Shown here one piece after another: positions 1-64,000 of a DNA stretch of 64,000 nt. Position numbers and translations under genes: made by a program. The notes beneath the pieces are model-generated. The model was not told the origin of the DNA and did not search any database. It saw only the letters and a program-made list of their open reading frames with translations. The number at the start of each line of letters is the position of its first letter. Within the stretch, counting starts at the first letter, position 1. This DNA comes from Alphaproteobacteria bacterium (GTDB taxonomy: Bacteria; Pseudomonadota; Alphaproteobacteria; Micavibrionales; Micavibrionaceae): positions 124,001-188,000 of the forward strand of contig WGMJ01000018.1 of NCBI GenBank assembly GCA_016125135.1, in the 5' to 3' direction.

Positions 1-201
1 ATGTCAAAGGCTGGTCACAGCGGCGCCATTCGTATTGAAGGCACACAAAAAGGTGACTGGGTTGTTGTTGATACAGGCGATATTATTATCCATCTGTTCC
101 GCCCCGAAGTGCGGGAGTTTTACGCCATCGAGAAAATGTGGGGCGCACCGGCTCACATTATGCTGGCGCAACCACCCGAAGCTTCGCGCCTCGCCACTTA
201 A
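1..201 (+). CDS. rsfS: Ribosomal silencing factor RsfS, C-terminal part (5' partial)
   Basis: The visible 66 residues match the end of the RsfS/Iojap family, which binds ribosomal protein uL14 and blocks subunit joining in starved cells. The diagnostic stretch GDWVVVDTGDIIIHLFRP followed by VREFYAIEKMW is present. The family is about 105-150 residues, so the gene starts upstream of the window and the ATG at base 1 is probably an internal methionine. rlmH follows after an 18-base gap, the usual rsfS-rlmH pairing. Confidence 0.9.
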   Translation: MSKAGHSGAIRIEGTQKGDWVVVDTGDIIIHLFRPEVREFYAIEKMWGAPAHIMLAQPPEASRLAT

Positions 202-219
202 ACCTATTCCAAAGGCCGC

Positions 220-657
220 ATGAAAATTACCCTCCTCGCCGTGGGCAAAATGAAACAGGGCGCACATAACGACCTGTGTCAGGAATATATCAAGCGCCTT
301 ACAGGAACCGTAAAAATTATCGAATGCACAGGCCACACACAGGCCGAGGAAAACGAAGCGCTGCTGGCCAAAATCGACAGCAATGCCTGCCTCATTGTCC
401 TTGATGAACGCGGCGATAGCCTCAAAAGCGTAGAATTCGCCTCTTTTATCGAACGACAACAAAATAACGGGCAAAGCCATTTCCAGTGCGTTATTGGCGG
501 GGCCGATGGCCTGCTTCCCGAAATACGTGAAAAGGCCCATTTGCGCCTCGCTTTAGGTAAGCTCACATGGCCCCACATGCTGGTACGCGTAATGTTGTTA
601 GAACAACTGTATAGAGCGCAGCAAATACTTGGCAAACATCCCTATCATCGTGAATAA
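220..657 (+). CDS. rlmH: 23S rRNA (pseudouridine1915-N3)-methyltransferase RlmH
   Basis: This 145-residue SPOUT-class methyltransferase uses S-adenosylmethionine to methylate pseudouridine 1915 in helix 69 of 23S rRNA. The N-terminus MKITLLAVGKMK, the central LDERGDSLKS, the SAM-knot segment IGGADGL and the C-terminal LLEQLYRAQQILGKHPYHR are all family signatures. Length is slightly under the usual 153-159 residues but both ends are intact. AAAGG lies just upstream of the ATG. It follows rsfS directly and is probably co-transcribed with it; both act on the large ribosomal subunit. Confidence 0.96.
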   Translation: MKITLLAVGKMKQGAHNDLCQEYIKRLTGTVKIIECTGHTQAEENEALLAKIDSNACLIVLDERGDSLKSVEFASFIERQQNNGQSHFQCVIGGADGLLPEIREKAHLRLALGKLTWPHMLVRVMLLEQLYRAQQILGKHPYHRE

Positions 658-670
658 TACATCCTCAACT

Positions 671-736
671 TGTCACCCCAGCGAAGGCTGGGGTCCAGCC
701 CTGTAGCTCTGGATGCCAGCTTCCGCTGGCATGACA
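671..736. repeat. Dispersed palindromic repeat, type A (copy 1)
   Basis: The unit runs from TGTCACCCC to CATGACA and holds two hairpins, CCCCAGCG..GCTGGGG and TGCCAGC..GCTGGCA. Three further type A copies lie near 58.4, 60.9 and 62.3 kb. This copy separates rlmH from the envC-like gene. The shared TGTCA ends suggest a non-autonomous mobile repeat of the REP/MITE kind; no transposase is visible. Confidence 0.85.
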
Positions 737-750
737 TCTGGAGATGATGG

Positions 751-1899
751 ATGCATAAAGCCTTACTACTTTCTATCTTCCTGCTTTCTATCGGCGCAGC
801 CTATGCTGAAACGCCGCCAGCACCCCCTGCTGCCAAACCGCTTGATAATCTGAAAAAAGAAGAAAAAGATTTATCGCAGAAAAAAGAAAAACTAGAAGGC
901 GAAGCGGAAAAGCAGGAGAAAGAAATTGCCTCGCTGCAAAAAAAAGCAACCTCCCTTGCCGACAATATCCGCAAGCAAGAGAAAGAACTTGAAAATCTTT
1001 CGGTCAAAGTTGCAACACTCCAAAAAACAAAAAACGACCTTGAAACATCCCTCTACGACAAGCGCGGCCAGCTCACAGCGCTTACAGGTGTTTTTTACCA
1101 GCTTCGCATGAACCCGCCTGAAATATACTTGCTCAACCCCCAGGCGATGAAAGATAACACAGTTAAATATGCTGCGCTTCATAGCGTTATGCCGGTTATC
1201 CAGAACGAGGCTGAAACCACCCGCCGCCAGATCGCCGAACTGCAGCAGGTCGAACTCGCCATGGCGCAAGCCATCAAGGAAGCCAAAGACCGCCAGAATA
1301 CGCTTGGCAAAGACCAGAAAGAACTTGGCAAGATCGTGGATGAACGGCAGCAATCACTGAAATCGACCAAGAAGTCCCTCGGCCAGTATTCTGAAAAATT
1401 ATCGGCGATTGCCCGTGAAGCCAAAAACCTTGAAGATCTGATCGCCAAAATCGATGCCGAAAATCGTAAAAAACAGGCACAAGCCGCGTCATCCAAGGTC
1501 AAAAAGGCTGTTTTAAGCGGTCCAGCGCCTAAAAACCTCCGTTTACCCGTCTCCGGCCAGATCACAACGGGTTTTGGCCAGCAAGATTCCATCGGCGCAA
1601 AAAGCGAAGGCATCCGTATTCGCGCTGCCGCAGGCGCTCTCGTAACCGCCCCCCTCAAGGGCACCGTCAAATATACCGGCAATTTCCGCAGCTATGGCAA
1701 AATTATCCTTATAGAACATGCGGGTGGTTACCATAGTCTTGTTGCAGGTTTGGGAAAAATTGATACAGTAGCAGGACAGCAAGTTACCGCCGGAGAACCT
1801 GTTGGAACGCTTGGTACAGGGCAGGATGGAAGCCCTCCTTCCCTTTACTACGAGCTACGACAGCAAGGTGAGCCGGTAAACCCTGCAAAACTTCTTTAA
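751..1899 (+). CDS. EnvC-like murein hydrolase activator with degenerate LytM domain
   Basis: The 382-residue protein has a signal peptide (MHKALLLSIFLLSIGAAYAE), a long charged coiled coil (about residues 25-245) and a C-terminal M23/LytM domain (about 262-382). In active M23 peptidases zinc is held by an H..D pair and a C-terminal HxH. Here the first position reads SEGIRIRAA and the last SLYYELR, so the zinc ligands are lost, as in E. coli EnvC, which activates amidases instead of cutting peptidoglycan. A periplasmic role in activating septal amidases is therefore inferred. TGGAGATG precedes the start. It is 19 bases upstream of ctpA, the usual alphaproteobacterial envC-ctpA order. Confidence 0.88.
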   Translation: MHKALLLSIFLLSIGAAYAETPPAPPAAKPLDNLKKEEKDLSQKKEKLEGEAEKQEKEIASLQKKATSLADNIRKQEKELENLSVKVATLQKTKNDLETSLYDKRGQLTALTGVFYQLRMNPPEIYLLNPQAMKDNTVKYAALHSVMPVIQNEAETTRRQIAELQQVELAMAQAIKEAKDRQNTLGKDQKELGKIVDERQQSLKSTKKSLGQYSEKLSAIAREAKNLEDLIAKIDAENRKKQAQAASSKVKKAVLSGPAPKNLRLPVSGQITTGFGQQDSIGAKSEGIRIRAAAGALVTAPLKGTVKYTGNFRSYGKIILIEHAGGYHSLVAGLGKIDTVAGQQVTAGEPVGTLGTGQDGSPPSLYYELRQQGEPVNPAKLL

Positions 1900-1918
1900 T
1901 CAGCACACGGATCTTCCA

Positions 1919-3247
1919 ATGAAGCGTACTATTTTTGCCATTTTATTTTTTCTTGTCGGCTTCACACTGGCAGTTGGCCTCTCGTCAGTCACGGCGCAAG
2001 AGCAAAGAACCGCAGGCGCAAAACCTGTCTATGGCGTTTCCGATACCTATCGCGAACTGAATCTTTTTGGCGACGTGTTTGATGTTGTCCGCGGCCAGTA
2101 TGTTGACCCTGTTGAAGATAAAAAATTAATCGAGAACGCACTCAACGGCATGCTCACCAGCCTCGATGCACACTCAGCCTATTTGAATGAAGATGATTTC
2201 GAAGATATGCGCGTGCAAACACGTGGTGAATTCGGTGGCCTTGGTATCGAAGTGACAATGGAAGAAGGTCTTGTAAAAGTTGTATCCCCTATCGATGACA
2301 CTCCAGCCGCCCGCGCAGGCATGCAAGCTGGTGATTTCGTGCTGCAAATTGATGATACGCCTATCATGGGCCTGAAACTGAACGAAGCCGTTGATAAAAT
2401 GCGCGGCAAAGTCGGCACCTCCGTTACATTGCTTGTCCGTCGTGAAGGCGTAAACGAACCAATGACATTCAAGCTTGTGCGCGATGTTATTCGTATCCAG
2501 TCAGTCAAATCGCGCGTTGAAGGCGGCGATGTTGGCTATATCCGCATTACAACATTCAACCAAAACACCGATGAAGGCTTGCGCCGCGCGGTTGAAGATA
2601 TCCGCAAGAAGCTGGGCAAAAATCTGGTTGGTTACGTGCTTGACCTGCGCAATAACCCGGGCGGCTTGCTCGATCAGGCAATTGCCGTCTCAGACGAGTT
2701 CCTCGAAAAAGGTGAAATCGTTTCTACCCGTGGCCGTAACGAGCGCGACACCAAGCGCGACAACGCAACACCGGGTGACATTACTGAAGGCGCACCTATT
2801 GTGATCCTGATTAATGGCGGCTCCGCTTCAGCATCCGAGATCGTTGCCGGCGCAATGCAAGATCATAAACGTGCTATTCTGCTTGGCGTACAGTCTTTCG
2901 GTAAAGGCTCTGTGCAAACTGTAATCCCCGTGTCTGACCACGGTGCCCTGCGTATGACAACAGCGCGTTACTATACACCGTCAGGCCGTTCCATTCAGGC
3001 AAAAGGCATTACGCCTGATATCAAGGTTGAGCAGGCAAAAATCGAAGAGCTGACAAGCAAGAGCATTAAAGAGTCAGATCTCAACCGCGCGCTGAAGAAC
3101 CCGCAATCAGCCGAAGAAGCAAAAGAGCAATCAAAAGCTGAAAACGCCGCTATTTCTGACGAAGCGAAAAACGATTACCAGCTCTCACGTGCGCTTGACT
3201 TGCTCCGCGGCGTTAATCTGTACCGTCAAGGCAAAGAACAGTCATAG
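1919..3247 (+). CDS. ctpA: S41-family carboxy-terminal processing protease (CtpA)
   Basis: This 442-residue periplasmic serine protease has a signal peptide or N-terminal anchor (1-26), a PDZ domain (about 98-180) and an S41 catalytic core. The Ser/Lys dyad is visible: the serine in GGSASASEIVAG (about S304) and the lysine in SFGKGSVQ (about K329). It also has the LDLRNNPGGLL motif. The C-terminal tail is charged and low in complexity. Family members trim envelope proteins and peptidoglycan enzymes, often with an adaptor. It sits between the envC-like and yibQ-like genes, suggesting an envelope-remodelling operon. Confidence 0.95.
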   Translation: MKRTIFAILFFLVGFTLAVGLSSVTAQEQRTAGAKPVYGVSDTYRELNLFGDVFDVVRGQYVDPVEDKKLIENALNGMLTSLDAHSAYLNEDDFEDMRVQTRGEFGGLGIEVTMEEGLVKVVSPIDDTPAARAGMQAGDFVLQIDDTPIMGLKLNEAVDKMRGKVGTSVTLLVRREGVNEPMTFKLVRDVIRIQSVKSRVEGGDVGYIRITTFNQNTDEGLRRAVEDIRKKLGKNLVGYVLDLRNNPGGLLDQAIAVSDEFLEKGEIVSTRGRNERDTKRDNATPGDITEGAPIVILINGGSASASEIVAGAMQDHKRAILLGVQSFGKGSVQTVIPVSDHGALRMTTARYYTPSGRSIQAKGITPDIKVEQAKIEELTSKSIKESDLNRALKNPQSAEEAKEQSKAENAAISDEAKNDYQLSRALDLLRGVNLYRQGKEQS

Positions 3248-3249
3248 CC

Positions 3250-4047
3250 ATGGCTGTTTCCGCAAGCAGCTTGCAAGGTTTCTCGCTTAGGCATGCTATC
3301 AGCCTGAAGTCCTTCTTTATAACGCTTGCTGTGTTGTTTACCTGCTTTGGCCTTTATCTGGTAGCACAAGCCACATCTCCGTTCGCGGCTTCCAAATACG
3401 CAAAACTGGCCGAAGTCAGCATTCCGCTGGTTGCCGGTGAAGGCCATGTTGAAAATGCAGCGCCTGTGGAAGAAGAAGCAGACGAACCACAACATGCCGA
3501 ACCGCTAACAGAAGAAGAGCATGCAACTGAAGCCGAACCAGAAGCAAAAGAAGTAGCTCCTGCAGAAAAAATCGTAGCGCAAGAAACCGTAAAGCCTTTA
3601 AGTAATGGTATAACAGTTACCGATGTTGGTTTCTCGTCTAAAAAATTCGATCTTATCAAACGCAAAATGCCAAAAGGCACCGCGCTTGTTTTTGACCCGC
3701 ACGCGCCTGCACTCAAACAGCTTATTGCCGAGGCAATCCAGCACAGCTTTATCGTAAAAGTGAAACTGCCCCTGCAACCTGCAGATTTCCCCTACAGCGA
3801 TACAGGCGCTATGACGCTCATGATAAAAGACAATAACGAAACACTTGCGCAAAAAATCGGCAAACTCATGGCGCTCGCGCCCGATGCTTCCGGCTTTGTA
3901 CTGCCCGCAACGAGCGCTTTTGATAAAGAACCAGCGCAAAAAGAAGCCATCATGCAAATGCTCAAAGAGCAAATGGTGCCTTACGAAACCATACCCGCGA
4001 ACGCCGTTTCGGTAAACGCACCCGCCTTTTATGACCTTGTAAAATAA
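3250..4047 (+). CDS. YibQ-like divergent polysaccharide deacetylase, C-terminally short
   Basis: The 265-residue protein has an N-terminal membrane segment (about 20-42), an acidic, Glu/Ala-rich linker (about 65-115) and a divergent polysaccharide deacetylase domain. Recognisable pieces are TDVGFS, the segment ALVFDPHAPALKQLIAEA, and KLPLQPADFPYSDTGAMTL, matching the family motif around LPMEP..YP. The domain stops after KEQMVPYETIPAN, where related proteins continue through the strand carrying GL.YVDS, so the fold is shortened at the C-terminus. It starts 3 bases after ctpA, and its stop overlaps the rppH start (TAATG). Confidence 0.72.
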   Translation: MAVSASSLQGFSLRHAISLKSFFITLAVLFTCFGLYLVAQATSPFAASKYAKLAEVSIPLVAGEGHVENAAPVEEEADEPQHAEPLTEEEHATEAEPEAKEVAPAEKIVAQETVKPLSNGITVTDVGFSSKKFDLIKRKMPKGTALVFDPHAPALKQLIAEAIQHSFIVKVKLPLQPADFPYSDTGAMTLMIKDNNETLAQKIGKLMALAPDASGFVLPATSAFDKEPAQKEAIMQMLKEQMVPYETIPANAVSVNAPAFYDLVK

Positions 4048-4511
4048 TGTCAGAAAAACCTTTTCGCCCCTGTGTTGGCCTTGCACTGCTTGATTCAACA
4101 GGCCGCGCCCTTATTGGCGAACGTATTGACACGCCGAACGCTTGGCAAATGCCGCAAGGTGGTATTGATGAAAACGAAGATATTGAAACAGCAGCCTTCC
4201 GCGAACTACAAGAAGAAGTCGGGCTAACACAAGCCCACGCAACTATTCTTGGCATCATGCCCGAGAAGCTTCGCTACTCGATGCCGCATCACTTAACACA
4301 TTTATGGGACGGAAAATATGCAGGCCAAGAGCAAACATGGGTTGCACTGCGTTTTACAGGGCAAGATAGCGATGTAAAGCTTGACCTGCATGGCCAGCCG
4401 GAATTTTCACAATGGAAATGGGCCACGCTCGATGACATGCTCGGCCTCATCGTCCCCTTCAAGCGGGATACCTATACGAAAGTTATCGGGTTTCTAAGAG
4501 CTATAGCTTAG
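4047..4511 (+). CDS. rppH: RNA pyrophosphohydrolase RppH (Nudix)
   Basis: This 154-residue Nudix hydrolase removes pyrophosphate from the 5' triphosphate of mRNAs and so starts RNase E-dependent decay. The Nudix box is complete: GGIDENEDIETAAFRELQEEVG fits Gx5Ex7REuxEExGU. The N-terminal FRPCVGLALLD and the WKWATLDDML..IVPFKRDTY segment are typical of RppH and not of other Nudix families. The start overlaps the preceding stop codon, so translation is probably coupled. Convergent tolB follows after about 200 bases in which no clear terminator was seen. Confidence 0.95.
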   Translation: MSEKPFRPCVGLALLDSTGRALIGERIDTPNAWQMPQGGIDENEDIETAAFRELQEEVGLTQAHATILGIMPEKLRYSMPHHLTHLWDGKYAGQEQTWVALRFTGQDSDVKLDLHGQPEFSQWKWATLDDMLGLIVPFKRDTYTKVIGFLRAIA

Positions 4512-4714
4512 TCGTTGGATCTGGCAACCGCATACGTGTGCTTGGAGGATCCTGCCTTGGCTCTATTATCTCTTTGGGCCTACAAACACTTGGCGGTTCC
4601 GCATGGTGTGCAAATGCAGCTTCTACAGATCGTACTATGTCCCGTATTAGTCCCATGGCGTTTTTCCCTGTTTTATCCAGAAAGAATAACAAGCCCCATA
4701 AATTATGTCAATAA

Positions 4715-6022
4715 TTAAGACGGATTTGGCGGTGACCAGGCAGGGTCGGAAGCATCCTGCGGGGTTTTCATCACGCGCTCGTTAAAGCCTGTTAAATCAA
4801 TGGTATAGACCTTGGCTGTGCGCCCATTCCGGCTTGAGCCTTCCTTGAAAAAGGTTAATACGCGGCCATTCGGTGCCCAGCTTGGCCCTTCCACGTGGTA
4901 AGAGCTGGTGATCAGGCGCTCGCCCGAACCATCCGGCCGTATCACGCCGATATACCATTGTCCGTCACGCATTTTAATAAAGGCAATTGTATCGCCGCGT
5001 GGTGACCATACGGGGCTTGCGTAACGCCCCTTCTCGAACGAAATGCGTTTCTGGTTCGCGCCGCTGGCATCCATCACGTAAATTTGCTGCGTACCCGAGC
5101 GGTCAGATTCAAACGTAATAAAGCGGCCATCAGGCGAGAATGAAGGCGCCGTTTCAATTGATGGTGTATTCGTAAGCTGTTGCGCGCGGCGTGTTTTCAA
5201 ATCCATCACGTAAATATCGGTGTTGCCGTTACGCGCTAAGCTGTAAACAATTTTTTGTCCGTCGGGCGAGAAACGCGGCGCAAAACTCATACCGGGAAAA
5301 TCACCCAGCACTTCCTGCCGGCCCGTATTCAGGTCATACAAATATACGCGCGGCTTGCCGCCCACATAGGCAAGGTATGTAATCATTTGTGTGCTGGGCG
5401 AAAAACGCGGTGTCAGCACAAGGTTCGCACCATCCGTTAAATAGCGGTGGTTATAGCCGTCCTGATCCATAATCGCGAGGCGTTTTACGCGCTTGTTAAA
5501 TGGCCCGCTTTCAGAAATATAAACAATACGTGTATCAAAATAACCCTGCTCACCTGTCAGGCGCTTGTAAATATCATCGGAAATAATATGCGCAATACGG
5601 CGCCAGTTTTGCTGGTTCGTCATATAGGCAGTTCCTGCCATTTGCTTGTTCGCCAGCACATCCCACAAACGGTATTCCACACGTGTGCGGCCATCGGGCA
5701 TCGGCTTTATAATGCCGGAAACCAACGCCTGTGCGTTGATTGTTTTCCACGCATCGAATTTGGGGCCCGCCGCAAGTGATACGGCATCTTGCATGTAAGC
5801 GCCTTGGTCAATCACCTTGAACATCCCTGTTTGCGACAGGTTATTGGCAATCACGTTCGGAATGTCTGTTGCAAATGAAGGGCTGGCACCCGCATCCACA
5901 TGAAAATACGGAATAGCAATTGGCAGCGGGTTCCGCACACCTTGGTTCAGGTTCAGTGTCAGCTCGGCAGACGCGGTAAACGGAAGCAAGGCCAGAGCAA
6001 CAAAGAGTAAACGTGCAAACAT
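4715..6022 (-). CDS. tolB: Tol-Pal system beta-propeller protein TolB
   Basis: Starting at the ATG at 6022, the protein is 435 residues with signal peptide [20 protein letters not shown]. It has an N-terminal TolB domain and then a six-bladed propeller of repeated FSPDG/WSPRG-type blades ([36 protein letters not shown]). TolB links Pal in the outer membrane to TolA during cell constriction. A longer reading frame begins 45 bases upstream, but the chosen ATG overlaps the tolA stop (ATGA) and gives a clean signal peptide. pal, which usually follows tolB, is absent from this locus. Confidence 0.96.
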
Positions 6023-6888
6023 CAGAACATATCCTTCGGGTCGAATCTTATGGTTATTACTTTCCACTGATCATACTTGTCAGGGGGCAAATTCAAAGGG
6101 GTACATTTCGGGTTACGCACAGCCCGAATAGCACCATCAGCAGCCGCGCGGAAATACCCGTCACTATTATAACGCGCCATATCGATAATCTCCGCCTGCT
6201 GCACAACGCGGTCAGCGCCAATCGTTAAACGCACATCGACCGCGAGATCACCCGCATCATTTGCACCTGCCAACACATTCCAGCAACCGCTGAGTTGCTG
6301 ACGAAGCGCATCAAGCTCGCTCATCGTAATTGTGGGCGACATCGGTGCATCGGGCGATGCATCAGGCGCAGCATCCTCCTTAACATCCTCTAACGGTTTA
6401 TCAGGGGTGGGTTGTTCCGTCTCTTGTAAGTTTTTTAACAGGGAATTGAAATCAGCGGATTCTTCTTCAGCCTCCTCTTCCTTCTTCTCTTCTTCCTCTT
6501 TCGGTTTATCAGGCGCAGGTAATTCACTTACCTTCGGCTTCTCGGCAGGTTTTGGCTTCGGTTTTTCTTTTGGTTTTTCAGGTGGCGGCTTTTTCGGCTT
6601 CTCTTTTACATCGTCCACTTGCTTGGGTGCTGGCGGTGGCTTTTCAACTGGCTTGGGGGGTGCTTCCAGCTCTTTTTCTTTTGGCGCTTCTACGGGCGGC
6701 TTGTTGGCTGTTGTCTGCGCGCCAATATCAACCAGCTCAACTGGTATCGGCGTGTTCAAAACCAGTTCTTTTTTCGGCAAGCGCGGCAAGCCCACAACAA
6801 TCAGAAGAATAATCGCAATATGAATGACCAGTGACCACCGGAATGGCCCCTTGAAATCACCATAATTATTATCCTTGTCGTTCGTCAT
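6022..6888 (-). CDS. tolA: TolA-like envelope spanning protein
   Basis: The 288-residue protein has one N-terminal transmembrane helix (about 17-35). A long Lys/Glu/Pro-rich stalk follows (about 60-165, many KPKPKP and PPEKPK units). A compact TolA/TonB C-terminal domain (about 190-288) contains LSGCWN, a paired [10 protein letters not shown] and FDPKDM. It converts TolQR proton motive force into movement across the periplasm to TolB/Pal. Its position between tolR and tolB confirms the call. The low-complexity stalk creates a long Ser/Gly-rich open frame on the other strand, which is not a gene. Confidence 0.93.
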
Positions 6889-6922
6889 GATACCGCATCC
6901 AAACCCGCGTGACGGGCCTGTT

Positions 6923-7369
6923 TTATTTTTTGGTTTTCAACGGTTCGGACATCAGCCCGACCTTTGTAAACCCTGCGCCATTGATCGCGCCGATAACCTT
7001 CATAATATCGCCATACATCACGCCTTGGTCACCGCGTACATATATAACGCGCTCGGGTGCGTTTTGTAGGATGCTTGCAAGTAATGGCACAAGTTTCTCG
7101 TACTGTACTTCGCTTTCACCGACATATATTTTCTTGTCTTTTGTAACAGTCACTTCCAGCGGCTTGTCATCATTCTGGTTCATCGCCTTGGCTTGCGAGT
7201 CCGGCAAATCAATCGGCACGCCTGTTGCCAGCATCGGCGCCGTCACCATGAAAACAATCAGCAGCACCAGCATAACGTCCACAAACGGTGTCACGTTAAT
7301 CTCGGCGACTTGGCGGTACGCATAGCGTTTCTTGCCGCTTCGCACCATATGCATTGAAGAACCAGCCAT
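6923..7369 (-). CDS. tolR: TolR, ExbD/TolR biopolymer transport protein
   Basis: This 148-residue protein has a single N-terminal transmembrane helix with the conserved membrane aspartate in INVTPFVDVMLVLLIVFM, which carries protons through the TolQR motor. A periplasmic ExbD-like domain follows. It sits 2 bases after tolQ and 34 bases before tolA, forming one operon. Confidence 0.96.
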   Translation of the reverse strand: MAGSSMHMVRSGKKRYAYRQVAEINVTPFVDVMLVLLIVFMVTAPMLATGVPIDLPDSQAKAMNQNDDKPLEVTVTKDKKIYVGESEVQYEKLVPLLASILQNAPERVIYVRGDQGVMYGDIMKVIGAINGAGFTKVGLMSEPLKTKK

Positions 7370-7371
7370 CG

Positions 7372-8157
7372 TCAGGCTACTTTCTGCCCGCGTGCACCGC
7401 CACCACGGTCATGCGAGTCAAGATGGCGTGAAAGCACTGCCAGAAAATCAGATGAAAATGTTTCAAGCCTGTCGGCATAACGCGCAATCAAGGTTGCAAA
7501 GACGTTATAGGCAATCATCGCGGGGATCGCCGCCACCAGACCAATCGCTGTGGCGAACAAAGCTTCCGCAATACCCGGCGCGACAACGGCAAGGCTTGTA
7601 TTGTTGGAATTCGCAATCGCCGTAAAGCTACGCATAATCCCCCACACAGTCCCGAAGAGACCAACAAAGGTCGCGCTGGAACCAACAGACGCAAGGAACG
7701 TCATGCCGCGCTCGAGCCTGTGCATTTCACGCTGGATCGAAGCCGACATTGCGCGTTCAATACGTTGTTTCAGGCTTGTTTGCAAAGCTTCCGTTGAAGG
7801 AATACCGGCGGCAACACCTGTTTGCCATTCTTCCATGCCAGCTGTGAATGTAACGAGCAGCGGGTCAGCAGGGTTTTTCTTTACGCGTGTGTAAAGTTTT
7901 TCCAAAGGCTCGCCCGACCAGAACGCCTCTTCAAAACGTGTTGCACGGCGGTTCAGTTTGTTCAACGTCATGCGCTTTGAAACAACAATCGTCCACACCC
8001 AGACAGATGCAAACAACAACATCAGGATCACGCATTTCACGATAACATCAGACTGCATGAACAAGCCCCACATGCTTAAATCGTGATGCATCGTTGCAAG
8101 CGCTGCGCCGTTCACTGCTTCGGCGGGTGCCGCCATAATTCCATTTTCTGCTGTCAT
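7372..8157 (-). CDS. tolQ: TolQ, MotA/TolQ/ExbB proton channel
   Basis: The 261-residue inner-membrane protein has a periplasmic N-terminus, a first helix around residues 38-60, a large cytoplasmic loop, and the conserved double-helix segment. That segment is marked by LERGMTFLASVGSSATFVGLFGTVWGIM and APGIAEALFATAIGLVAAIPAMIAYN. It forms the stator of the Tol motor with TolR. ybgC lies 93 bases upstream, separated by a palindromic repeat that may modulate expression between the two genes. Confidence 0.96.
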   Translation of the reverse strand: MTAENGIMAAPAEAVNGAALATMHHDLSMWGLFMQSDVIVKCVILMLLFASVWVWTIVVSKRMTLNKLNRRATRFEEAFWSGEPLEKLYTRVKKNPADPLLVTFTAGMEEWQTGVAAGIPSTEALQTSLKQRIERAMSASIQREMHRLERGMTFLASVGSSATFVGLFGTVWGIMRSFTAIANSNNTSLAVVAPGIAEALFATAIGLVAAIPAMIAYNVFATLIARYADRLETFSSDFLAVLSRHLDSHDRGGGARGQKVA

Positions 8158-8182
8158 ATTTTTTTCTCTTTTTCTTCACCAA

Positions 8183-8250
8183 TGTCATTCCCGCGAAAGC
8201 GGGAATCTCAGGGATTTTTGCACAAGATCCTCGCGTGCGCGAGGATGACA
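8183..8250. repeat. Dispersed palindromic repeat, type B (copy 1)
   Basis: The unit TGTCATTCC...GGATGACA carries two hairpins (ATTCCCGCG..CGGGAAT and ATCCTCGCG..CGAGGAT). It touches the ybgC stop codon and lies in the tolQ-ybgC gap. The copy at about 57.7 kb is the same element in the opposite orientation, including the internal CACAAGATCCTC segment. Its position inside an operon may give mRNA stability or attenuation effects. Confidence 0.85.
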
Positions 8251-8658
8251 TCAGGAAATTGTTAAAACGCCTTTCAATTTATCTGCAACTTCATCGGGAA
8301 TCGGGCATGGTCGCCCGTCCATATTTATAGCAACCAATACCACCTTCATGTCAAATATCTTTACATCGTTATGGAATATCTCTTGCCGCATCTCCATCCG
8401 CACCTTGGCCAAACCCGTTACACTGGTTCTCAGTTCCAGCATATCGTCCAGTTTTGCAGGTTTCAGGTAGTCCGCTTCAATATGGCGCACGACGAGTAGA
8501 ACGTTATGGGCGGCCGCTAACCCGCTATTCTCGAAACCAAGTGCGCGCAAAAACTCGGTGCGGCCGCGCTCGGCGAATTTCAGGTAATTCGCATAGAACA
8601 CAATGCCGCCGGCATCTGTGTCTTCATAGTAAACACGTAAAGGGAGTTTATGAATCAT
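8251..8658 (-). CDS. ybgC: Tol-Pal associated acyl-CoA thioesterase YbgC
   Basis: This 135-residue hotdog-fold thioesterase has the active-site signature [28 protein letters not shown], with the catalytic aspartate in DTDAGG. YbgC acts on acyl-CoA or acyl-ACP thioesters near the membrane and is typically encoded at the head of the tol cluster, as here. Its start overlaps the end of ruvB by 11 bases, linking the ruv and tol genes into one transcription unit. Confidence 0.94.
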
Positions 8659-9685
8659 CGCCCGTCAATAAATCGAGCTGCGAAATATTCTTCGGTGTTT
8701 TCAAGCCAAGGTAAGTAAAGGCTTTGGCTGAAAGCGCGCGGCCGCGCGGTGTGCGCTGTATCAAACCCTGCTGCAACAAATAAGGCTCGATCACATCTTC
8801 AATCACATCGCGCTGCTCCGAGAGGAACGCCGCAAGCGTTTCAATCCCCACAGGCCCGCCGTTATAATTTTCGGCGATACATTTCAAATAGCGCCTGTCC
8901 ATACTATCAAGCCCCTGCGCGTCAATATCAAGGCGCTGTAACGCTTTATCTGCAATTTCCTTGGTAATTTCACGCGCGCCATCAGCTTCGGCAAAATCAC
9001 GCACACGGCGCGTCAAGCGACCTGCAATACGCGGCGTCCCACGTGAACGGCGGGCAATTTCCGTTGCGCCGTCTTTGGTCACGGCAATATCAACAAGCCC
9101 TGCCACGCGCATCACAATTTTTGTCAGTTCATCGGCGTTATAAAATTCAAGCCGCAACGGAATACCAAAACGGTCACGCAAAGGGTTCGTCAGTAATCCG
9201 CTACGCGTTGTTGCGCCCACAAGTGTAAAAGGCGGCAAATCAATTTGCACCGATCTTGCAGCTGGCCCCTCGCCGATAATCAAATCAAGCTTCCCGTCCT
9301 CCATGGCCGGGTAAAGAATTTCTTCAACAGCGGGGTTTAAACGGTGAATCTCGTCAATAAACAAAACATCATAAGGCTGTAAATTTGTAAGAAGCGCTGC
9401 CAAATCACCCGCACGGGCAATCACAGGGCCTGAAGTGGCGCGGAAGCCAACACCAAGCTCACGCGCAACAATTTGCGCGAGCGTTGTTTTGCCTAAGCCC
9501 GGCGGGCCAAATAATAACACATGGTCAAGCGCCTGCTTGCGCCCGCGTGCTGCGTTTATAAACACACTTAAATTATCTTTGAGCGCTGATTGGCCAATAA
9601 ATTCATTCAGTGATAACGGGCGTAACGATTGCTCGTCGCTCTTTTCTTCCTGTATCACTGTTTTTTCAAGCGCGTCTGATTTCAT
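8648..9685 (-). CDS. ruvB: Holliday junction branch migration ATPase RuvB
   Basis: The 345-residue AAA+ motor has Walker [10 protein letters not shown], Walker [10 protein letters not shown], sensor region LVGATTRSG and the C-terminal winged-helix domain with RTPRGR. It forms hexameric rings on DNA on either side of a RuvA tetramer and drives branch migration in recombination and repair. Its start overlaps the ruvA stop by 4 bases (ATGA), implying coupled synthesis of the complex. Confidence 0.98.
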
Positions 9686-10293
9686 GCCGCAAGCTCCTGC
9701 AAGGCAAGGCGAATAAGCGATGACACATCGGCCTTCTCATCACGGCGCTTGGCGCTCATCACAGCGGTAAAGGCTTCTGTGCGCCCGTAACCCAAATTAA
9801 TAAGGGCAGAAACCGCGTCCTGATCAGCGCTTTGCTGCGCATCGGCTTTTTGTGATTTCGTGAAGGCCACAACAGTTTCTTTGTCTGTTGCCATACTGCC
9901 TACTTTATCTTTCAGCTCGGTTACAATACGTGTTGCCAGTTTCGGTCCTACGCCGTCTGTTTGCTGTATTGGCGCTTTATCCTGCGCGGCAATCGCCATA
10001 GTAAGCTGGTCTGCCGAACAAGTTGAAAGGATCGCCATACCCACACGCGCACCAACACCTTGCACGCTTGTCAGCAAACGAAACCAGCGTTGTTCTTCAA
10101 CACCTGAAAACCCGAAAAGGTGAATATGGTCCTCGCGCACATGGGTATCTATCAGCAGGCTCATGGCTTCACCAATGCTTGCCATGGCCAATGTGCGGCT
10201 ACTCGCAAATACGACATACCCCACCCCGTTTACATCGAGGATCAGATGGTCTTTCTGGATGGAATCTACAAGGCCTTTGAGTTTGCCGATCAT
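9682..10293 (-). CDS. ruvA: Holliday junction binding protein RuvA
   Basis: This 203-residue protein has an N-terminal OB-fold ([12 protein letters not shown]), two helix-hairpin-helix motifs around VQGVGARVG and [16 protein letters not shown], and a C-terminal domain III that contacts RuvB (about 155-203, [12 protein letters not shown]). It holds the four-way junction for RuvB and RuvC. Usually ruvC lies immediately upstream. Here a plus-strand gene separates them, so ruvA must use a promoter of its own in the 10.3 kb region. Confidence 0.97.
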
Positions 10294-10402
10294 GGAATCA
10301 TTAAAACATAGAACACAACGAGAACATAGGGAAAATCGGCTGAAAACAGCCCCTTATAAACCGGTTAATCCATTATTAATCAATATTTTGCATAATTTAA
10401 GC

Positions 10403-11311
10403 ATGCCCGATGAACAGGCCTTCGACCTATATGAGCGCTATGTAACAGGCGCCGCACAAAACATTTCGAATACCCCCATGCAACTTATTGATGGCGGACA
10501 AGAAGGTACTGCCGATGATCTCCTTATCGTTAATTATCATGCGTTAGGTTCTCTGAATACTAATGCAGAACTTGATGCGCATGAACAAGATATCGAAACA
10601 TATGTTGAAGTATCAGGTCGACGGTTTCAGGATCCGGAATCGCCAAGCGCCAAAAATTGGCTAACGAACGAACTATTTAATGAAGCCGCCAACCCGGCTG
10701 GCGCATTAAGCGAAGCAGCAAGAGGAAGCTCTTATCACAATACAATATATCTTAATGAACAACTTGATGGCCTCTCGATCTTAACAAACCTTGCACTGGG
10801 AATTCCGGCTGGCGACCCCTGCCCGCTTGCATACACCCCACAGCAAGAAGCGCTCTATGCAGAATTCGTGCGTTATCATGAGGCTGCGCATGCTGTTTTG
10901 AACCTGGATGAAGCTGGGGCCGACTTTATGGCCGCAGCCGCTCTTTTGAACCGCTATCCAGACAGTCCGGATGTCACAAGATTTCTTGAACATATGGCAG
11001 ATCTAAGAGTTATTGGCGCAGCAAGAAACCCGAACATGAATTCTCTGTCCGGCATTGAGGCTTATGATGCTTTTCATCAGGCTATCGGCCTCCATAATAG
11101 GGGAGAATTGCCCCCTGTCGAAGATTCCGAGTCTTTATTTCTCATTGCAGAACAATACGATCAACAGAATCTTGCAAACTCGGTATCTGACCAACAAAGG
11201 CAAAATACAGTTTATGGCGAAGCACTTGACCGCATCAATACCTACGCCCCAGAAAATCCCACTGCTACTCCTGCAGCGCCTGTTTCAGAAATGCAAATTA
11301 CATCACCTTAA
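10403..11311 (+). CDS. Orphan HEAAH metalloprotease-like cytosolic protein
   Basis: I do not recognise a named family. From the ATG at 10403 the protein has 302 residues, no signal peptide, and a zinc-protease signature HEAAHAVLNLDEAGADFMAA (HEAAH codons at 10877-10891). The downstream E..AD recalls gluzincins such as the ImmA/IrrE group. Its layout (HExxH, EA..D helix, then a helical tail) loosely resembles the four secreted proteins at 41-46 kb. An earlier in-frame ATG at 10292 overlaps the ruvA start. I prefer 10403 because CATAAT ends 6 bases before it, which suggests a leaderless mRNA; no Shine-Dalgarno was seen at either start. It interrupts the ruvC-ruvA operon on the opposite strand, and its stop overlaps the ruvC stop. 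Confidence 0.7.
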   Translation: MPDEQAFDLYERYVTGAAQNISNTPMQLIDGGQEGTADDLLIVNYHALGSLNTNAELDAHEQDIETYVEVSGRRFQDPESPSAKNWLTNELFNEAANPAGALSEAARGSSYHNTIYLNEQLDGLSILTNLALGIPAGDPCPLAYTPQQEALYAEFVRYHEAAHAVLNLDEAGADFMAAAALLNRYPDSPDVTRFLEHMADLRVIGAARNPNMNSLSGIEAYDAFHQAIGLHNRGELPPVEDSESLFLIAEQYDQQNLANSVSDQQRQNTVYGEALDRINTYAPENPTATPAAPVSEMQITSP

Positions 11312-11775
11312 ATATGATGCGCGTGGCAAATGGCAATTGCCAGCGCGTCGGCCTCGTCAGCACCGCTTTTGGGTGCTTGCGGCAGCAGTATTTTCACCAT
11401 GGCCTGAATTTGTGCTTTATCGGCATGCCCTGCGCCAACAACCGATTTTTTAACAGTGTTCGCGGCATACTCCGCAACTTTCAACCCATGCCGTGCTGGC
11501 ACAAGCGCGGCCGCGCCCCGCGCCATGCCCAGCTTGATCGCCGAGGCTGCATTGTTGTTCATAAAAGTTTCTTCAATTGCGGCATGTGTAGGCTGGTGAA
11601 GCGTAATCACTTTATCAAGCTCTTGCTCGATTGTAACAAGCCGCGCGAATACATCATCGGTTCCGTCTGTTTTTATAACACCGCTTGCAATGTATGACAG
11701 CGCATTCCCCTGAATGGAGACAATGCCCCACCCTGTGCGTTGTAACCCCGGGTCAATGCCCAGTATACGCTTCAT
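11308..11775 (-). CDS. ruvC: Crossover junction endodeoxyribonuclease RuvC
   Basis: The 155-residue Holliday junction resolvase has an RNase H-like fold. The first catalytic aspartate is in [13 protein letters not shown], the glutamate in [11 protein letters not shown], and the C-terminal acidic pair in [17 protein letters not shown]. It cuts junctions symmetrically after RuvAB migration. Its start overlaps the yebC stop (ATGA). It is separated from ruvA by an inserted convergent gene. Confidence 0.97.
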
Positions 11776-12524
11776 GCCGCCGCCAGTTTGGACATCTGCG
11801 CGTCCGAAAGTTCAAGGTTTGTTGTTACCGTCTGCACATCGTCGCTGTCTTCCAGCGCTTCAACAAGGTCCATCACGGTTTGTACTGTTTCATCATCTGT
11901 CGGGGCCATAACATTTGGCTTCCATATCAGCGCGGCTTTTTGCGGTTCGCCGAATTTTTCAATTAAGGCATCACGTACCGCAGCAAGGTCAGAGGGCTGC
12001 GTAATAACTGTGTGCACATCTTCATCGCTTTCACAATTTTCAGCGCCCGCTTCAACAGCCGCTTCAAACATTGCATCGCCTGTTGCCTTATCAGCGGGGT
12101 ATACAATCTCGCCTACGCGGTCGAACATAAATGAAACCGAGTTCGTCTCCCCCAAATTCCCTTCGTTCTTCGTAAAGGCCGAGCGTATTTCGCTCGCCGT
12201 TCTGTTTTTATTATCTGTCAGCGCGTCAATAATAACGGCAACGCCACCGGGGCCGTACCCTTCATAGCGCATTTCAACATAGTCATCGCCTTTACCTGCG
12301 CCTGTTGCTGCATCAATTGCTTTTTTAATCCTGTCATTCGGCATATTCTCGGCACGCCCTGCAATGATAGCGGCGCGAAGGCGCGGGTTGCCGTCAGGGT
12401 CAGGCCCGCCCGCTTTTACAGCCGTTGTAATCTCGCGGCCGATTTTTGTGAAAATTTTTGCGCGCTTGGCGTCCTGCGCACCTTTGCGGTGCATAATGTT
12501 CTTGAATTTCGAATGTCCTGCCAT
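11772..12524 (-). CDS. yebC: YebC/PmpR-family protein (TACO1 homolog)
   Basis: This 250-residue cytosolic protein starts with the family hallmark [27 protein letters not shown] and continues with [23 protein letters not shown]. YebC proteins have been described as DNA-binding regulators and, more recently, as factors that help ribosomes through difficult sequences, like mitochondrial TACO1. It is the first gene of the yebC-ruvC pair and is divergent from the DNPH1-like gene. Confidence 0.96.
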
Positions 12525-12596
12525 AGAATAACCCCTGAAATTGACTGGCCCTTATTTTTAGGCGAAAAACCACTGCATAACAAGTAGGCATGCATT

Positions 12597-13007
12597 ATGA
12601 AGATATATTTTGGCGGTTCTATTCGCGGCGGGCGGCAAGATAAAGCGCTTTATCTGCAAATCATTGATCTGCTCAAAGAGTATGGCCCCGTGCTAACCGA
12701 ACATGTTGGTGAAAAGACTTTAAGCGAACTGGGCGAACACATGGTTGCCGAAAGCTTCATTTATCAACGTGATATGGACTGGATTAAAGAGTGCGATGTA
12801 CTGGTTGCCGAAGTGACGCAGCCAAGCCTTGGTGTCGGCTATGAAATACGCGAGGCGGAAATGTTGGGCAAACGCATCTTGTGCCTTTACCGTGCGCAAG
12901 ATGGCAGAAGCCTCTCAGCCATGGTGCGCGGCAGCCCTCATCTCACCGTTAAACATTATAGTGATATAGCTGACATAACGCTTATTTTAGCTGAATTTTT
13001 CAAGTAA
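12597..13007 (+). CDS. 2'-deoxynucleoside 5'-phosphate N-hydrolase (DNPH1/RCL-like)
   Basis: The 136-residue protein matches the nucleoside 2-deoxyribosyltransferase superfamily, DNPH1/RCL branch, which cleaves the N-glycosidic bond of deoxynucleoside monophosphates. Visible signatures are YFGGSIRGGR at the N-terminus, LTEHVG, the RDMDWIKECDVLVAEVTQPSLGVGYE segment with the active-site glutamate, and a short C-terminal helix. It may serve nucleotide-pool sanitation. It is divergent from yebC, with a 72-base shared upstream region. No clear Shine-Dalgarno precedes the ATG. Confidence 0.86.
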   Translation: MKIYFGGSIRGGRQDKALYLQIIDLLKEYGPVLTEHVGEKTLSELGEHMVAESFIYQRDMDWIKECDVLVAEVTQPSLGVGYEIREAEMLGKRILCLYRAQDGRSLSAMVRGSPHLTVKHYSDIADITLILAEFFK

Positions 13008-13099
13008 TTCTGCGATTGCGCCAAATTTCAAATTTTAACCATTTTTATGCTAAAATAAGGAGATAGCGTACAATTCTTTATAACTAAAAAATATAATTA

Positions 13100-13645
13100 A
13101 TGAGCTATAACCTTGCAAATATCAGCATCCTGATTGTCGATGACAACAAGCCGATGCTGGACCTGACGAGAAGCATTCTCCACACAATGGGTGTCGGGCA
13201 CGTTTATGTTGCGCGCGACGGCAATGAGGGCTTCCAGCAATTCTGCCAGCATAAACCCGATGTTGTGTTCGTTGACTGGGTCATGGAACCGATGGATGGC
13301 ATTGAATTTGTCAAAATGATCCGCAAGGACTCGCGCAGTCCTGACCCTTATGTCCCCGTTGTCATGATGACTGGCTTTACCGAAAAATGGCGTGTTATCC
13401 ACGCGCGCGATTGCGGTATCACAGAATATCTGATGAAACCTTTCACCGCTTTTGATATATTCAAAAGGCTGGTGCAGGTTATCGAGAAACCGCGCCAGTT
13501 CGTACAGGCAAACGGCTTCTTCGGCCCCGACAGGCGGCGCAAGAAAACCCACGCCTTTATGACACCAAAACGCGGCACGGATGTAAAACCGTTCGATAAT
13601 TTTACAATCGGCTGGAAAGACGAAGAGGACCATACAAATGCCTAG
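13100..13645 (+). CDS. Stand-alone response regulator (CheY-like receiver) with basic tail
   Basis: This 181-residue protein has a complete receiver domain (about 7-125): acidic pair D14-D15, phospho-acceptor D59 in VFVDWVME, T91 in MMTGFTE and K113 in LMKPF. A short C-terminal extension contains GFFGPDRRRKK and lacks a recognisable DNA-binding or enzymatic output domain. A TATAAC box lies about 15 bases before the ATG and no Shine-Dalgarno is evident. It overlaps the next gene by 8 bases. No histidine kinase is in the window, so the phosphate source must be encoded elsewhere. Confidence 0.9.
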   Translation: MSYNLANISILIVDDNKPMLDLTRSILHTMGVGHVYVARDGNEGFQQFCQHKPDVVFVDWVMEPMDGIEFVKMIRKDSRSPDPYVPVVMMTGFTEKWRVIHARDCGITEYLMKPFTAFDIFKRLVQVIEKPRQFVQANGFFGPDRRRKKTHAFMTPKRGTDVKPFDNFTIGWKDEEDHTNA

Positions 13646-14177
13646 AAAAGTTGAAGTCAAAAACGGGCCCGAGAACGTCCAGTTTATCGAAGTTGAAAAC
13701 ACGTTGAAGGATAAAGTCGGCACGGGCGGCCTGTCTGAAGATATTCTGAATAAAGCCCAGGCGCTCATCGAAAATACAGCAATTGATTTCAAACCGATGG
13801 CAGAAATCTATTTGCAAGCGCTTCAGAACGCGCTCGAGCTTTCACGCACAATGGGCGACGATCTTGACCATGAGGGGCTTATCAAACGCATGTTAAACGC
13901 AACGATGCAGTTAAAAGCCAATGGTGGCATGTTCGGCTTTCCACTTGTCACCCGTATTAGCGAGAAACTGGTGAACTTCTTCGAAGTTATCCATCACATG
14001 AATGCTGACTCACATGAAATTATTCAGGCCTTTATGACGACAATCCGCATTGTGCTCATAGGTGATATTAGGGGTGATGGTGGTGCCAAAGGTGTTGAAC
14101 TGATGAACGCGCTTGATAATGCCTGCGCACGCTTCCTCGAGAAATACCCGCGCAATCGTGGCTCACGCCTTTCTTAA
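13638..14177 (+). CDS. Helical Hpt-like protein lacking the phospho-histidine
   Basis: The 179-residue all-helical protein is translationally coupled to the receiver gene. The segment ATMQLKANGGMFGFPLVTRISEKLVNFFE lines up with the HxLKGxxxxFG helix of histidine phosphotransfer domains, but the histidine position is T or M. If homologous, it would bind the receiver without relaying phosphate. The N-terminus (about 1-45) appears less structured. It converges on the HD-domain genes, with its stop 14 bases inside the downstream HD gene. The Hpt assignment rests on pattern only. Confidence 0.65.
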   Translation: MPRKVEVKNGPENVQFIEVENTLKDKVGTGGLSEDILNKAQALIENTAIDFKPMAEIYLQALQNALELSRTMGDDLDHEGLIKRMLNATMQLKANGGMFGFPLVTRISEKLVNFFEVIHHMNADSHEIIQAFMTTIRIVLIGDIRGDGGAKGVELMNALDNACARFLEKYPRNRGSRLS

Positions 14178-15899
14178 ATGCGCACGCGCCTGACGCGCCA
14201 TATCATCAACGAATTCCGGCAATAACCCTTCACGTGCGCAGTAACGCGGTAAATAACCCTGCTGCCATTCACGAAACTGCGAGAAGAAACGCATCAGCTC
14301 ATCCGCATTATTCTTGATATCCTCAATCGCCTGTAAATAGCGTGTATCTTCCCTGAAGGTAAATTGCCCGCGCAAAGTATTGATTTCATCGGCATCTCTC
14401 AGGTCAATATCATTCTCGAACGCATGGGCAATAATCGGCACATACGCTTCCAGAAGTCTTGGCACACGCTCTGCATAAACCAATGGCCTTGTGTTTTCTT
14501 TCAGGAATTCTTCCATATTTGTATCATTCGCATAGGCCGCTGCGTATAAAAGCATCTGTGTACGGGCTGACATTGTAGGCCGTTCAAATATAGCATTTGC
14601 TGCCCGCTGGAAATCATCCCGTGCTGAAAGTCTGGTTTCTTCGCGCCATAAACCAGCAAGAACGTCAACTCGCGCAGGGTTTAATATTCGCTCACCACTC
14701 TTAAAAGGCAATGTATTCACCAAATGTGTTCCGCTTTTCTCCGTCCGGTGCACAACAGGCGGGCCAATGCAGATATGGTCAATCAGTACCGCGTAATTGC
14801 GCTTGGCCAGCCTCTTCGCAATCATCATCTTTGCATCATCAGAAACAACAGCCCCGAAGAGTGTTTTCAGCTCTTTCTCGCTACGGTCATAAGTGCTCAG
14901 AATACGCGCATTCTGCGCAAAGAAGTATGGCACAACATCCTCATTGCCTTCCGCTTCCAGCCTAATGCCGCGCTTTACACTGATATTTGAAACATTGTTA
15001 CTATCCGTACTTTGCGCAATTTTAACGCCCACACCCGTCACACCACGGAAATCCTCGGCCTGCGAATAATGCTCCATATATTGCGTCACGCGCATATCAA
15101 TAATATCAGTGAATGCGTCTGCGCCTTTAAAATTCTGCGCGAAATCATAATTCTGCATAAAGTCGCGCATCAGGCTTGCCACCGCGAAATAATCAAATGA
15201 CGGGTCATTCGCTTTGCGTTTGGCAATCTCATGACGCAGATATTGTACCGCCTCCGTTACTTTTTCGTGTTTTTCATCAATTGCGGCATAGAGCGAAAGC
15301 CTTGTAAAGAAAGCTGTTATCTCGGCTTCAATTGCTTTCTTATCTCTGGATTTTTCCTTTCTCTCGTCTGCCGAGAGTGCGCTTTCGTCGCCCAGGGATG
15401 AAAACTCCATCACAATCTCGCCCACATCGTGCATCAGCGTGCGGATCACCCAGCCACGCCATTCCTCGGCAATACGTTCAGGGTGTTTATTCGCTGTGCG
15501 CATATCCTCTAGCACTTGCAGGAAGATGCTAAGCCCCTCCCACACGCAAACAGAGGAGCTATGAATCCCAACAGTATTAAGAAAATCTTTCGGGTGGTGC
15601 GCATCTGGCTTGCCGTTGAAAAGGAAGCGCCGCACTTCGATCAGCTGGTGCGCCAGCGCTGAAAATACAAATTCTTCCTTCGGTGAAAAGCCGACATGCA
15701 ATTCAGTATTGAGAATATTGATAAGCTTTTGCGTATTTTCAAAGGGCTGGCCGGGGACCAGATACGGTTCCAGCTTTTTCCAGACCTTCTGCGGGTCGCG
15801 GCGGCCTATTTTTAAAAACCTGCGGAAGTTGGCAAGGTTAATAGGCTCCATTGTGCCTGCCTGCGGCCCCAGCTCGGTGAAGAATGGATGCCGTGACAT
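14163..15899 (-). CDS. Large HD-domain phosphohydrolase-like protein, paralog B
   Basis: The 578-residue cytosolic protein is a full-length paralog of the gene just upstream (shared PINLANFRRFLKI, KRNYAVLIDHICIGPPV, SARTQMLLYAAAYANDT and FREWQQGYLPRYC). Metal-binding HD residues are visible at H113 and H157-D158 in RTLMHDVGEIVMEF. The HDxGE context is typical of HD phosphohydrolases; there is no GYP motif. The large C-terminal part (about 250-578) matches nothing I know. AGGGGG precedes the ATG, 12 bases after the paralog's stop, so the two are one operon. Substrate unknown. Confidence 0.72.
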   Translation of the reverse strand: MSRHPFFTELGPQAGTMEPINLANFRRFLKIGRRDPQKVWKKLEPYLVPGQPFENTQKLINILNTELHVGFSPKEEFVFSALAHQLIEVRRFLFNGKPDAHHPKDFLNTVGIHSSSVCVWEGLSIFLQVLEDMRTANKHPERIAEEWRGWVIRTLMHDVGEIVMEFSSLGDESALSADERKEKSRDKKAIEAEITAFFTRLSLYAAIDEKHEKVTEAVQYLRHEIAKRKANDPSFDYFAVASLMRDFMQNYDFAQNFKGADAFTDIIDMRVTQYMEHYSQAEDFRGVTGVGVKIAQSTDSNNVSNISVKRGIRLEAEGNEDVVPYFFAQNARILSTYDRSEKELKTLFGAVVSDDAKMMIAKRLAKRNYAVLIDHICIGPPVVHRTEKSGTHLVNTLPFKSGERILNPARVDVLAGLWREETRLSARDDFQRAANAIFERPTMSARTQMLLYAAAYANDTNMEEFLKENTRPLVYAERVPRLLEAYVPIIAHAFENDIDLRDADEINTLRGQFTFREDTRYLQAIEDIKNNADELMRFFSQFREWQQGYLPRYCAREGLLPEFVDDMARQARAHLRKA

Positions 15900-15911
15900 A
15901 GCGCGCGCCCC

Positions 15912-17603
15912 CTATTTCACAGCACGCTTGAGAGGAACAGAATCCGCTCCGTTTTGCTGGCAGTAAGCGGGGAAATAGCCTTCCTGCCATTCGCGGAAGG
16001 TCGCAAAGAAACCATTAAGCGCTTCACCGTTATTCTTTATATCGTGGATTGCCTGCACATAGCGCTGGTCTTCATTAAATCTGAATTCCTTGCGCAGCGC
16101 ACTTATGCCCTCAACAGAGGTCAAATCCAGATTATTCTCGAATGCAAAAGCAAGGATCGGCACCAGCGGCTTCAGGGCTTCAGGCACCTCGCGGGCATAA
16201 GCAAGCGGCTTATCATAAAGTGTCAAATCTTCACGCCCTGTATCGTTTGCATAGGCAGCGGCATAGAGAAGCATTTGTGAACGCGCCGATATTGTATCGC
16301 GTGCATAGACTTTTGAAGCCGCATGGCGGAAATCGTCTTTCAGTTCAGCCGTCGCATCTTCTACAATAAGCGCTGCCAGCCCCATAATACGTGCATTTGA
16401 TAAAGTCCGCGTGCCTTTATCCTGCGGCAATATGTTCACAGGGCTTTCGCGGCTTTTATCGGCTCTGTTCAGCACTGGCGGGCCAATACTGATATGGTCA
16501 ATCAGCACGGCGTAATTACGCTTGGCCACCTGTTTTGCAATTGCTTTTTGCGCTTCGCTATCAACAGCCGCAGTAAAAAGACTTTTTAAAAGTTGTTCAC
16601 TTCTGTCATAAGCCGAAGCAGCCCGCACATTCTGTGCAAATTGATAGGGTATTACATCGCCCGCCTCCATGCCGCGCTTGGCGTGTTCTATAAATGTATT
16701 ATTGCCATCGATAATCTGGCCAATTTTTACACCTACACCGCCAACGCCGCGGTAATCTTCAGCGTGTGAATAATGCTTCATAAAATAACTATGGCGCATA
16801 TTGATTGCGCTCACGAATGGGGTATTACCAGGGAAATTCTCTTCGAAATCATATTTTGCAAAATAGTTACGGATTATACGTGCTGTATCACGGTAGCTAT
16901 GGCGTGAACGCTGCTTTTGTTCGTCTACAACCAAGGCACGGACATCAAGCACCGCCTGCTGCACAAGGTCTTGCCGCCCGTCAATCGCTGCATACAGCGC
17001 AAGCTTTGTATAAAAGCCTGCAATCTCGCACTCCAGCTTCACCTTGTCTTTCTTTTCGGCTTCTTTTTCTTCGGTCGTTGCAGCGCTCTCCTCGGCAAAG
17101 GACGTAAACTCCATAATCGTTTCACCAAGGTCATGCATCAGCGTGCGTAAAATCCAGCCGCGCCATTTTTCTGCGACAGGCTGTAAAGACTGATCCGCAC
17201 CAATCATGTCCTCAATAATTTTCTGGAATATCGGCAAACCTTCACGCGCACACACAGACACACTATGATCTGCAACCGAGTTATGAAAGTCGAGCGGGTG
17301 ATGCACGTCTATTTGCCCGCCAAACATAAAGCGCTTCACTTGCAAAAGCTGGTGCAGCAGTGTTGCGAACACATATTCTTCAGTTTGTGAAAACCCTGCA
17401 AACAATTCCTTGTTCATAGTGGAAACAAGTTTTTGTGTCTGGCTGAATTCCTGTGCAGGGTCCAGATATGGCTGGAGTTTCTTCCAGACCGTTTCCGGAT
17501 TCTTTGTTCTGATTTTCAGGAACGACTTGTAATTCCCCAGATTAATGGGCGTCATCGTGCCGCTATTTGGCGCAAGATCGCTTAGAAACGGATTAACCGT
17601 CAT
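15912..17603 (-). CDS. Large HD-domain phosphohydrolase-like protein, paralog A
   Basis: This 563-residue protein shares its entire architecture with paralog B and keeps the HD residues at the same numbers: H113 in ADHSVSV, then H157-D158 in RTLMHDLGETIMEF. The middle region (about 165-185) is a short Glu/Lys-rich linker. A conserved block IDHISIGPPVLNR (about 390) may form part of a ligand pocket. Proteins with HDxGE motifs act on phosphate esters, often nucleotides. It is the first gene of the pair and lies about 100 bases downstream of the PDE-like gene. No signal peptide or membrane segment. Confidence 0.72.
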   Translation of the reverse strand: MTVNPFLSDLAPNSGTMTPINLGNYKSFLKIRTKNPETVWKKLQPYLDPAQEFSQTQKLVSTMNKELFAGFSQTEEYVFATLLHQLLQVKRFMFGGQIDVHHPLDFHNSVADHSVSVCAREGLPIFQKIIEDMIGADQSLQPVAEKWRGWILRTLMHDLGETIMEFTSFAEESAATTEEKEAEKKDKVKLECEIAGFYTKLALYAAIDGRQDLVQQAVLDVRALVVDEQKQRSRHSYRDTARIIRNYFAKYDFEENFPGNTPFVSAINMRHSYFMKHYSHAEDYRGVGGVGVKIGQIIDGNNTFIEHAKRGMEAGDVIPYQFAQNVRAASAYDRSEQLLKSLFTAAVDSEAQKAIAKQVAKRNYAVLIDHISIGPPVLNRADKSRESPVNILPQDKGTRTLSNARIMGLAALIVEDATAELKDDFRHAASKVYARDTISARSQMLLYAAAYANDTGREDLTLYDKPLAYAREVPEALKPLVPILAFAFENNLDLTSVEGISALRKEFRFNEDQRYVQAIHDIKNNGEALNGFFATFREWQEGYFPAYCQQNGADSVPLKRAVK

Positions 17604-17703
17604 GTTTTTCCCAACCCCGATTTATTATGGATATACCCTGATTAAAGATTCAGGGCGGGAAAAGCAAGGATTTTAACCTTTAGAGAGCTAAAAACTGCGG
17701 AAA

Positions 17704-18630
17704 TTAACGATATGTCAGGCCTGCGGCCTTATCTTTGGCAGTTTCAGCTTTTACGACCTCAAGGGACTGCTCGAACATTTGCCGCACAACCGGCATCTTT
17801 AAAAGGTTCTTGCATATGTTGTCTATGAACCATTCCGCACTCGCCGGCGTTGCTGGAATTTTACTTTTTTCATCCTGCAGAGCAGTTTCATCTTCAACTG
17901 CAAAACTTGTTATACGGGTATGTTCGGGACATATTGCAGCCGAAGGTATCAGGTCCGCCGCTTCTGCGTACATCGCCACCTCACAAAGCTCGCGGTCTTC
18001 TATAAGCGGCATCATAACATCATCCGGCACTTCGGGGAACACACCTTCACCGTTATGGGCATCATAAATCTTGACAAGTAATTCTGCAGGGCTTGTTCCG
18101 CCTGCAGGTTTGGTAACATCTGTTACTGCAATAATAGCACGGAATTTTACTATAAAATCATCATATATATTTCGAGATACAAGCCCTTTATCAACTAAAG
18201 TAATTAAGCGCTTTTCTGCCTCTTCCCATGATTGTCGCTCCAGTCGCATCGGCTCATGCACGCCATCAACTGTGTTACCCTTACCATCATGCTTATAGTC
18301 ATGAAGGGAGGTAGCAATAAAAAGCATTAAAATACGCTCGACACTCATGTTTGCCGCATGGCCTAATTTTAAACCTGTTGCAGTCACTTCTCTGAAATGC
18401 GGGTTACCATGGAACGGGTTATTATGATGTTCATCACCAAGTTGTGCAGCCATACAGGCAATCGGCCATAAAGGGTGATCTGCACAACGGGAGGCAAGAT
18501 AGGGTAGAAAATCCTGCAAGCGTGGCCCGCCATCATTGGCCATGCGCCATGCCGCGAATAAGTCACTCTGCACATAGCTGCTTTCGACCCATTCTTTTAT
18601 CTGCGTCTGGATTTTTGTTGATTGATCCAT
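17704..18630 (-). CDS. PDE-like HD phosphohydrolase, paralog 1
   Basis: The 308-residue cytosolic protein has metal residues arranged as in class I 3',5'-cyclic nucleotide phosphodiesterases: H74 and H78 in NPFHGNPHFREV, H110-D111 and H114 in SLHDYKHDG, N119, and a late aspartate in AEAADLIPSAA. It is a paralog of the next upstream gene. Cyclic nucleotide cleavage is a motif-based inference; the glutamine that reads the base in eukaryotic PDEs cannot be placed with confidence. A strong promoter (TTGACT-17-TATAGT) puts the transcription start at or next to the ATG, so the mRNA should be leaderless. Confidence 0.75.
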   Translation of the reverse strand: MDQSTKIQTQIKEWVESSYVQSDLFAAWRMANDGGPRLQDFLPYLASRCADHPLWPIACMAAQLGDEHHNNPFHGNPHFREVTATGLKLGHAANMSVERILMLFIATSLHDYKHDGKGNTVDGVHEPMRLERQSWEEAEKRLITLVDKGLVSRNIYDDFIVKFRAIIAVTDVTKPAGGTSPAELLVKIYDAHNGEGVFPEVPDDVMMPLIEDRELCEVAMYAEAADLIPSAAICPEHTRITSFAVEDETALQDEKSKIPATPASAEWFIDNICKNLLKMPVVRQMFEQSLEVVKAETAKDKAAGLTYR

Positions 18631-18636
18631 GCCCCT

Positions 18637-18665
18637 ACTATACGAATAACAATATGTAAAGTCAA
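18637..18665 (-). promoter_or_regulatory. Sigma70-type promoter, predicted leaderless start of the PDE-like gene
   Basis: On the minus strand TTGACT is followed, after a 17-base spacer, by TATAGT. Only six bases lie between the -10 box and the ATG of the gene that starts at 18630, which puts the first transcribed base on the start codon. There is no room for a Shine-Dalgarno. Confidence 0.7.
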
Positions 18666-18668
18666 TAT

Positions 18669-19580
18669 CTAACGGTATTCAACGCCGCTTTTAGCCTCTT
18701 CACCCACTTTTGCCCGTATACGTGCATAGGTAGAGCCAAATAAATCACGGGCCACCGCCACGTGAGGAATATTATCACAAAGAACATCAAGGAAAAACAG
18801 CAGATTCTGGGCATCTGCCTTAATGCTGTTCGGGTTCTCGGCCTCCAGCATTTTGATACTGGCGACCGAGTGCGCATGATCAATCGCCGCCGAGGGGATA
18901 ATATCCGCCACCTCCATCAAAATCGCGACATAGGCCAGTTCCTTGTTATCTACCAGCGGCTGCATCACCTCCGGTACGTCTTTTGGCATTTTGTCTTCGC
19001 CGATATGCGCAAAATGGATATGCCGCAAAATATGCGCAGGGCTTGTTGGCGCGCCACCACGTGAAACATCAGTTGCGCCAATAATCGCCCGTACATTTGT
19101 CAGGAGCGTATCGTCCGCCCCCGCTGCCCGTAACGCCTCTTCTGCAAGCCCGCAGGAACGCATCTCAAGCCGCATTGGTTCATGTGTATCATTCACACGG
19201 TTTGTAGAGCCATCATGTTTATAATCATGTAAACAACAGGCAATAAACCCTGTTAAGAAAGCATCATCATCCAGCCCGTTTATTTCTGCTGTGAGCCGCA
19301 GGTAACATGCCATCACTTCGCGGAAGTGATCATTCGAATGGTAAGGGTTCGTGTGTGGCTCGTCCCCCATAGCACAGGCAACAAGTACAACCGGCCATAA
19401 ACGGTGGTTACGAAAGGCTGGTCCAATATATTCGGCAAAGTCTTTCAGGCGCGGCATTTTCTTTTCGCGCCATTGGCGGAAGGTCTCGCCTGTCATATGA
19501 CGGTCATCCAGCCAGTTTCTTATCTGGGTCTGAACATCAAGATCGTCAGGGGAGGCAAACATGGTGGTCGGCGCTGTCAA
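18669..19580 (-). CDS. PDE-like HD phosphohydrolase, paralog 2
   Basis: This 303-residue protein is the closest match to the PDEase I signature: H81 and H85 in NPYHSNDHFREV, H118-D119 and H122 in CLHDYKHDGSTN with N127, and VADIIPSAAID near the C-terminus. It is co-linear with paralog 1 throughout (QTQIRNW at the start, GVEYR at the end). I place the start at the TTG at 19580, because AGGACG sits 7 bases upstream inside the end of the ymdB-like gene; an ATG at 19562 is the alternative. The stop-to-start gap with that gene is one base, so the two are coupled. Confidence 0.75.
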   Translation of the reverse strand: MTAPTTMFASPDDLDVQTQIRNWLDDRHMTGETFRQWREKKMPRLKDFAEYIGPAFRNHRLWPVVLVACAMGDEPHTNPYHSNDHFREVMACYLRLTAEINGLDDDAFLTGFIACCLHDYKHDGSTNRVNDTHEPMRLEMRSCGLAEEALRAAGADDTLLTNVRAIIGATDVSRGGAPTSPAHILRHIHFAHIGEDKMPKDVPEVMQPLVDNKELAYVAILMEVADIIPSAAIDHAHSVASIKMLEAENPNSIKADAQNLLFFLDVLCDNIPHVAVARDLFGSTYARIRAKVGEEAKSGVEYR

Positions 19581-19581
19581 A

Positions 19582-20382
19582 TTATCGTCCTAATATGCCG
19601 CCTATTTTGATCGGAATAATCGATTTTGCCAAGCCTGTTGAATCATCTGTTTCTATAAAAGTGCCACAAACTGTGCCCTCACCCTCGGCGGGGCTTAGTT
19701 TTTCAGTTGGCATCTTCTTCATCATCTTGTAAACAGCCATGTCCTTCTTCATACCTATCACACTGTCATAGTCCCCTGTCATGCCGGCATCGGTCTGGTA
19801 GGCTGTGCCACCTGCCAGAATATGCGCATCATTTGTCGGTATATGCGTGTGCGTGCCCACAACAGCACTCACGCGCCCGTCTACAAAATGCGCAATCGCC
19901 ATTTTCTCCGATGTTGCCTCGGCATGCATATCAACAAATATTGCATGCACGTTTTTGCCGAGTGTGTAATTTTTTAAAATATTATCAAGTGCTACAAACG
20001 GGCAATCAAGCGGCGGCATAAAAACGCGGCCTATCAAATGCACAATCAGAATTTTTTTGCCGTTCGGCAATACATGTTCCCATGTACCGCGTCCAAAAGC
20101 ACCAGCGGGGAAGTTTGCCGCGCGGATCATGTTTTTATCGCGCTCAATATAGCCAACAATCTCGCGCTTGTCCCATACATGGTCGCCCGTAGTAAGGCAG
20201 TGTGCGCCCATGCCGTATATTTCCTGCGCCACTTTTTCAGTCACGCCGTAACCACCAGCGGCGTTATCAACATTCACAATAATAACATCAGGCTTGTATT
20301 GCTCTTTTACAGTGGGCAAATGCTTTTCGAGGGCGTCACGGCCCGCGCGGCCCGCAATATCGCCAATAAACAATATCTTCAT
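19582..20382 (-). CDS. YmdB-family metallophosphoesterase (TIGR00282 type)
   Basis: The 266-residue calcineurin-like phosphoesterase has the dimetal motifs GDIAGRAGRDAL, VNVDNAAGGYGVT, TTGDHVWDK, FVDMHAEATSEK and GTHTHIPTND. In Bacillus and Deinococcus, members cleave 2',3'-cAMP or other phosphodiesters. It lies immediately downstream of 5-formyltetrahydrofolate cyclo-ligase, the normal alphaproteobacterial arrangement, and is directly followed by the two PDE-like genes. The standard locus thus appears to have been extended with more phosphodiesterase genes. Confidence 0.92.
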   Translation of the reverse strand: MKILFIGDIAGRAGRDALEKHLPTVKEQYKPDVIIVNVDNAAGGYGVTEKVAQEIYGMGAHCLTTGDHVWDKREIVGYIERDKNMIRAANFPAGAFGRGTWEHVLPNGKKILIVHLIGRVFMPPLDCPFVALDNILKNYTLGKNVHAIFVDMHAEATSEKMAIAHFVDGRVSAVVGTHTHIPTNDAHILAGGTAYQTDAGMTGDYDSVIGMKKDMAVYKMMKKMPTEKLSPAEGEGTVCGTFIETDDSTGLAKSIIPIKIGGILGR

Positions 20383-20383
20383 G

Positions 20384-20923
20384 CTAAAACTTATACACTT
20401 GCGTCGGCGTAATCACAATATCAAGGCGCACATCATGTGGCTCTACCGGTAGCGGAAACAGGCATAATTGCGCGTCATACGCCATGCCTACCTTCAGCAA
20501 AGGCTTTTCAACCAAACTCATATACTGGTCGTAATGGCCTTTGCCATAGCCTAACCGCGTGCCAGTGCGGTCAAACGCAAGCAGTGGAATAATCATCACA
20601 TCAGGCGTTACAATTTTATCCTGCTCAAGGCGCGGTTGCATCAGGCCGAATGCGCCCTTCTCCAGCTCCTGCCCTACATAAAGAACAAAATCCATTTTAT
20701 GGTCATGCAGGCACGGTAAGCAAACGGTACGCCCTTGCTGCAAAAGATTTTCAATGATCGCAAGCGGGCTTGCTTCATCACGCTTCGGCCAATAGGCAGA
20801 AACAATGCCGCTTGTGTTTAAAGCCTCGAACTGCGTATAGAATCTATCGGCATCATCCGCCGCATGCTGAATTGATGCACGGACACGCTTGGCCTCTTCC
20901 CTGATAGTATTTTTTTCTGTCAT
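20384..20923 (-). CDS. 5-formyltetrahydrofolate cyclo-ligase
   Basis: From the ATG at 20923 the protein has 179 residues. It converts 5-formyl-THF to 5,10-methenyl-THF using ATP. Signatures are KNTIREEAKRVRASI, the active-site region IIPLLAFDRTGTRLGYGKGHYDQYM and VGMAYDAQL. A longer frame starting at 20989 would extend into the leader next to the 6S RNA and is unlikely. In many bacteria this gene (ygfA) lies downstream of 6S RNA, as here. Confidence 0.94.
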   Translation of the reverse strand: MTEKNTIREEAKRVRASIQHAADDADRFYTQFEALNTSGIVSAYWPKRDEASPLAIIENLLQQGRTVCLPCLHDHKMDFVLYVGQELEKGAFGLMQPRLEQDKIVTPDVMIIPLLAFDRTGTRLGYGKGHYDQYMSLVEKPLLKVGMAYDAQLCLFPLPVEPHDVRLDIVITPTQVYKF

Positions 20924-21069
20924 GCCCTGTTTGTTTCTTTTTTTATTCAAGTATTTTGTGGCGAAAATCGTATCTTTCGAGAACCGCAACGCAGAATACT
21001 TTTCGTGTATTTGAGCAGCGGAAGCACAGAAAGATGCGATTTGCAGCCCAAAATACGCCGAATAAAATA

Positions 21070-21223
21070 GCCGCGAAGGCCGTGTCCGATGAACTATCCG
21101 CTAAGGCCCTGTTAAACAGGTGGGTGCCATATACCAGACCCAAGGGGCACAGGCAGGGACAGCTCCCGTCTTAGAAGACTATCGGCCCAAGGGAAAAAGT
21201 ACGGATACACGCACCCCGCAGCC
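21070..21223 (-). ncRNA. ssrS: 6S RNA (SsrS), RNA polymerase regulator
   Basis: The minus-strand region upstream of the 5-FCL gene folds into a closed rod. Its 5' end (complement of 21207-21222) pairs with its 3' end (complement of 21070-21085) in 14 of 16 positions, enclosing about 153 bases, the usual 6S length. Internal GC helices such as CCCTTGGG and CCCCTTGGGT flank a central open region. A TATAAA box at 21230-21235 predicts initiation at about 21223. The position before 5-FCL and near zapA is the classic alphaproteobacterial location. 6S RNA mimics an open promoter and sequesters housekeeping RNA polymerase. Exact ends are inferred. Confidence 0.8.
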
Positions 21224-21268
21224 ATATTCTTTATATAGATTAATACCTTAAAAAGCACCATAATTTAT

Positions 21269-21297
21269 TTGACATATTATAAATTGTGATGTTAATC
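21269..21297 (+). promoter_or_regulatory. Candidate promoter for the 21.3 kb orphan
   Basis: TTGACA at 21269-21274 is followed after 17 bases by TTAATC at 21292-21297. The predicted transcription start lies within about three bases of the ATG at 21307, so the mRNA would be leaderless or nearly so. The -10 box is weak. Confidence 0.45.
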
Positions 21298-21306
21298 TAC
21301 TCCCGC

Positions 21307-22068
21307 ATGTCAAAATCTAACAGCCACAAGCTTAGTCTTTGCATCCGCCGTAACGGCTGGCCTCCAGGCCTATATACGCATGAAGAAAAAATGCGTATGA
21401 GCGATGCACATAAAAGACTAACCGATGCTGATGACCCCGAATGGCTCGACTATCGCGTTGGCTGTGTATATATACAAATTGAATCCGCCTCCGGTGAAAA
21501 AGAGCGTTTCTTTTTTGATGACAAGGAAGATGCAGACTTCACGCAAGCGCTTTCTTTACTAACTTGTATGCCTTATTACGGAATCATCATGGGCTTTGTA
21601 AGTGCCCTCCCCGATGATAACCCTATCAAACAACTTTTTGCAGTTGGCGCTATAGGCGCCTCGGGTTTCGCAGCCTTCTTCATGACACCACGTCTTGGCG
21701 GGCGCCGTCAGCTTGAAGTTGAATCAGAGCGCAGCCGGAATGGAGATGACATGATCCATTACGACCTGTCAGAAGAACAATATAATAAGATAAAGAAATT
21801 CCTGAACCGGCCATGGCGCGGGCTGTTCTACAGCGCTATTTTTAACAATTGTTCAACAATGGCCTACGGCGTTCTTAAGGCAGGCGCGTGCGAACGACCA
21901 CGTAAATCTTTTATGCTATCCCCGTCTGACTTTCACCGTTTTGCAAAGCGTGTCAGTAAAAGAAATGAGACTGCTTCAAAGCTAAAAACAACACCTGCAC
22001 AGCCCATGATGCTGTCTGACCGCATTAAATCCGGCGAGTTTGAAAGCCGTTCGCCCTATTTCTTTTAA
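21307..22068 (+). CDS. Orphan membrane-associated protein with NlpC/P60-like NCs motif
   Basis: The 253-residue protein (start MSKSNSHKLS) has a hydrophobic hairpin around residues 85-130 (YYGIIMGFVSAL and FAVGAIGASGFAAFF). The C-terminal half reads YDLSEEQYNKIKKFL, then FNNCSTMAYGVLKAG and MLSPSDFHRF. This pattern recalls papain-fold proteins of the permuted NlpC/P60 type, where the cysteine of NC(S/T) is catalytic. The matching N-terminal GH motif appears here as VGCVYIQIE, so the histidine may be lost. No Shine-Dalgarno was found, and an in-frame ATG at 21286 lies upstream of the predicted transcript start. Function unknown. Confidence 0.6.
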   Translation: MSKSNSHKLSLCIRRNGWPPGLYTHEEKMRMSDAHKRLTDADDPEWLDYRVGCVYIQIESASGEKERFFFDDKEDADFTQALSLLTCMPYYGIIMGFVSALPDDNPIKQLFAVGAIGASGFAAFFMTPRLGGRRQLEVESERSRNGDDMIHYDLSEEQYNKIKKFLNRPWRGLFYSAIFNNCSTMAYGVLKAGACERPRKSFMLSPSDFHRFAKRVSKRNETASKLKTTPAQPMMLSDRIKSGEFESRSPYFF

Positions 22069-22811
22069 ATCCCGTACACGCAGGTATAGCCAACAGGTAA
22101 CGGTGCACCGTCTTCCATCAATGTCAGATCCATAACACGCGGGCTGCCTTGCGGTGGCTCGTCACCATTCAGCCACGTTGCCTGTGCGAATACACAGCGC
22201 AGACCCGAATAATCCCGCGCAGCACGTGGCGGCGGTTGGTCAACACCGGGCAATGTAACAGCGGGTGCTTGTTCTGCCCTTCCCCCGCGCTTGATTTCAA
22301 TAAGGCCACCATTTTCTACAGGCCCTTGCCCTGCTGATGGTTCAATATCTCCGGCTGGCGGCGGCAATGTCGCCACTGGCGGCGCTTGTGTTGGTGGCTC
22401 GTGCGCTGTGGGGCCCACAGGCACAACAACCCCTTCCGAGAAAGTCATGTTGTAAATTGCGCGCGGTGCAACAACCGATGGATCTGTCATCGGAGCAATC
22501 GGCACGGAAATGCGGTAATTGTTTGTATCTTCAATTACACCCCACAAGTAGTTTCCTACGCCCGTCTGCATGCTCTGCACAACGCGGCAATCAAAGTAAT
22601 GGGGGTTACAATTCAACTGATATGAATAAGGAAGTGTCGGGTCAGGCCGGCCAATCGGCTCGTACATGAAGTCATGTATTTCCTGAAAGCCTGGTAAGTC
22701 ATACGATTTCCACAACACGCCACCAACAACTGCTGAAACGCCCAAAGCGCCAACCATAGTGACACCAAATAATGCCCGGTCCCAGAAAGGACTCAGTCTC
22801 CTTTTTCCCAT
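22065..22811 (-). CDS. Orphan single-pass membrane protein with proline-rich linker
   Basis: I do not recognise this 248-residue protein. It has a basic N-terminus, one transmembrane helix (about 14-36), a folded part (about 50-115, with CNPHYFDCRV), a Pro/Ala-rich linker (about 118-200) and a small C-terminal domain with paired cysteines (LRCVFAQATW and GYTCVYGI). A periplasmic location with disulfides is inferred. Its ribosome-binding region lies inside a 13-bp hairpin that ends just before the ATG. It is part of a three-gene insert between zapA and 6S RNA. Confidence 0.6.
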   Translation of the reverse strand: MGKRRLSPFWDRALFGVTMVGALGVSAVVGGVLWKSYDLPGFQEIHDFMYEPIGRPDPTLPYSYQLNCNPHYFDCRVVQSMQTGVGNYLWGVIEDTNNYRISVPIAPMTDPSVVAPRAIYNMTFSEGVVVPVGPTAHEPPTQAPPVATLPPPAGDIEPSAGQGPVENGGLIEIKRGGRAEQAPAVTLPGVDQPPPRAARDYSGLRCVFAQATWLNGDEPPQGSPRVMDLTLMEDGAPLPVGYTCVYGI

Positions 22812-22816
22812 GAAAA

Positions 22817-22851
22817 AACCTGCCTGTAATTATTTTTGTTACAGGCAGGTT
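22817..22851 (-). terminator. Intrinsic terminator or RBS-masking hairpin
   Basis: A perfect 13-bp stem (AACCTGCCTGTAA with TTACAGGCAGGTT) closes a 9-base loop and is followed on the minus strand by a run of T directly before the ATG at 22811. It should terminate the upstream 70-residue gene. The GCAGG that could serve as Shine-Dalgarno for the downstream gene lies within the 3' arm. Confidence 0.75.
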
Positions 22852-22882
22852 ATCTTAAGAATTATTAAGGGGCAAGAGCGGG

Positions 22883-23095
22883 TTATTGCTGCTCATATGC
22901 GGGAGGTTGATGCGCCGCCTGCGTAGAGGATGCTGCATCCATTTGTGCCTGAAGAGCAAAAAGACCTGCAAACGCGGCACCAGTGCCGAAAGCAAGGATA
23001 GCCACGCGATGCTTATCAACGACATTCGCAACCGCAACAGAGGCTTTCCAGCCAAAACTATCTGTTAATTTTTTACCTGAACCACCTTTAGCCAT
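22883..23095 (-). CDS. Small orphan membrane protein (70 residues)
   Basis: The start MAKGGSGKKL at 23095 is supported by AAAGGGAGA 7 bases upstream; a longer frame from 23176 would run into the zapA end. The protein has a basic N-terminus, a hydrophobic segment around VAILAFGTGAAFAGLFALQA (about 35-55) and a Gln/Ala-rich tail. No family recognised. It follows zapA and may be co-transcribed with it; a terminator lies just downstream. Confidence 0.65.
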   Translation of the reverse strand: MAKGGSGKKLTDSFGWKASVAVANVVDKHRVAILAFGTGAAFAGLFALQAQMDAASSTQAAHQPPAYEQQ

Positions 23096-23150
23096 AACTA
23101 TCTCCCTTTTGAGTTTTAATAACACTTGAACGCATCTTATAGTTCCCAGC

Positions 23151-23492
23151 TTATACCTTTTTGGCGAGGGCATCAATCTTCTTGGCCAGCTGGGTAATCA
23201 TATCGGCAACAGCCTTTTCATCCTCTTTACTTAATCCCGGCTTGGGGGAGGATTTCTGCTGCATACGGCTCTGCACATCGGCAATACCGCGCTGCAACTC
23301 TACAATTTCATCAGAGAGGATGATGGATGTTAACACCATCAAATGCGTTTCGGTTTGTGCGGCGCCGCTACGCGCAACATCACGGGCCTTGTTATCAACA
23401 TAGGCTGCAAGCTCGCGCACACGGTTTTCCTGCCCGTCATCGCAGGCAATGTCGTATGTTCTTCCGTTCAGCTTTACAGCAACTTCTCCCAT
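23151..23492 (-). CDS. zapA: Cell division protein ZapA
   Basis: The 113-residue protein has the ZapA N-terminal beta segment (AVKLNGRTYDIACDDGQENRVRELAAYVD), then a coiled coil (about 60-113). ZapA cross-links FtsZ filaments and stabilises the Z ring. It follows the small coiled-coil gene at 23.5 kb by one base and is divergent from transketolase, as is common in alphaproteobacteria. Confidence 0.92.
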   Translation of the reverse strand: MGEVAVKLNGRTYDIACDDGQENRVRELAAYVDNKARDVARSGAAQTETHLMVLTSIILSDEIVELQRGIADVQSRMQQKSSPKPGLSKEDEKAVADMITQLAKKIDALAKKV

Positions 23493-23493
23493 A

Positions 23494-23712
23494 TCAACTC
23501 GCTTCTTTCAAAATCGTTTCGACTTTGGCGATGGCTGAATCAAGCCTTTCCTTGAACTGGTTCGAAGGCTTCGGCACTTCCACCGTATAACCGAATAAAT
23601 CAGGGTTATCCGACGGGCGGGCGCGTACCGCTTTCGGCTTGTTGTTAATCGATGTCTCGAGACCGTTAACGGCCTCTTCCAGCGACTCAAGGGCTTGTAG
23701 AATCATTTCCAT
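23494..23712 (-). CDS. Small coiled-coil protein upstream of zapA (DUF4164-like)
   Basis: This 72-residue acidic protein is nearly all helix (LQALESLEEAVNGLETSIN and RLDSAIAKVETILKE), with a short central break containing DNPDLFGY. Alphaproteobacterial genomes often carry such a small coiled-coil gene directly before zapA, and a role beside ZapA in division is inferred from this position only. It is divergent from transketolase across about 100 bases. Confidence 0.7.
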   Translation of the reverse strand: MEMILQALESLEEAVNGLETSINNKPKAVRARPSDNPDLFGYTVEVPKPSNQFKERLDSAIAKVETILKEAS

Positions 23713-23818
23713 ACGTACAAATTTACGAAAAAATCAAAATCTTCATAATTGGCTTTCAGAAACTATCCCCATCTTATTGATTATTGACGTTTTCCGGCCA
23801 TAGTTGCATGGTAGCTGC

Positions 23819-25750
23819 ATGTCACAAACAGCCCTGAAAACCTCCCCCGAAACTGCCGATTTACGCCGCTATGCCAATGCCATCCGTGTGCTGGCCATGG
23901 ATGCCGTTGAAAAGGCCAAAAGCGGTCACCCCGGTATGCCCATGGGCATGGCCGATGTCGCCACTGTCCTTTACACAAAGTTTTTAAAATTCGACGCGCG
24001 TAAACCTGACTGGTTCGACCGTGATCGCTTTATCCTTTCCGCCGGTCACGGCTCGATGCTGCTCTACGCCCTTAACTATCTTCTCGGCTACGAGAAAATG
24101 ACGCTCGATGAGTTGAAGAATTTCCGCCAACTCGGCGCTATTACTGCTGGCCACCCCGAAGTGAATGTTGCAGCAGGGATAGAAATGACAACCGGCCCGT
24201 TAGGTCAGGGCATTTCAACAGCCGTTGGCTTCGCACTTGCCGAGCGTATCTTGAACCAGAACCACCATACATATGTTATCGCGTCCGATGGTGACATGAT
24301 GGAAGGTATCTCGCATGAAGCCTGCTCGCTGGCAGGGCATTTGAAACTTGGCAAACTGATTGTGCTGTATGATGATAACGGCATTTCAATTGACGGCTCG
24401 ACCGCCCTCTCCTTCACCGAAGATGTTTGCAAACGTTTTGACGCTTATGGCTGGGCCACAAGCAAGATTGACGGCCATAACTTCGCTGAAATTGAAGCCG
24501 CACTGACAAAAGCACAAAACAGCGACAAACCTGTATTGATTGCCTGCAAAACCCATATCGGTTATGGCGCCCCAACCAAACAAGGCAGCGCCTCATCACA
24601 CGGCTCGCCTTTGGGCACTGATGAAATTGCAGGCACGCGTAAAAATTATTTATGGGACCATGCACCATTCGAAGTACCGGAAGATATTCTCGCTTTCTGG
24701 CGCGCAGCCGGTACACGCACAACAGCCACTGCCAACCCTAAAGATACAACAGCCTCTTGGCAGAATCCTATCAATCAGGCCAAAGAATTTTTTGCAAAAG
24801 AAAAACCGAAGATGGCTACACGCGCAACATCAGGAAAAGTGCTTGAGTTCCTCGTGCCGGCCCTTGACAACCTCATCGGCGGCTCGGCTGATCTCACAGG
24901 CTCTGTGAATACGAAAGTCAAAGGGCCTGAAGCTATCAGCGCTGCCAATAACTACAAAGGCCAGTATATCCATTACGGCGTGCGCGAGCACGGCATGGCC
25001 GCCATCATGAACGGTATGGCACTACATGGCGGCATCATTCCTTATAGCGGCACATTCTTGTCGTTTGCTGACTACTGCCGCCCATCCCTACGCTTAGCAG
25101 CCCTTATGAAACAGCGCGTTATCCATGTCATGACGCATGATTCAATAGGCCTGGGTGAAGACGGCCCAACGCACCAACCCGTTGAACATCTCGCAAGCTT
25201 GCGCGCAATCCCTAACCTTTATGTGTTCCGCCCGTGCGACGGCATTGAAACAGCCGAAAGCTGGGACTGCGCATTAAAGCTCGATAACGCCCCTTCTGTG
25301 CTGTCTCTCACACGTCAAAACCTGCAAACAATCCGTGAAGATATCGCCGAGAATAAAACAGCGCGCGGCGCCTATGTACTGTACGAATGCCCTGCTGAGC
25401 CAGACGTTACAATTTTTGCTACAGGCTCCGAAGTATCCATCGCTATGGAAGCAGGCAAAAAACTCGGCGCGCAAGGTTTCAAAGTGCGCCTTGTCTCTGT
25501 GCCATGTCTCGACCTGTTCTGGAAGCAAGACTACGAATACCAGAAATCAATCCTCTGCAATCAAAGCCTGAAGGTGGCCGTTGAAGCGGGTATCCGCCAA
25601 TGCTGGGACGGCATGATCGGCCAGCCGGGCTTATTCTTCGGCGTTGAAACATTCGGCGAAAGCGCGCCGTATGAAAAACTTTACGAACATTTCGGCCTCA
25701 CTGCCGAAAACATCGCCAATAAAGTATCGGAACATTTAAAGAAGAAATGA
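23819..25750 (+). CDS. tkt: Transketolase
   Basis: The 643-residue thiamine diphosphate enzyme moves two-carbon units between sugar phosphates in the pentose phosphate or Calvin pathways. Signatures are KSGHPGMPMGMADVATVLY, the ThDP/Mg motif SDGDMMEGISHEA..YDDNGISIDG, HIGYGAPTKQGSASSHGSPLG and the pyrimidine-domain VREHGMAAIMNG, followed by DSIGLGEDGPTHQPVEH. I choose ATG 23819 (MSQTALK) over the TTG at 23804. It opens a four-gene carbon-metabolism operon; its stop overlaps the next start (ATGA). Confidence 0.96.
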   Translation: MSQTALKTSPETADLRRYANAIRVLAMDAVEKAKSGHPGMPMGMADVATVLYTKFLKFDARKPDWFDRDRFILSAGHGSMLLYALNYLLGYEKMTLDELKNFRQLGAITAGHPEVNVAAGIEMTTGPLGQGISTAVGFALAERILNQNHHTYVIASDGDMMEGISHEACSLAGHLKLGKLIVLYDDNGISIDGSTALSFTEDVCKRFDAYGWATSKIDGHNFAEIEAALTKAQNSDKPVLIACKTHIGYGAPTKQGSASSHGSPLGTDEIAGTRKNYLWDHAPFEVPEDILAFWRAAGTRTTATANPKDTTASWQNPINQAKEFFAKEKPKMATRATSGKVLEFLVPALDNLIGGSADLTGSVNTKVKGPEAISAANNYKGQYIHYGVREHGMAAIMNGMALHGGIIPYSGTFLSFADYCRPSLRLAALMKQRVIHVMTHDSIGLGEDGPTHQPVEHLASLRAIPNLYVFRPCDGIETAESWDCALKLDNAPSVLSLTRQNLQTIREDIAENKTARGAYVLYECPAEPDVTIFATGSEVSIAMEAGKKLGAQGFKVRLVSVPCLDLFWKQDYEYQKSILCNQSLKVAVEAGIRQCWDGMIGQPGLFFGVETFGESAPYEKLYEHFGLTAENIANKVSEHLKKK

Positions 25751-26616
25751 TAAAAACCCATTCATACCATTCCGAGAACGAAGGCCCGCATTTGTTGGTA
25801 ACAGGCGCCGTGCATGGTAACGAGCTTTGTGGCCCCGAAGGCATCAAACGTGTTATGGCGAAGTTGCAAAAAATAGAGCGCGGTAGCGTTACCTTTATTC
25901 CCGTTTGCAATCCGCTGGCGCATGAGAAAAACGTGCGCTTTATAGACACTAATCTCAACCGCAGCTTCAGTACGCAGGACACAAGCGGAAACGAAAATAA
26001 ACTAAAGCTGGTTTTGCGCCCCTATCTTGAGCGTGCCGACTATCTGATGGATATACACTCATACACCGCAGGGCCCGATCAGTTTATTTGCGCGGGCGAT
26101 AAAAGCGAAGACGAATGGGCGTTTATTCAAGCTTCCAGCATTGCCAAATATATCTCTGGCTTTCAGCGCGGGCGACAAAGCGAAGAAGAGCGGCAGCTCG
26201 CAAAAGGAACAACTGAATACGCGCGTGAACATGGCACAATTGCTTTTACGCTTGAATGTGGCCAGCATAAAGACCCCGCCTCCATAGACGCTGCCGAAAG
26301 AACAATCTGGCAGATTATGGACTTCCTAGGCATTGTAAAGGATGGCCCTTTCAAAGCCGACACGACCCAGAAATCAAGGGCCGTTTATGATATTCAGCAC
26401 ACCGAATACCGGACAAGAGAAGGCCGTTTCCTTCAGCCATGGCGACAATTCCAATATGTTGAAGCTGGAACCGAAATGGCAGAATATGAGGACGGTGAAA
26501 TTATAAAGGCAGCAATAAGCGGCTACCTTATTATGCCGAACGAAAAAGTGCCCTTAAACGGTGAGTGGTTTTTTATTTCTGAGTTAATTGAAGATGAAAA
26601 AAGGAAAGCAGCATGA
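25747..26616 (+). CDS. AstE/AspA-like zinc deacylase (succinylglutamate desuccinylase/aspartoacylase family)
   Basis: The 289-residue protein belongs to the M14-like deacylase superfamily. Zinc ligands are seen in VTGAVHGNELCGPEG (H and E) and DIHSYTAGPDQF (H). RFIDTNLNRSF supplies substrate-binding residues and FTLECGQH the catalytic glutamate. A C-terminal beta domain (about 210-289) follows. The natural substrate cannot be told from the sequence. The gene is wedged between transketolase and GAPDH with ATGA overlaps on both sides, so it is made together with glycolytic enzymes, which is unusual for this family. Confidence 0.85.
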   Translation: MIKTHSYHSENEGPHLLVTGAVHGNELCGPEGIKRVMAKLQKIERGSVTFIPVCNPLAHEKNVRFIDTNLNRSFSTQDTSGNENKLKLVLRPYLERADYLMDIHSYTAGPDQFICAGDKSEDEWAFIQASSIAKYISGFQRGRQSEEERQLAKGTTEYAREHGTIAFTLECGQHKDPASIDAAERTIWQIMDFLGIVKDGPFKADTTQKSRAVYDIQHTEYRTREGRFLQPWRQFQYVEAGTEMAEYEDGEIIKAAISGYLIMPNEKVPLNGEWFFISELIEDEKRKAA

Positions 26617-27626
26617 CATTAAAAGTAGGAATTAACGGCTTTGGCCGCATTGGCCGTTTGGTGGCACGCGCTTATTATGAGTCAGGCCGTAACGATATCG
26701 AGATCGTTGCCATCAATGACCTTGCCGACACAAAAACGAACGCGCATTTGCTGAAGTATGATTCAGTCCATGGCCCCTTCCCGTTCGATGTTAAAGCCTT
26801 GGACGAAAAAACAATTGAAATTAAAGGCAGGAAAATTGCCTGTTTACAGCAAAAAGACCCTGCCGCAATTAAGTGGAGCGATTACGGTGTTGATATCGTA
26901 CTGGAATGTTCAGGCGTATTTACCGATAAGGCAGGCGCTGAAAAACATTTCGTCGGCGGCGCTAAAAAAGTGCTTATCTCCGCCCCCGCAACAGATGAGG
27001 ATATTACCGTTGTTTATAAAGTGAACTGCGACAACCTCACAAAAGATCATAAGATCGTTTCAAACGCCTCCTGCACAACAAACTGTTTAGCCCCTGTTGC
27101 GTCCGTTCTTCACAAAGGCATCGGCATCGAGCACGGCTTTATGACGACAATCCATAGCTACACGGGTGATCAACGCGTTGTTGATACAGCGCACAAGGAT
27201 TTACACCGCGCCCGCGCTTCCGCGCTCAACATGATCCCCACTTCAACAGGCGCTGCCAAAGCAGTCGGCAAGGTATTGCCTGACCTGAACGGCAAACTCG
27301 ATGGCTCGTCTATTCGCGTGCCAACGCCGAATGTGTCTGTTGTTGATTTCAAATTCAAAGCCAAACGCGCAACAACTGCCGATGAAATCCAGAAGCTTAT
27401 CAAGGAAGCCGCTGACGGCCCCATGAAAGGCATTCTCGGTTATTATGATGAACCGCTTGTTTCAACAGACTTCAACCATAACCCACATTCATCTATCTTC
27501 GCTTTAAAAGAAACCAAAGTAATTGACGGCACATTCGTCCGTGTTCTCACATGGTACGACAATGAATGGGGTTTCTCGAACCGCATGCTCGACACAGCGG
27601 TTAAAATGCACGCCAAAGGATATTAA
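26613..27626 (+). CDS. gap: Glyceraldehyde-3-phosphate dehydrogenase, type I
   Basis: This 337-residue tetrameric enzyme oxidises glyceraldehyde-3-phosphate to 1,3-bisphosphoglycerate with NAD(P). The nucleotide-binding GINGFGRIGRLVARA, the catalytic cysteine in SNASCTTNCLAP, the histidine in TTIHSYTGDQ and the C-terminal WYDNEWGFSNRMLD are intact. AAAAAGGAAAG precedes the start. The usual next gene, pgk, is missing; aldolase follows instead after 14 bases. Confidence 0.98.
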   Translation: MTLKVGINGFGRIGRLVARAYYESGRNDIEIVAINDLADTKTNAHLLKYDSVHGPFPFDVKALDEKTIEIKGRKIACLQQKDPAAIKWSDYGVDIVLECSGVFTDKAGAEKHFVGGAKKVLISAPATDEDITVVYKVNCDNLTKDHKIVSNASCTTNCLAPVASVLHKGIGIEHGFMTTIHSYTGDQRVVDTAHKDLHRARASALNMIPTSTGAAKAVGKVLPDLNGKLDGSSIRVPTPNVSVVDFKFKAKRATTADEIQKLIKEAADGPMKGILGYYDEPLVSTDFNHNPHSSIFALKETKVIDGTFVRVLTWYDNEWGFSNRMLDTAVKMHAKGY

Positions 27627-27640
27627 GAAGGAAAAGAAAA

Positions 27641-28558
27641 ATGAACGCGACAATCAAAAAAATTCTCGATAACTACGAAAACGAAAACGCAGGCGTAAAA
27701 GGTAATATCTACCGCATGCTCAATACCGGCAAACTCGCCGGCACGGGCAAAATGGTTATCCTGCCTGTTGACCAAGGCTTCGAGCATGGCCCTGCCCGCT
27801 CATTCGCCATGAACCCTGACAGCTACGACCCGCATTACCACTACCAACTCGCTGTTGAAGGGGGCTGTAACGCTTTTGCAGCGCCGCTTGGCTTGCTGCA
27901 ATCAGGCGCCGATACATTCGCAGGGCAAATTCCAACTATTCTAAAAATGAATTCTTCAAACTCTCTTTCAGTTGGTGGCAGCGCACCCGACCAGGCTGTA
28001 ACTGCCAGCATTCAAGACGCACTTGAACTCGGCTGTTCGGCCATCGGCTTCACAATTTACCCCGGGTCTGACGCCATGTTCGACCAGTATGAAGAAATCC
28101 GTGAGCTGAGCCGCGAAGCAAAATCATGCGGTATCGCAACGGTTATGTGGTCATACGCGCGCGGCGGCAACCTTTCAAAAGAAGGCGAGCTGGGTATGGA
28201 TGTTATCGCTTACGGTGCGCACATGGCATGTTTGCTTGGCGCACATATTGTGAAGGTAAAATTGCCTGAAGCACATCTCGAGCAAAAAGAAGCCAAGAAA
28301 GCTTTTGAAAGCAACAATATTAAAGTCGATACACTCACAGACCGCGTGCGCGAGGTTGTACGCTCCTGCTTCAATGGCCGCCGCATTGTTATTTTCTCGG
28401 GCGGCGCCACAAAAGGCGAAGACGGTGTGCTGGATGATGCAAAAGCCATTCAAGCGGGCGGCGGTAACGGTTCTATCATGGGCCGTAACCTGTTCCAGCG
28501 CCCGAAAAAAGACGCACTGAAATTGCTCGATAGCGTTATCCAGATTTATAAATCCTGA
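27641..28558 (+). CDS. Class I fructose-bisphosphate aldolase (FbaB/DhnA type)
   Basis: The 305-residue protein belongs to the archaeal/DhnA-type class I aldolases, which use a lysine Schiff base and no metal. Signatures are VILPVDQGFEHGP near the N-terminus, the conserved GFTIYPGSD, the lysine-bearing strand HIVKVKLPEA and the phosphate-binding FSGGATKGEDGVLDD and GGGNGSIMGRNLFQRP. AAGAAGGAAAAG precedes the ATG. Together with gap and tkt it suggests coordinated lower glycolysis/gluconeogenesis and pentose phosphate flux. Confidence 0.93.
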   Translation: MNATIKKILDNYENENAGVKGNIYRMLNTGKLAGTGKMVILPVDQGFEHGPARSFAMNPDSYDPHYHYQLAVEGGCNAFAAPLGLLQSGADTFAGQIPTILKMNSSNSLSVGGSAPDQAVTASIQDALELGCSAIGFTIYPGSDAMFDQYEEIRELSREAKSCGIATVMWSYARGGNLSKEGELGMDVIAYGAHMACLLGAHIVKVKLPEAHLEQKEAKKAFESNNIKVDTLTDRVREVVRSCFNGRRIVIFSGGATKGEDGVLDDAKAIQAGGGNGSIMGRNLFQRPKKDALKLLDSVIQIYKS

Positions 28559-28644
28559 TGTCATCCCTGCCTCCGCGCGGGGATCCATACAAGCATGGAT
28601 GCCCGCTCATTTCCTCGGCGTAAAACGCCTCGGGGTGGCATAAC
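28559..28644. repeat. Dispersed palindromic repeat, degenerate copy
   Basis: The unit begins TGTCATCCC and ends GGCATAACA, with inverted segments around CCGCGCGGGGATCC and CTCGGCGTAAAACGCCTCGG. It resembles the type A/B repeats in length and TGTCA-like ends but is diverged. It lies directly after the aldolase stop and may act as the 3' stabilising or terminating structure of the operon. Confidence 0.6.
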
Positions 28645-28668
28645 AGAGAGGGTTAACGTTCTTTATAT

Positions 28669-29172
28669 CTAAGGCTGGGGGTTGGAAATTTCCGCCTGTG
28701 CTTCAGTCAAAGCCGCTTGAGAAGATTCCCACGCTTGTGAACTTGGCCGACCATCTGCAAGCGGGGCACAGTTATAATCTTCCTGCGTACTGGCAATCAA
28801 TGCCATCAAGGCATCATAGGTTTCTTGTGCTTGAGCTCTATCAGCACCCTCTCTTAATTTTGCCGTTATAACTGAATCTACCCAAGACCTCTCAACTTCG
28901 CGCAGACTGCCTACATAATAATTACCACTCTCACGTGTCAGCGTAATATAATGGTCAGGGCGCGCCACATCACGTATATTCAGATAAAAAGTTTCACCAC
29001 CACTATATCCCTCAACACATATAAGGTTTCCCGTCGGGTTTATTTCAGTCACGCTCAGGCTCGCCATGCGTGCCTCACGCGTATCTGTCGAAATATTCTC
29101 TCCACACGCCGCAATGCCAAACGCCATCACCGCTGCAGCACCTGCTGCCATACCTAATCTCAGTTTAGTCAT
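28669..29172 (-). CDS. Orphan lipoprotein, family L copy 1
   Basis: The 167-residue protein has a lipoprotein signal (KLRLGMAAGAAAVMAFGIAAC, lipid-carrying cysteine about residue 23). A small domain follows with LICVEGYSGGETFYLNI and NYYVGSLREVER, then helices and a C-terminal CAPLADGRPSS. It shares this pattern with the gene at 30.1-30.6 kb (QLVCIDYNDRYYGTTFYL, RYALGSFENTG), so both derive from one ancestor. Export to the envelope is inferred; function unknown. Confidence 0.65.
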   Translation of the reverse strand: MTKLRLGMAAGAAAVMAFGIAACGENISTDTREARMASLSVTEINPTGNLICVEGYSGGETFYLNIRDVARPDHYITLTRESGNYYVGSLREVERSWVDSVITAKLREGADRAQAQETYDALMALIASTQEDYNCAPLADGRPSSQAWESSQAALTEAQAEISNPQP

Positions 29173-29193
29173 TTTTCTCTCCTCTATTTATAA

Positions 29194-29706
29194 TTATGGC
29201 TGTGTTGCAGCAGGCGGCTGCACCTGTTGCGGAACATTTTCTGTAGCTACGCTTAACCTGTTCTGGTGGGCAACGCTTGTATTATTGCCATTCTGGTCAC
29301 CAAAGCATGTCCACTGGTCCGGCGCACTGTAATAGGTTTCAATTGCCGCTCCGTACATACGGCCTGCCGCCGCTGCAGCGGCATCTGGCAGATGTATCGA
29401 TAAAACTTCCCTTTCGGTATCCGCACTATTCAGCGTGAAATCAATATCGTTGTAATAGCCAGTCCTGATGTAGTAGCCATCAACGAATACCGTATAAGTA
29501 TTGCGGCTAGAGCTTGTAACAGGGTTTACACATCGTAACACCGCTTCAGGGTTTTCTACATTCGCCAAAAGAAAATCACGCGCAGCTGATGCTGCCTGAC
29601 GCGTAGCGACTTGCTGGCGCTCCACTTCAACCGGATCCTCAGGTTGGCCACAAGCCGCAAGCGCGATACCAAGCGCAAGCGCGCCAAATGGTTTTGCAAG
29701 TTTCAT
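29194..29706 (-). CDS. Orphan lipoprotein, probable family L copy 2
   Basis: This 170-residue predicted lipoprotein has lipobox LAAC at about residue 19 followed by GQPED. The folded part includes VLRCVNPVTSSSRNTYTVFVDGYY and ends with WTCFGDQNGNNTSVAHQNRL and a Pro/Gln tail. The two-cysteine spacing and the TSVA near the C-terminus echo the gene at 30.1-30.6 kb (YQCDGEADGAPTSVAYRAL), suggesting distant paralogy. It lies 22 bases upstream of copy 1 on the same strand. Confidence 0.6.
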   Translation of the reverse strand: MKLAKPFGALALGIALAACGQPEDPVEVERQQVATRQAASAARDFLLANVENPEAVLRCVNPVTSSSRNTYTVFVDGYYIRTGYYNDIDFTLNSADTEREVLSIHLPDAAAAAAGRMYGAAIETYYSAPDQWTCFGDQNGNNTSVAHQNRLSVATENVPQQVQPPAATQP

Positions 29707-29766
29707 ATGAAAGACTCCCTCTTTTGTCGTAACCTAGAGGGGACTATACGTTTATGTCAAGGGTGT

Positions 29767-30063
29767 TCAGGGAGGTACGGGGGAGTTATTCTGCCGCGCT
29801 GCCGATGCCTGACAGACAGGATCATCTTCAAGCGCTTCATCTGAGGCGCAAATCATAGAAATAAGAGCCAAACGGCCCTGCTCGATCATGTTTTTTGTAC
29901 CGGGGTTCATGGCATTAACACCGAATTGCGCAGCAACCACAAAAACGTCTTCTACAGTTGTACCAGTGCTTTGCTGGGAATCTCCAGTCGTTTCAGCGGC
30001 TTGGCAGCCTGCCAATAGAGCCGCCGCCATACCTGCGGCCAGTAATGTTGATCTGTTTTTCAT
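29767..30063 (-). CDS. Small orphan lipoprotein (98 residues)
   Basis: The N-terminus MKNRSTLLAAGMAAALLAGCQ is a clear lipoprotein signal (cysteine at about 20). A Thr/Ser/Gln-rich linker and a small helical domain with two more cysteines (SMICASDEALEDDPVCQ) follow. AGGGAAAA precedes the ATG. No family recognised. The mature domain is not obviously related to its neighbours, though all four genes in this block run on the same strand and are exported. Confidence 0.6.
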   Translation of the reverse strand: MKNRSTLLAAGMAAALLAGCQAAETTGDSQQSTGTTVEDVFVVAAQFGVNAMNPGTKNMIEQGRLALISMICASDEALEDDPVCQASAARQNNSPVPP

Positions 30064-30105
30064 TTTTCCCTGTTGCAGACGAGCTTACCATTTTTATAGA
30101 TTATG

Positions 30106-30603
30106 TCAAGCGGTAAGCGCTCTATAGGCAACCGATGTTGGCGCGCCATCCGCTTCACCATCACATTGATATTCAACACGATATTGAAGCCTGTTACCCA
30201 CCGCGAAGCCCGATAACGCGCGACCGGCATTAATAGCATGGCCCCTTGCCTCGCCTTCCAGCGCTACAGCGTGGCGATGGTCACCCCAGTAACGCCCGCC
30301 TGTATTTTCAAAACTGCCAAGTGCATAACGGCCAAAACCGCTGCCGTGCCTTATAAGCGCAAAATGTGCGTCACTATTGTCTGAACGCGTTGAAGCCAAA
30401 TAAAACGTTGTGCCGTAATAACGGTCATTATAATCAATGCAAACAAGCTGGCCTTGTGGGTCTGCAGCCGCTGCCTCAAGTGCCTGCATGCCTTCGGCGA
30501 GCGTTTCCCGCGTATTGATTGTTGTTTTTGGCACAAGCGCAGCCACGCCAAAAGCCAGCGCGGCTGATGCGGCGGCAAGAAATCCGAGTTTAGCCCTGTT
30601 CAC
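30106..30603 (-). CDS. Orphan secreted or anchored protein, family L copy 3
   Basis: I place the start at GTG 30603 (VNRAKLGFLAAASAALAFGVAAL), giving 165 residues; AGGGAA lies 9 bases upstream. A longer frame begins at 30705 but would put about 34 unlikely residues before the hydrophobic signal. There is no lipobox cysteine, so it is either cleaved or membrane-anchored. The domain QLVCIDYNDRYYGTTFYL..RYALGSFENTGG matches copy 1 at 28.7-29.2 kb. The C-terminus YQCDGEADGAPTSVAYRAL matches copy 2. Confidence 0.6.
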   Translation of the reverse strand: MNRAKLGFLAAASAALAFGVAALVPKTTINTRETLAEGMQALEAAAADPQGQLVCIDYNDRYYGTTFYLASTRSDNSDAHFALIRHGSGFGRYALGSFENTGGRYWGDHRHAVALEGEARGHAINAGRALSGFAVGNRLQYRVEYQCDGEADGAPTSVAYRALTA

Positions 30604-30746
30604 GGTAATGATTCCCTGTGTTTTTTTAAGGAGTATAGCGCTGCCTTTGGGCGGCACATGCCGCGTTGCACAAATAGAGCGATTTTCTTTGACGGAATAT
30701 CGCAAATTCTGCTACTTAACAGGCCGGTAACCAGAGGTATATTAAA

Positions 30747-32132
30747 ATGACACAAGCAGCACAAAACATGACAACAGCACAATCAACACTTCCACGCTAC
30801 AAGGCCGAGATGGGCCCGACACCCGCAGCAACGCGCTTTAATGAAGAACTTATTGAAGCCGGCTATAAAACTTACAATTTTGGCCATGGCGCCGAACAAG
30901 AGTCACCAGAGGATGTTGCCAGTGAAATTCTTTCACGCAAATTTGGTTTGCTTCCAACATCAGAAGAACTTAGAGCCTACGTTAAAGAAATTCTTAGCTT
31001 AAAGCCAAAATACAATCAACTCGGCGGAGCAGTAAGCACAAAGCAAGCAACAGCTGACTGGCTGAAACGCTTCTTTGGTATTGAGGGCACAGTTGGTTTA
31101 TTCCCGACAAATGGCCGCGCAATGCTGGGGCATGGCTGGTCATGGCTCGCACAACTCGCCCGTGAGGCAATGCAACCAAACCCATGCGTCCTTGTGCCTA
31201 ACACGCGTTGGCCGATGATTGATGCGCAAACAAAGCGCAAAGGTTTAGCGCTTGTTGATTACCAAATGGGGGCAGAAGGCCTTGCCGAACAAATCGAAGA
31301 AGCGCTGACAAATAGCCAGGGCCGTACAATTACAGCCGTTTATATCAACTCGCCGCACAACCCCACAGGCATGATTGTCACGCCTGAAGAGATGGGACGT
31401 GTGATGACAGTGCTCGAGAAATTCAACACAAACGAAGAGTGGCTGAAAGCACGCGGTGGTGTTAAAGTGGCCCTCTGTATTGATAATCCATATTTCCATG
31501 CACTTCAGCGTAGTGCAAATCCACGCCAAGGTTACCTTGATGCAGGCCTTGCAAACGTGCTGCGCCCTGACACAGCAACACCTTGGTATGCGCCTTTCAG
31601 CTTTTCCAAGGCGCTGGCAAGCGCTGAACGCGGCGTTACAGCCTTTATTGCACATCCCGAAACATATCTGGCCTTCAGCAAAATCATTAATGAAGATCTT
31701 GGCCCCGCCCATGATAAGCATTTCTTCTCAGAGATGATGGCGAAAATATTTGCGCCTGAGTTCGATGAAGCAGTTCTCGAATACTTCGCTGATCTGCGCG
31801 AGAAATATATAGCCAACCACGCGACACTCAAGCGCATCTTCGGTGATGCTGTTGTGCAGTGGGACGGCTCAATGACATGTCTTGTTGAAGTTTCAGACGA
31901 TATGTTTGGCCGTCAGGTCACTGGTAAAACAGGCACCCGCATAATTAAAGACCTCAATGACTTTATCGAGTTTGCGGGTCAGGAAGAAGGCATTGTTGTT
32001 GTTAACAACACAATGAAAACTGGCCCATCTTACCTCCGCTTTGCGTTTGCAACCCAGCCAGACCGCTTTGCCGAAGGTGCTGAGAAGCTAGATGGTTTGT
32101 ATAAACTCGTCATGGGTTCGCCAAAAATCTAA
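30747..32132 (+). CDS. PLP-dependent aminotransferase, class I/II fold
   Basis: This 461-residue fold-type I enzyme has the aspartate-type motif YINSPHNPTGMI, the aspartate/tyrosine pair CIDNPYFHAL, the Schiff-base lysine in APFSFSKALASAERG and the C-terminal SYLRFAFATQPDRF with the carboxylate-binding arginine. It is longer than standard AspC-like enzymes (about 400) through an N-terminal extension of about 40 residues. The amino donor and product cannot be told from the sequence, and the neighbours give no pathway. Confidence 0.85.
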   Translation: MTQAAQNMTTAQSTLPRYKAEMGPTPAATRFNEELIEAGYKTYNFGHGAEQESPEDVASEILSRKFGLLPTSEELRAYVKEILSLKPKYNQLGGAVSTKQATADWLKRFFGIEGTVGLFPTNGRAMLGHGWSWLAQLAREAMQPNPCVLVPNTRWPMIDAQTKRKGLALVDYQMGAEGLAEQIEEALTNSQGRTITAVYINSPHNPTGMIVTPEEMGRVMTVLEKFNTNEEWLKARGGVKVALCIDNPYFHALQRSANPRQGYLDAGLANVLRPDTATPWYAPFSFSKALASAERGVTAFIAHPETYLAFSKIINEDLGPAHDKHFFSEMMAKIFAPEFDEAVLEYFADLREKYIANHATLKRIFGDAVVQWDGSMTCLVEVSDDMFGRQVTGKTGTRIIKDLNDFIEFAGQEEGIVVVNNTMKTGPSYLRFAFATQPDRFAEGAEKLDGLYKLVMGSPKI

Positions 32133-32157
32133 TTAACCTTTTTATATCTTGTAATTT

Positions 32158-32188
32158 CTCCCGTTCGCTTTAAAAAAGTGAACGGGAG
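32158..32188 (+). promoter_or_regulatory. 13-bp hairpin burying the RBS of the 32.2 kb gene
   Basis: Bases 32158-32170 pair with 32176-32188 (12 Watson-Crick pairs and one wobble) around a 5-base loop. The 3' arm ends in CGGGAG, the only Shine-Dalgarno for the ATG at 32198. It is followed by ATTTTC, so it could also end the aminotransferase transcript. Either use is possible. Confidence 0.75.
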
Positions 32189-32197
32189 ATTTTCATT

Positions 32198-32641
32198 ATG
32201 GGCACCACAATATCATTCTTAACCATAGCCGACCGCGACCGCTTTAACAGCGTTGTACAACATGGCGCAGGACTTGTTACAAATGCCGCCGTTTCAACAG
32301 GCGTTTATATTGCCGGCAATGCATTTGCCAATGCTGTTGCCGCGAATACATCCCCCAGCACCGATTTTCTAATCAATAAGGCAACCGTGTGGGCTGCATT
32401 CATTTCAGCTGTCATGGGCCTTATGTTTCAAGGCCGCGGCGTTGCTTTGAAAGAAGGCAACCCCGTTGTAAACACGTTAAAGGGCAATGCACTAGGTACA
32501 GCGCTCATAGCTGGCGCAGCTCTTGCTTTCTTTGGCACAACGCAAACAATTGAAAATCTCGAATCCACCTTTTCAGAAATCCAGTATCAAACAACAGACT
32601 GCCAGAACCGCGATGGCCTGCGCCTCGGCTGCCCTGAATAA
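32198..32641 (+). CDS. Orphan small membrane protein
   Basis: The 147-residue protein has an N-terminal region with GLVTNAAVSTGVYIAGNAFANAV, a hydrophobic helix at about 68-83 (WAAFISAVMGLMFQG), a second at about 105-122 (GTALIAGAALAFFG) and a short C-terminal tail with two cysteines. No family recognised. CGGGAG sits 9 bases before the ATG but inside a hairpin. The next gene starts one base after its stop codon, suggesting they are made together. Confidence 0.65.
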   Translation: MGTTISFLTIADRDRFNSVVQHGAGLVTNAAVSTGVYIAGNAFANAVAANTSPSTDFLINKATVWAAFISAVMGLMFQGRGVALKEGNPVVNTLKGNALGTALIAGAALAFFGTTQTIENLESTFSEIQYQTTDCQNRDGLRLGCPE

Positions 32642-32642
32642 A

Positions 32643-33473
32643 ATGAAATTCTATCTTTTTCTACTAGCCCTGCTATTGCCGCTTTATGCTTTCGCCGCTG
32701 AAAAAGAAAGCGCTTACGAGCGCGTTATGCGCACAGGTATTATGCGCTGCGGCTACGGGCTTGAAATGCCTTACAGTTACAAGGATGCAGAAACAGGCGA
32801 AATAAAAGGTTTCTTCCATGACTATATTGAACTTATGGCTGCAAACCTTGGCCTGAAGGTTGAATGGGTGGAAGAAATGGGCTGGGGCCAGTTCCCCACC
32901 GCGCTTGATACAGGCCGCATTGATGCATGGTGCACAACTGCATGGCGCACAGCCGCGCGCGCCAAACTGGCCGACAGCATAACGCCCATTACCTACCAGC
33001 CGCTTTATGTTGTTGTGCGTGCCAGTGACAAGCGCTTTGATAACAAGCGCGAAGCATTGAATAGCGCTGACGTAAAATTCGTTGGCGTTGAAGGGCAAAT
33101 AGAATTGCAGATCGCCCAAGCCAACTTCCCGCAAGCCAAAACAATTGCCCTGCCCCAAAGCAGTGATTTCTCGCAAGCGATGATGGATGTTGATGCGAAG
33201 AAAGCTGATGCACTTATTGTTACAGGTGTTATTTTTGCAAAATATGACCAAGCCAACCCCGGCAAGCTCCGCCGCGTTGAAGGCATACCGCCCGTGCAAG
33301 TGTCGGGCGAAGGCTTTGCGGTGAAGGCTGGCGAGCATACGCTCCGCCGCATGTTCGATAACGCGACCATGGAACTGCTTGAAACCGGCGCGATCGATAG
33401 AATTGTAAAATCATACAACATGCCCGAAGGCACATGCATTGTGAATAATCCTGCTGCGGCGTTATTCAGGTAA
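32643..33473 (+). CDS. Periplasmic solute-binding protein, family 3 (amino-acid type)
   Basis: Starting at MKFYLFLLALLLPLYAFAAE the protein has 276 residues with a cleavable signal. The core follows the SBP family 3 pattern: YERVMRTGIMRCGYG, MPYSYKDAETGEIKGFFHDYIELMAANLGLKVEWVEE, then LDTGRIDAWCTT and ADSITPITYQPLYVVVR. No ABC permease or ATPase is nearby. It may therefore serve a distant transporter or work as a sensor or orphan binding protein. Extra cysteines (CGYG, AWCTT, GTCIV) are notable for a periplasmic protein. Confidence 0.82.
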   Translation: MKFYLFLLALLLPLYAFAAEKESAYERVMRTGIMRCGYGLEMPYSYKDAETGEIKGFFHDYIELMAANLGLKVEWVEEMGWGQFPTALDTGRIDAWCTTAWRTAARAKLADSITPITYQPLYVVVRASDKRFDNKREALNSADVKFVGVEGQIELQIAQANFPQAKTIALPQSSDFSQAMMDVDAKKADALIVTGVIFAKYDQANPGKLRRVEGIPPVQVSGEGFAVKAGEHTLRRMFDNATMELLETGAIDRIVKSYNMPEGTCIVNNPAAALFR

Positions 33474-33474
33474 T

Positions 33475-34041
33475 TCAAACGCTATACACATAGCGTTCGT
33501 GCAATATTTCCAGTAGTCCATACTCAAGCTTGTCTGCCTGCTTCAGTGCCCATATATATTCATTTCTAATACTACTTGTCATCGTATCATCTGCTGGCCA
33601 TGCAATCGCCAAGCCGCAATTCTTGCGTAGCCATATATCCATCACTAACCGTGCCCAGCGCCCGTTGCCGTTGCGAAACGGATGAATCTGCACCGCACGG
33701 TGATGCAGCCTTACACCGCTTTCCAGCGTTTTGTCCCATGCTGCCAGATCATGCAAAAGTATAATCAAATCCTCCTGAATACGTGTTGCAGGGCTACCAA
33801 TATTTGTATTTACAGTTCTAAACTCTCCTGCCCACGTCCACACCTTGCCGAACATTTGCCTGTGCAGCTTTTGCATGGTTACAATATCAATATCCGGCAG
33901 GTGCCTATTCACAAGCAGCTTCGCCATGGCATCGGCAATGTTGCGTGCTTCCGCAACGTTAATTTGCTCGCGCGTTACGAAAGGTATTTTTAGTTTCAAT
34001 CCTGAAATATCATCAGGCAACGTATGGCCGCTATCGCTCAT
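33475..34041 (-). CDS. Fic-domain protein (mobile mystery protein B)
   Basis: The 188-residue protein has the full Fic core HPFRNGNGRWAR, fitting HxFx(D/N)GNxxxR, preceded by VWTWAGEFRTVNTNIGSP. Fic proteins transfer AMP or related groups to target hydroxyls. This branch (mobile mystery protein B) is always paired with a small XRE regulator (protein A). Its start overlaps that gene's stop by 4 bases (ATGA). The arrangement resembles toxin-antitoxin modules carried on mobile DNA; it lies next to the end of the solute-binding gene with convergent stops. Confidence 0.9.
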   Translation of the reverse strand: MSDSGHTLPDDISGLKLKIPFVTREQINVAEARNIADAMAKLLVNRHLPDIDIVTMQKLHRQMFGKVWTWAGEFRTVNTNIGSPATRIQEDLIILLHDLAAWDKTLESGVRLHHRAVQIHPFRNGNGRWARLVMDIWLRKNCGLAIAWPADDTMTSSIRNEYIWALKQADKLEYGLLEILHERYVYSV

Positions 34042-34439
34042 TCATCAATATCCTGCAGCCATAAATTGCGGCGCGGCCATGCCAGAATTTCAAAGAGCTT
34101 GTCCGCACGCAAACGGTGGCGTGCATCTTTTGAAAGCCCTTGCTGCTCCAACTGCACAGTGGCCTGCGTAATTTTTTCTATTTTGCGCGCAATCGCACCC
34201 GCCTGCTTATTGATGATTTCCTGCGGCGTTTGCTTTTCACTCAGAACGATTTGCGCCTGCAGACCCATAACAGCAGCAATTTTTTCGATATCCTGAATTG
34301 AGGCCGATTTGTCGGTCCCCGCCAGAAGCCGGTGCACACGCGAGCGCGCCAACCCCGCCTTGCGCGCGATATATTCTTCGCTCATGCCCAGGGTCAGTTT
34401 GCGTTCGGCCAGCTTATTGATGATCTTTTGATAGCTCAT
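34038..34439 (-). CDS. XRE-family regulator of the Fic pair (mobile mystery protein A)
   Basis: This 133-residue protein has a helix-turn-helix in MSEEYIARKAGLARSRVHRLLAGTDKSASIQDIEKIAAVMG (about 19-60), followed by a helical part. The C-terminal WPRRNLWLQDIDE matches mobile mystery protein A. It likely represses its own operon through palindromes around its start codon and may neutralise the Fic partner. The start codon lies inside the first palindrome. Confidence 0.88.
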   Translation of the reverse strand: MSYQKIINKLAERKLTLGMSEEYIARKAGLARSRVHRLLAGTDKSASIQDIEKIAAVMGLQAQIVLSEKQTPQEIINKQAGAIARKIEKITQATVQLEQQGLSKDARHRLRADKLFEILAWPRRNLWLQDIDE

Positions 34440-34509
34440 ATATGAACTATAACATAAATTTATTGTTCATATATGAATTATTTTATTAATAAATTGTTCA
34501 TATATGAGC
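34434..34509. promoter_or_regulatory. Three TTCATATATGAA-type operators with exact 31-bp spacing
   Basis: Near-identical palindromes built on TCATATATGA occur at 34434-34447, 34465-34478 and 34496-34509. Their centres are 34440.5, 34471.5 and 34502.5, so both steps are 31 bp, close to three helical turns. The middle copy is a perfect TTCATATATGAA. The first overlaps the XRE start codon. They probably bind XRE dimers on one face of the DNA and repress the Fic operon, and perhaps also the divergent SPFH gene. Confidence 0.85.
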
Positions 34510-34566
34510 AATTAATTAATCCACGGAGACGCTCCCCTACCATTTTTGACCGCTATTCAATTTTAC

Positions 34567-34596
34567 TTGACATACTGCAATTATTTTTCGTATTAC
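34567..34596 (+). promoter_or_regulatory. Promoter of the SPFH gene
   Basis: TTGACA at 34567-34572 is followed after 18 bases by TATTAC at 34591-34596. This is about 35 bases upstream of the AGAGGG ribosome-binding site of the SPFH gene and about 58 bases beyond the third Fic operator. Confidence 0.65.
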
Positions 34597-34637
34597 ATGC
34601 GACATATCAATCTTATTTTATCGTAGAGGGTAAAAAA

Positions 34638-35630
34638 ATGGCGAATACAAATTTAATAAGTTCACGCAATACAAGTGCTGGTCTCCTGTCAGTCATTTCC
34701 GCAGGCATGATCTACAAAGTTCCCGAAGGCCATGCTGGCCTCGTTACATCTCTTGGTAAATATAAGAGAACAAAAAGTTCAGGACTTGGTCTTAAGAGTA
34801 TGTGGGCAAAAGTTTCACCGGTAGATATCAGAAATATAACAGAACCAAAAGAAATTGATGTTGTTACAACAGATACAAAAGATACAATTATCAAGTACGC
34901 TCTTACTTATGCAGTTGTTAATCCTCAACTCGCAGTGCTAACACACCAAACCCCTATGGTAGATATGCACGCCGCAATCATCGGCGAGTTCCGCGATGAA
35001 GCTTTCAAAATGAGTTCAGATGAAATTGCAGGCGACAAGCAAAGGATACCGAACTCTATTCTAAGCAATGAAGCTTTCTTGAAAGGCATCGAAGAGAGAA
35101 CGGGCCTTCGTATTACAGCGCTTCAGGTGACTGAGGTTATTCAGCCAAAGGCCATTCTGGATGCGCAAGCAAGAATTATCGCAGCGCAGCTTAAAATCAA
35201 GGAAGAAACGCAGTTAATTACAGCTGCCGAAAAAACAAAAGAAAGAATGATTATCGAGGCAAAAGCAAAAGCAGAATCCCGTGAAATCGAACTTGCAGGT
35301 GAAGGTCAAGGTTTTGCGAAAAGCAAAGCTGCTGTTCTGGCTAGCATGGGTGATGAAATTGGCAAGATTGTTAAAGCAGCAAAAGACGCTGGTAGCGATG
35401 TATCATTCGACTCTGTTATGAACTTTGTTGGCACAACGCTTCAAGCCAGTGTCTATGAAGCTGCAGCAACCGGTCCGAATAACACTTTCTTTATTCCGTC
35501 TGCATCTGGTTCTGTTTCGCAAAATGGTGTGCAGGGCAACGTGTTTTCAAGAGATGACATGCTGCAGGCAGTTCTGGCGGCCCTTCAAGCAAACGAAAGA
35601 GCGCCTCAAGCTCCTGCGCCAACAGTCTAA
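34638..35630 (+). CDS. SPFH/Band 7 domain protein
   Basis: Starting at MANTNLISSRN (AGAGGG upstream) the protein has 330 residues. A short hydrophobic stretch (LLSVISAGMIYKVPEGHAGLV) leads into the SPFH domain (about 25-190, with VDIRNITEPKEIDVVTTDT). A charged coiled coil (about 180-240, AQLKIKEETQLITAAEKTKERMIIEAKAKAE) and a Gly/Ser/Pro-rich tail follow. Prohibitin/stomatin-like proteins assemble membrane scaffolds and often pair with NfeD or proteases; no such partner is adjacent. It uses more TCT, AGT and AGA-type codons than its neighbours, which hints at acquisition with the Fic pair. Confidence 0.85.
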   Translation: MANTNLISSRNTSAGLLSVISAGMIYKVPEGHAGLVTSLGKYKRTKSSGLGLKSMWAKVSPVDIRNITEPKEIDVVTTDTKDTIIKYALTYAVVNPQLAVLTHQTPMVDMHAAIIGEFRDEAFKMSSDEIAGDKQRIPNSILSNEAFLKGIEERTGLRITALQVTEVIQPKAILDAQARIIAAQLKIKEETQLITAAEKTKERMIIEAKAKAESREIELAGEGQGFAKSKAAVLASMGDEIGKIVKAAKDAGSDVSFDSVMNFVGTTLQASVYEAAATGPNNTFFIPSASGSVSQNGVQGNVFSRDDMLQAVLAALQANERAPQAPAPTV

Positions 35631-35654
35631 TTTGTAGCTTTCTGATAAATGCTA

Positions 35655-35684
35655 AAAAGCCGCCAGAATATGGCGGCTTTTTTT
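35655..35684. terminator. Bidirectional terminator between SPFH gene and epmA
   Basis: AAAAGCCGCCA and TGGCGGCTTTT form an 11-bp stem with a 5-base loop and T-rich flanks on both strands. It sits between the convergent SPFH and epmA genes. Confidence 0.88.
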
Positions 35685-36711
35685 ATACGGGAGCCCAGAG
35701 GATCTCATCAATATCCTTGGCATCGGCGGCCAGCATCGCCAGCCGGTCAAAGCCTAGCGCGCAGCCGCTGGCGGGGGGCATGCCATATTCCAGCGCGTCG
35801 ATGAAATCCTCGTCAACGGGATAGCTTTCACCGTAAATCTGTTGCTTGAAGGCCATTTCGGCTTCGAAACGTTTGCGCTGCTCGGCAGCGTCTGTTAGCT
35901 CGGTGAAGGCATTGGCCAGTTCCAGCCCGCAGACATAGACTTCAAACCGCTCGGCATAGCGCCCCTTGTGTTTTGAAAGCGAGGCAAGCGAGAGCGGATA
36001 ATCGTAAAGAATGGCAGGCGTGCCGATACCTAAATGCGGTTCGATTTTCTCCTGCATCACGGCAAAGAATATCTCGTCCCATCTGTCATCATCGCGCACG
36101 CTCACCCCTGCCTTGCGAGCGGCAGTGCGTAGCGCCTCTACATTATCTTCAAGGCACTCATCGAGGTTAATTTGTGCATATTTATCAAAAGCTTCAGCAA
36201 CGCTTATCATGTTCCATGCAAGGAACGGGTTTGCCGCAAGGGTTTTATATTTATATTCGAAAATGCCAAGCTTTTCAGCCGCATGGCGCAACATGTGAAT
36301 GCAATCATCCATCATTGCCTTGTAGTCGGTTGAAGCGCGGTACCATTCCACCAACGTAAACTCGGGGCTATGTTTCGGGCTGTCATCACCATTCCGGAAC
36401 ACATGGCAGATCTGGTAAGGTTTTTCGACGCCTGCGACCAACAGCTTCTTCATAGCGAATTCGGGGCTTGTGTGCAGATACATGGTTTTAACTTTAGCGA
36501 GGTTGCGGTCCTTCAGATCAGTTGCGAATCCGTGGATATGCGCATCCATCACGGGGCATGTTTGCAGAATCGGGGTTTCGACCTCCCAGAAGCCTCCCCC
36601 CTCGAACCAGCCCCGCACAGCCCTTAAAAGGGCCATTCTTTGCTCTAAAAGCGGCTTTTTTCGCAAAAAACGCTCGGGAGTCCACCATTTCTGCGCATAT
36701 TTCGATTGCAT
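35683..36711 (-). CDS. epmA: Elongation factor P--(R)-beta-lysine ligase EpmA (GenX/PoxA)
   Basis: The 342-residue protein is a truncated class II lysyl-tRNA synthetase paralog that has lost the anticodon-binding domain. Motif 1 region [10 protein letters not shown], motif 2 [24 protein letters not shown] and motif 3 [15 protein letters not shown] are present. It activates (R)-beta-lysine and attaches it to a lysine of EF-P, which helps ribosomes through polyproline stretches. efp and epmB are not in the window. The many Pro-rich proteins here (TolA, PopZ, the 22 kb orphan) would need EF-P. Confidence 0.94.
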
Positions 36712-36775
36712 TTTGCCCTCAAGGTCGTTATTAAAAACAACTGATTTTACGCTTTATAAGCTGGAGTTTAAGGAA

Positions 36776-37036
36776 ATGAAAGAAGCAATTCACCCCGATT
36801 ACCACGCCATTACAGTGGTTCTAACGGACGGCACGGAATACACAAATTACACAACATGGGGCAAAGAAGGCGATGTCATGAAACTTGATATCGACCCGTT
36901 GAACCACCCGGCTTGGCAAGGCGGCAACCGTCAGGTTGTTGAAAAAGGCCAGCTCTCGAAGTTCGAGAAGAAGTTCGGCAATTTCATGGGCGGCAAAGCT
37001 GCTGCTGCGCAAACAGACGAAGAAGGCAAGAAGTAA
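36776..37036 (+). CDS. rpmE: 50S ribosomal protein bL31 (zinc-free form)
   Basis: Starting at the ATG after AAGGA, the 86-residue protein opens [22 protein letters not shown] and contains [11 protein letters not shown] and FEKKFGNF, the bL31 pattern. The four zinc cysteines of the C+ form are absent, as in the C- form used under zinc limitation or constitutively in many alphaproteobacteria. A Lys/Ala-rich tail is added. It is divergent from epmA and followed by a strong terminator. Confidence 0.92.
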
Positions 37037-37061
37037 TTATCCCTTCTATCGGCTTAAACAA

Positions 37062-37088
37062 AACCCGCCAAATCAGGCGGGTTTTTTT
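37062..37088. terminator. Intrinsic terminator after rpmE
   Basis: AACCCGCC and GGCGGGTT form a stem around a 6-base loop followed by seven T on the plus strand. It overlaps the last codons of the convergent membrane-protein gene. Confidence 0.88.
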
Positions 37089-37846
37089 GTGAGAAGCGCT
37101 AAAGCGTCTTTGCCCATTTGTTTGGTTTTGTCTGGCTCCCATAAAAGTGACGCTGTGCCCCACACGCCTTTTGCAAATGCAACATAGGGGTTTACAAATG
37201 CATCTGCCGCTGCGCTTGCATAAAAAGCGACTGCGTTAATTGCACTCGGCGTGGCGTGTTTACGCACAAATGATCCTGCATCCGTTACTTCTATCGTTTC
37301 ATCATATTTCTTATTTCTAACCGCTTGGCCGAATGCAGCAACAAGCAACGTTGTAGGGATTAATTGAAGGTCCATCCACACGGCAGCTCCTGCCGACTGG
37401 AAACCTTGCGCCACGTTGCTAACAGCGTTTTTGCTTTTTGTAGAAGCAACCTTATAAGCTTGAAACGCGTTAGACGCGCTATAACAAACAAAAGCCACAC
37501 CAGTTAATAAAGCCAGCCGCGATGCGTCATCCGTGACGAAATTTTCAAGTCCGACCTCGCTAACGCCCTTCATAAAAACCGATGAAGCAATACCAGCATT
37601 TGAAATGGCCCTTACGCCATAGGGCATGCCAAGCTCACGGTTTGTGGCCGCCTCAAACCCCCGCGTTAAAATGCTCCCCACCAAGACACTGGCGTTTAAA
37701 GCCTGCCCTTCCCATGAGGCTGTATGCAGCAGAACAGGAATATTGCCGACCCCATAAAGAACAGGCGGCGACAACACGATCTCTTTCAAGACATGCGCCG
37801 CAGTGGGCTTTGCGCCCTGCTGTTGGTACTCTTCTTCCTCGTCCAT
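37073..37846 (-). CDS. Orphan multi-helix membrane protein
   Basis: I do not recognise this 257-residue protein. It has an acidic N-terminus (MDEEEEYQQQ) and several moderately hydrophobic helices (ASVLVGSILTRG, LALLTGVAFVCYSASNAF, VWMDLQLIPTTLLVAAFGQAV, NAVAFYASAAADAFVNPYVAF). The C-terminus is basic. The helices are Ala-rich and amphipathic, so peripheral membrane association is also possible. It lies between rpmE and valS; the rpmE terminator overlaps its 3' end. Confidence 0.6.
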   Translation of the reverse strand: MDEEEEYQQQGAKPTAAHVLKEIVLSPPVLYGVGNIPVLLHTASWEGQALNASVLVGSILTRGFEAATNRELGMPYGVRAISNAGIASSVFMKGVSEVGLENFVTDDASRLALLTGVAFVCYSASNAFQAYKVASTKSKNAVSNVAQGFQSAGAAVWMDLQLIPTTLLVAAFGQAVRNKKYDETIEVTDAGSFVRKHATPSAINAVAFYASAAADAFVNPYVAFAKGVWGTASLLWEPDKTKQMGKDALALLTKKPA

Positions 37847-37889
37847 TAGACCGGCAGAATAGCAGTCTCAAATTATGAAAATCAAGAAA

Positions 37890-40544
37890 TTAAGCCGCCA
37901 ATTGGCTCAAAGCCGCAGAAAACTTCTGCTGCGCCTGCTCGAAATCAGCCAAACGGGTCTTTTGCTCGGCAATAATCTCCTCGGGCGCCTTCTCGACAAA
38001 CTCCTTGTTTGCCATTTTGGCGTGAATCTTACTGATCTCGTTTTTCAGACGCTCGACTTCTTTTTGCAGCCGTTCACGCTCTTTCGAGACATCAATAATA
38101 TCGGCCAGCGGTAAAGCATAGGTGGCCTCACCTACCAGCATTTGCACAGCACCTTTGCCGAAGCCTGAAACAGCCTCGACTTTTTCAAGGCGCGCCAAGC
38201 GCAGCAACACTTCTTCATGGCGCTTCAAGCGTTCTTGTGTTTGCGCGTTTTCTTCTTTGACCTGCAGGTTAATTTTAGCACTTGCCGGCACGTTCATATC
38301 GGCACGCAAACTGCGCACAGTTGAAACAAGCGTACAAAGCCATTCGATTTCCTCTATTGAGGCTTTGTTCTTCAGGCTATCGGCATAAACAGGCCATTCG
38401 CTTGTTAAAAGCATTTTGCCATCACGTACGCCAAGGCTTTCATGCAGCTCTTCGGTAATATACGGCATAAACGGGTTTAAAATGGTGAGCACTTGATCAA
38501 GAATCCACGCTGTGGTGTCACGTGTTTCCTGCTTTAACGCATCATCACTATTTCCTTCGCCCAGCAATGGTTTTGTAAACTCGAGATACCAGTCACAGAA
38601 TGTATTCCAGACAAACTGATAAAGCGCTGTTGCGGCATCGTTGAATTTATAGGCAGCAAGCGCTGCTTCTACGTCGGCTTTGGCATCCATAATTTTGCCA
38701 ATGACCCATTGATTGACTGGGTGCTTTGCACTCTCTGGTTTATAATCAACACGCGGGTGGCAGCCATTCATCTGGCAGTAGCGCGAAGCATTCCAGAGCT
38801 TGGTTGCAAAGTTGCGGTAGCCTTCCACGCGGTCGGTCGAAAGACGGATATCACGCCCCTGCGCTGCCATGGCGATCATGGTAAATCTTAAAGCGTCAGC
38901 CCCGTATTGGTCGATAAGTTCGAGCGGGTCAATAATATTCCCTTTCGATTTCGACATTTTCTGCCCCTTGGCATCACGCACCAGCGCATGGATATACACT
39001 TTGCGGAAAGGAACGTCCTTCATGAAGTAAAGGCCCATCATCATCATGCGGGCAACCCAGAAGAAGATAATGTCAAAACCTGTGACCAGTACATCGCCCG
39101 GGTAATAGCGCTTCAACTCTTTTGTTTCATCGGGCCAGCCCAGTGTTGAAAACGGCCACAGCGCAGACGAGAACCATGTATCAAGCACGTCTTCGTCTTG
39201 TTCGATGCGGACATCATCGCCCCATTGTTTTTTTGCTTCTGCCAGTGCTTCTTCCTCGGTTTCAGCAACATAAATACTGCCCTCAGGCCCGTACCATGCG
39301 GGGATCTGGTGGCCCCACCAAAGCTGGCGTGAAATACACCATGGCTCGATATTGCGCATCCATGCGTAGTAAGTATTTTCCCACTGCTTGGGTACAAATT
39401 CGGTGCGGCCATCTTCAACGGCTTTAACAGCTTCAACAGCCAATTTAGGCGCATCACAATACCATTGGTCGCTCAGCATTGGCTCGACTACAACGCCTGA
39501 CCTGTCGCCATAGGGCACGCTATGCGAGATATTATCAACCTTCACAAGCAGATCCTGCGCTTCAAGTTCGGCGAGTATTTTTTTGCGGGCATCAAAACGG
39601 TCAAGGCCGCGGTATTCGGCTGGCGCGTTCTCGTTCACATGCGCGTTAATATCAAAGATATTGATCATCTCGAGGTTATGACGTTTGCCGATTTCAAAGT
39701 CATTGAAATCATGCGCAGGCGTAACCTTCATCGCGCCTGAACCGGCCTCTGCATCTACATAGGAATCCGGAATGATTTTAATTGGCCTGCCAACAATAGG
39801 CAGAATGGCGAATTTGCCGTGCAGATCTTTATAGCGTTCATCATCAGGGTTTACACAGATCGCCACGTCACCCAGCATTGTTTCAGGGCGGGTTGTCGCG
39901 ATTGTAATGAAACGTTCTGTCTGGCCTTCGATCGGGTAGTTGATATACCACATATGGCCTTTTGTATCCTTGCTCTCGACTTCGAGGTCGGAAATGGCGG
40001 TGTGCAATTTCGGGTCCCAGTTCACAAGGCGCTTGTCGCGGTAAATGAGTTTGTCTTTGTGTAACTGCACAAAAACCCTGCGCACGGCTTTCGACAAGCC
40101 TTCATCCATTGTGAAACGTTCGCGCGCCCAGTCAGGCGTTGCACCAAGGCGGCGCAGCTGTGTTGTAATTGTGTTGCCGCTTTCTGCTTTCCATTCCCAA
40201 ACCTTGTTTAAAAATTCCTGACGGCCCATTTCCCTGCGCGAAGGCTGACCTTCGGCTGCAAGTTTACGCTCGACAACCATTTGCGTTGCGATACCGGCGT
40301 GGTCGGTCCCCGGCATCCAGAGTGCATCTTGCCCCTTCATGCGGTGGTAGCGTGTGAGCACGTCTTGCAGGGTCATGTTCAGCGCGTGGCCCATGTGCAG
40401 GCTGCCGGTAACGTTCGGCGGCGGAATCATAATGGTATAGGGCGTTGTGTTGCGCTCGGGGTTGGCGGCGAAAGCACCGGACTGTTCCCATTTCGGGTAG
40501 TGACGCTTTTCTACAAGTTTGGGGTCGAATGTTTTATCAAGCAT
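37890..40544 (-). CDS. valS: Valyl-tRNA synthetase
   Basis: This 884-residue class I synthetase charges tRNA-Val. HIGH-type motif PPPNVTGSLHMGHALN (about 40-55), the CP1 editing domain with TTRPETMLGDVA, the KMSKS motif GQKMSKSKGN, the anticodon-binding helical domain, and a C-terminal coiled coil (VSKERERLQKEVERLKNEISKIHAKM) are all intact. It follows popZ by 52 bases, the typical alphaproteobacterial order. Confidence 0.98.
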   Translation of the reverse strand: MLDKTFDPKLVEKRHYPKWEQSGAFAANPERNTTPYTIMIPPPNVTGSLHMGHALNMTLQDVLTRYHRMKGQDALWMPGTDHAGIATQMVVERKLAAEGQPSRREMGRQEFLNKVWEWKAESGNTITTQLRRLGATPDWARERFTMDEGLSKAVRRVFVQLHKDKLIYRDKRLVNWDPKLHTAISDLEVESKDTKGHMWYINYPIEGQTERFITIATTRPETMLGDVAICVNPDDERYKDLHGKFAILPIVGRPIKIIPDSYVDAEAGSGAMKVTPAHDFNDFEIGKRHNLEMINIFDINAHVNENAPAEYRGLDRFDARKKILAELEAQDLLVKVDNISHSVPYGDRSGVVVEPMLSDQWYCDAPKLAVEAVKAVEDGRTEFVPKQWENTYYAWMRNIEPWCISRQLWWGHQIPAWYGPEGSIYVAETEEEALAEAKKQWGDDVRIEQDEDVLDTWFSSALWPFSTLGWPDETKELKRYYPGDVLVTGFDIIFFWVARMMMMGLYFMKDVPFRKVYIHALVRDAKGQKMSKSKGNIIDPLELIDQYGADALRFTMIAMAAQGRDIRLSTDRVEGYRNFATKLWNASRYCQMNGCHPRVDYKPESAKHPVNQWVIGKIMDAKADVEAALAAYKFNDAATALYQFVWNTFCDWYLEFTKPLLGEGNSDDALKQETRDTTAWILDQVLTILNPFMPYITEELHESLGVRDGKMLLTSEWPVYADSLKNKASIEEIEWLCTLVSTVRSLRADMNVPASAKINLQVKEENAQTQERLKRHEEVLLRLARLEKVEAVSGFGKGAVQMLVGEATYALPLADIIDVSKERERLQKEVERLKNEISKIHAKMANKEFVEKAPEEIIAEQKTRLADFEQAQQKFSAALSQLAA

Positions 40545-40596
40545 GCGCTTGTTTTAGCCAAAAAGGGCTTGTGTGGCAAAGGTTTTTGCTGATTTT

Positions 40597-41064
40597 TTAT
40601 TCGTCGAGTGCGCGGCGTGAAAGCTTCTCGAGTTCTTTTTCAACAAGACGCTCGACAATTTGCGGCACGTTATCGTGGATCCACTCACGCAGCATCGGGC
40701 GCATCAGGTCACGGACGATATCTTCCAGCGTCAGGCCAAGGCCCGAACGTTGTACCTGTACGGTTTCAGCCAGCTTGTAAAAAGCGCCGACAGTGGCATC
40801 AGATGCTTTTTCAGAGAAAATAATGGGCTCCGGTGCCGGCTCTTCGTCTTCAGGCTCTGGCTCAGGTTCGGGCTCTTCCACAGGTGTTGTAAGCTCAAGC
40901 ACGTCTTCTTCAGCTGGCGCGGGCTCTGGCGCAGGAGGAGGAGGCGGAGGCGCAGGCGGGGCTGCTTCCTCGGCTTTTGGCTCTTCTTTAGGGGCATCAT
41001 CGTCAGAAATGATCTGGCGGATGGAGGCGAGGATTTCCTCGATTGACGGTTCTTGATCGGCCAT
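40597..41064 (-). CDS. popZ: Polar organizing protein PopZ (DUF2497)
   Basis: The 155-residue protein has an N-terminal short helix with EPSIEEILASIRQIISDDD, a Pro/Glu-rich disordered linker (about 28-85) and a C-terminal oligomerisation region LTLEDIVRDLMRPMLREWIHDNVPQIVERLVEKELEKL. This is the PopZ layout. PopZ condenses at the cell pole and tethers ParB-parS and signalling proteins. Presence of popZ beside valS is a strong alphaproteobacterial marker. tolC is the expected upstream neighbour but is displaced by about 5.3 kb here. Confidence 0.93.
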   Translation of the reverse strand: MADQEPSIEEILASIRQIISDDDAPKEEPKAEEAAPPAPPPPPPAPEPAPAEEDVLELTTPVEEPEPEPEPEDEEPAPEPIIFSEKASDATVGAFYKLAETVQVQRSGLGLTLEDIVRDLMRPMLREWIHDNVPQIVERLVEKELEKLSRRALDE

Positions 41065-41206
41065 TTTGCGCCCGAAATATTGGTTTTTAGGTTATAGATT
41101 TCGGATATTGGCCGATAAGTGAAGTCTTGTCAAAGGCTTGGCCCCTCTTTCCCGCCCCCCATGTGGATAGTTTTATTCTTTTATATATTAACATAATTTG
41201 TTGATT

Positions 41207-42526
41207 ATGGCTGGCCCGTTTGCTATGTCTGTAGGAATGCTTGATAAAAGGACGCTGAAGAGGGTTTTTACAGCGGTGGTTGTTGCCGCCGGTGCCTTTG
41301 CGCCTGTAACCCCGCCCTACCGCGAACCGGCCTCTATCACAACACCTGCCCTGCCCCAAGTACCGACAATTGACCCCAATATATTGCCTGATGACCCGTG
41401 CCAATACACACCGGACCAGACACGCATTGCATTGCTAGAACGACCCCTGCCAGAAGGACAAGCTCAACGTTTTGTTCTTATGAACTGCGTGCGCGATGTT
41501 CTGGAACAGATTCCAAATGCCGACCAACTTGTAACAACAACAGAAAACTATCTCCGGCAGTATGACCTGACGGATGCACAGATTAATCTTGTACGTCCCT
41601 ACATTCCCGAGAATTATATTTTCATACGGGAAGACCACCCTTATGCCTTAACGCTCATGCTTGCCGAAAGCTATTTGAATGCTGAAAGTGCAGGCATTGA
41701 ACCTGATCAGAACTTCTTTGATGGCAAGCGGGAAGTCTTCGAAGAAATTGTCAGCAGCAATTATGCGCTCTTTCCGTTCAGATCTATTTGCGATAGCTGC
41801 GATGGTGGTATTATCCTTGCGCCAGTCCCTTCTATTGTAAACGAAACATCTTTAGCAACACCACTCACATTGCCGCATATGCAAACACCACAGTGGCAGC
41901 GGGATTTCAACCTTCTGATCACCTTCCATGAACTCGGGCATGTCCCCTGCTTCTCGCTTGTATCACCTGCGATAGGCGATACGGACCTCCACTTTGAAGC
42001 CTGTGGTGATGTTGTTGGCATCTCGCTTCTTTCAGCGGTGAGAGGATACACACCACGCGCAGCCCATGATTTTCTGCAATATCGCCGCATACAGGATATC
42101 AACAAACCGCTACGGCTCGAGAGATCCGTTGATGCCGCACACAGCACTTATCTGATTTTAAACGAGTATTTTTATGATGATGCAGGCGTCATTCTTACAC
42201 CGCAAACGATGCTGCAAAATCTGGACGATATAAATGGCTTGGGACGAACACCCGCCTTTACCAATTATAGTGCCTATGAAATTACAGGCGCAACACGCGA
42301 GGCCTTCCGCCTGATGAGCGCACAAGGGTTGAATAGCCCGGATATGCAAGTGCGGGCGCAAGCAGCCAGAAACGCGCTTGCCGCAATCGATTCAGACCGC
42401 ACCCATGCCTATTACCCGATCACACGCGATATTGTCGAAGATTATATGGAGGCTACAAACTATTGGTATGGCCCTAGCCTAGCACACCCTGTGGCCCCGT
42501 CGCCTATCACCCTGCAAGGGCCATAG
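41207..42526 (+). CDS. Secreted HExxH metalloprotease-like protein, array member 1
   Basis: About 430-440 residues. The signal-like segment RTLKRVFTAVVVAAGAFAPV fits best with a start at ATG 41237 (MLDKRTLKR); 41207 and 41225 are in-frame alternatives, none with a good Shine-Dalgarno. The catalytic signature is LITFHELGH (codons 41927-41941), then DLHFEACGDVVGISLLSAVRG, which supplies a third glutamate. The CDSC pair (SICDSCDGG) is shared with member 4. The C-terminus ITRDIVEDYMEATNYWYG is the family tail. It does not match a named peptidase family that I can identify. Member 2 starts 3 bases after its stop. Confidence 0.75.
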   Translation: MAGPFAMSVGMLDKRTLKRVFTAVVVAAGAFAPVTPPYREPASITTPALPQVPTIDPNILPDDPCQYTPDQTRIALLERPLPEGQAQRFVLMNCVRDVLEQIPNADQLVTTTENYLRQYDLTDAQINLVRPYIPENYIFIREDHPYALTLMLAESYLNAESAGIEPDQNFFDGKREVFEEIVSSNYALFPFRSICDSCDGGIILAPVPSIVNETSLATPLTLPHMQTPQWQRDFNLLITFHELGHVPCFSLVSPAIGDTDLHFEACGDVVGISLLSAVRGYTPRAAHDFLQYRRIQDINKPLRLERSVDAAHSTYLILNEYFYDDAGVILTPQTMLQNLDDINGLGRTPAFTNYSAYEITGATREAFRLMSAQGLNSPDMQVRAQAARNALAAIDSDRTHAYYPITRDIVEDYMEATNYWYGPSLAHPVAPSPITLQGP

Positions 42527-42529
42527 GCC

Positions 42530-43810
42530 ATGAAACGGGGAGCGCTTGCATTGTGTTTTTTAATGACAGCTTGTGGCGGCGACGGTAAAGATATTGCCGA
42601 ACCAACCAGCATGAATGTGGATGTAGCAAGCTCGCCTGTTGGTGCCCCACGCCAACCACTTCATTTTGATGATTGCCCTGCCACGCTCCCTTCTTATGCG
42701 CAACTTGAAACAGCTGATTTCTATACTCAGCCGCTGGCCACCCGGACCATCTGGTGCATGATGGAACAACTCGAGACAGCGCCTGAGTCACGCGACTATG
42801 TACGAACAACAAGAGAATATTTGCAGGAGCTCGGCGTTACAGATTCGCAATGGGAATCGTTAGCCCCCTACCTGCCTGAGAATTTTCATTTTGTTGATTA
42901 TAATTTTTCTTCTGCTACGGGCGTTGCAGCAGGCGCTGTTTATTTAAATACAATTGAGAACAGCCACCTACCCTCGTTCTGGGAAATGCGGGTTCGTCTA
43001 CTCTTCCTTGGGATTATGGACGGCGAAAGTTACCGGCTGGGCCTCCCCCAGAATGATTTCACGGAACGCGATGACGGTTATATTTTTATGCCCTCTCCCG
43101 ATGAAACAGACCTAAATCTCGGCCATATGAATTTCGTGCCTGCATACCGGCAAACAGAAGAATACCGTCGTGATATGCTGCTACTGATCTTCTTTCATGA
43201 AATCGGTCATTATATTGAGGGATCACAAGGACACCCTTTTTCAAATTACCCGAATTACAGCGAAGCATCACCCGATATCATTGCACTTGGTGCTCTTGCC
43301 TTCTTACGCGGCAGGGTTACGCCTGCCATGCAAGACTTTACGATGTGGCGGGATATGAGTTCGCTCAATACCATCATAGGAATGCCCGACTGCAATATAG
43401 CGACAACGCATAGCACAGGCACAATTATAAGACCGCATTACGAAACATTACTCACACGTACTGATTTTTCGACCGCCCTCCTTGATGAAGCCTTCGATAC
43501 GCACAGGCTTATACAAGTGCCAGCCTTCGTAAAGTTCAATGAAAACAGTATACGAGACTCTGTAGCCGAAGCTGCTACTTTAATCTGCAGTAGAAATGAA
43601 AACGGCCCTAACGGCTACCGCCAGCGTATGACGGCCGCGCAAACATTAGCAAGAGAAATAGACCAAGGTACCCTGCATGTCCATAATTTCCAGACCCGAA
43701 CTGTACTGGAAAATTATATACGCGCTATGACGCATTGGTATCCGGATCAAATAGTTTTAACAACGCCTGAACAAACGCAGGACGGGTTACGACCACGCTT
43801 GCCTGGCTAA
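42530..43810 (+). CDS. Predicted lipoprotein HExxH metalloprotease-like, array member 2
   Basis: This 426-residue protein has a lipoprotein signal (MKRGALALCFLMTACGGDGKD, cysteine at 15), unlike its paralogs. The family core is present: TIWCMMEQLETAP near the N-terminus, LIFFHEIGH (codons 43196-43210), NYSEASPDIIALGALAFLRGRVTPAMQDFTMWRDM, THSTGTIIRPHYETL and the tail NFQTRTVLENYIRAMTHWYPDQ. The glutamate of SEASPD is the likely third zinc ligand. Probably co-transcribed with member 1. Lipidation would anchor it to the envelope while the others may be soluble. Confidence 0.75.
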   Translation: MKRGALALCFLMTACGGDGKDIAEPTSMNVDVASSPVGAPRQPLHFDDCPATLPSYAQLETADFYTQPLATRTIWCMMEQLETAPESRDYVRTTREYLQELGVTDSQWESLAPYLPENFHFVDYNFSSATGVAAGAVYLNTIENSHLPSFWEMRVRLLFLGIMDGESYRLGLPQNDFTERDDGYIFMPSPDETDLNLGHMNFVPAYRQTEEYRRDMLLLIFFHEIGHYIEGSQGHPFSNYPNYSEASPDIIALGALAFLRGRVTPAMQDFTMWRDMSSLNTIIGMPDCNIATTHSTGTIIRPHYETLLTRTDFSTALLDEAFDTHRLIQVPAFVKFNENSIRDSVAEAATLICSRNENGPNGYRQRMTAAQTLAREIDQGTLHVHNFQTRTVLENYIRAMTHWYPDQIVLTTPEQTQDGLRPRLPG

Positions 43811-43893
43811 AATATAGAGTTTCCTTGCAGCAGCAGATCTATTTTGCTATGCAAGATATAAGCAAATAAAAAAACAAATTATAAAACAGGGTA

Positions 43894-45094
43894 ATGGTTT
43901 CCGGCATGAAGCGTTCCGGCACAATCGCGGCAATTTTCTTCGGCCTGATGGCAGGCAGCGCTGTACCTACACAAAACCCATGGGTATCACCGCATGGCAG
44001 GTTACAAGATAACGCGCTGGAATGCCCTGATGAACTTCCTGCTGCAGATAGCTTATTGGATGACGCCACTATTTACACGGCACCAGATGCCGTTGTGCAG
44101 GTTTCATGCGTGCTGGAGCAGCTTTATGAAAGCCCTGCAGGGCAAAACAATATTCTGAGCGTTAAGGATTATCTTTTGCAACAAGGCATCACAGCAGACC
44201 AGTGGGAAACACTACGGCCCTTCTTGCCGCAAGATGTACTAACCGTAAATGCAACTTACCAAGACTTAATGCCTTTTATGGCCGGCATTATTTATTTAAG
44301 CGATATACAATCAGACAATATTGAAAGCAGAGAAGACTGGCAAAACAGCACACGCCGGATGCTGGAAGGCCGTGTTGCCGCCCTGCGTGGAAGTATTCAT
44401 GAAAATTATAGCTCGTTACTCTATTCGGATTTCCGCCAAGGCGCAGCTGGCGGCATATCAATACTTCCTGCCCGCGGGCAACGCGTTACAGCATTTGATT
44501 ACCTCCCGTTTCATCAAGCTGCGCGGCAAACAGCGGAATATCAAAACGATATGCGCCTGCTGATGGCGTTTCATGAATTATGCCACTATGGCGGCGGTGA
44601 AGCATCGGGCCAGCTTACACGTACCGATATACCAAATCATGCAGAAGCCGCTGCTGACATATGCGCACTCTCCATCATGGCACATCTGCGTGGCGGCATA
44701 ACCCCCGCCATGCGTGACTATGTAGCGTGGCGCAAGTTTGACAATATGAACTTTGCGCTTTCTGCAGGCATGGTGCCGATTACGCACGCTGCAGGCCGTA
44801 TTGTTGAAGCCTATATGGCAGACCTTGAAGCGCGCGGTGATTATTCGGAGCGCATACTGGAAAAAGCATTTGCAACGGATCAATTGCTGGCAACGCCCAC
44901 AGCGCGCAGGCCAGTTTACACGGCTGCAAGCAGCACAAAATGTGCTGACGGGCATCCAGAACGGTGAGATAGAATATACAAACCATGAGACACCCCGCGT
45001 CATTAGCGATTTTATAGATGGTTTGCTGCACTGGTGCCCTGATTATGCGGGTGTTTTAAGAAGGCCTGCCGCAGAACCTGTTCCCGGCAAATAA
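43894..45094 (+). pseudogene. HExxH metalloprotease-like, array member 3, broken by an out-of-frame deletion
   Basis: The reading frame from 43894 (or ATG 43906, MKRSGTIAAIFFGLMAGS) gives a signal peptide, CVLEQLYESP, AFHELCHYGGG (codons 44572-44586), NHAEAAADICALSIMAHLRGGITPAMRDYVAWRKF and THAAGRIVEAYMADLEA. It then runs into a stop at 44967. The expected tail is found in another frame: QFTRLQAAQNVLTGIQNGEIEY to ISDFIDGLLHWCPDY, ending at 45094. About 35 residues present in the paralogs are missing at the junction (near 44.90-44.93 kb), so a deletion not divisible by three, or a sequencing error, is likely. The catalytic core is intact, so a shortened product could still be made. Confidence 0.75.
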
Positions 45095-45168
45095 GAATAA
45101 GGGCTTGCCAGCCCCTAGCCTGCCTGCTACCGATAATAAAAAGAAGAAGAACAGGGTCGGAAACAATT

Positions 45169-46443
45169 TTGGCAAAAGCAGATTTTATAGGTGCTCTCGG
45201 GCTTTCACTAAGCCTGCAATTTGCAGTCGCAACAGCAGCGGAAGCACAAATCACCATACACGACAACCCTTTGGCTTCTGAAATTACACGCATACAGCAA
45301 ACAACCGATTGCACAAACAACAGCATGACAGCGCAAAGCCTGACACAGGCTGGATTGCCCGAAAGCGCCGCAGAGCGACAACGGCAAGTAGAATGTACAT
45401 TAGCCGACCTGTATAACGCAGGCCAAGAGCAATATATTTTAACGCCTGCCGAGTATTTTGCGCGCTTTGGTTTGAGTGCAGATGCAGTTGCACGGGTTAC
45501 ACCTTATTTGCCACAAGATTATACCGTCATCACCGAGAATTATCCGCAAGCTCTCGCCTTCCTGAGCGCTTACGAATATATGGAAGACTTTCAGCTACAA
45601 AATGCTGACCCCGGCATGATACATCTTGTCAGTGTGCTTGGCACGCTGACTACCCAGATGCGCAATTCATATTTTACAATGAATTTTGGCAATACCTGCA
45701 ATGGCTGTGACGGCGGCGTTATTTATGCGCCTGACCCTGCCGCCACATTCCCTACCCTTATGAATGCCAGCTTTACCTTGCCGCATATGCAGCAACGCCA
45801 ATACCAGCAGGACATGGCCTTGCTTGTTGTGTTGCACGAGCTTGGGCATCCTTATTGTATTACCGGCAGTGGTAATCCGGCTTTTCAGCAAACGGCCAAC
45901 CACTCGGAAGCCTGTTCCGACATATACGCCCTTACAATGCTAGCGGTCTTGCGCGGCGGCGTCACACAAGCCATGCGTGATTTTGTTATGTGGCGTAAAA
46001 TGACAACGATCAACAGCACGCTTGATGACAGGCCCGGCCGTACTGCCGTATTTGAAACACATGGCACAGGCCAGATTATTGAATCTTATTTAAATGAATT
46101 ATCAGAGCGGCGCAGTTTCCCGCCAAGCCTTTTACGCGATATCAGCGATATACCACGCCTGATGCGCTCACGCCATTTCAGGGCTTATAATGATGCTGAC
46201 ATTACCGGCGCCACCGATGAAGCTTTTGACCTGATGTTGCGCTATGGGCTTCGCCATGATTCATGGGCGCAACGTGTATTTGCCGCCCAAAGAACACTAA
46301 ACGCAATCGAGAGAGGCGAAGTAAGACCTGCCCATGCACTCACCAGGCGTATTATAGATGATTACCGTGAAGCGACGGATTATTGGGGCGGTATAACAGC
46401 AGCACAGGAGCCGATTGCCGTTAACGGACGTCGTCCTCAATAG
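45169..46443 (+). CDS. Secreted HExxH metalloprotease-like protein, array member 4
   Basis: The 424-residue protein starts at a TTG (45169) with AGGGTCGG upstream and has a signal peptide (GALGLSLSLQFAVATAAEAQ). Core motifs are VECTLADLYNAGQ, NTCNGCDGGVIYAP, LVVLHELGH (codons 45835-45849), NHSEACSDIYALTMLAVLRGGVTQAMRDFVMWRKM, THGTGQIIESYLNELSE and the tail LTRRIIDDYREATDYWGG. Cys pairs near the core suggest disulfides in the periplasm or outside. It converges on tolC, with a 23-base overlap of the coding ends. Confidence 0.75.
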   Translation: MAKADFIGALGLSLSLQFAVATAAEAQITIHDNPLASEITRIQQTTDCTNNSMTAQSLTQAGLPESAAERQRQVECTLADLYNAGQEQYILTPAEYFARFGLSADAVARVTPYLPQDYTVITENYPQALAFLSAYEYMEDFQLQNADPGMIHLVSVLGTLTTQMRNSYFTMNFGNTCNGCDGGVIYAPDPAATFPTLMNASFTLPHMQQRQYQQDMALLVVLHELGHPYCITGSGNPAFQQTANHSEACSDIYALTMLAVLRGGVTQAMRDFVMWRKMTTINSTLDDRPGRTAVFETHGTGQIIESYLNELSERRSFPPSLLRDISDIPRLMRSRHFRAYNDADITGATDEAFDLMLRYGLRHDSWAQRVFAAQRTLNAIERGEVRPAHALTRRIIDDYREATDYWGGITAAQEPIAVNGRRPQ

Positions 46444-47797
46444 CGGTCGAGAACCATTTGTCTTCAGCTTCGTTTACAATTTTTGCTGTATCAAGCTTCA
46501 GCTCGGCAAAGCCCAGTGTTTCCGGTGTCAGTTCACCGGCAATCGCTGCGAGTTGGTAGGCCGCAAAAATAGCATCGCGCTGCGCTGTTACAAGGCCCAC
46601 TTCGGCATCGAGCAATTCACGCTCGGCGTCAAGCACATCAAGCACAGTACGCTCGCCCACGCGGGATTCTTCCAATACACCTTCACGCGCAACGCGGTTG
46701 GCATCGACCTGCGCACGGCGCGAAACAATATTGGCTTGTGATGCGCGATAATCTTCCCATGCACTGATAATCTGGTCACGCACCTGGCGCTCGGCATCGA
46801 GCACGTCATAAAAGCGCTGGTTCGCAACATATTTACTCTCGCGCACGCGGGAGCGCGTTGAACCTGCTTCATAAAGCGGCATGACGGCCTGAATACCAAT
46901 AGCGGCCGAGCGTTCTTCATCAATTGTCCCGAGGCCCGGGTCATAACTTTGCCCCAGCGAGCCAACCAAGGCGACCTCTGGCAACAAAGCGCCTGAAATA
47001 GCACCTATACCGGCTTTTGCTGCCTGATGAACATGCGTTGCGGTTTTGAGTGATGTATTCCCTGCAAGCGTATTTTGTACGGCAGAGTCCAGACTCTCAG
47101 GAATAGAGAACGGATATTGCGTCGGGAAAGCCAGTTTCTCGACACGCATGCCGGTAATCTCGCGGAAAGAGGCTTCGGATGATTTCAGGTTACCGCGGGC
47201 GCTTGTGACATTCGCTTCGGCATCGGACAAACGCGCACGCGCTTGTGATGTATCGGTTTTTGTCAGTTCGCCCACTTCGAAACGTGCATCGGTGGCTTCA
47301 AGCTCTTTGGCGATTGTCTCGCGGTTTTTCTCGGCGAGCTGCAAAAGCGAGCGGTCGCGCAACACATTCAGATAAACCTGTACAGCGCTGAGTAAAACGG
47401 ATTGTTCTGTTGTGGCCAAATCCCACTCTTGCGCTTTAATCAACTCACGCGCTTGTGATGTGCTGGCAACAGTGCGGCCACCCCGATAAAGTGGCTCGGA
47501 AAGTACAACACCGAATTCCTTGGCGAGGTTGTCTTCTTCTGTGCCCGGGTCTTCATCAACGCTGATCTGCGTTACGCTGGCATCGGCTGTAATCGTGGGG
47601 CGGTAACCAGCCAATGCTTGCGGCAATTGTTCGACCACGCTTTTAAATTCAGAACGTGCAGATTTTAACCGCGGGTTATCGAGATAGGTATTTTTTAATA
47701 CCAACTCAAGCGGCAATGTTTCATTGCCGGCAGGCTGCGCCATAACAGGCATCGTAATAAAGGTAGCTGAAACAAGAAGGAGCGTGAAAAAGCGCAT
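46421..47797 (-). CDS. tolC: TolC-family outer membrane efflux/secretion channel
   Basis: The 458-residue protein has a signal peptide (MRFFTLLLVSATFITMPVMA) and two OEP repeats. Landmarks are LVLKNTYLDNPRLKSARSEF, VLSEPLYRGGRTVA, VRLSDAEANVTSARGNL-like helices and the second-half VMPLYEAGSTRSRVRESKY, with LDAERELLDAEVGLVTAQRD near the end. TolC trimers give type I secretion and efflux systems a path across the outer membrane. Its start coincides with the pcm stop, as in other alphaproteobacteria. The protease array occupies the gap to popZ. Confidence 0.94.
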   Translation of the reverse strand: MRFFTLLLVSATFITMPVMAQPAGNETLPLELVLKNTYLDNPRLKSARSEFKSVVEQLPQALAGYRPTITADASVTQISVDEDPGTEEDNLAKEFGVVLSEPLYRGGRTVASTSQARELIKAQEWDLATTEQSVLLSAVQVYLNVLRDRSLLQLAEKNRETIAKELEATDARFEVGELTKTDTSQARARLSDAEANVTSARGNLKSSEASFREITGMRVEKLAFPTQYPFSIPESLDSAVQNTLAGNTSLKTATHVHQAAKAGIGAISGALLPEVALVGSLGQSYDPGLGTIDEERSAAIGIQAVMPLYEAGSTRSRVRESKYVANQRFYDVLDAERQVRDQIISAWEDYRASQANIVSRRAQVDANRVAREGVLEESRVGERTVLDVLDAERELLDAEVGLVTAQRDAIFAAYQLAAIAGELTPETLGFAELKLDTAKIVNEAEDKWFSTAIEDDVR

Positions 47798-48519
47798 CAG
47801 AGAGAAAACCCGTTTTGTGGTTCGTATTCGGGAATATAACGTGTTGTTGCATCGTAGGCAAAGCGATGTGCGCCCTGGTTACTCTCGTATGCATCACTGC
47901 GCTCGAGAATAGCGATCTTGCCAGGCTGGCGTGCATGCGGCTGCAATACGCAGAATATCTTCCCGCCTTCGGCCAGTTGTGAAAGCAGATTTTGCGGCAA
48001 GGCTGAAACCGCACCGGAAATAATAATATGATTGTACGGCGCGCCTGCTGCATGGCCTGCCTTCAGCGAGCCTGTTGCGCAAGTTACATTTTGAACGCCG
48101 AGTTCCTGCAAGCGGATTTCCGCCGAGCGTGTCTGTGTTTCGTTATTATCAAGATGCACAACTTTACCAGCGAGCTGTGAAAGAATGGCTGCGGCATAAC
48201 CTGTCGGGTCACCGAAAGTGAGAACGGAATCATTTTTGTTTAGGGCAGCCAGTTCAACCATACGTGCAAGTATTAACGGCTCGACCAGAAACCGCCCCCC
48301 CGAGAGTGTAATATCTTCATCAAGATAACAAACCCCTTGCCTGTCAGCCGGCACAAAATGCTCGCGCGGGAGACCATGGAAAGCGGCCAATACCGGCTCG
48401 CTGACAATGCCGTTTGTGTTGAGCTGCGAAACAACCATGTTGTAACGCGCCGTTTCAAAGCCGGTTTGGCGTGGGGATAAAGGGGAAGAAGTGCTTGAAG
48501 ACATGGGTTTATTTACCAT
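47797..48519 (-). CDS. Protein-L-isoaspartate O-methyltransferase-like protein
   Basis: This 240-residue Rossmann methyltransferase resembles Pcm (FETARYNMVVSQLNTNGIV, EHFVPADRQGVCYLDEDITL, GRFLVEPLILARMVE, then QLAEGGKIFCVLQP). The SAM-binding loop reads LTFGDPTGYAAAIL instead of the usual GxGSGY, a known variant in the copies linked to tolC. Repair activity on isoaspartate is therefore uncertain. Two possible starts (48519, 48504) lack clear Shine-Dalgarno sequences. Confidence 0.85.
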   Translation of the reverse strand: MVNKPMSSSTSSPLSPRQTGFETARYNMVVSQLNTNGIVSEPVLAAFHGLPREHFVPADRQGVCYLDEDITLSGGRFLVEPLILARMVELAALNKNDSVLTFGDPTGYAAAILSQLAGKVVHLDNNETQTRSAEIRLQELGVQNVTCATGSLKAGHAAGAPYNHIIISGAVSALPQNLLSQLAEGGKIFCVLQPHARQPGKIAILERSDAYESNQGAHRFAYDATTRYIPEYEPQNGFSL

Positions 48520-48621
48520 TCAGGGGGGTTGGTGACAATAGCCCGTGCGGGGCCGTTAATTATTATTGTATCTAACCTTTAATATGCTATTAAATGGGGC
48601 TGCTTTATAAGAAAGCAATGG

Positions 48622-48695
48622 GGCGCGGTGGCCGAGTGGTCAGGCAGAGGTCTGCAACACCTTCCACGCCGGTTCGATTCCGGCCCGTGCCTCCA
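48622..48695 (+). tRNA. tRNA-Cys (GCA)
   Basis: A complete cloverleaf: acceptor GGCGCGG paired with CCGTGCC, anticodon loop CTGCAAC (anticodon GCA), T arm GCCGG-TTCGATT-CCGGC, discriminator T as expected for Cys, and an encoded CCA. It is a single tRNA between pcm and the coiled-coil orphan. Confidence 0.95.
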
Positions 48696-48767
48696 ATTTT
48701 CATTTTTCAGAAGACTGCCTTATCAAGGGTATATAGCCTGATTGCTTAGCGGCAACGGGCTTTATTA

Positions 48768-49733
48768 TTAATGCGCCTTACAGTCCAATTGAGCCACTCT
48801 AAGGGCTTTCTCTGTTCTGTGCTGCTCTCTAGCCGCAGCAACAGAAGCACTGTTCAGAAGTGATGCCGGCAACTTTTCCGCAAGTGCCGCTGTAAGTGTT
48901 TTAAGGCTTACAACATCGCTTTCTTTCCCTATAAGGTTGCCAACAGCTACCAGAAAAGCTGTCTTTTTATCTACTTGCTCGTCATAGACTCTCGCAGCGG
49001 TATGTATATTCGTTTCAACTGGCAATATACGATCTGTGGTGGTTTGCGCGGCATTTCTTAATCCTAACCTTTCCATGACAGAAATATTTGCAGGCAGTGA
49101 AGACATATCAACTCTGATTTTTAGCGTATGGCTAGTGTCCCGACGAGAGAGGCCGTCTCTATCCTCATCTTTACAAAACTGCGCTTCGTCAATCATTACT
49201 GTAATATCAACCTGGCTTTTCCAAATCTTGCTTTGGAATTCTTCTGCTGCTTCTATGCGCTCGCGCAGTGTCTGCAGAGCCTGATCTCTCCTTTCCTCCA
49301 ATCTTTCAAGACTTAGAGGTTCGTCAGGGTTAATACTTGCGGTTTCCTTGGCAAAATCATTCGATATAGTCGGTTCAGCAGATGATGGATTTTTCAAAGA
49401 CTCAATGCGCTGATTATAGGTTTCAATAAGGGTTATAACATGCTCAACGTTATCAATCGGGCTTGTTTCTTTAAGGTCAACACTTACCAGTCCAGGATAT
49501 TCTGCAAGAATGCGTCTCAGTTCAGGAGGCAACAAGCCTTGCGCCGTGTTAAGTGCCAGTTTTGTATTTTTTGCTGTCTCGTTTTTGGATAGCTCGGCCC
49601 GCAGTTTAAGCCCTTCAAGGCTATTCATGTCCAGGCCACTTCTGTTTATTTCCAACAGGGCCATAAGAGAGACACTCTCTGTATCTGCGCCCTGCCTTCT
49701 CATGATTTCTGTCATGCTTGGTTGCGTACTCAT
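48768..49733 (-). CDS. Orphan coiled-coil cytosolic protein
   Basis: Start at ATG 49733 (MSTQPSMTEIMRRQ, AAAGG upstream) gives 321 residues. No family recognised. The protein is mostly helical and charged, with a coiled coil at about 135-190 (LSLERLEERRDQALQTLRERIEAAEEFQSKI). The segment VDITVMIDEAQFCKDEDRDGLSRRDTSHTLKIRVDMSSLP may be a beta-rich insert. A consensus promoter drives it alone. The codon usage looks more AT-rich than its neighbours, which would fit an acquired gene. Confidence 0.65.
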   Translation of the reverse strand: MSTQPSMTEIMRRQGADTESVSLMALLEINRSGLDMNSLEGLKLRAELSKNETAKNTKLALNTAQGLLPPELRRILAEYPGLVSVDLKETSPIDNVEHVITLIETYNQRIESLKNPSSAEPTISNDFAKETASINPDEPLSLERLEERRDQALQTLRERIEAAEEFQSKIWKSQVDITVMIDEAQFCKDEDRDGLSRRDTSHTLKIRVDMSSLPANISVMERLGLRNAAQTTTDRILPVETNIHTAARVYDEQVDKKTAFLVAVGNLIGKESDVVSLKTLTAALAEKLPASLLNSASVAAAREQHRTEKALRVAQLDCKAH

Positions 49734-49772
49734 ATAGGTAGCCTTTCTGAAATGCTGAATAATATGGCACAA

Positions 49773-49801
49773 ATTATATGCCTTTTTATATATTATGTCA
49801 A
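49773..49801 (-). promoter_or_regulatory. Perfect consensus sigma70 promoter
   Basis: On the minus strand TTGACA (49796-49801) and TATAAT (49773-49778) are separated by exactly 17 bases. It points at the coiled-coil orphan starting at 49733, leaving a leader of about 33 bases with an AAAGG ribosome-binding site. Confidence 0.88.
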
Positions 49802-49824
49802 TACAGTATTAACCATTTGATTTA

Positions 49825-49852
49825 TTGACATATTTTTAGCGTTCGCTAGGAT
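49825..49852 (+). promoter_or_regulatory. Promoter of the acyl-CoA dehydrogenase gene
   Basis: TTGACA at 49825-49830 and TAGGAT at 49847-49852 are separated by 16 bases, about 28 bases before the ATG at 49881. AAGGGAGA serves as ribosome-binding site. Confidence 0.7.
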
Positions 49853-49880
49853 CACCCCATAGCAAAAAAGGGAGATTCAT

Positions 49881-51281
49881 ATGGCCTCGGCATTCGATGC
49901 GGATATTCAAAACGTTCTGACTCACCACGACAAACCTGACGCGGCGAAAGTAATGACTGCACATGAGGTGTATGAAAACGCAGGCACGTTTGCGCAGGCC
50001 GCGATTGCCCCGCTTGACCAGATTCTTGATAACCAGACAGGTGCCTTCCCGCACAGGCTGTGGAAACAACTGGGCGAGCAAGGTTACAAAGGGCTGATTA
50101 TACCCGAAACATATGGCGGTATGGGCTTGGGTTATCTGGCGCTTACAGCTGCCACACTACAAATTTCAAAAGCATCAGGCTCGGTAGGACTCAGCTTTAT
50201 TGCCGACCAAGCGCTTTGCACACACCAGATTATCAAACACGGAACAGACGAACAAAAAGCAAAATACCTGCCTGCCCTTGCAAGCGGCGATAAAGTAGGC
50301 GCACTTGCAATGAGTGAACCCGAAGCTGGCTCGGATGTTATGAGCATGCGCACACGCGCAGAGCCAGCCGAACGTAACGGCGTAAAAGGCTATGTGATAA
50401 ACGGTACCAAAACATGGATTACCAATGGTGGCCGAAACGACGAAACCACAGGCGCGCCACTTACTGCTGATGTGCTGGTGCTTTATGCCGTAACAAATAC
50501 AGCGCCGAAAAAACTGACGGCGTTTCTGGTTGATGGCGGCACAGAAGGCTTTAACGCTGTGCGCAAGATCGAGAAAGAATGTTTACCCGGTTCCGAAACA
50601 TGGGAATTGGAATTTAACGATGTTTTTGTACCGGAAGATGCAATCCTTGGCACAGTGAATAAAGGTGCAAACGTACTGATGGCCGGTTTGAATGCCGAAC
50701 GTTTGATACTGGGCGCAGGCGCCCTCGGCTTAGCCATTGCCGCGTTTGATGATGCGGTTGATTACACAACCCAGCGCCGCCAGTTTGGCGGGCCGATTGC
50801 CTATAACCAAGATGTTGCATTTGACCTTGCCGATATCTATTCGGAAATTACCGGCGCGCTTGCCAATATGTTTACTGCCGCTGCGATGGCAGACAATGGT
50901 ATTGATTTAACAAACGGCATGGCCGCATCCGTATTTCTTGAAGCCTCACAAATTGCAACACGCGCAGCTGAACAAAATGTTTACTACCACGGTGGTAACG
51001 GCCAGACGATTGATTACCGTGCAGGGCTTATCAAGCGTGATGCATCTTTGTATCGCGTTGGCGGCGGCTCAGAACATGTGCGCATGCTGCGTATTGCAGA
51101 GCAAGTGATCCCCGGCTACCGCGAGCACGTGATTGAAGAACGCAACCTACGTGCGCTTGCCAAAGAACTTTCGGATAAATTCAAAGGCGCAACACGCCTT
51201 GTTTCCGGCGAGTTGGAAGTCTTCGGCAAAACGAACCCGGGCGGTGAATTCCTGCTTGTGCCCGTTGATAGAAAGCCTTAA
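49881..51281 (+). CDS. Acyl-CoA dehydrogenase, isovaleryl-CoA dehydrogenase-like catalytic layout
   Basis: The 466-residue flavoprotein has the FAD/acyl-CoA motifs ALAMSEPEAGSD and GTKTWITNGG, the C-terminal RRQFGGPIAYNQ and GGNGQTIDYRAGLIKRDASLYRVGGGSE. A glutamate in LNAERLILGAGALG matches the catalytic position used by isovaleryl-CoA and long-chain enzymes rather than the later position of short-chain ones. This is a motif inference. The extra C-terminal segment (about 415-466, TRLVSGELEVFGKTNPGG) is longer than in typical 380-400 residue members. It stands alone without other beta-oxidation genes. Confidence 0.88.
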   Translation: MASAFDADIQNVLTHHDKPDAAKVMTAHEVYENAGTFAQAAIAPLDQILDNQTGAFPHRLWKQLGEQGYKGLIIPETYGGMGLGYLALTAATLQISKASGSVGLSFIADQALCTHQIIKHGTDEQKAKYLPALASGDKVGALAMSEPEAGSDVMSMRTRAEPAERNGVKGYVINGTKTWITNGGRNDETTGAPLTADVLVLYAVTNTAPKKLTAFLVDGGTEGFNAVRKIEKECLPGSETWELEFNDVFVPEDAILGTVNKGANVLMAGLNAERLILGAGALGLAIAAFDDAVDYTTQRRQFGGPIAYNQDVAFDLADIYSEITGALANMFTAAAMADNGIDLTNGMAASVFLEASQIATRAAEQNVYYHGGNGQTIDYRAGLIKRDASLYRVGGGSEHVRMLRIAEQVIPGYREHVIEERNLRALAKELSDKFKGATRLVSGELEVFGKTNPGGEFLLVPVDRKP

Positions 51282-51319
51282 TTAGTATTAACTGATTGAT
51301 TTTATTGTATAAAATATAT

Positions 51320-51348
51320 TTGCATAATGCATAGAACTTGTCTATGCT
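51320..51348 (+). promoter_or_regulatory. Candidate promoter giving a leaderless mRNA for the 882-residue orphan
   Basis: TTGCAT (51320-51325), a 17-base spacer and TATGCT (51343-51348) are followed by six bases and then the ATG at 51355. The start codon should be the first transcribed codon; no Shine-Dalgarno is present. Confidence 0.5.
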
Positions 51349-51354
51349 TCGCTC

Positions 51355-54003
51355 ATGCGCTTTACCGAGCATGATGAAACACGCGTCAAAAATATGTACG
51401 CGACCTATGAAGAGATTGATGACCGTCAATCTCTTGAAATGCTTGTTCTTTTAAACAAGTGGGAAAAAGGCCAGATAACAGCAGGTGATGTCATTACAGA
51501 TATCGAACATATGTTTGATCTGAATGGCATGCTGGCGTGGGATTATAACTGGGCACGCAAGCATGGCCCCGGCACAAGTGCCTTCGAGCAAGAACTCGCA
51601 CTCATAAAGCCCTCTATTCTCGAGAAAAAAGAAAAGCTCGGTGAACGTTGCTACCATATCGCGGATGGACAGATGGAATGGGTTCAAAGACTTTATGATC
51701 CTAAAGGTCCTGTAACTGAAGAAACCAGAAAAAGACTTCTCGAAGAGCAGAAACATGAATTAAAGGGCCTGCAACATCAAGCGGTCAGGTATGGTGACAC
51801 TATCAAGATTCCCCAAGCGGATGCGCTTATTACCGGCCCTGCGCCTTATGTAAGGGTTATGAATGATCTCGTTAAAGCAAGAGACGAAGCTGTAAAAGAA
51901 AGCCGTGACCTTGGCGTTGTCGCCCTCGAGGTTGCAATGCTGAAAGTAATGCTTTACCGCCGCCATTGCGAGTATGATGTCGAGCATATTGAAGAATCAT
52001 ACGAGCGCGAAAAACAGGAGCATATCGACAAATACCGCCATCAGCGTGAAACCCTGACCCAACATATGCGGGATGATCTGGCCTCGGAAGATATCAGATC
52101 ACCCTTTGTGATAGAAAATATACAGAAACTTATTAGCCGCCTCGAAAATGCAGAAACAAATTCGTGGGAAGCCGCTATCGAGACAGCGCGGTTTATTTTT
52201 GATCTCCCTGAAGAAAAGCCGAAAGAAAAAGAAGTCAAAATCAAGGATATCTTTGATGACCACTCTGATGAAACTTTTGATGAAGAGGATGATGTACCAG
52301 CTTCGCGCCCCAGAAACACAGGCAAGGATACCTATAAGCTAAAAGAGTTTATACGCGGGCTGGAAAATGCACGGCAAGAAGCAAGCGAACTAAAAAAAGA
52401 CATTAACGAGACACTCGAGCAATTCAGCCCACATACAGAAGACAGCATAAAGCAACCGCTGGCACGCGTATGGGCAGAAGAACGCGCCTCTGCAGAATGG
52501 ACAGCACTTAAAAAGGCCGAAAAAGAAGCAGAAAAACAGAAAAAGAAAGACGCTGGTCTTGCGACCGAAGAAGATGAATGGGAGAGTGACTATATTTCCA
52601 TGTGGGGCTTTGAAGAGTTCTTTGCAGAAAAACACCCCGAGGGGCAAAAGGTCGACTTTATTCCGCCCATAGAATTCCCCGATAGAAAGCTTTGCAGCGA
52701 GATCCATATTGCGCCATCCGGCACGGGACTGATCCAGATTTATGGAAGTGACCCCTGCCATGACGGTATTTACGGCACGCCCGTTGCACGGATCACAACT
52801 TACAGCGTCTCGTTTGTACCAAAAAATCCTGAAGATAAAGAGCTTTTGAAAGATCTAGTCAAGCAGGCGATGACGGTTCTGGGTGATACGCCTTATGCGT
52901 TCGAACTCCCCGGCTGGACACCCTCAGGCGAGTCTTACAGACGCCCTCCCGGTAAAAGCGAATGGGGCCGCAGCTATGAATATAATTCGGAAAGCTACAT
53001 AGAAACAGCTGATGGCCGCGTTTCGCCACGTGCACGTTTCGATCTTGATGATCTATGGCTGCTTTACTACATCCTCGAGCCGGTTATCGAGCCCTCTGCA
53101 CAAATTGCCAATGCCATGAATATGGCACTCTACAGTGAGGAACGCGGCGCAATTTTGCAGCCTGACAGCTTCGATTACGTTCATGCCGGCCATAATGTCG
53201 GGGATGATGCGCATTACATGAAAAATGTTAATCCGGAAGATTTACTGCCGAAACTGCTGAAAGATGCATTTATCGACCTCGCCCTGAACAACACAGATGA
53301 AGCCGGCTTTATGATACGCCTCACAACATTGGCAGACCATACGCTGACCGGCAAGATCGTAGATGCCTTCGGCACATTGAAAACCTACAATAATCTTATC
53401 GATGACCAGCGCGTGCGGGGAACTGCAGTCAGCACATATCAGGAAGCGCTGACAGACCGCACAAAAGACCTGCTCGCTGCCTTTTTACAACTGCCGAGCG
53501 CAGAGAATGCTGATCTGGGCGCCGCCCTCAAGCAGGCGGTACATCATCTTGCGCCTTCCCTAAAGGCACATTTCCGGAGCAAGACAAGAATGGAGACGCT
53601 CCAGCTTTATGATGCGCTGGAAAAACACATGGCAGAACAACTCGCCACACTTGACAACCGCTGGACCGCAATGATGGAGCACGCAGCAACTGCCGATGAG
53701 AGATTGGAGAAAATTACAAAACTGAGCGACATATTTGCTGGCCGCGGGAAAATGACGGATGAAGACCGCAAGAAACTGAAGGAAAACGCGCTAGCACATC
53801 CAGGTAATCTGGTCGTGGCCGACAGCGCTGTTGAAACCTGTATGGACGGTATTCACGCTGGCGGGCGCTACCGCAGTAAAACCAAAGGCTCGCCCTATGT
53901 GCGCAAGGAAATGCCTGCAACGTTGAAGCCTTTTGTCAGCAACCCCGATAACCGCCCGAGTGGTCAGGCTGTTCTGCAAGCACCATTGAATATCATTAAA
54001 TAA
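51355..54003 (+). CDS. Large orphan protein (882 residues), charged and coiled-coil rich
   Basis: I do not recognise any family. The protein is cytosolic and acidic. Helical and coiled-coil segments cover about 1-290. A disordered acidic linker (about 290-325, HSDETFDEEDDVPASRP) is followed by a Lys/Glu coiled coil (about 360-405) and a beta-rich central domain (about 435-600, with FDLDDLWLLYYILEPVIEPSAQ). A helical C-terminal part (about 630-800) ends in a Lys/Pro-rich tail. No transmembrane helix. A structural or assembly role is possible but unproven. It follows an acyl-CoA dehydrogenase with an apparent promoter of its own. Confidence 0.65.
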   Translation: MRFTEHDETRVKNMYATYEEIDDRQSLEMLVLLNKWEKGQITAGDVITDIEHMFDLNGMLAWDYNWARKHGPGTSAFEQELALIKPSILEKKEKLGERCYHIADGQMEWVQRLYDPKGPVTEETRKRLLEEQKHELKGLQHQAVRYGDTIKIPQADALITGPAPYVRVMNDLVKARDEAVKESRDLGVVALEVAMLKVMLYRRHCEYDVEHIEESYEREKQEHIDKYRHQRETLTQHMRDDLASEDIRSPFVIENIQKLISRLENAETNSWEAAIETARFIFDLPEEKPKEKEVKIKDIFDDHSDETFDEEDDVPASRPRNTGKDTYKLKEFIRGLENARQEASELKKDINETLEQFSPHTEDSIKQPLARVWAEERASAEWTALKKAEKEAEKQKKKDAGLATEEDEWESDYISMWGFEEFFAEKHPEGQKVDFIPPIEFPDRKLCSEIHIAPSGTGLIQIYGSDPCHDGIYGTPVARITTYSVSFVPKNPEDKELLKDLVKQAMTVLGDTPYAFELPGWTPSGESYRRPPGKSEWGRSYEYNSESYIETADGRVSPRARFDLDDLWLLYYILEPVIEPSAQIANAMNMALYSEERGAILQPDSFDYVHAGHNVGDDAHYMKNVNPEDLLPKLLKDAFIDLALNNTDEAGFMIRLTTLADHTLTGKIVDAFGTLKTYNNLIDDQRVRGTAVSTYQEALTDRTKDLLAAFLQLPSAENADLGAALKQAVHHLAPSLKAHFRSKTRMETLQLYDALEKHMAEQLATLDNRWTAMMEHAATADERLEKITKLSDIFAGRGKMTDEDRKKLKENALAHPGNLVVADSAVETCMDGIHAGGRYRSKTKGSPYVRKEMPATLKPFVSNPDNRPSGQAVLQAPLNIIK

Positions 54004-54438
54004 TTACCCGCGTACAAGGCGAAGCGTCACAGGGTAGATCAGCGGCAAAAGACGCTCGGCGGGAAAATGTGCGTCACCCTTGCCAATCATGCGGACGCGC
54101 ATGAAGTCTGCATCGCTCATGCCGTTTGTCGTGATATCTGACGTTGCGTAATAGCTTGTGTAAGCTCCACCTGTATTATTGAATGTGTCCTTCAATGCAC
54201 CAGCCTCGTGAACATCGAACAACTGTTTAAGCTCTTCATAGCTTGGGGCGCGCCAATCAAGCAACCCATGCTCAACAGAGGTCATCGCCGCCAAACCAAC
54301 ATCACCCGCTTTTACAATTCTGTCAGTAGCTGCAGTGAAAAGCGGCTTAGCTGTTGTTGGTGAAAAACCTGCATAAATTGACCCGTCAGCCAAAGCTGTT
54401 CCGACTTGAAGCGCACGAAGGTTTCTTGGTGAAGCCAT
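54004..54438 (-). CDS. Small orphan with DUF1566-like WRAPSYEEL motif
   Basis: This 144-residue protein has GGGAGA upstream of its ATG. The segment VEHGLLDWRAPSYEELKQLFD resembles the WRLPT..EL motif of DUF1566/Lcl_C carbohydrate-binding-like folds, found in surface proteins and phage tail tips. FFNNTGGAYTSYYATSDI-like and FMRVRMIGKGD segments suggest a small beta domain. No signal peptide is visible. It converges tail-to-tail with the 882-residue orphan (stops adjacent) and lies near a tRNA with scars. A phage-derived origin is possible. Confidence 0.6.
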   Translation of the reverse strand: MASPRNLRALQVGTALADGSIYAGFSPTTAKPLFTAATDRIVKAGDVGLAAMTSVEHGLLDWRAPSYEELKQLFDVHEAGALKDTFNNTGGAYTSYYATSDITTNGMSDADFMRVRMIGKGDAHFPAERLLPLIYPVTLRLVRG

Positions 54439-54586
54439 TTGAATTTCTCCCTGTTTTTCTGATTTTTCCCGTTATAGAGACTGTTATGTCATTTGTAAAG
54501 CGGGTTTTGGTTAAAGGGCATTTTCCGCAAAAAAGGCTGGAAATTCCCATCCTTTTGATTTATTACAGTCTTTCGTTAACCGGTAT

Positions 54587-54661
54587 TCCTTGATAGCTCA
54601 GCGGTAGAGCAATCGACTGTTAATCGATCGGTCGCAGGTTCGAATCCTGCTCAAGGAGCCA
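54587..54661 (+). tRNA. tRNA-Asn (GTT)
   Basis: Acceptor TCCTTGA pairs with TCAAGGA, anticodon loop CTGTTAA gives GTT, T arm GCAGG-TTCGAAT-CCTGC, discriminator G and an encoded CCA. Its 3' part and flank are partly repeated about 90-115 bases downstream. Confidence 0.95.
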
Positions 54662-54724
54662 TTATTTCCCCGCTTTTACTATTCGAACCTGCTTTGGTCT
54701 AAATGCGCGCTTTTCCGCGCGCGG

Positions 54725-54790
54725 GGTTCGAATCCTGCCTTTTTGGTTTTGTGTGCTAAAGCACACGGGGAGCCATTATTTCCTCGCTTT
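54725..54790 (+). repeat. Partial copy of the tRNA-Asn 3' end and flank
   Basis: GGTTCGAATCCTGC at 54725-54738 repeats 54637-54650 of tRNA-Asn. GGAGCCATTATTTCC at 54769-54783 repeats 54655-54669, and the similarity continues into CGCTTTTTAC. Between the two lies an inserted hairpin (GTGTGCTAAAGCACAC). A second GC-rich hairpin (GCGCGC..GCGCGC) precedes it. This looks like a degenerate integration or duplication scar, not a functional tRNA. Confidence 0.8.
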
Positions 54791-54837
54791 TTACGCATTG
54801 GTTTGCCTTAAGCTTTTTTTGTTGTAAAAATAAAAGC

Positions 54838-55695
54838 ATGACTGATCCATTTGCCTCCTATATCAGACGCGGCCTTATCGAGCCGGAAGAGTTAAACGAA
54901 TTGCTACAGGGCCCGAACGCCAAGCAAGTCAAAATCCTTGATGCGACATACCCTGCGCGTGCAGATGCCATGCGTATTTCCAACGCGCAAGTGTTTGACA
55001 TTGAGAAGATTTGCGACCGCGAAAGCCCCTTGCCTGCCATGTTGCCAACCGACCGCGAATTTGCGAATGCTGTGAGCGAGCTCGGCATTACCAACACTGA
55101 TTTTGTTGTTGTCTATGACCAGCAAAACATAGCCATGGCCGCAGCACGCGCATGGTGGATGTTCCGTGTATTCGACCACGAGAAAGTTGTTGTTTTAAAT
55201 GGTGGCCTGAATGCATGGATGAATGCCGGGCTGCCTGTCGTCAACGGTACCGATGTGCCCAAAGCCCGCCGTATGATGTTTGTTGCACTTTACCACCCCG
55301 AGCTTGTCCATACGTTTGACGAGATGCTGGATACTGTTGATCAGCAAAACGCTTTTATACTGGATGCCCGCCCCGTTGAACGCTTTAGCGGTGAGATCCC
55401 CGACCCACGGCCCGATATGCGGATGGGCCATATGCCAGGCGCTGTAAACGTACCTGCCATGAGCCTTGTTGATTTAATGACAGGCAAACTAAAGCCGAAA
55501 GAAGAGCTGGAAGAAAATTTCCGCGAACTGGGCCTCTACCGTGGCGGCAGAATCGTCTCTACCTGCGGCTCGGGAATTACGGCTTGCGTCATTGCTTTGG
55601 CCCTCCACCATGCCGGAATCACGAATGTTGCCGTTTATGACGGCTCATGGGCGGAATGGGGTTTAACCAGCTGTAATGCCCCTGTAGCTGCCTAA
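54838..55695 (+). CDS. 3-mercaptopyruvate/thiosulfate sulfurtransferase (two-domain rhodanese)
   Basis: The 285-residue protein has an inactive N-terminal rhodanese domain (about 8-140, FVVVYDQQNIAMAAARAWWMF) and an active C-terminal one. The active-site loop is CGSGITA, the 3-mercaptopyruvate sulfurtransferase form, and FILDARPVERFSGE and GHMPGAVNVP are typical. It moves sulfur to thiols or cyanide and contributes to cysteine catabolism and H2S. A terminator-like hairpin follows about 165 bases downstream. Confidence 0.93.
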   Translation: MTDPFASYIRRGLIEPEELNELLQGPNAKQVKILDATYPARADAMRISNAQVFDIEKICDRESPLPAMLPTDREFANAVSELGITNTDFVVVYDQQNIAMAAARAWWMFRVFDHEKVVVLNGGLNAWMNAGLPVVNGTDVPKARRMMFVALYHPELVHTFDEMLDTVDQQNAFILDARPVERFSGEIPDPRPDMRMGHMPGAVNVPAMSLVDLMTGKLKPKEELEENFRELGLYRGGRIVSTCGSGITACVIALALHHAGITNVAVYDGSWAEWGLTSCNAPVAA

Positions 55696-55858
55696 CTTGG
55701 TAAAATCCAAATTTGTATTTTGTAAAATCACAAATTGGTGGTTAAAAATTTATTAAATAAATTCAATAACTTATTTGTATTTTCTGACATTTTTTTCTTG
55801 CTTTTAAAAACGGGATTGTCTATATTGACCCTAACACACCCTCTATTACCGCCGTTTG

Positions 55859-55890
55859 TCCGGATGACGCAAGTCTCCGGACTTTTTTTT
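55859..55890 (+). terminator. Intrinsic terminator downstream of the sulfurtransferase
   Basis: GTCCGGA (55859-55865) pairs with TCCGGAC (55876-55882), followed by eight T. The 275-base gap around it holds nothing else that I can identify except AT-rich sequence and a possible TTGACA at 55905 for the next gene. Confidence 0.85.
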
Positions 55891-55970
55891 ATCTGCATTT
55901 TAAATTGACATAGCAAACAAGCCTCTTTAGCCTCGTTTCAACTAATAAAAAATATACAGGCGAGAGATAG

Positions 55971-56387
55971 ATGGAACAGGACCCTTTTCGGGCAATAGGT
56001 GTACTTTCGGAGCAGCTTGAACCGCTGAACGCTCAAGACGTTCTCGCAATTTCAAATCTATTGGTTGAGTACCCGGAAGATCTGTGGGCAAGAGAGCTGG
56101 GATTTGGCGTTCTGATCTCCCTTGTCACACAGCTGGATCACTTCATTGAAAACTATACAGGCGAAGAGATTAAAGCACTGGCTGGCCATAAAATTGTCTT
56201 CAAGCAAATGGCGAAAGAAGCTGCAGCAGGACAAGTCGTTATAAGCCTCAAAGACACAGAAACCACCCAGCAAGAAGAATTCAAACAAGGCACAATAAGA
56301 CTAAAAAAGATAATCGCCCTCGCAGAGAATGCTTTGCGGCAGGAATTTGTCCATGGGCAGGCAATTATTTTCAGGCCGGCGCGATAA
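55971..56387 (+). CDS. Orphan helical protein, N-terminal paralog of the next gene
   Basis: This 138-residue protein has GGCGAGAG before its ATG. Its first 75 residues (VLSEQLEPLNAQDVLAISNLLVEYPEDLW.., then FIENYTGEEIKALAGHKIVFKQM) align with the start of the following gene (VLAEQDEPLAPDRVILISRVLDDNPSWKKDL.., FLAQYNNKDFEILADHLKTVF). It lacks the membrane and C-terminal parts of that gene. It ends directly before it (TAAATG), so both are co-translated. Function unknown. Confidence 0.65.
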   Translation: MEQDPFRAIGVLSEQLEPLNAQDVLAISNLLVEYPEDLWARELGFGVLISLVTQLDHFIENYTGEEIKALAGHKIVFKQMAKEAAAGQVVISLKDTETTQQEEFKQGTIRLKKIIALAENALRQEFVHGQAIIFRPAR

Positions 56388-57260
56388 ATGCAGGACCTAA
56401 ACACCCCTTACGAAGAATTACGTGTGCTGGCCGAGCAGGACGAGCCGCTTGCGCCTGACAGGGTTATTCTGATTTCAAGAGTGCTTGACGATAACCCTTC
56501 ATGGAAGAAAGATCTCTCGCCCCGGATTGTGGCAGGCCTTGAGAAAAAATTGACCGGCTTTCTTGCGCAGTACAACAACAAGGATTTTGAAATCCTCGCC
56601 GACCATCTGAAAACTGTTTTCAACAGTGCCAATAAAATCAAAACCGCAAACAAGACGAGCCGCATAACCATTGCCGGCTCTATAACGGGCGCCCTGCTTT
56701 CGACGCTGCTGGAAGGTGATAGAAGCATGAATGCCGGCATTATTTCGCTATTGCTTGGCATGGGCGGCACCATGTTTACCCGCAGCTACAAAGCGCAAGC
56801 ACAAAAAGACCTTCAGCAAATAGACTTAAGCCGTCGCAACGCAGTATATGCCGCGCTGACCAAAGTTATCCCGCCGGGGGATCGCCACATGCTAGACCTC
56901 GCTTTCGACCGGCTGGAAGATTTACTGGCAGCACAAAAGCCGGAGAGCACACTGCCAAAACTCTCTGACCTGTTTGACCTGAAGAACCGCCCTATTGGCT
57001 CCTGCATCTCGGCTTCACTTCTCCTCTATGGTTTATTCCTGCAAGGAAACCCCATACTGGCGGCTGATGCGGCGGGTGCATCACTGAATATCAATGAACA
57101 ACGCCGTGCGCTTGATTGCACAATCCATTACAGCGCGGCTATGCAACCGCTGCGCGACGCAAAAGAAGCGCTGGAATTCATGCAAACAGTCGCTGAAATA
57201 TTGGTAGAAGATTTAAGAGGTGTTCAGCAAGCCAGACAATTGGCACATACGCCGGTCTAG
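56388..57260 (+). CDS. Orphan membrane protein sharing the preceding gene's N-terminal domain
   Basis: The 290-residue protein has the shared helical domain (about 1-80), a hydrophobic hairpin (about 95-127, ITIAGSITGALLSTLLEG and GIISLLLGMGGTMF) and a cytosolic helical region with DRHMLDLAFDRLEDLL. A second hydrophobic stretch (about 205-225, SCISASLLLYGLFLQGNPIL) precedes a helical tail. No family recognised. The shared domain may let the two proteins bind each other or the same target, one soluble and one at the membrane. Confidence 0.65.
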   Translation: MQDLNTPYEELRVLAEQDEPLAPDRVILISRVLDDNPSWKKDLSPRIVAGLEKKLTGFLAQYNNKDFEILADHLKTVFNSANKIKTANKTSRITIAGSITGALLSTLLEGDRSMNAGIISLLLGMGGTMFTRSYKAQAQKDLQQIDLSRRNAVYAALTKVIPPGDRHMLDLAFDRLEDLLAAQKPESTLPKLSDLFDLKNRPIGSCISASLLLYGLFLQGNPILAADAAGASLNINEQRRALDCTIHYSAAMQPLRDAKEALEFMQTVAEILVEDLRGVQQARQLAHTPV

Positions 57261-57264
57261 GAAA

Positions 57265-57339
<75 letters not shown>

Positions 57340-57341
<2 letters not shown>

Positions 57342-57642
57342 AAGAAGCCTCTTCGTGCGGCCTGTATTTGAAATTATCAAGATAGTTGCGCGGCTGGACA
57401 ACACGCTCCTGATGCGGGATCACAGTATACTCCCACCCTTCTTTTTTCGCATAAGCCACAGCTTTATCTACGCAATCAAATTTCAAGCGCACTTGGTTTA
57501 ATGTATCGCCCGAGCTGACCCAGCCCATAAGAGGCTCCGGCGTGCGCGGTGTTTCAAGCTCATATTCCAGAAGCCATGTTTTGGTTTTTCCACGGCCCGA
57601 TTGCATCGCATTTTTGCTTGGCTGGTAAATCTTTACTTTCAT
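57340..57642 (-). CDS. ETC complex I subunit (NDUFS4-like)
   Basis: From ATG 57642 (MKVKIYQPSKNAMQSGRGKT) the protein has 100 residues. The WLLEYE, MGWVSSGDTLNQVRLKFD and AVAYAKKEGWEYTVI segments, with the final YLDNFKYRP, are those of the accessory complex I subunit known as NDUFS4 in mitochondria and present in alphaproteobacteria. It stabilises the NADH-oxidising arm. An upstream start at 57660 is possible; frames reaching into the 57.7 kb repeat are not. Its stop codon overlaps tRNA-Arg, so the transcript must be cut at the tRNA 5' end. Confidence 0.92.
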
Positions 57643-57692
57643 GCGGTTATTGTGGCCCATATTTGTTAAAAAAAGAATAGGGTTTTCTTCTT

Positions 57693-57760
57693 TGTCATCC
57701 TCACGAAAGTGAGGATCTTGTGGCCTATTTGCCGAGATTCCCGCTTTCGCGGGAATGACA
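57693..57760. repeat. Dispersed palindromic repeat, type B (copy 2, inverted)
   Basis: Reverse complement of the 8.2 kb element, with the same two hairpins and internal CACAAGATCCTC segment and TGTCA at both ends. It lies between the complex I subunit gene and tRNA-Leu. Confidence 0.85.
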
Positions 57761-57790
57761 AACATGTTAATAACATGAAATCGCGGTTAT

Positions 57791-57877
57791 GGCCCCGTGG
57801 CGGAATTGGTAGACGCCCACGACTTAAAATCGTGTGTCCGTAAGGGCGTACCGGTTCGACTCCGGTCGGGGCCACCA
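57791..57877 (+). tRNA. tRNA-Leu (TAA)
   Basis: A class II tRNA with long variable arm. Acceptor GGCCCCG pairs with CGGGGCC, anticodon stem CACGA/TCGTG with loop CTTAAAA (anticodon TAA), T arm ACCGG-TTCGACT-CCGGT, discriminator A and encoded CCA. Confidence 0.95.
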
Positions 57878-57962
57878 CTTATAAAAAATATAGTGCGCGG
57901 CAATTTTACCACTTTTTTTAAACTGCCGCCTCCGGCCTCTATCCCTGCCGCCTCCGGCGGCG

Positions 57963-57979
57963 TCCGGTCGGGGCCACCA
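57963..57979 (+). repeat. 17-bp exact copy of the tRNA-Leu 3' end
   Basis: TCCGGTCGGGGCCACCA repeats 57861-57877 exactly, 102 bases downstream. The DNA between contains two GC-rich inverted units built on GCCGCCTCCGG. This is the form of an attachment-site scar or a small mobile unit targeting tRNA 3' ends. Confidence 0.85.
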
Positions 57980-58050
57980 TAACTAAACCATTCAATTGGA
58001 ACCAGAATCCTTTATAATCGTTAGTTACGTGAAAAGCGCAGATTTCTGCG

Positions 58051-58090
58051 TTTTATTTTTGAAAGGATATTTTTATTTTTGAAAGGATAT
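58051..58090 (+). repeat. 20-bp tandem duplication carrying two ribosome-binding sites
   Basis: A 20-base unit ending in TTGAAAGGATAT is present twice in direct tandem (58051-58070 and 58071-58090). Each contains GAAAGGA. Only the second is placed to serve the ATG at 58097. Confidence 0.9.
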
Positions 58091-58096
58091 ATAGTC

Positions 58097-58348
58097 ATGA
58101 ATAGAAATGCAGTTATAACAATTGTTGTTGTGGTACTTCTGGTTCTTGTCGGGGCTTACTTTATGAATCAGCCTGATAACCGTGGCGCTGGTGAACGTTT
58201 AGATGATGCTGTTGAACGTCTTTCTGAAGGCGGCAGCTTGGGTGATGCCGCAAACGAAATGGAAGATAAATCAGCCGCTGAACGTGCAGGCGATGCAATT
58301 GATGATGCCGCAGACAATGTGCGCGAGGACATTGACAACGCAACACAT
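58097..58348 (+). CDS. Small single-pass membrane protein with acidic repeat-like tail
   Basis: Starting at MNRNAVITIVVVVLLVLVGAYF the protein has about 84 residues: one transmembrane helix followed by an acidic, Ala/Asp-rich helical tail (GERLDDAVERLSEGG, NEMEDKSAAERAGDAIDDAADNVREDID). Such short anchored helices occur in many alphaproteobacteria as envelope or stress proteins; no named family is assigned. A terminator follows. Confidence 0.7.
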
Positions 58349-58380
58349 TAATCGAAGAATATTTATCTGAACACAGTCAA

Positions 58381-58410
58381 AAGGCGGCACATTAACGTGC
58401 CGCCTTTTTT
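58381..58410 (+). terminator. Intrinsic terminator after the small membrane protein
   Basis: AAGGCGGCAC pairs with GTGCCGCCTT around a 6-base loop, followed by T. Confidence 0.9.
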
Positions 58411-58431
58411 ATTCAAGTATTAAGTTTATGA

Positions 58432-58517
58432 TGTCACCCCAGCGAAAGCTGGGGTCCAGAACTACAAACATAAATCCAGTTTTTTGACTCTGGATGCCAG
58501 CTTTCGCTGGCATGACA
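58432..58517. repeat. Dispersed palindromic repeat, type A (copy 2)
   Basis: Outer hairpins CCCCAGCG..GCTGGGG and TGCCAGC..GCTGGCA flank a variable middle; TGTCA ends. It lies between the terminator and the convergent CinA-type gene. Confidence 0.88.
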
Positions 58518-58525
58518 TACTGGCC

Positions 58526-59263
58526 TTAAAATAAGCTCACTGCACTACCCATCTTTTGTACTGCAGCCACAATTTCCTGCGCAGCTTTATCAATAGCGGC
58601 TTTATCAGTCCCGCGTATCACGAAGCTCACACCGCCTGCTCCCATGCGGAAATACGGGTAACTACCGATAGATAAAGCGGGGTAACGTTCCTGAATAACG
58701 CCCAACTGTTCTGCCATTGCGCTCTCAGGCAGGCCACATGAAACCGTGACGCTGATAATCGGTTCGCCCGCTGCCAGAAACGTTTTTACATGCTCCCACA
58801 TGGCTTGCATGATTTTGGGTACGCCCGCCATGACAAATACATTTTCTATTTTAAAGCCCGGGGCCGCCGATACAGGGTTATGGATGAGCGCTGCGCCAAC
58901 AGGTATTTGCGCCATTTTTAAACGTGCATCCGTCAGATTTTCAGCACCGTAATGCGCAAGCAGAATTTCATAGGCACGCGCGTTTTGTTCTAACTTCACT
59001 GCAAAGGCTTTAGCGATACATTCTGCGGTAATATCGTCATGCGTGGGGCCAATGCCACCCGTTGTAAAAACATAGTCATAGCCTTTATGAAACTGCTGAG
59101 CAGTCGCGATAATCGTTTCATGAATATCGGGTATTACGCGAATTTCTTTGAGCGTAATGCCAAGCTCTTCAAGCTGCAGGGCGATGAAATTGGCGTTTGT
59201 ATCCTGCGTCCTGCCCGAGAGGATTTCATTGCCGATAATCAGAATTGCCGCCGTTTGTGTCAT
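58526..59263 (-). CDS. CinA-type competence/damage-inducible protein, MoCF-binding domain only
   Basis: The 245-residue protein (ATG 59263) has the MoaB/Mog fold motifs AAILIIGNEILSGRTQDTN and FTTGGIGPTHDDIT, then the CinA-specific segment PGFKIENVFVMAGVPKIM. It lacks the C-terminal nicotinamide-mononucleotide deamidase domain of full CinA, as is common in alphaproteobacteria, where that domain is encoded apart or absent. Full CinA repairs the NMN/ADP-ribose pool; the job of the short form is unclear. Confidence 0.88.
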   Translation of the reverse strand: MTQTAAILIIGNEILSGRTQDTNANFIALQLEELGITLKEIRVIPDIHETIIATAQQFHKGYDYVFTTGGIGPTHDDITAECIAKAFAVKLEQNARAYEILLAHYGAENLTDARLKMAQIPVGAALIHNPVSAAPGFKIENVFVMAGVPKIMQAMWEHVKTFLAAGEPIISVTVSCGLPESAMAEQLGVIQERYPALSIGSYPYFRMGAGGVSFVIRGTDKAAIDKAAQEIVAAVQKMGSAVSLF

Positions 59264-59283
59264 CAAAAAATTTCTATCATATT

Positions 59284-59387
59284 CCCCCTCCCATAGGGAG
59301 GGGATTAAGGGGAGGGGTTAAAGACAATTCAGTAAAACTGATAATTTTTTACCCCTCACCCTACCCTCTCCCATAGGGAGAGGGTTA
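59284..59387. repeat. Palindromic CCC-TCCCATAGGGA-GGG intergenic repeat
   Basis: Two palindromes on CCCTCCCATAGGGAGGG-like cores stand at either end of about 104 bases. A third motif (GGGGAGGGG and CCCCTCACCC) lies between. The spacing and composition match widespread proteobacterial dispersed repeats. It is followed by three direct copies of CTTGGTGT/G at about 59396-59418, just before map. Confidence 0.75.
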
Positions 59388-59429
59388 TTTTTCCTTGGTG
59401 TCTTGGTGTCTTGGTGGTAAAAAGATCAC

Positions 59430-60254
59430 ATGTTACAAGACCCTATTCTTGCGACCCGCAACACGACCGCAGAAGGTATTCCCCTTTTTCTGCCGGAGGA
59501 TTTTGACGGTATGCGCAAAGCCGGAAAACTGGCTGCCGAAACGCTTGACTACATCACCCCATACGTAAAACCCAATGTCACAACAGAAGAACTCGACCGC
59601 TTATGCCATGAATTTATTCTGCAACATAACGCTGTGCCCGCGCCGCTTGGCTATAAGGGCTACCCGAAATCAATATGTACGTCCATCAACCATGTCGTGT
59701 GCCACGGCATCCCGAACGATAAATCACTGATTGAAGGAGACATCATGAATATTGATGTCACTGTTATTCTTGATGGCTGGTATGGCGACACAAGCCGCAT
59801 GTATATGGTGGGCGATAAAATTCCTGTAAAGGCAAAACGCCTTGTTGAAGTAACGTATGATGCGCTGATGGCTGGCATAGAAGTTGTTAAACCCGGTATT
59901 CGTATTGATGAAATTGGCCAGGCGATCCAGAAATTTGCGGAGGCCGAGCGTTTTTCAGTTGTGCGTGATTTTTGCGGGCATGGTTTGGGCCGTACATTCC
60001 ACTCGCCGCCTGCGGTGCTGCATTATGCTGACCCGCAAAGCATTACGATATTGAAACCCGGTATGTTCTTTACCATCGAGCCAATGATTAATGCCGGCAC
60101 ATGGGAAACAAAAATACTGGCTGACGGCTGGACAGCGGTAACACGTGATAAATCCCTCTCGGCCCAGTTCGAGCATAGTATTGCTGTGACTGAAACAGGC
60201 TACGAGATTTTCACGCTTTCGCCCAAGGGCTACACAAAACCACCCTATGCCTGA
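59430..60254 (+). CDS. map: Methionine aminopeptidase, type I
   Basis: The 274-residue di-metal enzyme removes N-terminal methionine. The metal ligands appear in order: VTVILDGWYGDTSRMY (two Asp), FCGHGLGRTFHSPP (His), FTIEPMINAG (Glu) and QFEHSIAVTE (Glu). The N-terminal KAGKLAAETLDYITPYVKP is typical. An upstream repeat replaces any clear Shine-Dalgarno. Its stop overlaps the radC start by 8 bases. Confidence 0.96.
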   Translation: MLQDPILATRNTTAEGIPLFLPEDFDGMRKAGKLAAETLDYITPYVKPNVTTEELDRLCHEFILQHNAVPAPLGYKGYPKSICTSINHVVCHGIPNDKSLIEGDIMNIDVTVILDGWYGDTSRMYMVGDKIPVKAKRLVEVTYDALMAGIEVVKPGIRIDEIGQAIQKFAEAERFSVVRDFCGHGLGRTFHSPPAVLHYADPQSITILKPGMFFTIEPMINAGTWETKILADGWTAVTRDKSLSAQFEHSIAVTETGYEIFTLSPKGYTKPPYA

Positions 60255-60918
60255 GCCGAAGCATCATGACGGGCATCGTGAACGGTTGCGCCAGCGCTTC
60301 CTCGATAAACCTGATTCACTTGCCGATTACGAACTCCTTGAAATGCTTTTATTTGTGATCCCGCGCAAGGATGTAAAGCCGCTGGCAAAAGATCTGCTTA
60401 AAAAATTCGGTTCGCTGCATGCTGTTTTCAGCGCATCCCCCAAAGAACTGACAGATTGCGGCCTGAGTGATAACGCTGTTGCAACATTAAAAGCCACGCA
60501 GCAAGCAGCTCTCCGCTTCCTGAAGCAAGATGTTATGCAGAAGCCTGTGCTGAATAACTGGACGCGCCTGGTAGGTTACCTGCAAGCCGCCATGGCACAG
60601 GAAAAACGCGAGATGTTCCGCCTGCTTTTCCTCAACAAAAAGAACGAGCTTATTGCCGATGAAGTGCAACAGACAGGCACAGTAGACCACACCCCCGCCT
60701 ACCCGCGCGAAGTGCTGAAACGCGCGTTAGAAATTGGCGCAACGGCGCTTATTCTGGTGCATAACCACCCGAGCGGTGACCCGAACCCCTCGCAGGCCGA
60801 TATTGACCTGACAAAAGCCATTATAAGCGCCGGCAAGACATTGAACATTACCGTACATGACCATATCATTGTTTCCAGAAATGGTTTTCAGAGTTTAAGA
60901 ACATTGGGGCTGATTTAG
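60247..60918 (+). CDS. radC: RadC-family JAB/MPN protein
   Basis: The 223-residue protein has a helix-hairpin-helix-like N-terminus (about 1-95) and a JAMM metalloprotease-type core with EVLKRALEIGA, LILVHNHPSGDPNPSQADI and TVHDHIIVSRNGF. The H-N-H, S and D metal positions are intact. The RadC name comes from an old repair phenotype now assigned to another gene, so the true substrate is unknown. The map-radC pairing is common in alphaproteobacteria. Confidence 0.95.
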   Translation: MPEPKHHDGHRERLRQRFLDKPDSLADYELLEMLLFVIPRKDVKPLAKDLLKKFGSLHAVFSASPKELTDCGLSDNAVATLKATQQAALRFLKQDVMQKPVLNNWTRLVGYLQAAMAQEKREMFRLLFLNKKNELIADEVQQTGTVDHTPAYPREVLKRALEIGATALILVHNHPSGDPNPSQADIDLTKAIISAGKTLNITVHDHIIVSRNGFQSLRTLGLI

Positions 60919-60922
60919 TTGA

Positions 60923-61008
60923 TGTCACCCCAGCGAAAGCTGGGGTCCAGAGTTTCAGTGCGAAACTTCAGCTTGTTGCTCTGGATGCCAGCTTTCGCTG
61001 GCATGACA
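60923..61008. repeat. Dispersed palindromic repeat, type A (copy 3)
   Basis: Ends and hairpins are identical in form to the 58.4 kb copy. The middle also carries an inverted GTTTCAGTGCGAAAC. It lies between radC and purB. Confidence 0.88.
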
Positions 61009-61028
61009 AATAGGTTAGGATCGAAAAT

Positions 61029-62324
61029 ATGATACCTCGTTATTCACGCCCCGAGATGACCCGCATTTGGGACCCCGAGAACAAGTTCAAACTCTGGCTT
61101 GAAATTGAAACACTTGCCTGTGAAAAAATGGCGCAGATGGGGACGATCCTCGCGAGCGTACCAAAAGCCCTGCGCGAAAAAGGCAAATTCGACATTGCGC
61201 GCATTGATGAGATTGAGCGCGATGTCAAACACGATGTTATTGCGTTTCTTACAAACCTTGCCGAACATGTGGGCGATGATGCCAAATATGTGCACCAAGG
61301 CCTGACATCTTCCGACATTCTAGATACAACGCTGGCTTTGCAGTTAAAGCAGGCTGCTGACCTTTTATTACAAGGGCTTGAGAAGGTTCTCGCTGCGCTT
61401 AAAAAACGCGCGCTGGAATATAAAACAACACCATGCATTGGCCGCAGCCATGCGATCCACGCCGAACCAACAACATTCGGCCTGAAGCTGGCGACACATT
61501 ACGCCGCCTTCAAACGCGCGCATGAGCGTTTAAAAACAGCGCAAAAAGATATTGCAACCTGTGCCCTCTCGGGCGCTGTCGGCACCTTTGCCACTATTCA
61601 CCCCGATGTTGAGAAATATGTTGCCGACAAGCTTGGCCTCGCTGTCGAGCCCGTTTCAACGCAGATTATCCCGCGTGACCGCCATGCCTATTTCTTTGCA
61701 ACGCTTGGTGTGATTGCAAGCTCGGTTGAAAATATCGCAACAGAAATACGCCACTTGCAGCGCTCGGAAGTGCGCGAGGCCGAAGAATTCTTTAGCGAGA
61801 AGCAAAAAGGCTCCTCTGCGATGCCGCACAAGCGCAACCCCGTACTCTCTGAAAACCTGACAGGCCTTGCCCGCATTGTGCGCGGCGCTGTTACGCCTGC
61901 ACTTGAAAATGTAACGCTATGGCACGAGCGCGATATTTCGCACTCATCTGTTGAACGCATGATTGCGCCCGATGCAACAGTCACGCTTGATTTTGCGCTA
62001 CACCGCCTTGCAGGGCTTATTGAAAACCTTGTCGTTTACCCTGATGCCATGCAAAGAAACCTCGAGAAGCTTGGCGGTTTGCACCATTCGCAAGCTGTTT
62101 TGCTGCTTCTCACGCAAAAAGGCGTTTCACGTGAAGATGCCTATAAATACGTACAGCGTAATGCCATGGCCGTGTGGGACAGCAATGCGGAGAAAAGCTT
62201 TTTAACCCTGCTTGAAGCCGATGCAGATGTTAAAAAAGCAGTAACACCAAAAGAATTACAGGGTTTGTTTGCCAGCACCCATTACCTAAATCATATTGAT
62301 ACGATATTCAAAAGAGTGTTTTAA
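61029..62324 (+). CDS. purB: Adenylosuccinate lyase
   Basis: The 431-residue homotetrameric lyase acts in purine synthesis on SAICAR and adenylosuccinate. Family signatures are MIPRYSRPEM..IWDPENKFKLWLEIE, VHQGLTSSDILDTTLALQ, IGRSHAIHAEPTTFGLKLA and the signature loop SSAMPHKRNPVLSENLTGLAR. It is flanked on both sides by type A palindromic repeats. Confidence 0.98.
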   Translation: MIPRYSRPEMTRIWDPENKFKLWLEIETLACEKMAQMGTILASVPKALREKGKFDIARIDEIERDVKHDVIAFLTNLAEHVGDDAKYVHQGLTSSDILDTTLALQLKQAADLLLQGLEKVLAALKKRALEYKTTPCIGRSHAIHAEPTTFGLKLATHYAAFKRAHERLKTAQKDIATCALSGAVGTFATIHPDVEKYVADKLGLAVEPVSTQIIPRDRHAYFFATLGVIASSVENIATEIRHLQRSEVREAEEFFSEKQKGSSAMPHKRNPVLSENLTGLARIVRGAVTPALENVTLWHERDISHSSVERMIAPDATVTLDFALHRLAGLIENLVVYPDAMQRNLEKLGGLHHSQAVLLLLTQKGVSREDAYKYVQRNAMAVWDSNAEKSFLTLLEADADVKKAVTPKELQGLFASTHYLNHIDTIFKRVF

Positions 62325-62330
62325 TCCTCT

Positions 62331-62393
62331 TGTCACCCCAGCGAAAGCTGGGTCCAGCATTCGGGATGGATGCCAGCTTTCGCTGGCATGACA
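62331..62393. repeat. Dispersed palindromic repeat, type A (copy 4, short)
   Basis: Same TGTCACCCC and CATGACA ends with a shortened middle and one base lost in the first stem (GCTGGG). It lies between the convergent purB and comF ends. Confidence 0.88.
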
Positions 62394-62401
62394 GGAAATA
62401 A

Positions 62402-63148
62402 TCACAAATCCCCATCACGCAAAACACGGGCGATGGTAAGCACATTCACCTTCGCAGCCCCCGCTTTTAACATGGTTTCCGTGCAAGCGCGCAAGGTCGA
62501 GCCTGTTGTATAAACATCATCAACGAGTAAAATTGTTTTGCCTTCAATCTGCTTTTGCGTTTGCGGGTTTAGGCGGAAGGCGGTGCGCACATTTTTCAAA
62601 CGTTCTTTACGCGGCAGGCTGGCTTGCGGCACGGTGTTCTTGATACGTTGAAGTGCATTACACAGCACCGGCTTGCCCCACAACTTAGCAAGATGCTGCG
62701 CGAGAATTGCTGACTGGTTGAAGCGCCTGTTCAGCAGCCGCCAGAAATGGAGCGGCACGGGAATCAGCAAATCTGTTTCCTCCCGCATTTCCTCCCCCGC
62801 CTCTTTCAGCCACGGAGTAAAGGCGTGAATCAGGTCCAGCCGGTCGCCATGTTTGAATTTGAGCACCAGTTCACGCCCCGCCTCGCGGTAGATAAGCCGT
62901 GCCCGCGCCTTGGCAAAAGGTGGCTCGTCGGTCAGGCACTCGGTGCAGAGCGTGTCCTCGACCGCTACCTCGTTGATATTATACGTAAAAGGAAGGCCGC
63001 ATTGGCGGCAATGGGGCTTCTGGATGAAGCTGAGGCGTGCCCAGCCTTGCGCCGAAAATATGCCTGCTGCCTCAACCACTTCGCCCGTTACAGGGCAGCG
63101 GCTGGGCAAAAACAGCGCCATAAACCTTGGTATAACAGCTTGAAACAT
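62402..63148 (-). CDS. comF: ComF-family phosphoribosyltransferase-like protein
   Basis: From ATG 63148 the protein has 248 residues. An N-terminal zinc-ribbon-like part (HCRQCGLPF, LCTECL) is followed by a phosphoribosyltransferase fold with the PRPP loop ILLVDDVYTTGSTLRAC and VPLHFWRLLNRRFNQSA. ComF supports uptake of single-stranded DNA during natural transformation, though many carriers are not known to be competent. It is divergent from a methyltransferase gene. Confidence 0.9.
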   Translation of the reverse strand: MFQAVIPRFMALFLPSRCPVTGEVVEAAGIFSAQGWARLSFIQKPHCRQCGLPFTYNINEVAVEDTLCTECLTDEPPFAKARARLIYREAGRELVLKFKHGDRLDLIHAFTPWLKEAGEEMREETDLLIPVPLHFWRLLNRRFNQSAILAQHLAKLWGKPVLCNALQRIKNTVPQASLPRKERLKNVRTAFRLNPQTQKQIEGKTILLVDDVYTTGSTLRACTETMLKAGAAKVNVLTIARVLRDGDL

Positions 63149-63235
63149 CACGATTTTACTTGAATTTGCCCGCCCGTTTTTAGTACGGTGCCCTTCTGTT
63201 ATTGGGCCCCTCTAACTGCGTAAAGAATAGGCGTA

Positions 63236-64000
63236 ATGCAAAGCACGAGCCAGAAAAAACTTTCTGCCGCTTTACATGAATTTCCAGGGATTAAGGAAGG
63301 GCTTGATGCAACCAAAATCCGCGAGTTGCGCGGTGACGCCCTGAAGCTTTCCTACAGCGATGACAAGGCCGAACTTCTCAAGGATATTTCCATAGAAAGC
63401 GTCAAGAAGGCGTGGTTTACACTCGCGCATCTTGTACTCAGCCCCGGCGCAAAAGTGTATGACATGGGCTGCGACAATGGCGAGATGACCTTTGCCATGG
63501 CCGTTATGCGCCCTGATTGTGATTTTACCGGCCTTGAGAAAAACAAGAAATCATTCCAGGAAGCGCAAGCGCGCTTCACTCTGCCAAACCTGAAATTCGA
63601 AGAAGGCAATGTGCTTGCGCCTGAAGTTGCCGCCGGCTCGCTTGATGCGGTTATAAACTCGTTCCTGTTGCATGATATCTATTCTACCTTCGGCTATAAC
63701 GAGTTGCATGTGCGCCAGTCACTCGAGGCGCATTTCCGCTGTTTGAAAACAGACGGGCTGCTGTTTATCCGCGATTACCTGATGCCAAACCCCGGCGAAT
63801 ATGTGCTGATGCAATTCCTCGAGCAGGAAAGCAAAGGCCAGGCCATTGCCGAACTGTGTGAAACAGATTTGCTGGAACTATATGCCGAAACAGCCCGCGC
63901 GAAGAATGACCCTGTCTGCCGCGGGTTCTTCCTTGAGCAATTGCCGCCGCGCGTACCCAAAACGCAGCTTTACCGCCTGCCGCACAAATGGGCCTATGAA
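63236..64000 (+). CDS. Class I SAM-dependent methyltransferase (3' partial)
   Basis: The frame starts at the ATG at 63236 (MQSTSQKKLSAALHEF) and is still open at the window end (255 codons). Motif I is VYDMGCDNGEMTFAMA, the acidic residue after it lies in FTGLEKN, and post-motif LDAVINSFLLHDIYSTFGY and LLFIRDYLM follow. The target is unknown. It is divergent from comF. Confidence 0.82.
   Translation, partial: MQSTSQKKLSAALHEFPGIKEGLDATKIRELRGDALKLSYSDDKAELLKDISIESVKKAWFTLAHLVLSPGAKVYDMGCDNGEMTFAMAVMRPDCDFTGLEKNKKSFQEAQARFTLPNLKFEEGNVLAPEVAAGSLDAVINSFLLHDIYSTFGYNELHVRQSLEAHFRCLKTDGLLFIRDYLMPNPGEYVLMQFLEQESKGQAIAELCETDLLELYAETARAKNDPVCRGFFLEQLPPRVPKTQLYRLPHKWAYE

Follow-up and report, generated by a model that had tools for sequence, protein, structure and literature searches.

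Between popZ and tolC, the window (the whole stretch of DNA that was analysed, 64,000 nucleotides long) carries a tandem array of four paralogous open reading frames, all on the plus strand (positions 41198-46443), which on balance we take to encode an orphan family of exported, gluzincin-like, single-zinc peptidases, with three genes intact and one truncated. This reading draws on sequence comparison and on a predicted structure. The four products share 24-33% identity in pairwise comparisons with BLASTP E values of 1e-20 to 1e-58, indicating kinship rather than chance. The original prediction of a four-paralog tandem array holds as far as four related genes on the same strand are concerned, but gene 3 is broken and three genes are intact.

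Table 1. Features of the array and its flanks, in window coordinates
Feature	Coordinates	Strand	Landmarks or basis
popZ (DUF2497)	40597..41064	-	Pfam; flank, divergent from the array
Gene 1, predicted exported HExxH protein	41237..42526	+	HELGH 41927-41941; Glu codon 41996; later His codon 42140
Gene 2, predicted lipoprotein, lipobox LMTAC	42530..43810	+	HEIGH 43196-43210; Glu codon 43262; later His codon 43409
Gene 3, truncated paralog	43894..44967	+	HELCH 44572-44586; Glu codon 44644; later His codon 44785
Gene 3 C-terminal tail remnant, different frame	44922..45094	+	Profile match, frame inspection, repeat search
Gene 4, predicted exported HExxH protein, TTG start	45169..46443	+	HELGH 45835-45849; Glu codon 45907; later His codon 46060
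tolC-like outer membrane efflux protein (OEP)	46421..47797	-	Pfam; flank, convergent, outside the array

Organization of the array

Three bases separate the stop codon of gene 1 from the start of gene 2, and the remaining intergenic gaps are ~80 bases. Given such short gaps, genes 1-4 are likely to be carried on a single transcript. The reading frame of gene 1 is also open from a TTG at 41198, but the ATG at 41237 is the more likely start, from which the putative signal peptide would open MLDKRTLKR.

Each paralog had been described as 420-440 residues in length, which does not apply to gene 3. This copy loses its frame near 44900 and reaches a stop at 44967 after 357 amino acids, while the homologous tail, after a loss of roughly 30-40 residues at the join, resumes in another frame and extends up to 45094. 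A profile match to model positions 369-408, at C17:168918-169037 of the genome, is this same tail remnant. Judged from its reading frames, gene 3 is a decaying copy affected by a frameshift plus a deletion between 44900 and 45094, in which a C-terminal remnant can still be read; a sequencing or assembly error at the join may be the alternative to a true truncation.

A hydrophobic N-terminal segment is present in all four proteins, called from hydropathy and by eye; that of gene 2 contains a lipobox-like LMTAC and the signal of gene 4 ends in AEA. The expectation of a signal peptide or lipobox is borne out to the extent that each of the four has an export-type N-terminus. The mature proteins contain 4-6 cysteines, an even number in each of the three intact proteins, with six in gene 1 and six in gene 4. 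In the alignment, genes 2-4 have two cysteines in common (C48 and C76 in gene 4), and gene 1 matches them in position with C68 and C97. Four further cysteines, located in CxxC, HELGHxxC and EAC, are common to genes 1 and 4 and missing from both 2 and 3. Because the counts are even, and because these four residues are either kept together or missing together, the cysteines are probably paired as disulfides.

Sequence searches and distribution

The original prediction could not place the proteins in a named peptidase family, and our searches agree. Profiles from Pfam, NCBIfam, PHROGs and PADLOC gave noise only against the array proteins, with no model at threshold and no strong match to any known peptidase family in Pfam. 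Profiles for M49, M4 and M36 (Pfam and NCBIfam, up to E 10) did not match the array proteins, and no match was found when PDB sequences were searched with a profile of the four window genes. The M35 aspzincins were considered and rejected, as they matched gene 4 only, at 13.5 bits against a curated cut-off of 30.

Within its own genome, the array family is confined to this locus. Searches of 57 close genomes, of 142 genomes of the order, and of 385 genomes sampled across the class and 398 across the phylum recovered no full-length relative. A pattern scan of genome contigs (594 stretches, none confirmed) and of viral contigs revealed no relatives of the array, nor did tblastn against plasmids and phages. 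As the class and phylum searches and the pattern scans covered samples or were filtered, the term orphan is valid within the sets searched. One weak match in the class-wide search (L011, E 5e-4) lies outside the HExxH region and was judged to be chance. The suggestion that the array is lineage-specific is in agreement with these searches, as no set contained a full-length relative outside this genome.

Active-site motifs and predicted fold

Despite pairwise identities of 24-33%, H-E-x-x-H, E-A-x-x-D, an arginine and a later histidine are invariant in all four genes, including the HExxH predicted for each paralog. A following helix of the form N(H/Y)(S/A)EA..D had also been proposed; this form is found in genes 2-4, but the corresponding segment of gene 1 is LHFEACGD. 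In thermolysin, the equivalent residues are H146, E166 and H231, and the array proteins resemble it in the order and spacing of HExxH, glutamate and later histidine. By analogy, HExxH would supply two histidine zinc ligands and the catalytic glutamate, the third zinc ligand would come from the EAxxD glutamate of the following helix, and the later invariant histidine would take the role of His231. Gluzincins are defined by a glutamate 18-72 residues C-terminal of HExxH (PMC4580569). In the array proteins this distance is 18-20 residues, and all four therefore combine HExxH with a glutamate inside the range for gluzincins, MA(E).

An AlphaFold2 model of gene 4, built from an input alignment of just four sequences, is of medium confidence (pLDDT 64, pTM 0.68) and is better in its core than at its ends. 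Helices make up most of the model, which contains little beta sheet, and HExxH, EAxxD and the later histidine each lie on a separate predicted helix. When compared with 997 chains by VIA-align, gluzincins fill 14 of the 15 top rows, led by dipeptidyl peptidase III (DPP III; 5zum, Z 7.0), followed by LTA4 hydrolase (5.4), M36 (5.4), aureolysin (5.3) and ERAP2 (5.3), although by the tool's own note Z values in this range are middling. Foldseek gave no significant match for this model or for that of the second family described below, and the absence of a family from its lists does not rule that family out. The comparison of predicted structure with gluzincin folds is therefore favorable in that the top neighbors are mostly gluzincins, but the Z scores are middling, Foldseek returned nothing significant and the model is of medium confidence. 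Taken together, the model suggests a gluzincin-type fold, with the weight resting, in our judgement, on the many HExxH enzymes of different families at the top.

The best neighbor, DPP III of Corallococcus sp. EGB, is an M49 enzyme that aligns with the gene 4 model over 252 residues at an rmsd of 5.1. In both, a glutamate helix comes after an HExxH-type helix, and by one account the pentapeptide HExxH motif occurs in some M49 enzymes (PMC5805324). However, identity in the structural alignment is just 8-12%, the window proteins have no Pfam M49 match, and they are shorter, exported and cysteine-containing. The thermolysin-like M4 and fungalysin M36 peptidases, neighbors of the gene 4 model at Z 5.2-5.4, are secreted and have in common with it the order HExxH, a glutamate in ExxxD ~20 residues on, and a later histidine; nevertheless, they show no sequence match to the window proteins, whose predicted fold is mostly helical.

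A possible relative without signal peptides

A weak match in the order-wide search (L010, E 0.006) led to a second HExxH family, the members of which lack signal peptides. A profile search detects it in 28 of the 142 genomes of the order (loci L010, L012-L031, L037-L053 and further places), and its copies, which number up to 13 per genome, are often side by side; at L047, for example, four members lie between 326 and 7116. Carriers include a Micavibrio sp. MAG and MAGs assigned to Rhodospirillales, Alphaproteobacteria and Proteobacteria. The order appears to be Micavibrio-like, since the matches on the contig of the Micavibrio sp. MAG have coordinates that coincide with those of G132, one of the genomes of the order. 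Two members in G019 and G024, which belong to the window's own family of genomes, are likewise without signal peptides. The signal-less family has no entry in Pfam or NCBIfam; single members gave weak matches to the phage exclusion protein Lit (E 0.03) and Peptidase U49 (E 0.11), which possibly arise from HExxH alone.

The invariant residues of this family are H-E-H, E, A-D and a later H, in the layout HExxH / ExxAD / H, and it resembles the array family in the sequential arrangement of H-E-H, E, D and later H and in forming tandem runs. Its model, which is of good confidence (pLDDT 86.6, pTM 0.82), has the same top VIA-align neighbor, 5zum, at Z 8.8 over 191 residues with an rmsd of 4.5. When the profiles of the two families were aligned with hhalign, the match was 91.8% over 97 columns with a score of 55.9, compared to at most 38.5 in 60 column-shuffle controls in which HExxH was kept, and to 9.8% for an M48 control. 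The match depends strongly on HExxH, as masking this motif lowered the value to 1.2%, in the same register. Based on the shared active-site layout, the profile match and the common structural neighbor, the two families probably share common descent as branches of one group.

Alternatively, the families could be unrelated, having reached the same HExxH / ExxxD / H arrangement from different gluzincin ancestors, with the array acquired by transfer from an unsampled source. Separate origins would account for the absence of array members from the rest of the window's own family of genomes, for the failure of the signal-less profile to detect the window genes even when the genome was searched at E 10, and for the collapse of the profile match once HExxH is masked. 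The two also differ in export state and composition, since the window proteins have hydrophobic N-termini and several mature cysteines, whereas the signal-less proteins lack a signal peptide, contain few cysteines or none, have a different N-terminal region and are not found in the window's own genome. Nevertheless, the unmasked match exceeds both the shuffled and the M48 controls, the masked match keeps its register, both models point to the same neighbor, and the G+C content of the array (48-51%), which is similar to that of neighboring genes, disfavors a recent foreign source. We therefore consider separate origins unlikely, albeit with an appreciable chance of being correct.

If common descent is accepted, then the order may hold an undescribed gluzincin-like group composed of a signal-less branch and an exported, disulfide-stabilised branch, both diversified by tandem duplication, perhaps against different prey or competitors. 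We put this forward tentatively, and with less than even confidence; in sister families, one genome can carry up to 13 copies of the signal-less branch, and the exported branch is known from this genome only.

Proposed function

The prediction that the proteins are protease-like is upheld by the motif and by the structural neighbors of the model, but not by a match to a sequence family, and gluzincin-like, family unnamed, describes them best. The array proteins would carry out zinc-dependent peptide hydrolysis outside the cytoplasm, whether in the periplasm, at the cell envelope (as for the putative lipoprotein of gene 2) or outside the cell, and their substrates would most plausibly be protein or peptide derived from prey or from the environment. 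The epibiotic predator M. aeruginosavorus encodes many hydrolases, and in its attachment phase the Sec system is upregulated about 17-fold (PMC3189940). Given these observations, it is plausible that the array proteins digest prey protein, a link to predation made by analogy in which a predatory lifestyle of the host itself is assumed.

A different role is conceivable, in which the gluzincin scaffold has been kept but the proteins serve mainly as binding or structural proteins of the envelope, or as very specific processing factors, and not in digestion. The strong divergence between neighboring copies (24-33% identity), the decay of one copy, the restriction to one genome and the anchoring of one copy as a predicted lipoprotein would all be in keeping with such a role. 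Against it, loss of catalysis is usually visible first in the catalytic residues, and the residues expected for catalysis are all kept in the four genes, the damaged copy included. We consider a non-digestive role improbable, and favor exported peptidases.

Genomic setting and TolC

The gene order pcm-tolC-popZ-valS was predicted to be split at this locus, and comparison of synteny with 17 relatives indicates that the split is real. In these relatives, each with both genes on one contig, valS and tolC are 0.7-1.1 kb apart, compared to 5,880 bases here, and the gap holds popZ wherever its contents were inspected. As this gap is nearly constant, the array either was inserted into the site or arose there locally, the site being constant in other respects. 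Two genomes, G024 and G055, have a gap of ~2 kb with other content, and no single-copy relative of the array was found in either. In G024, a 296-aa open reading frame with a nucleotide-binding motif lies between popZ and valS (G024:C15:104600-107100), and popZ itself is long and contains an extended PEPE stretch of low complexity together with a run of N; the G055 gap contains small open reading frames. A search for marks of a mobile element found no tRNA inside the array (the nearest is at 48622), no flanking direct repeats that would indicate an element and no element ends; an origin as a mobile element was rejected on these grounds, and nothing found points to a recent arrival.

The last 23 bases of gene 4 are shared with the tolC gene. 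Being convergent, tolC lies outside the transcription unit of the array, and since relatives that lack the array have it as well, nothing links it to the way in which the array proteins are exported. TolC-dependent type I export normally proceeds without Sec or lipoprotein signals. A type I secretion unit formed by the array and the adjacent TolC, which the original prediction had raised as a possible exit route and which has only physical adjacency in its favor, is very improbable, as tolC keeps its place in relatives lacking the array, the array proteins have Sec-type or lipoprotein signals as opposed to C-terminal type I signals, and neither an ABC transporter nor a membrane fusion protein lies within the insert. 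A type II exit was also sought through the secretins of the genome, of which two were found, one of them CpaC of a Tad pilus. The other is a 638-aa lipoprotein of the pilus or type II kind (G000:C10, near 7343-7918) that adjoins a predicted membrane permease.

Significance

The array is a new family inside a known clan-level kind. If active, its members would represent a new family of exported gluzincin-like peptidases in what appears to be the Micavibrio group, which includes obligate epibiotic predators. The larger signal-less relative may be the more interesting find, as it offers a lead on how these bacteria use expanded sets of protease-like genes.
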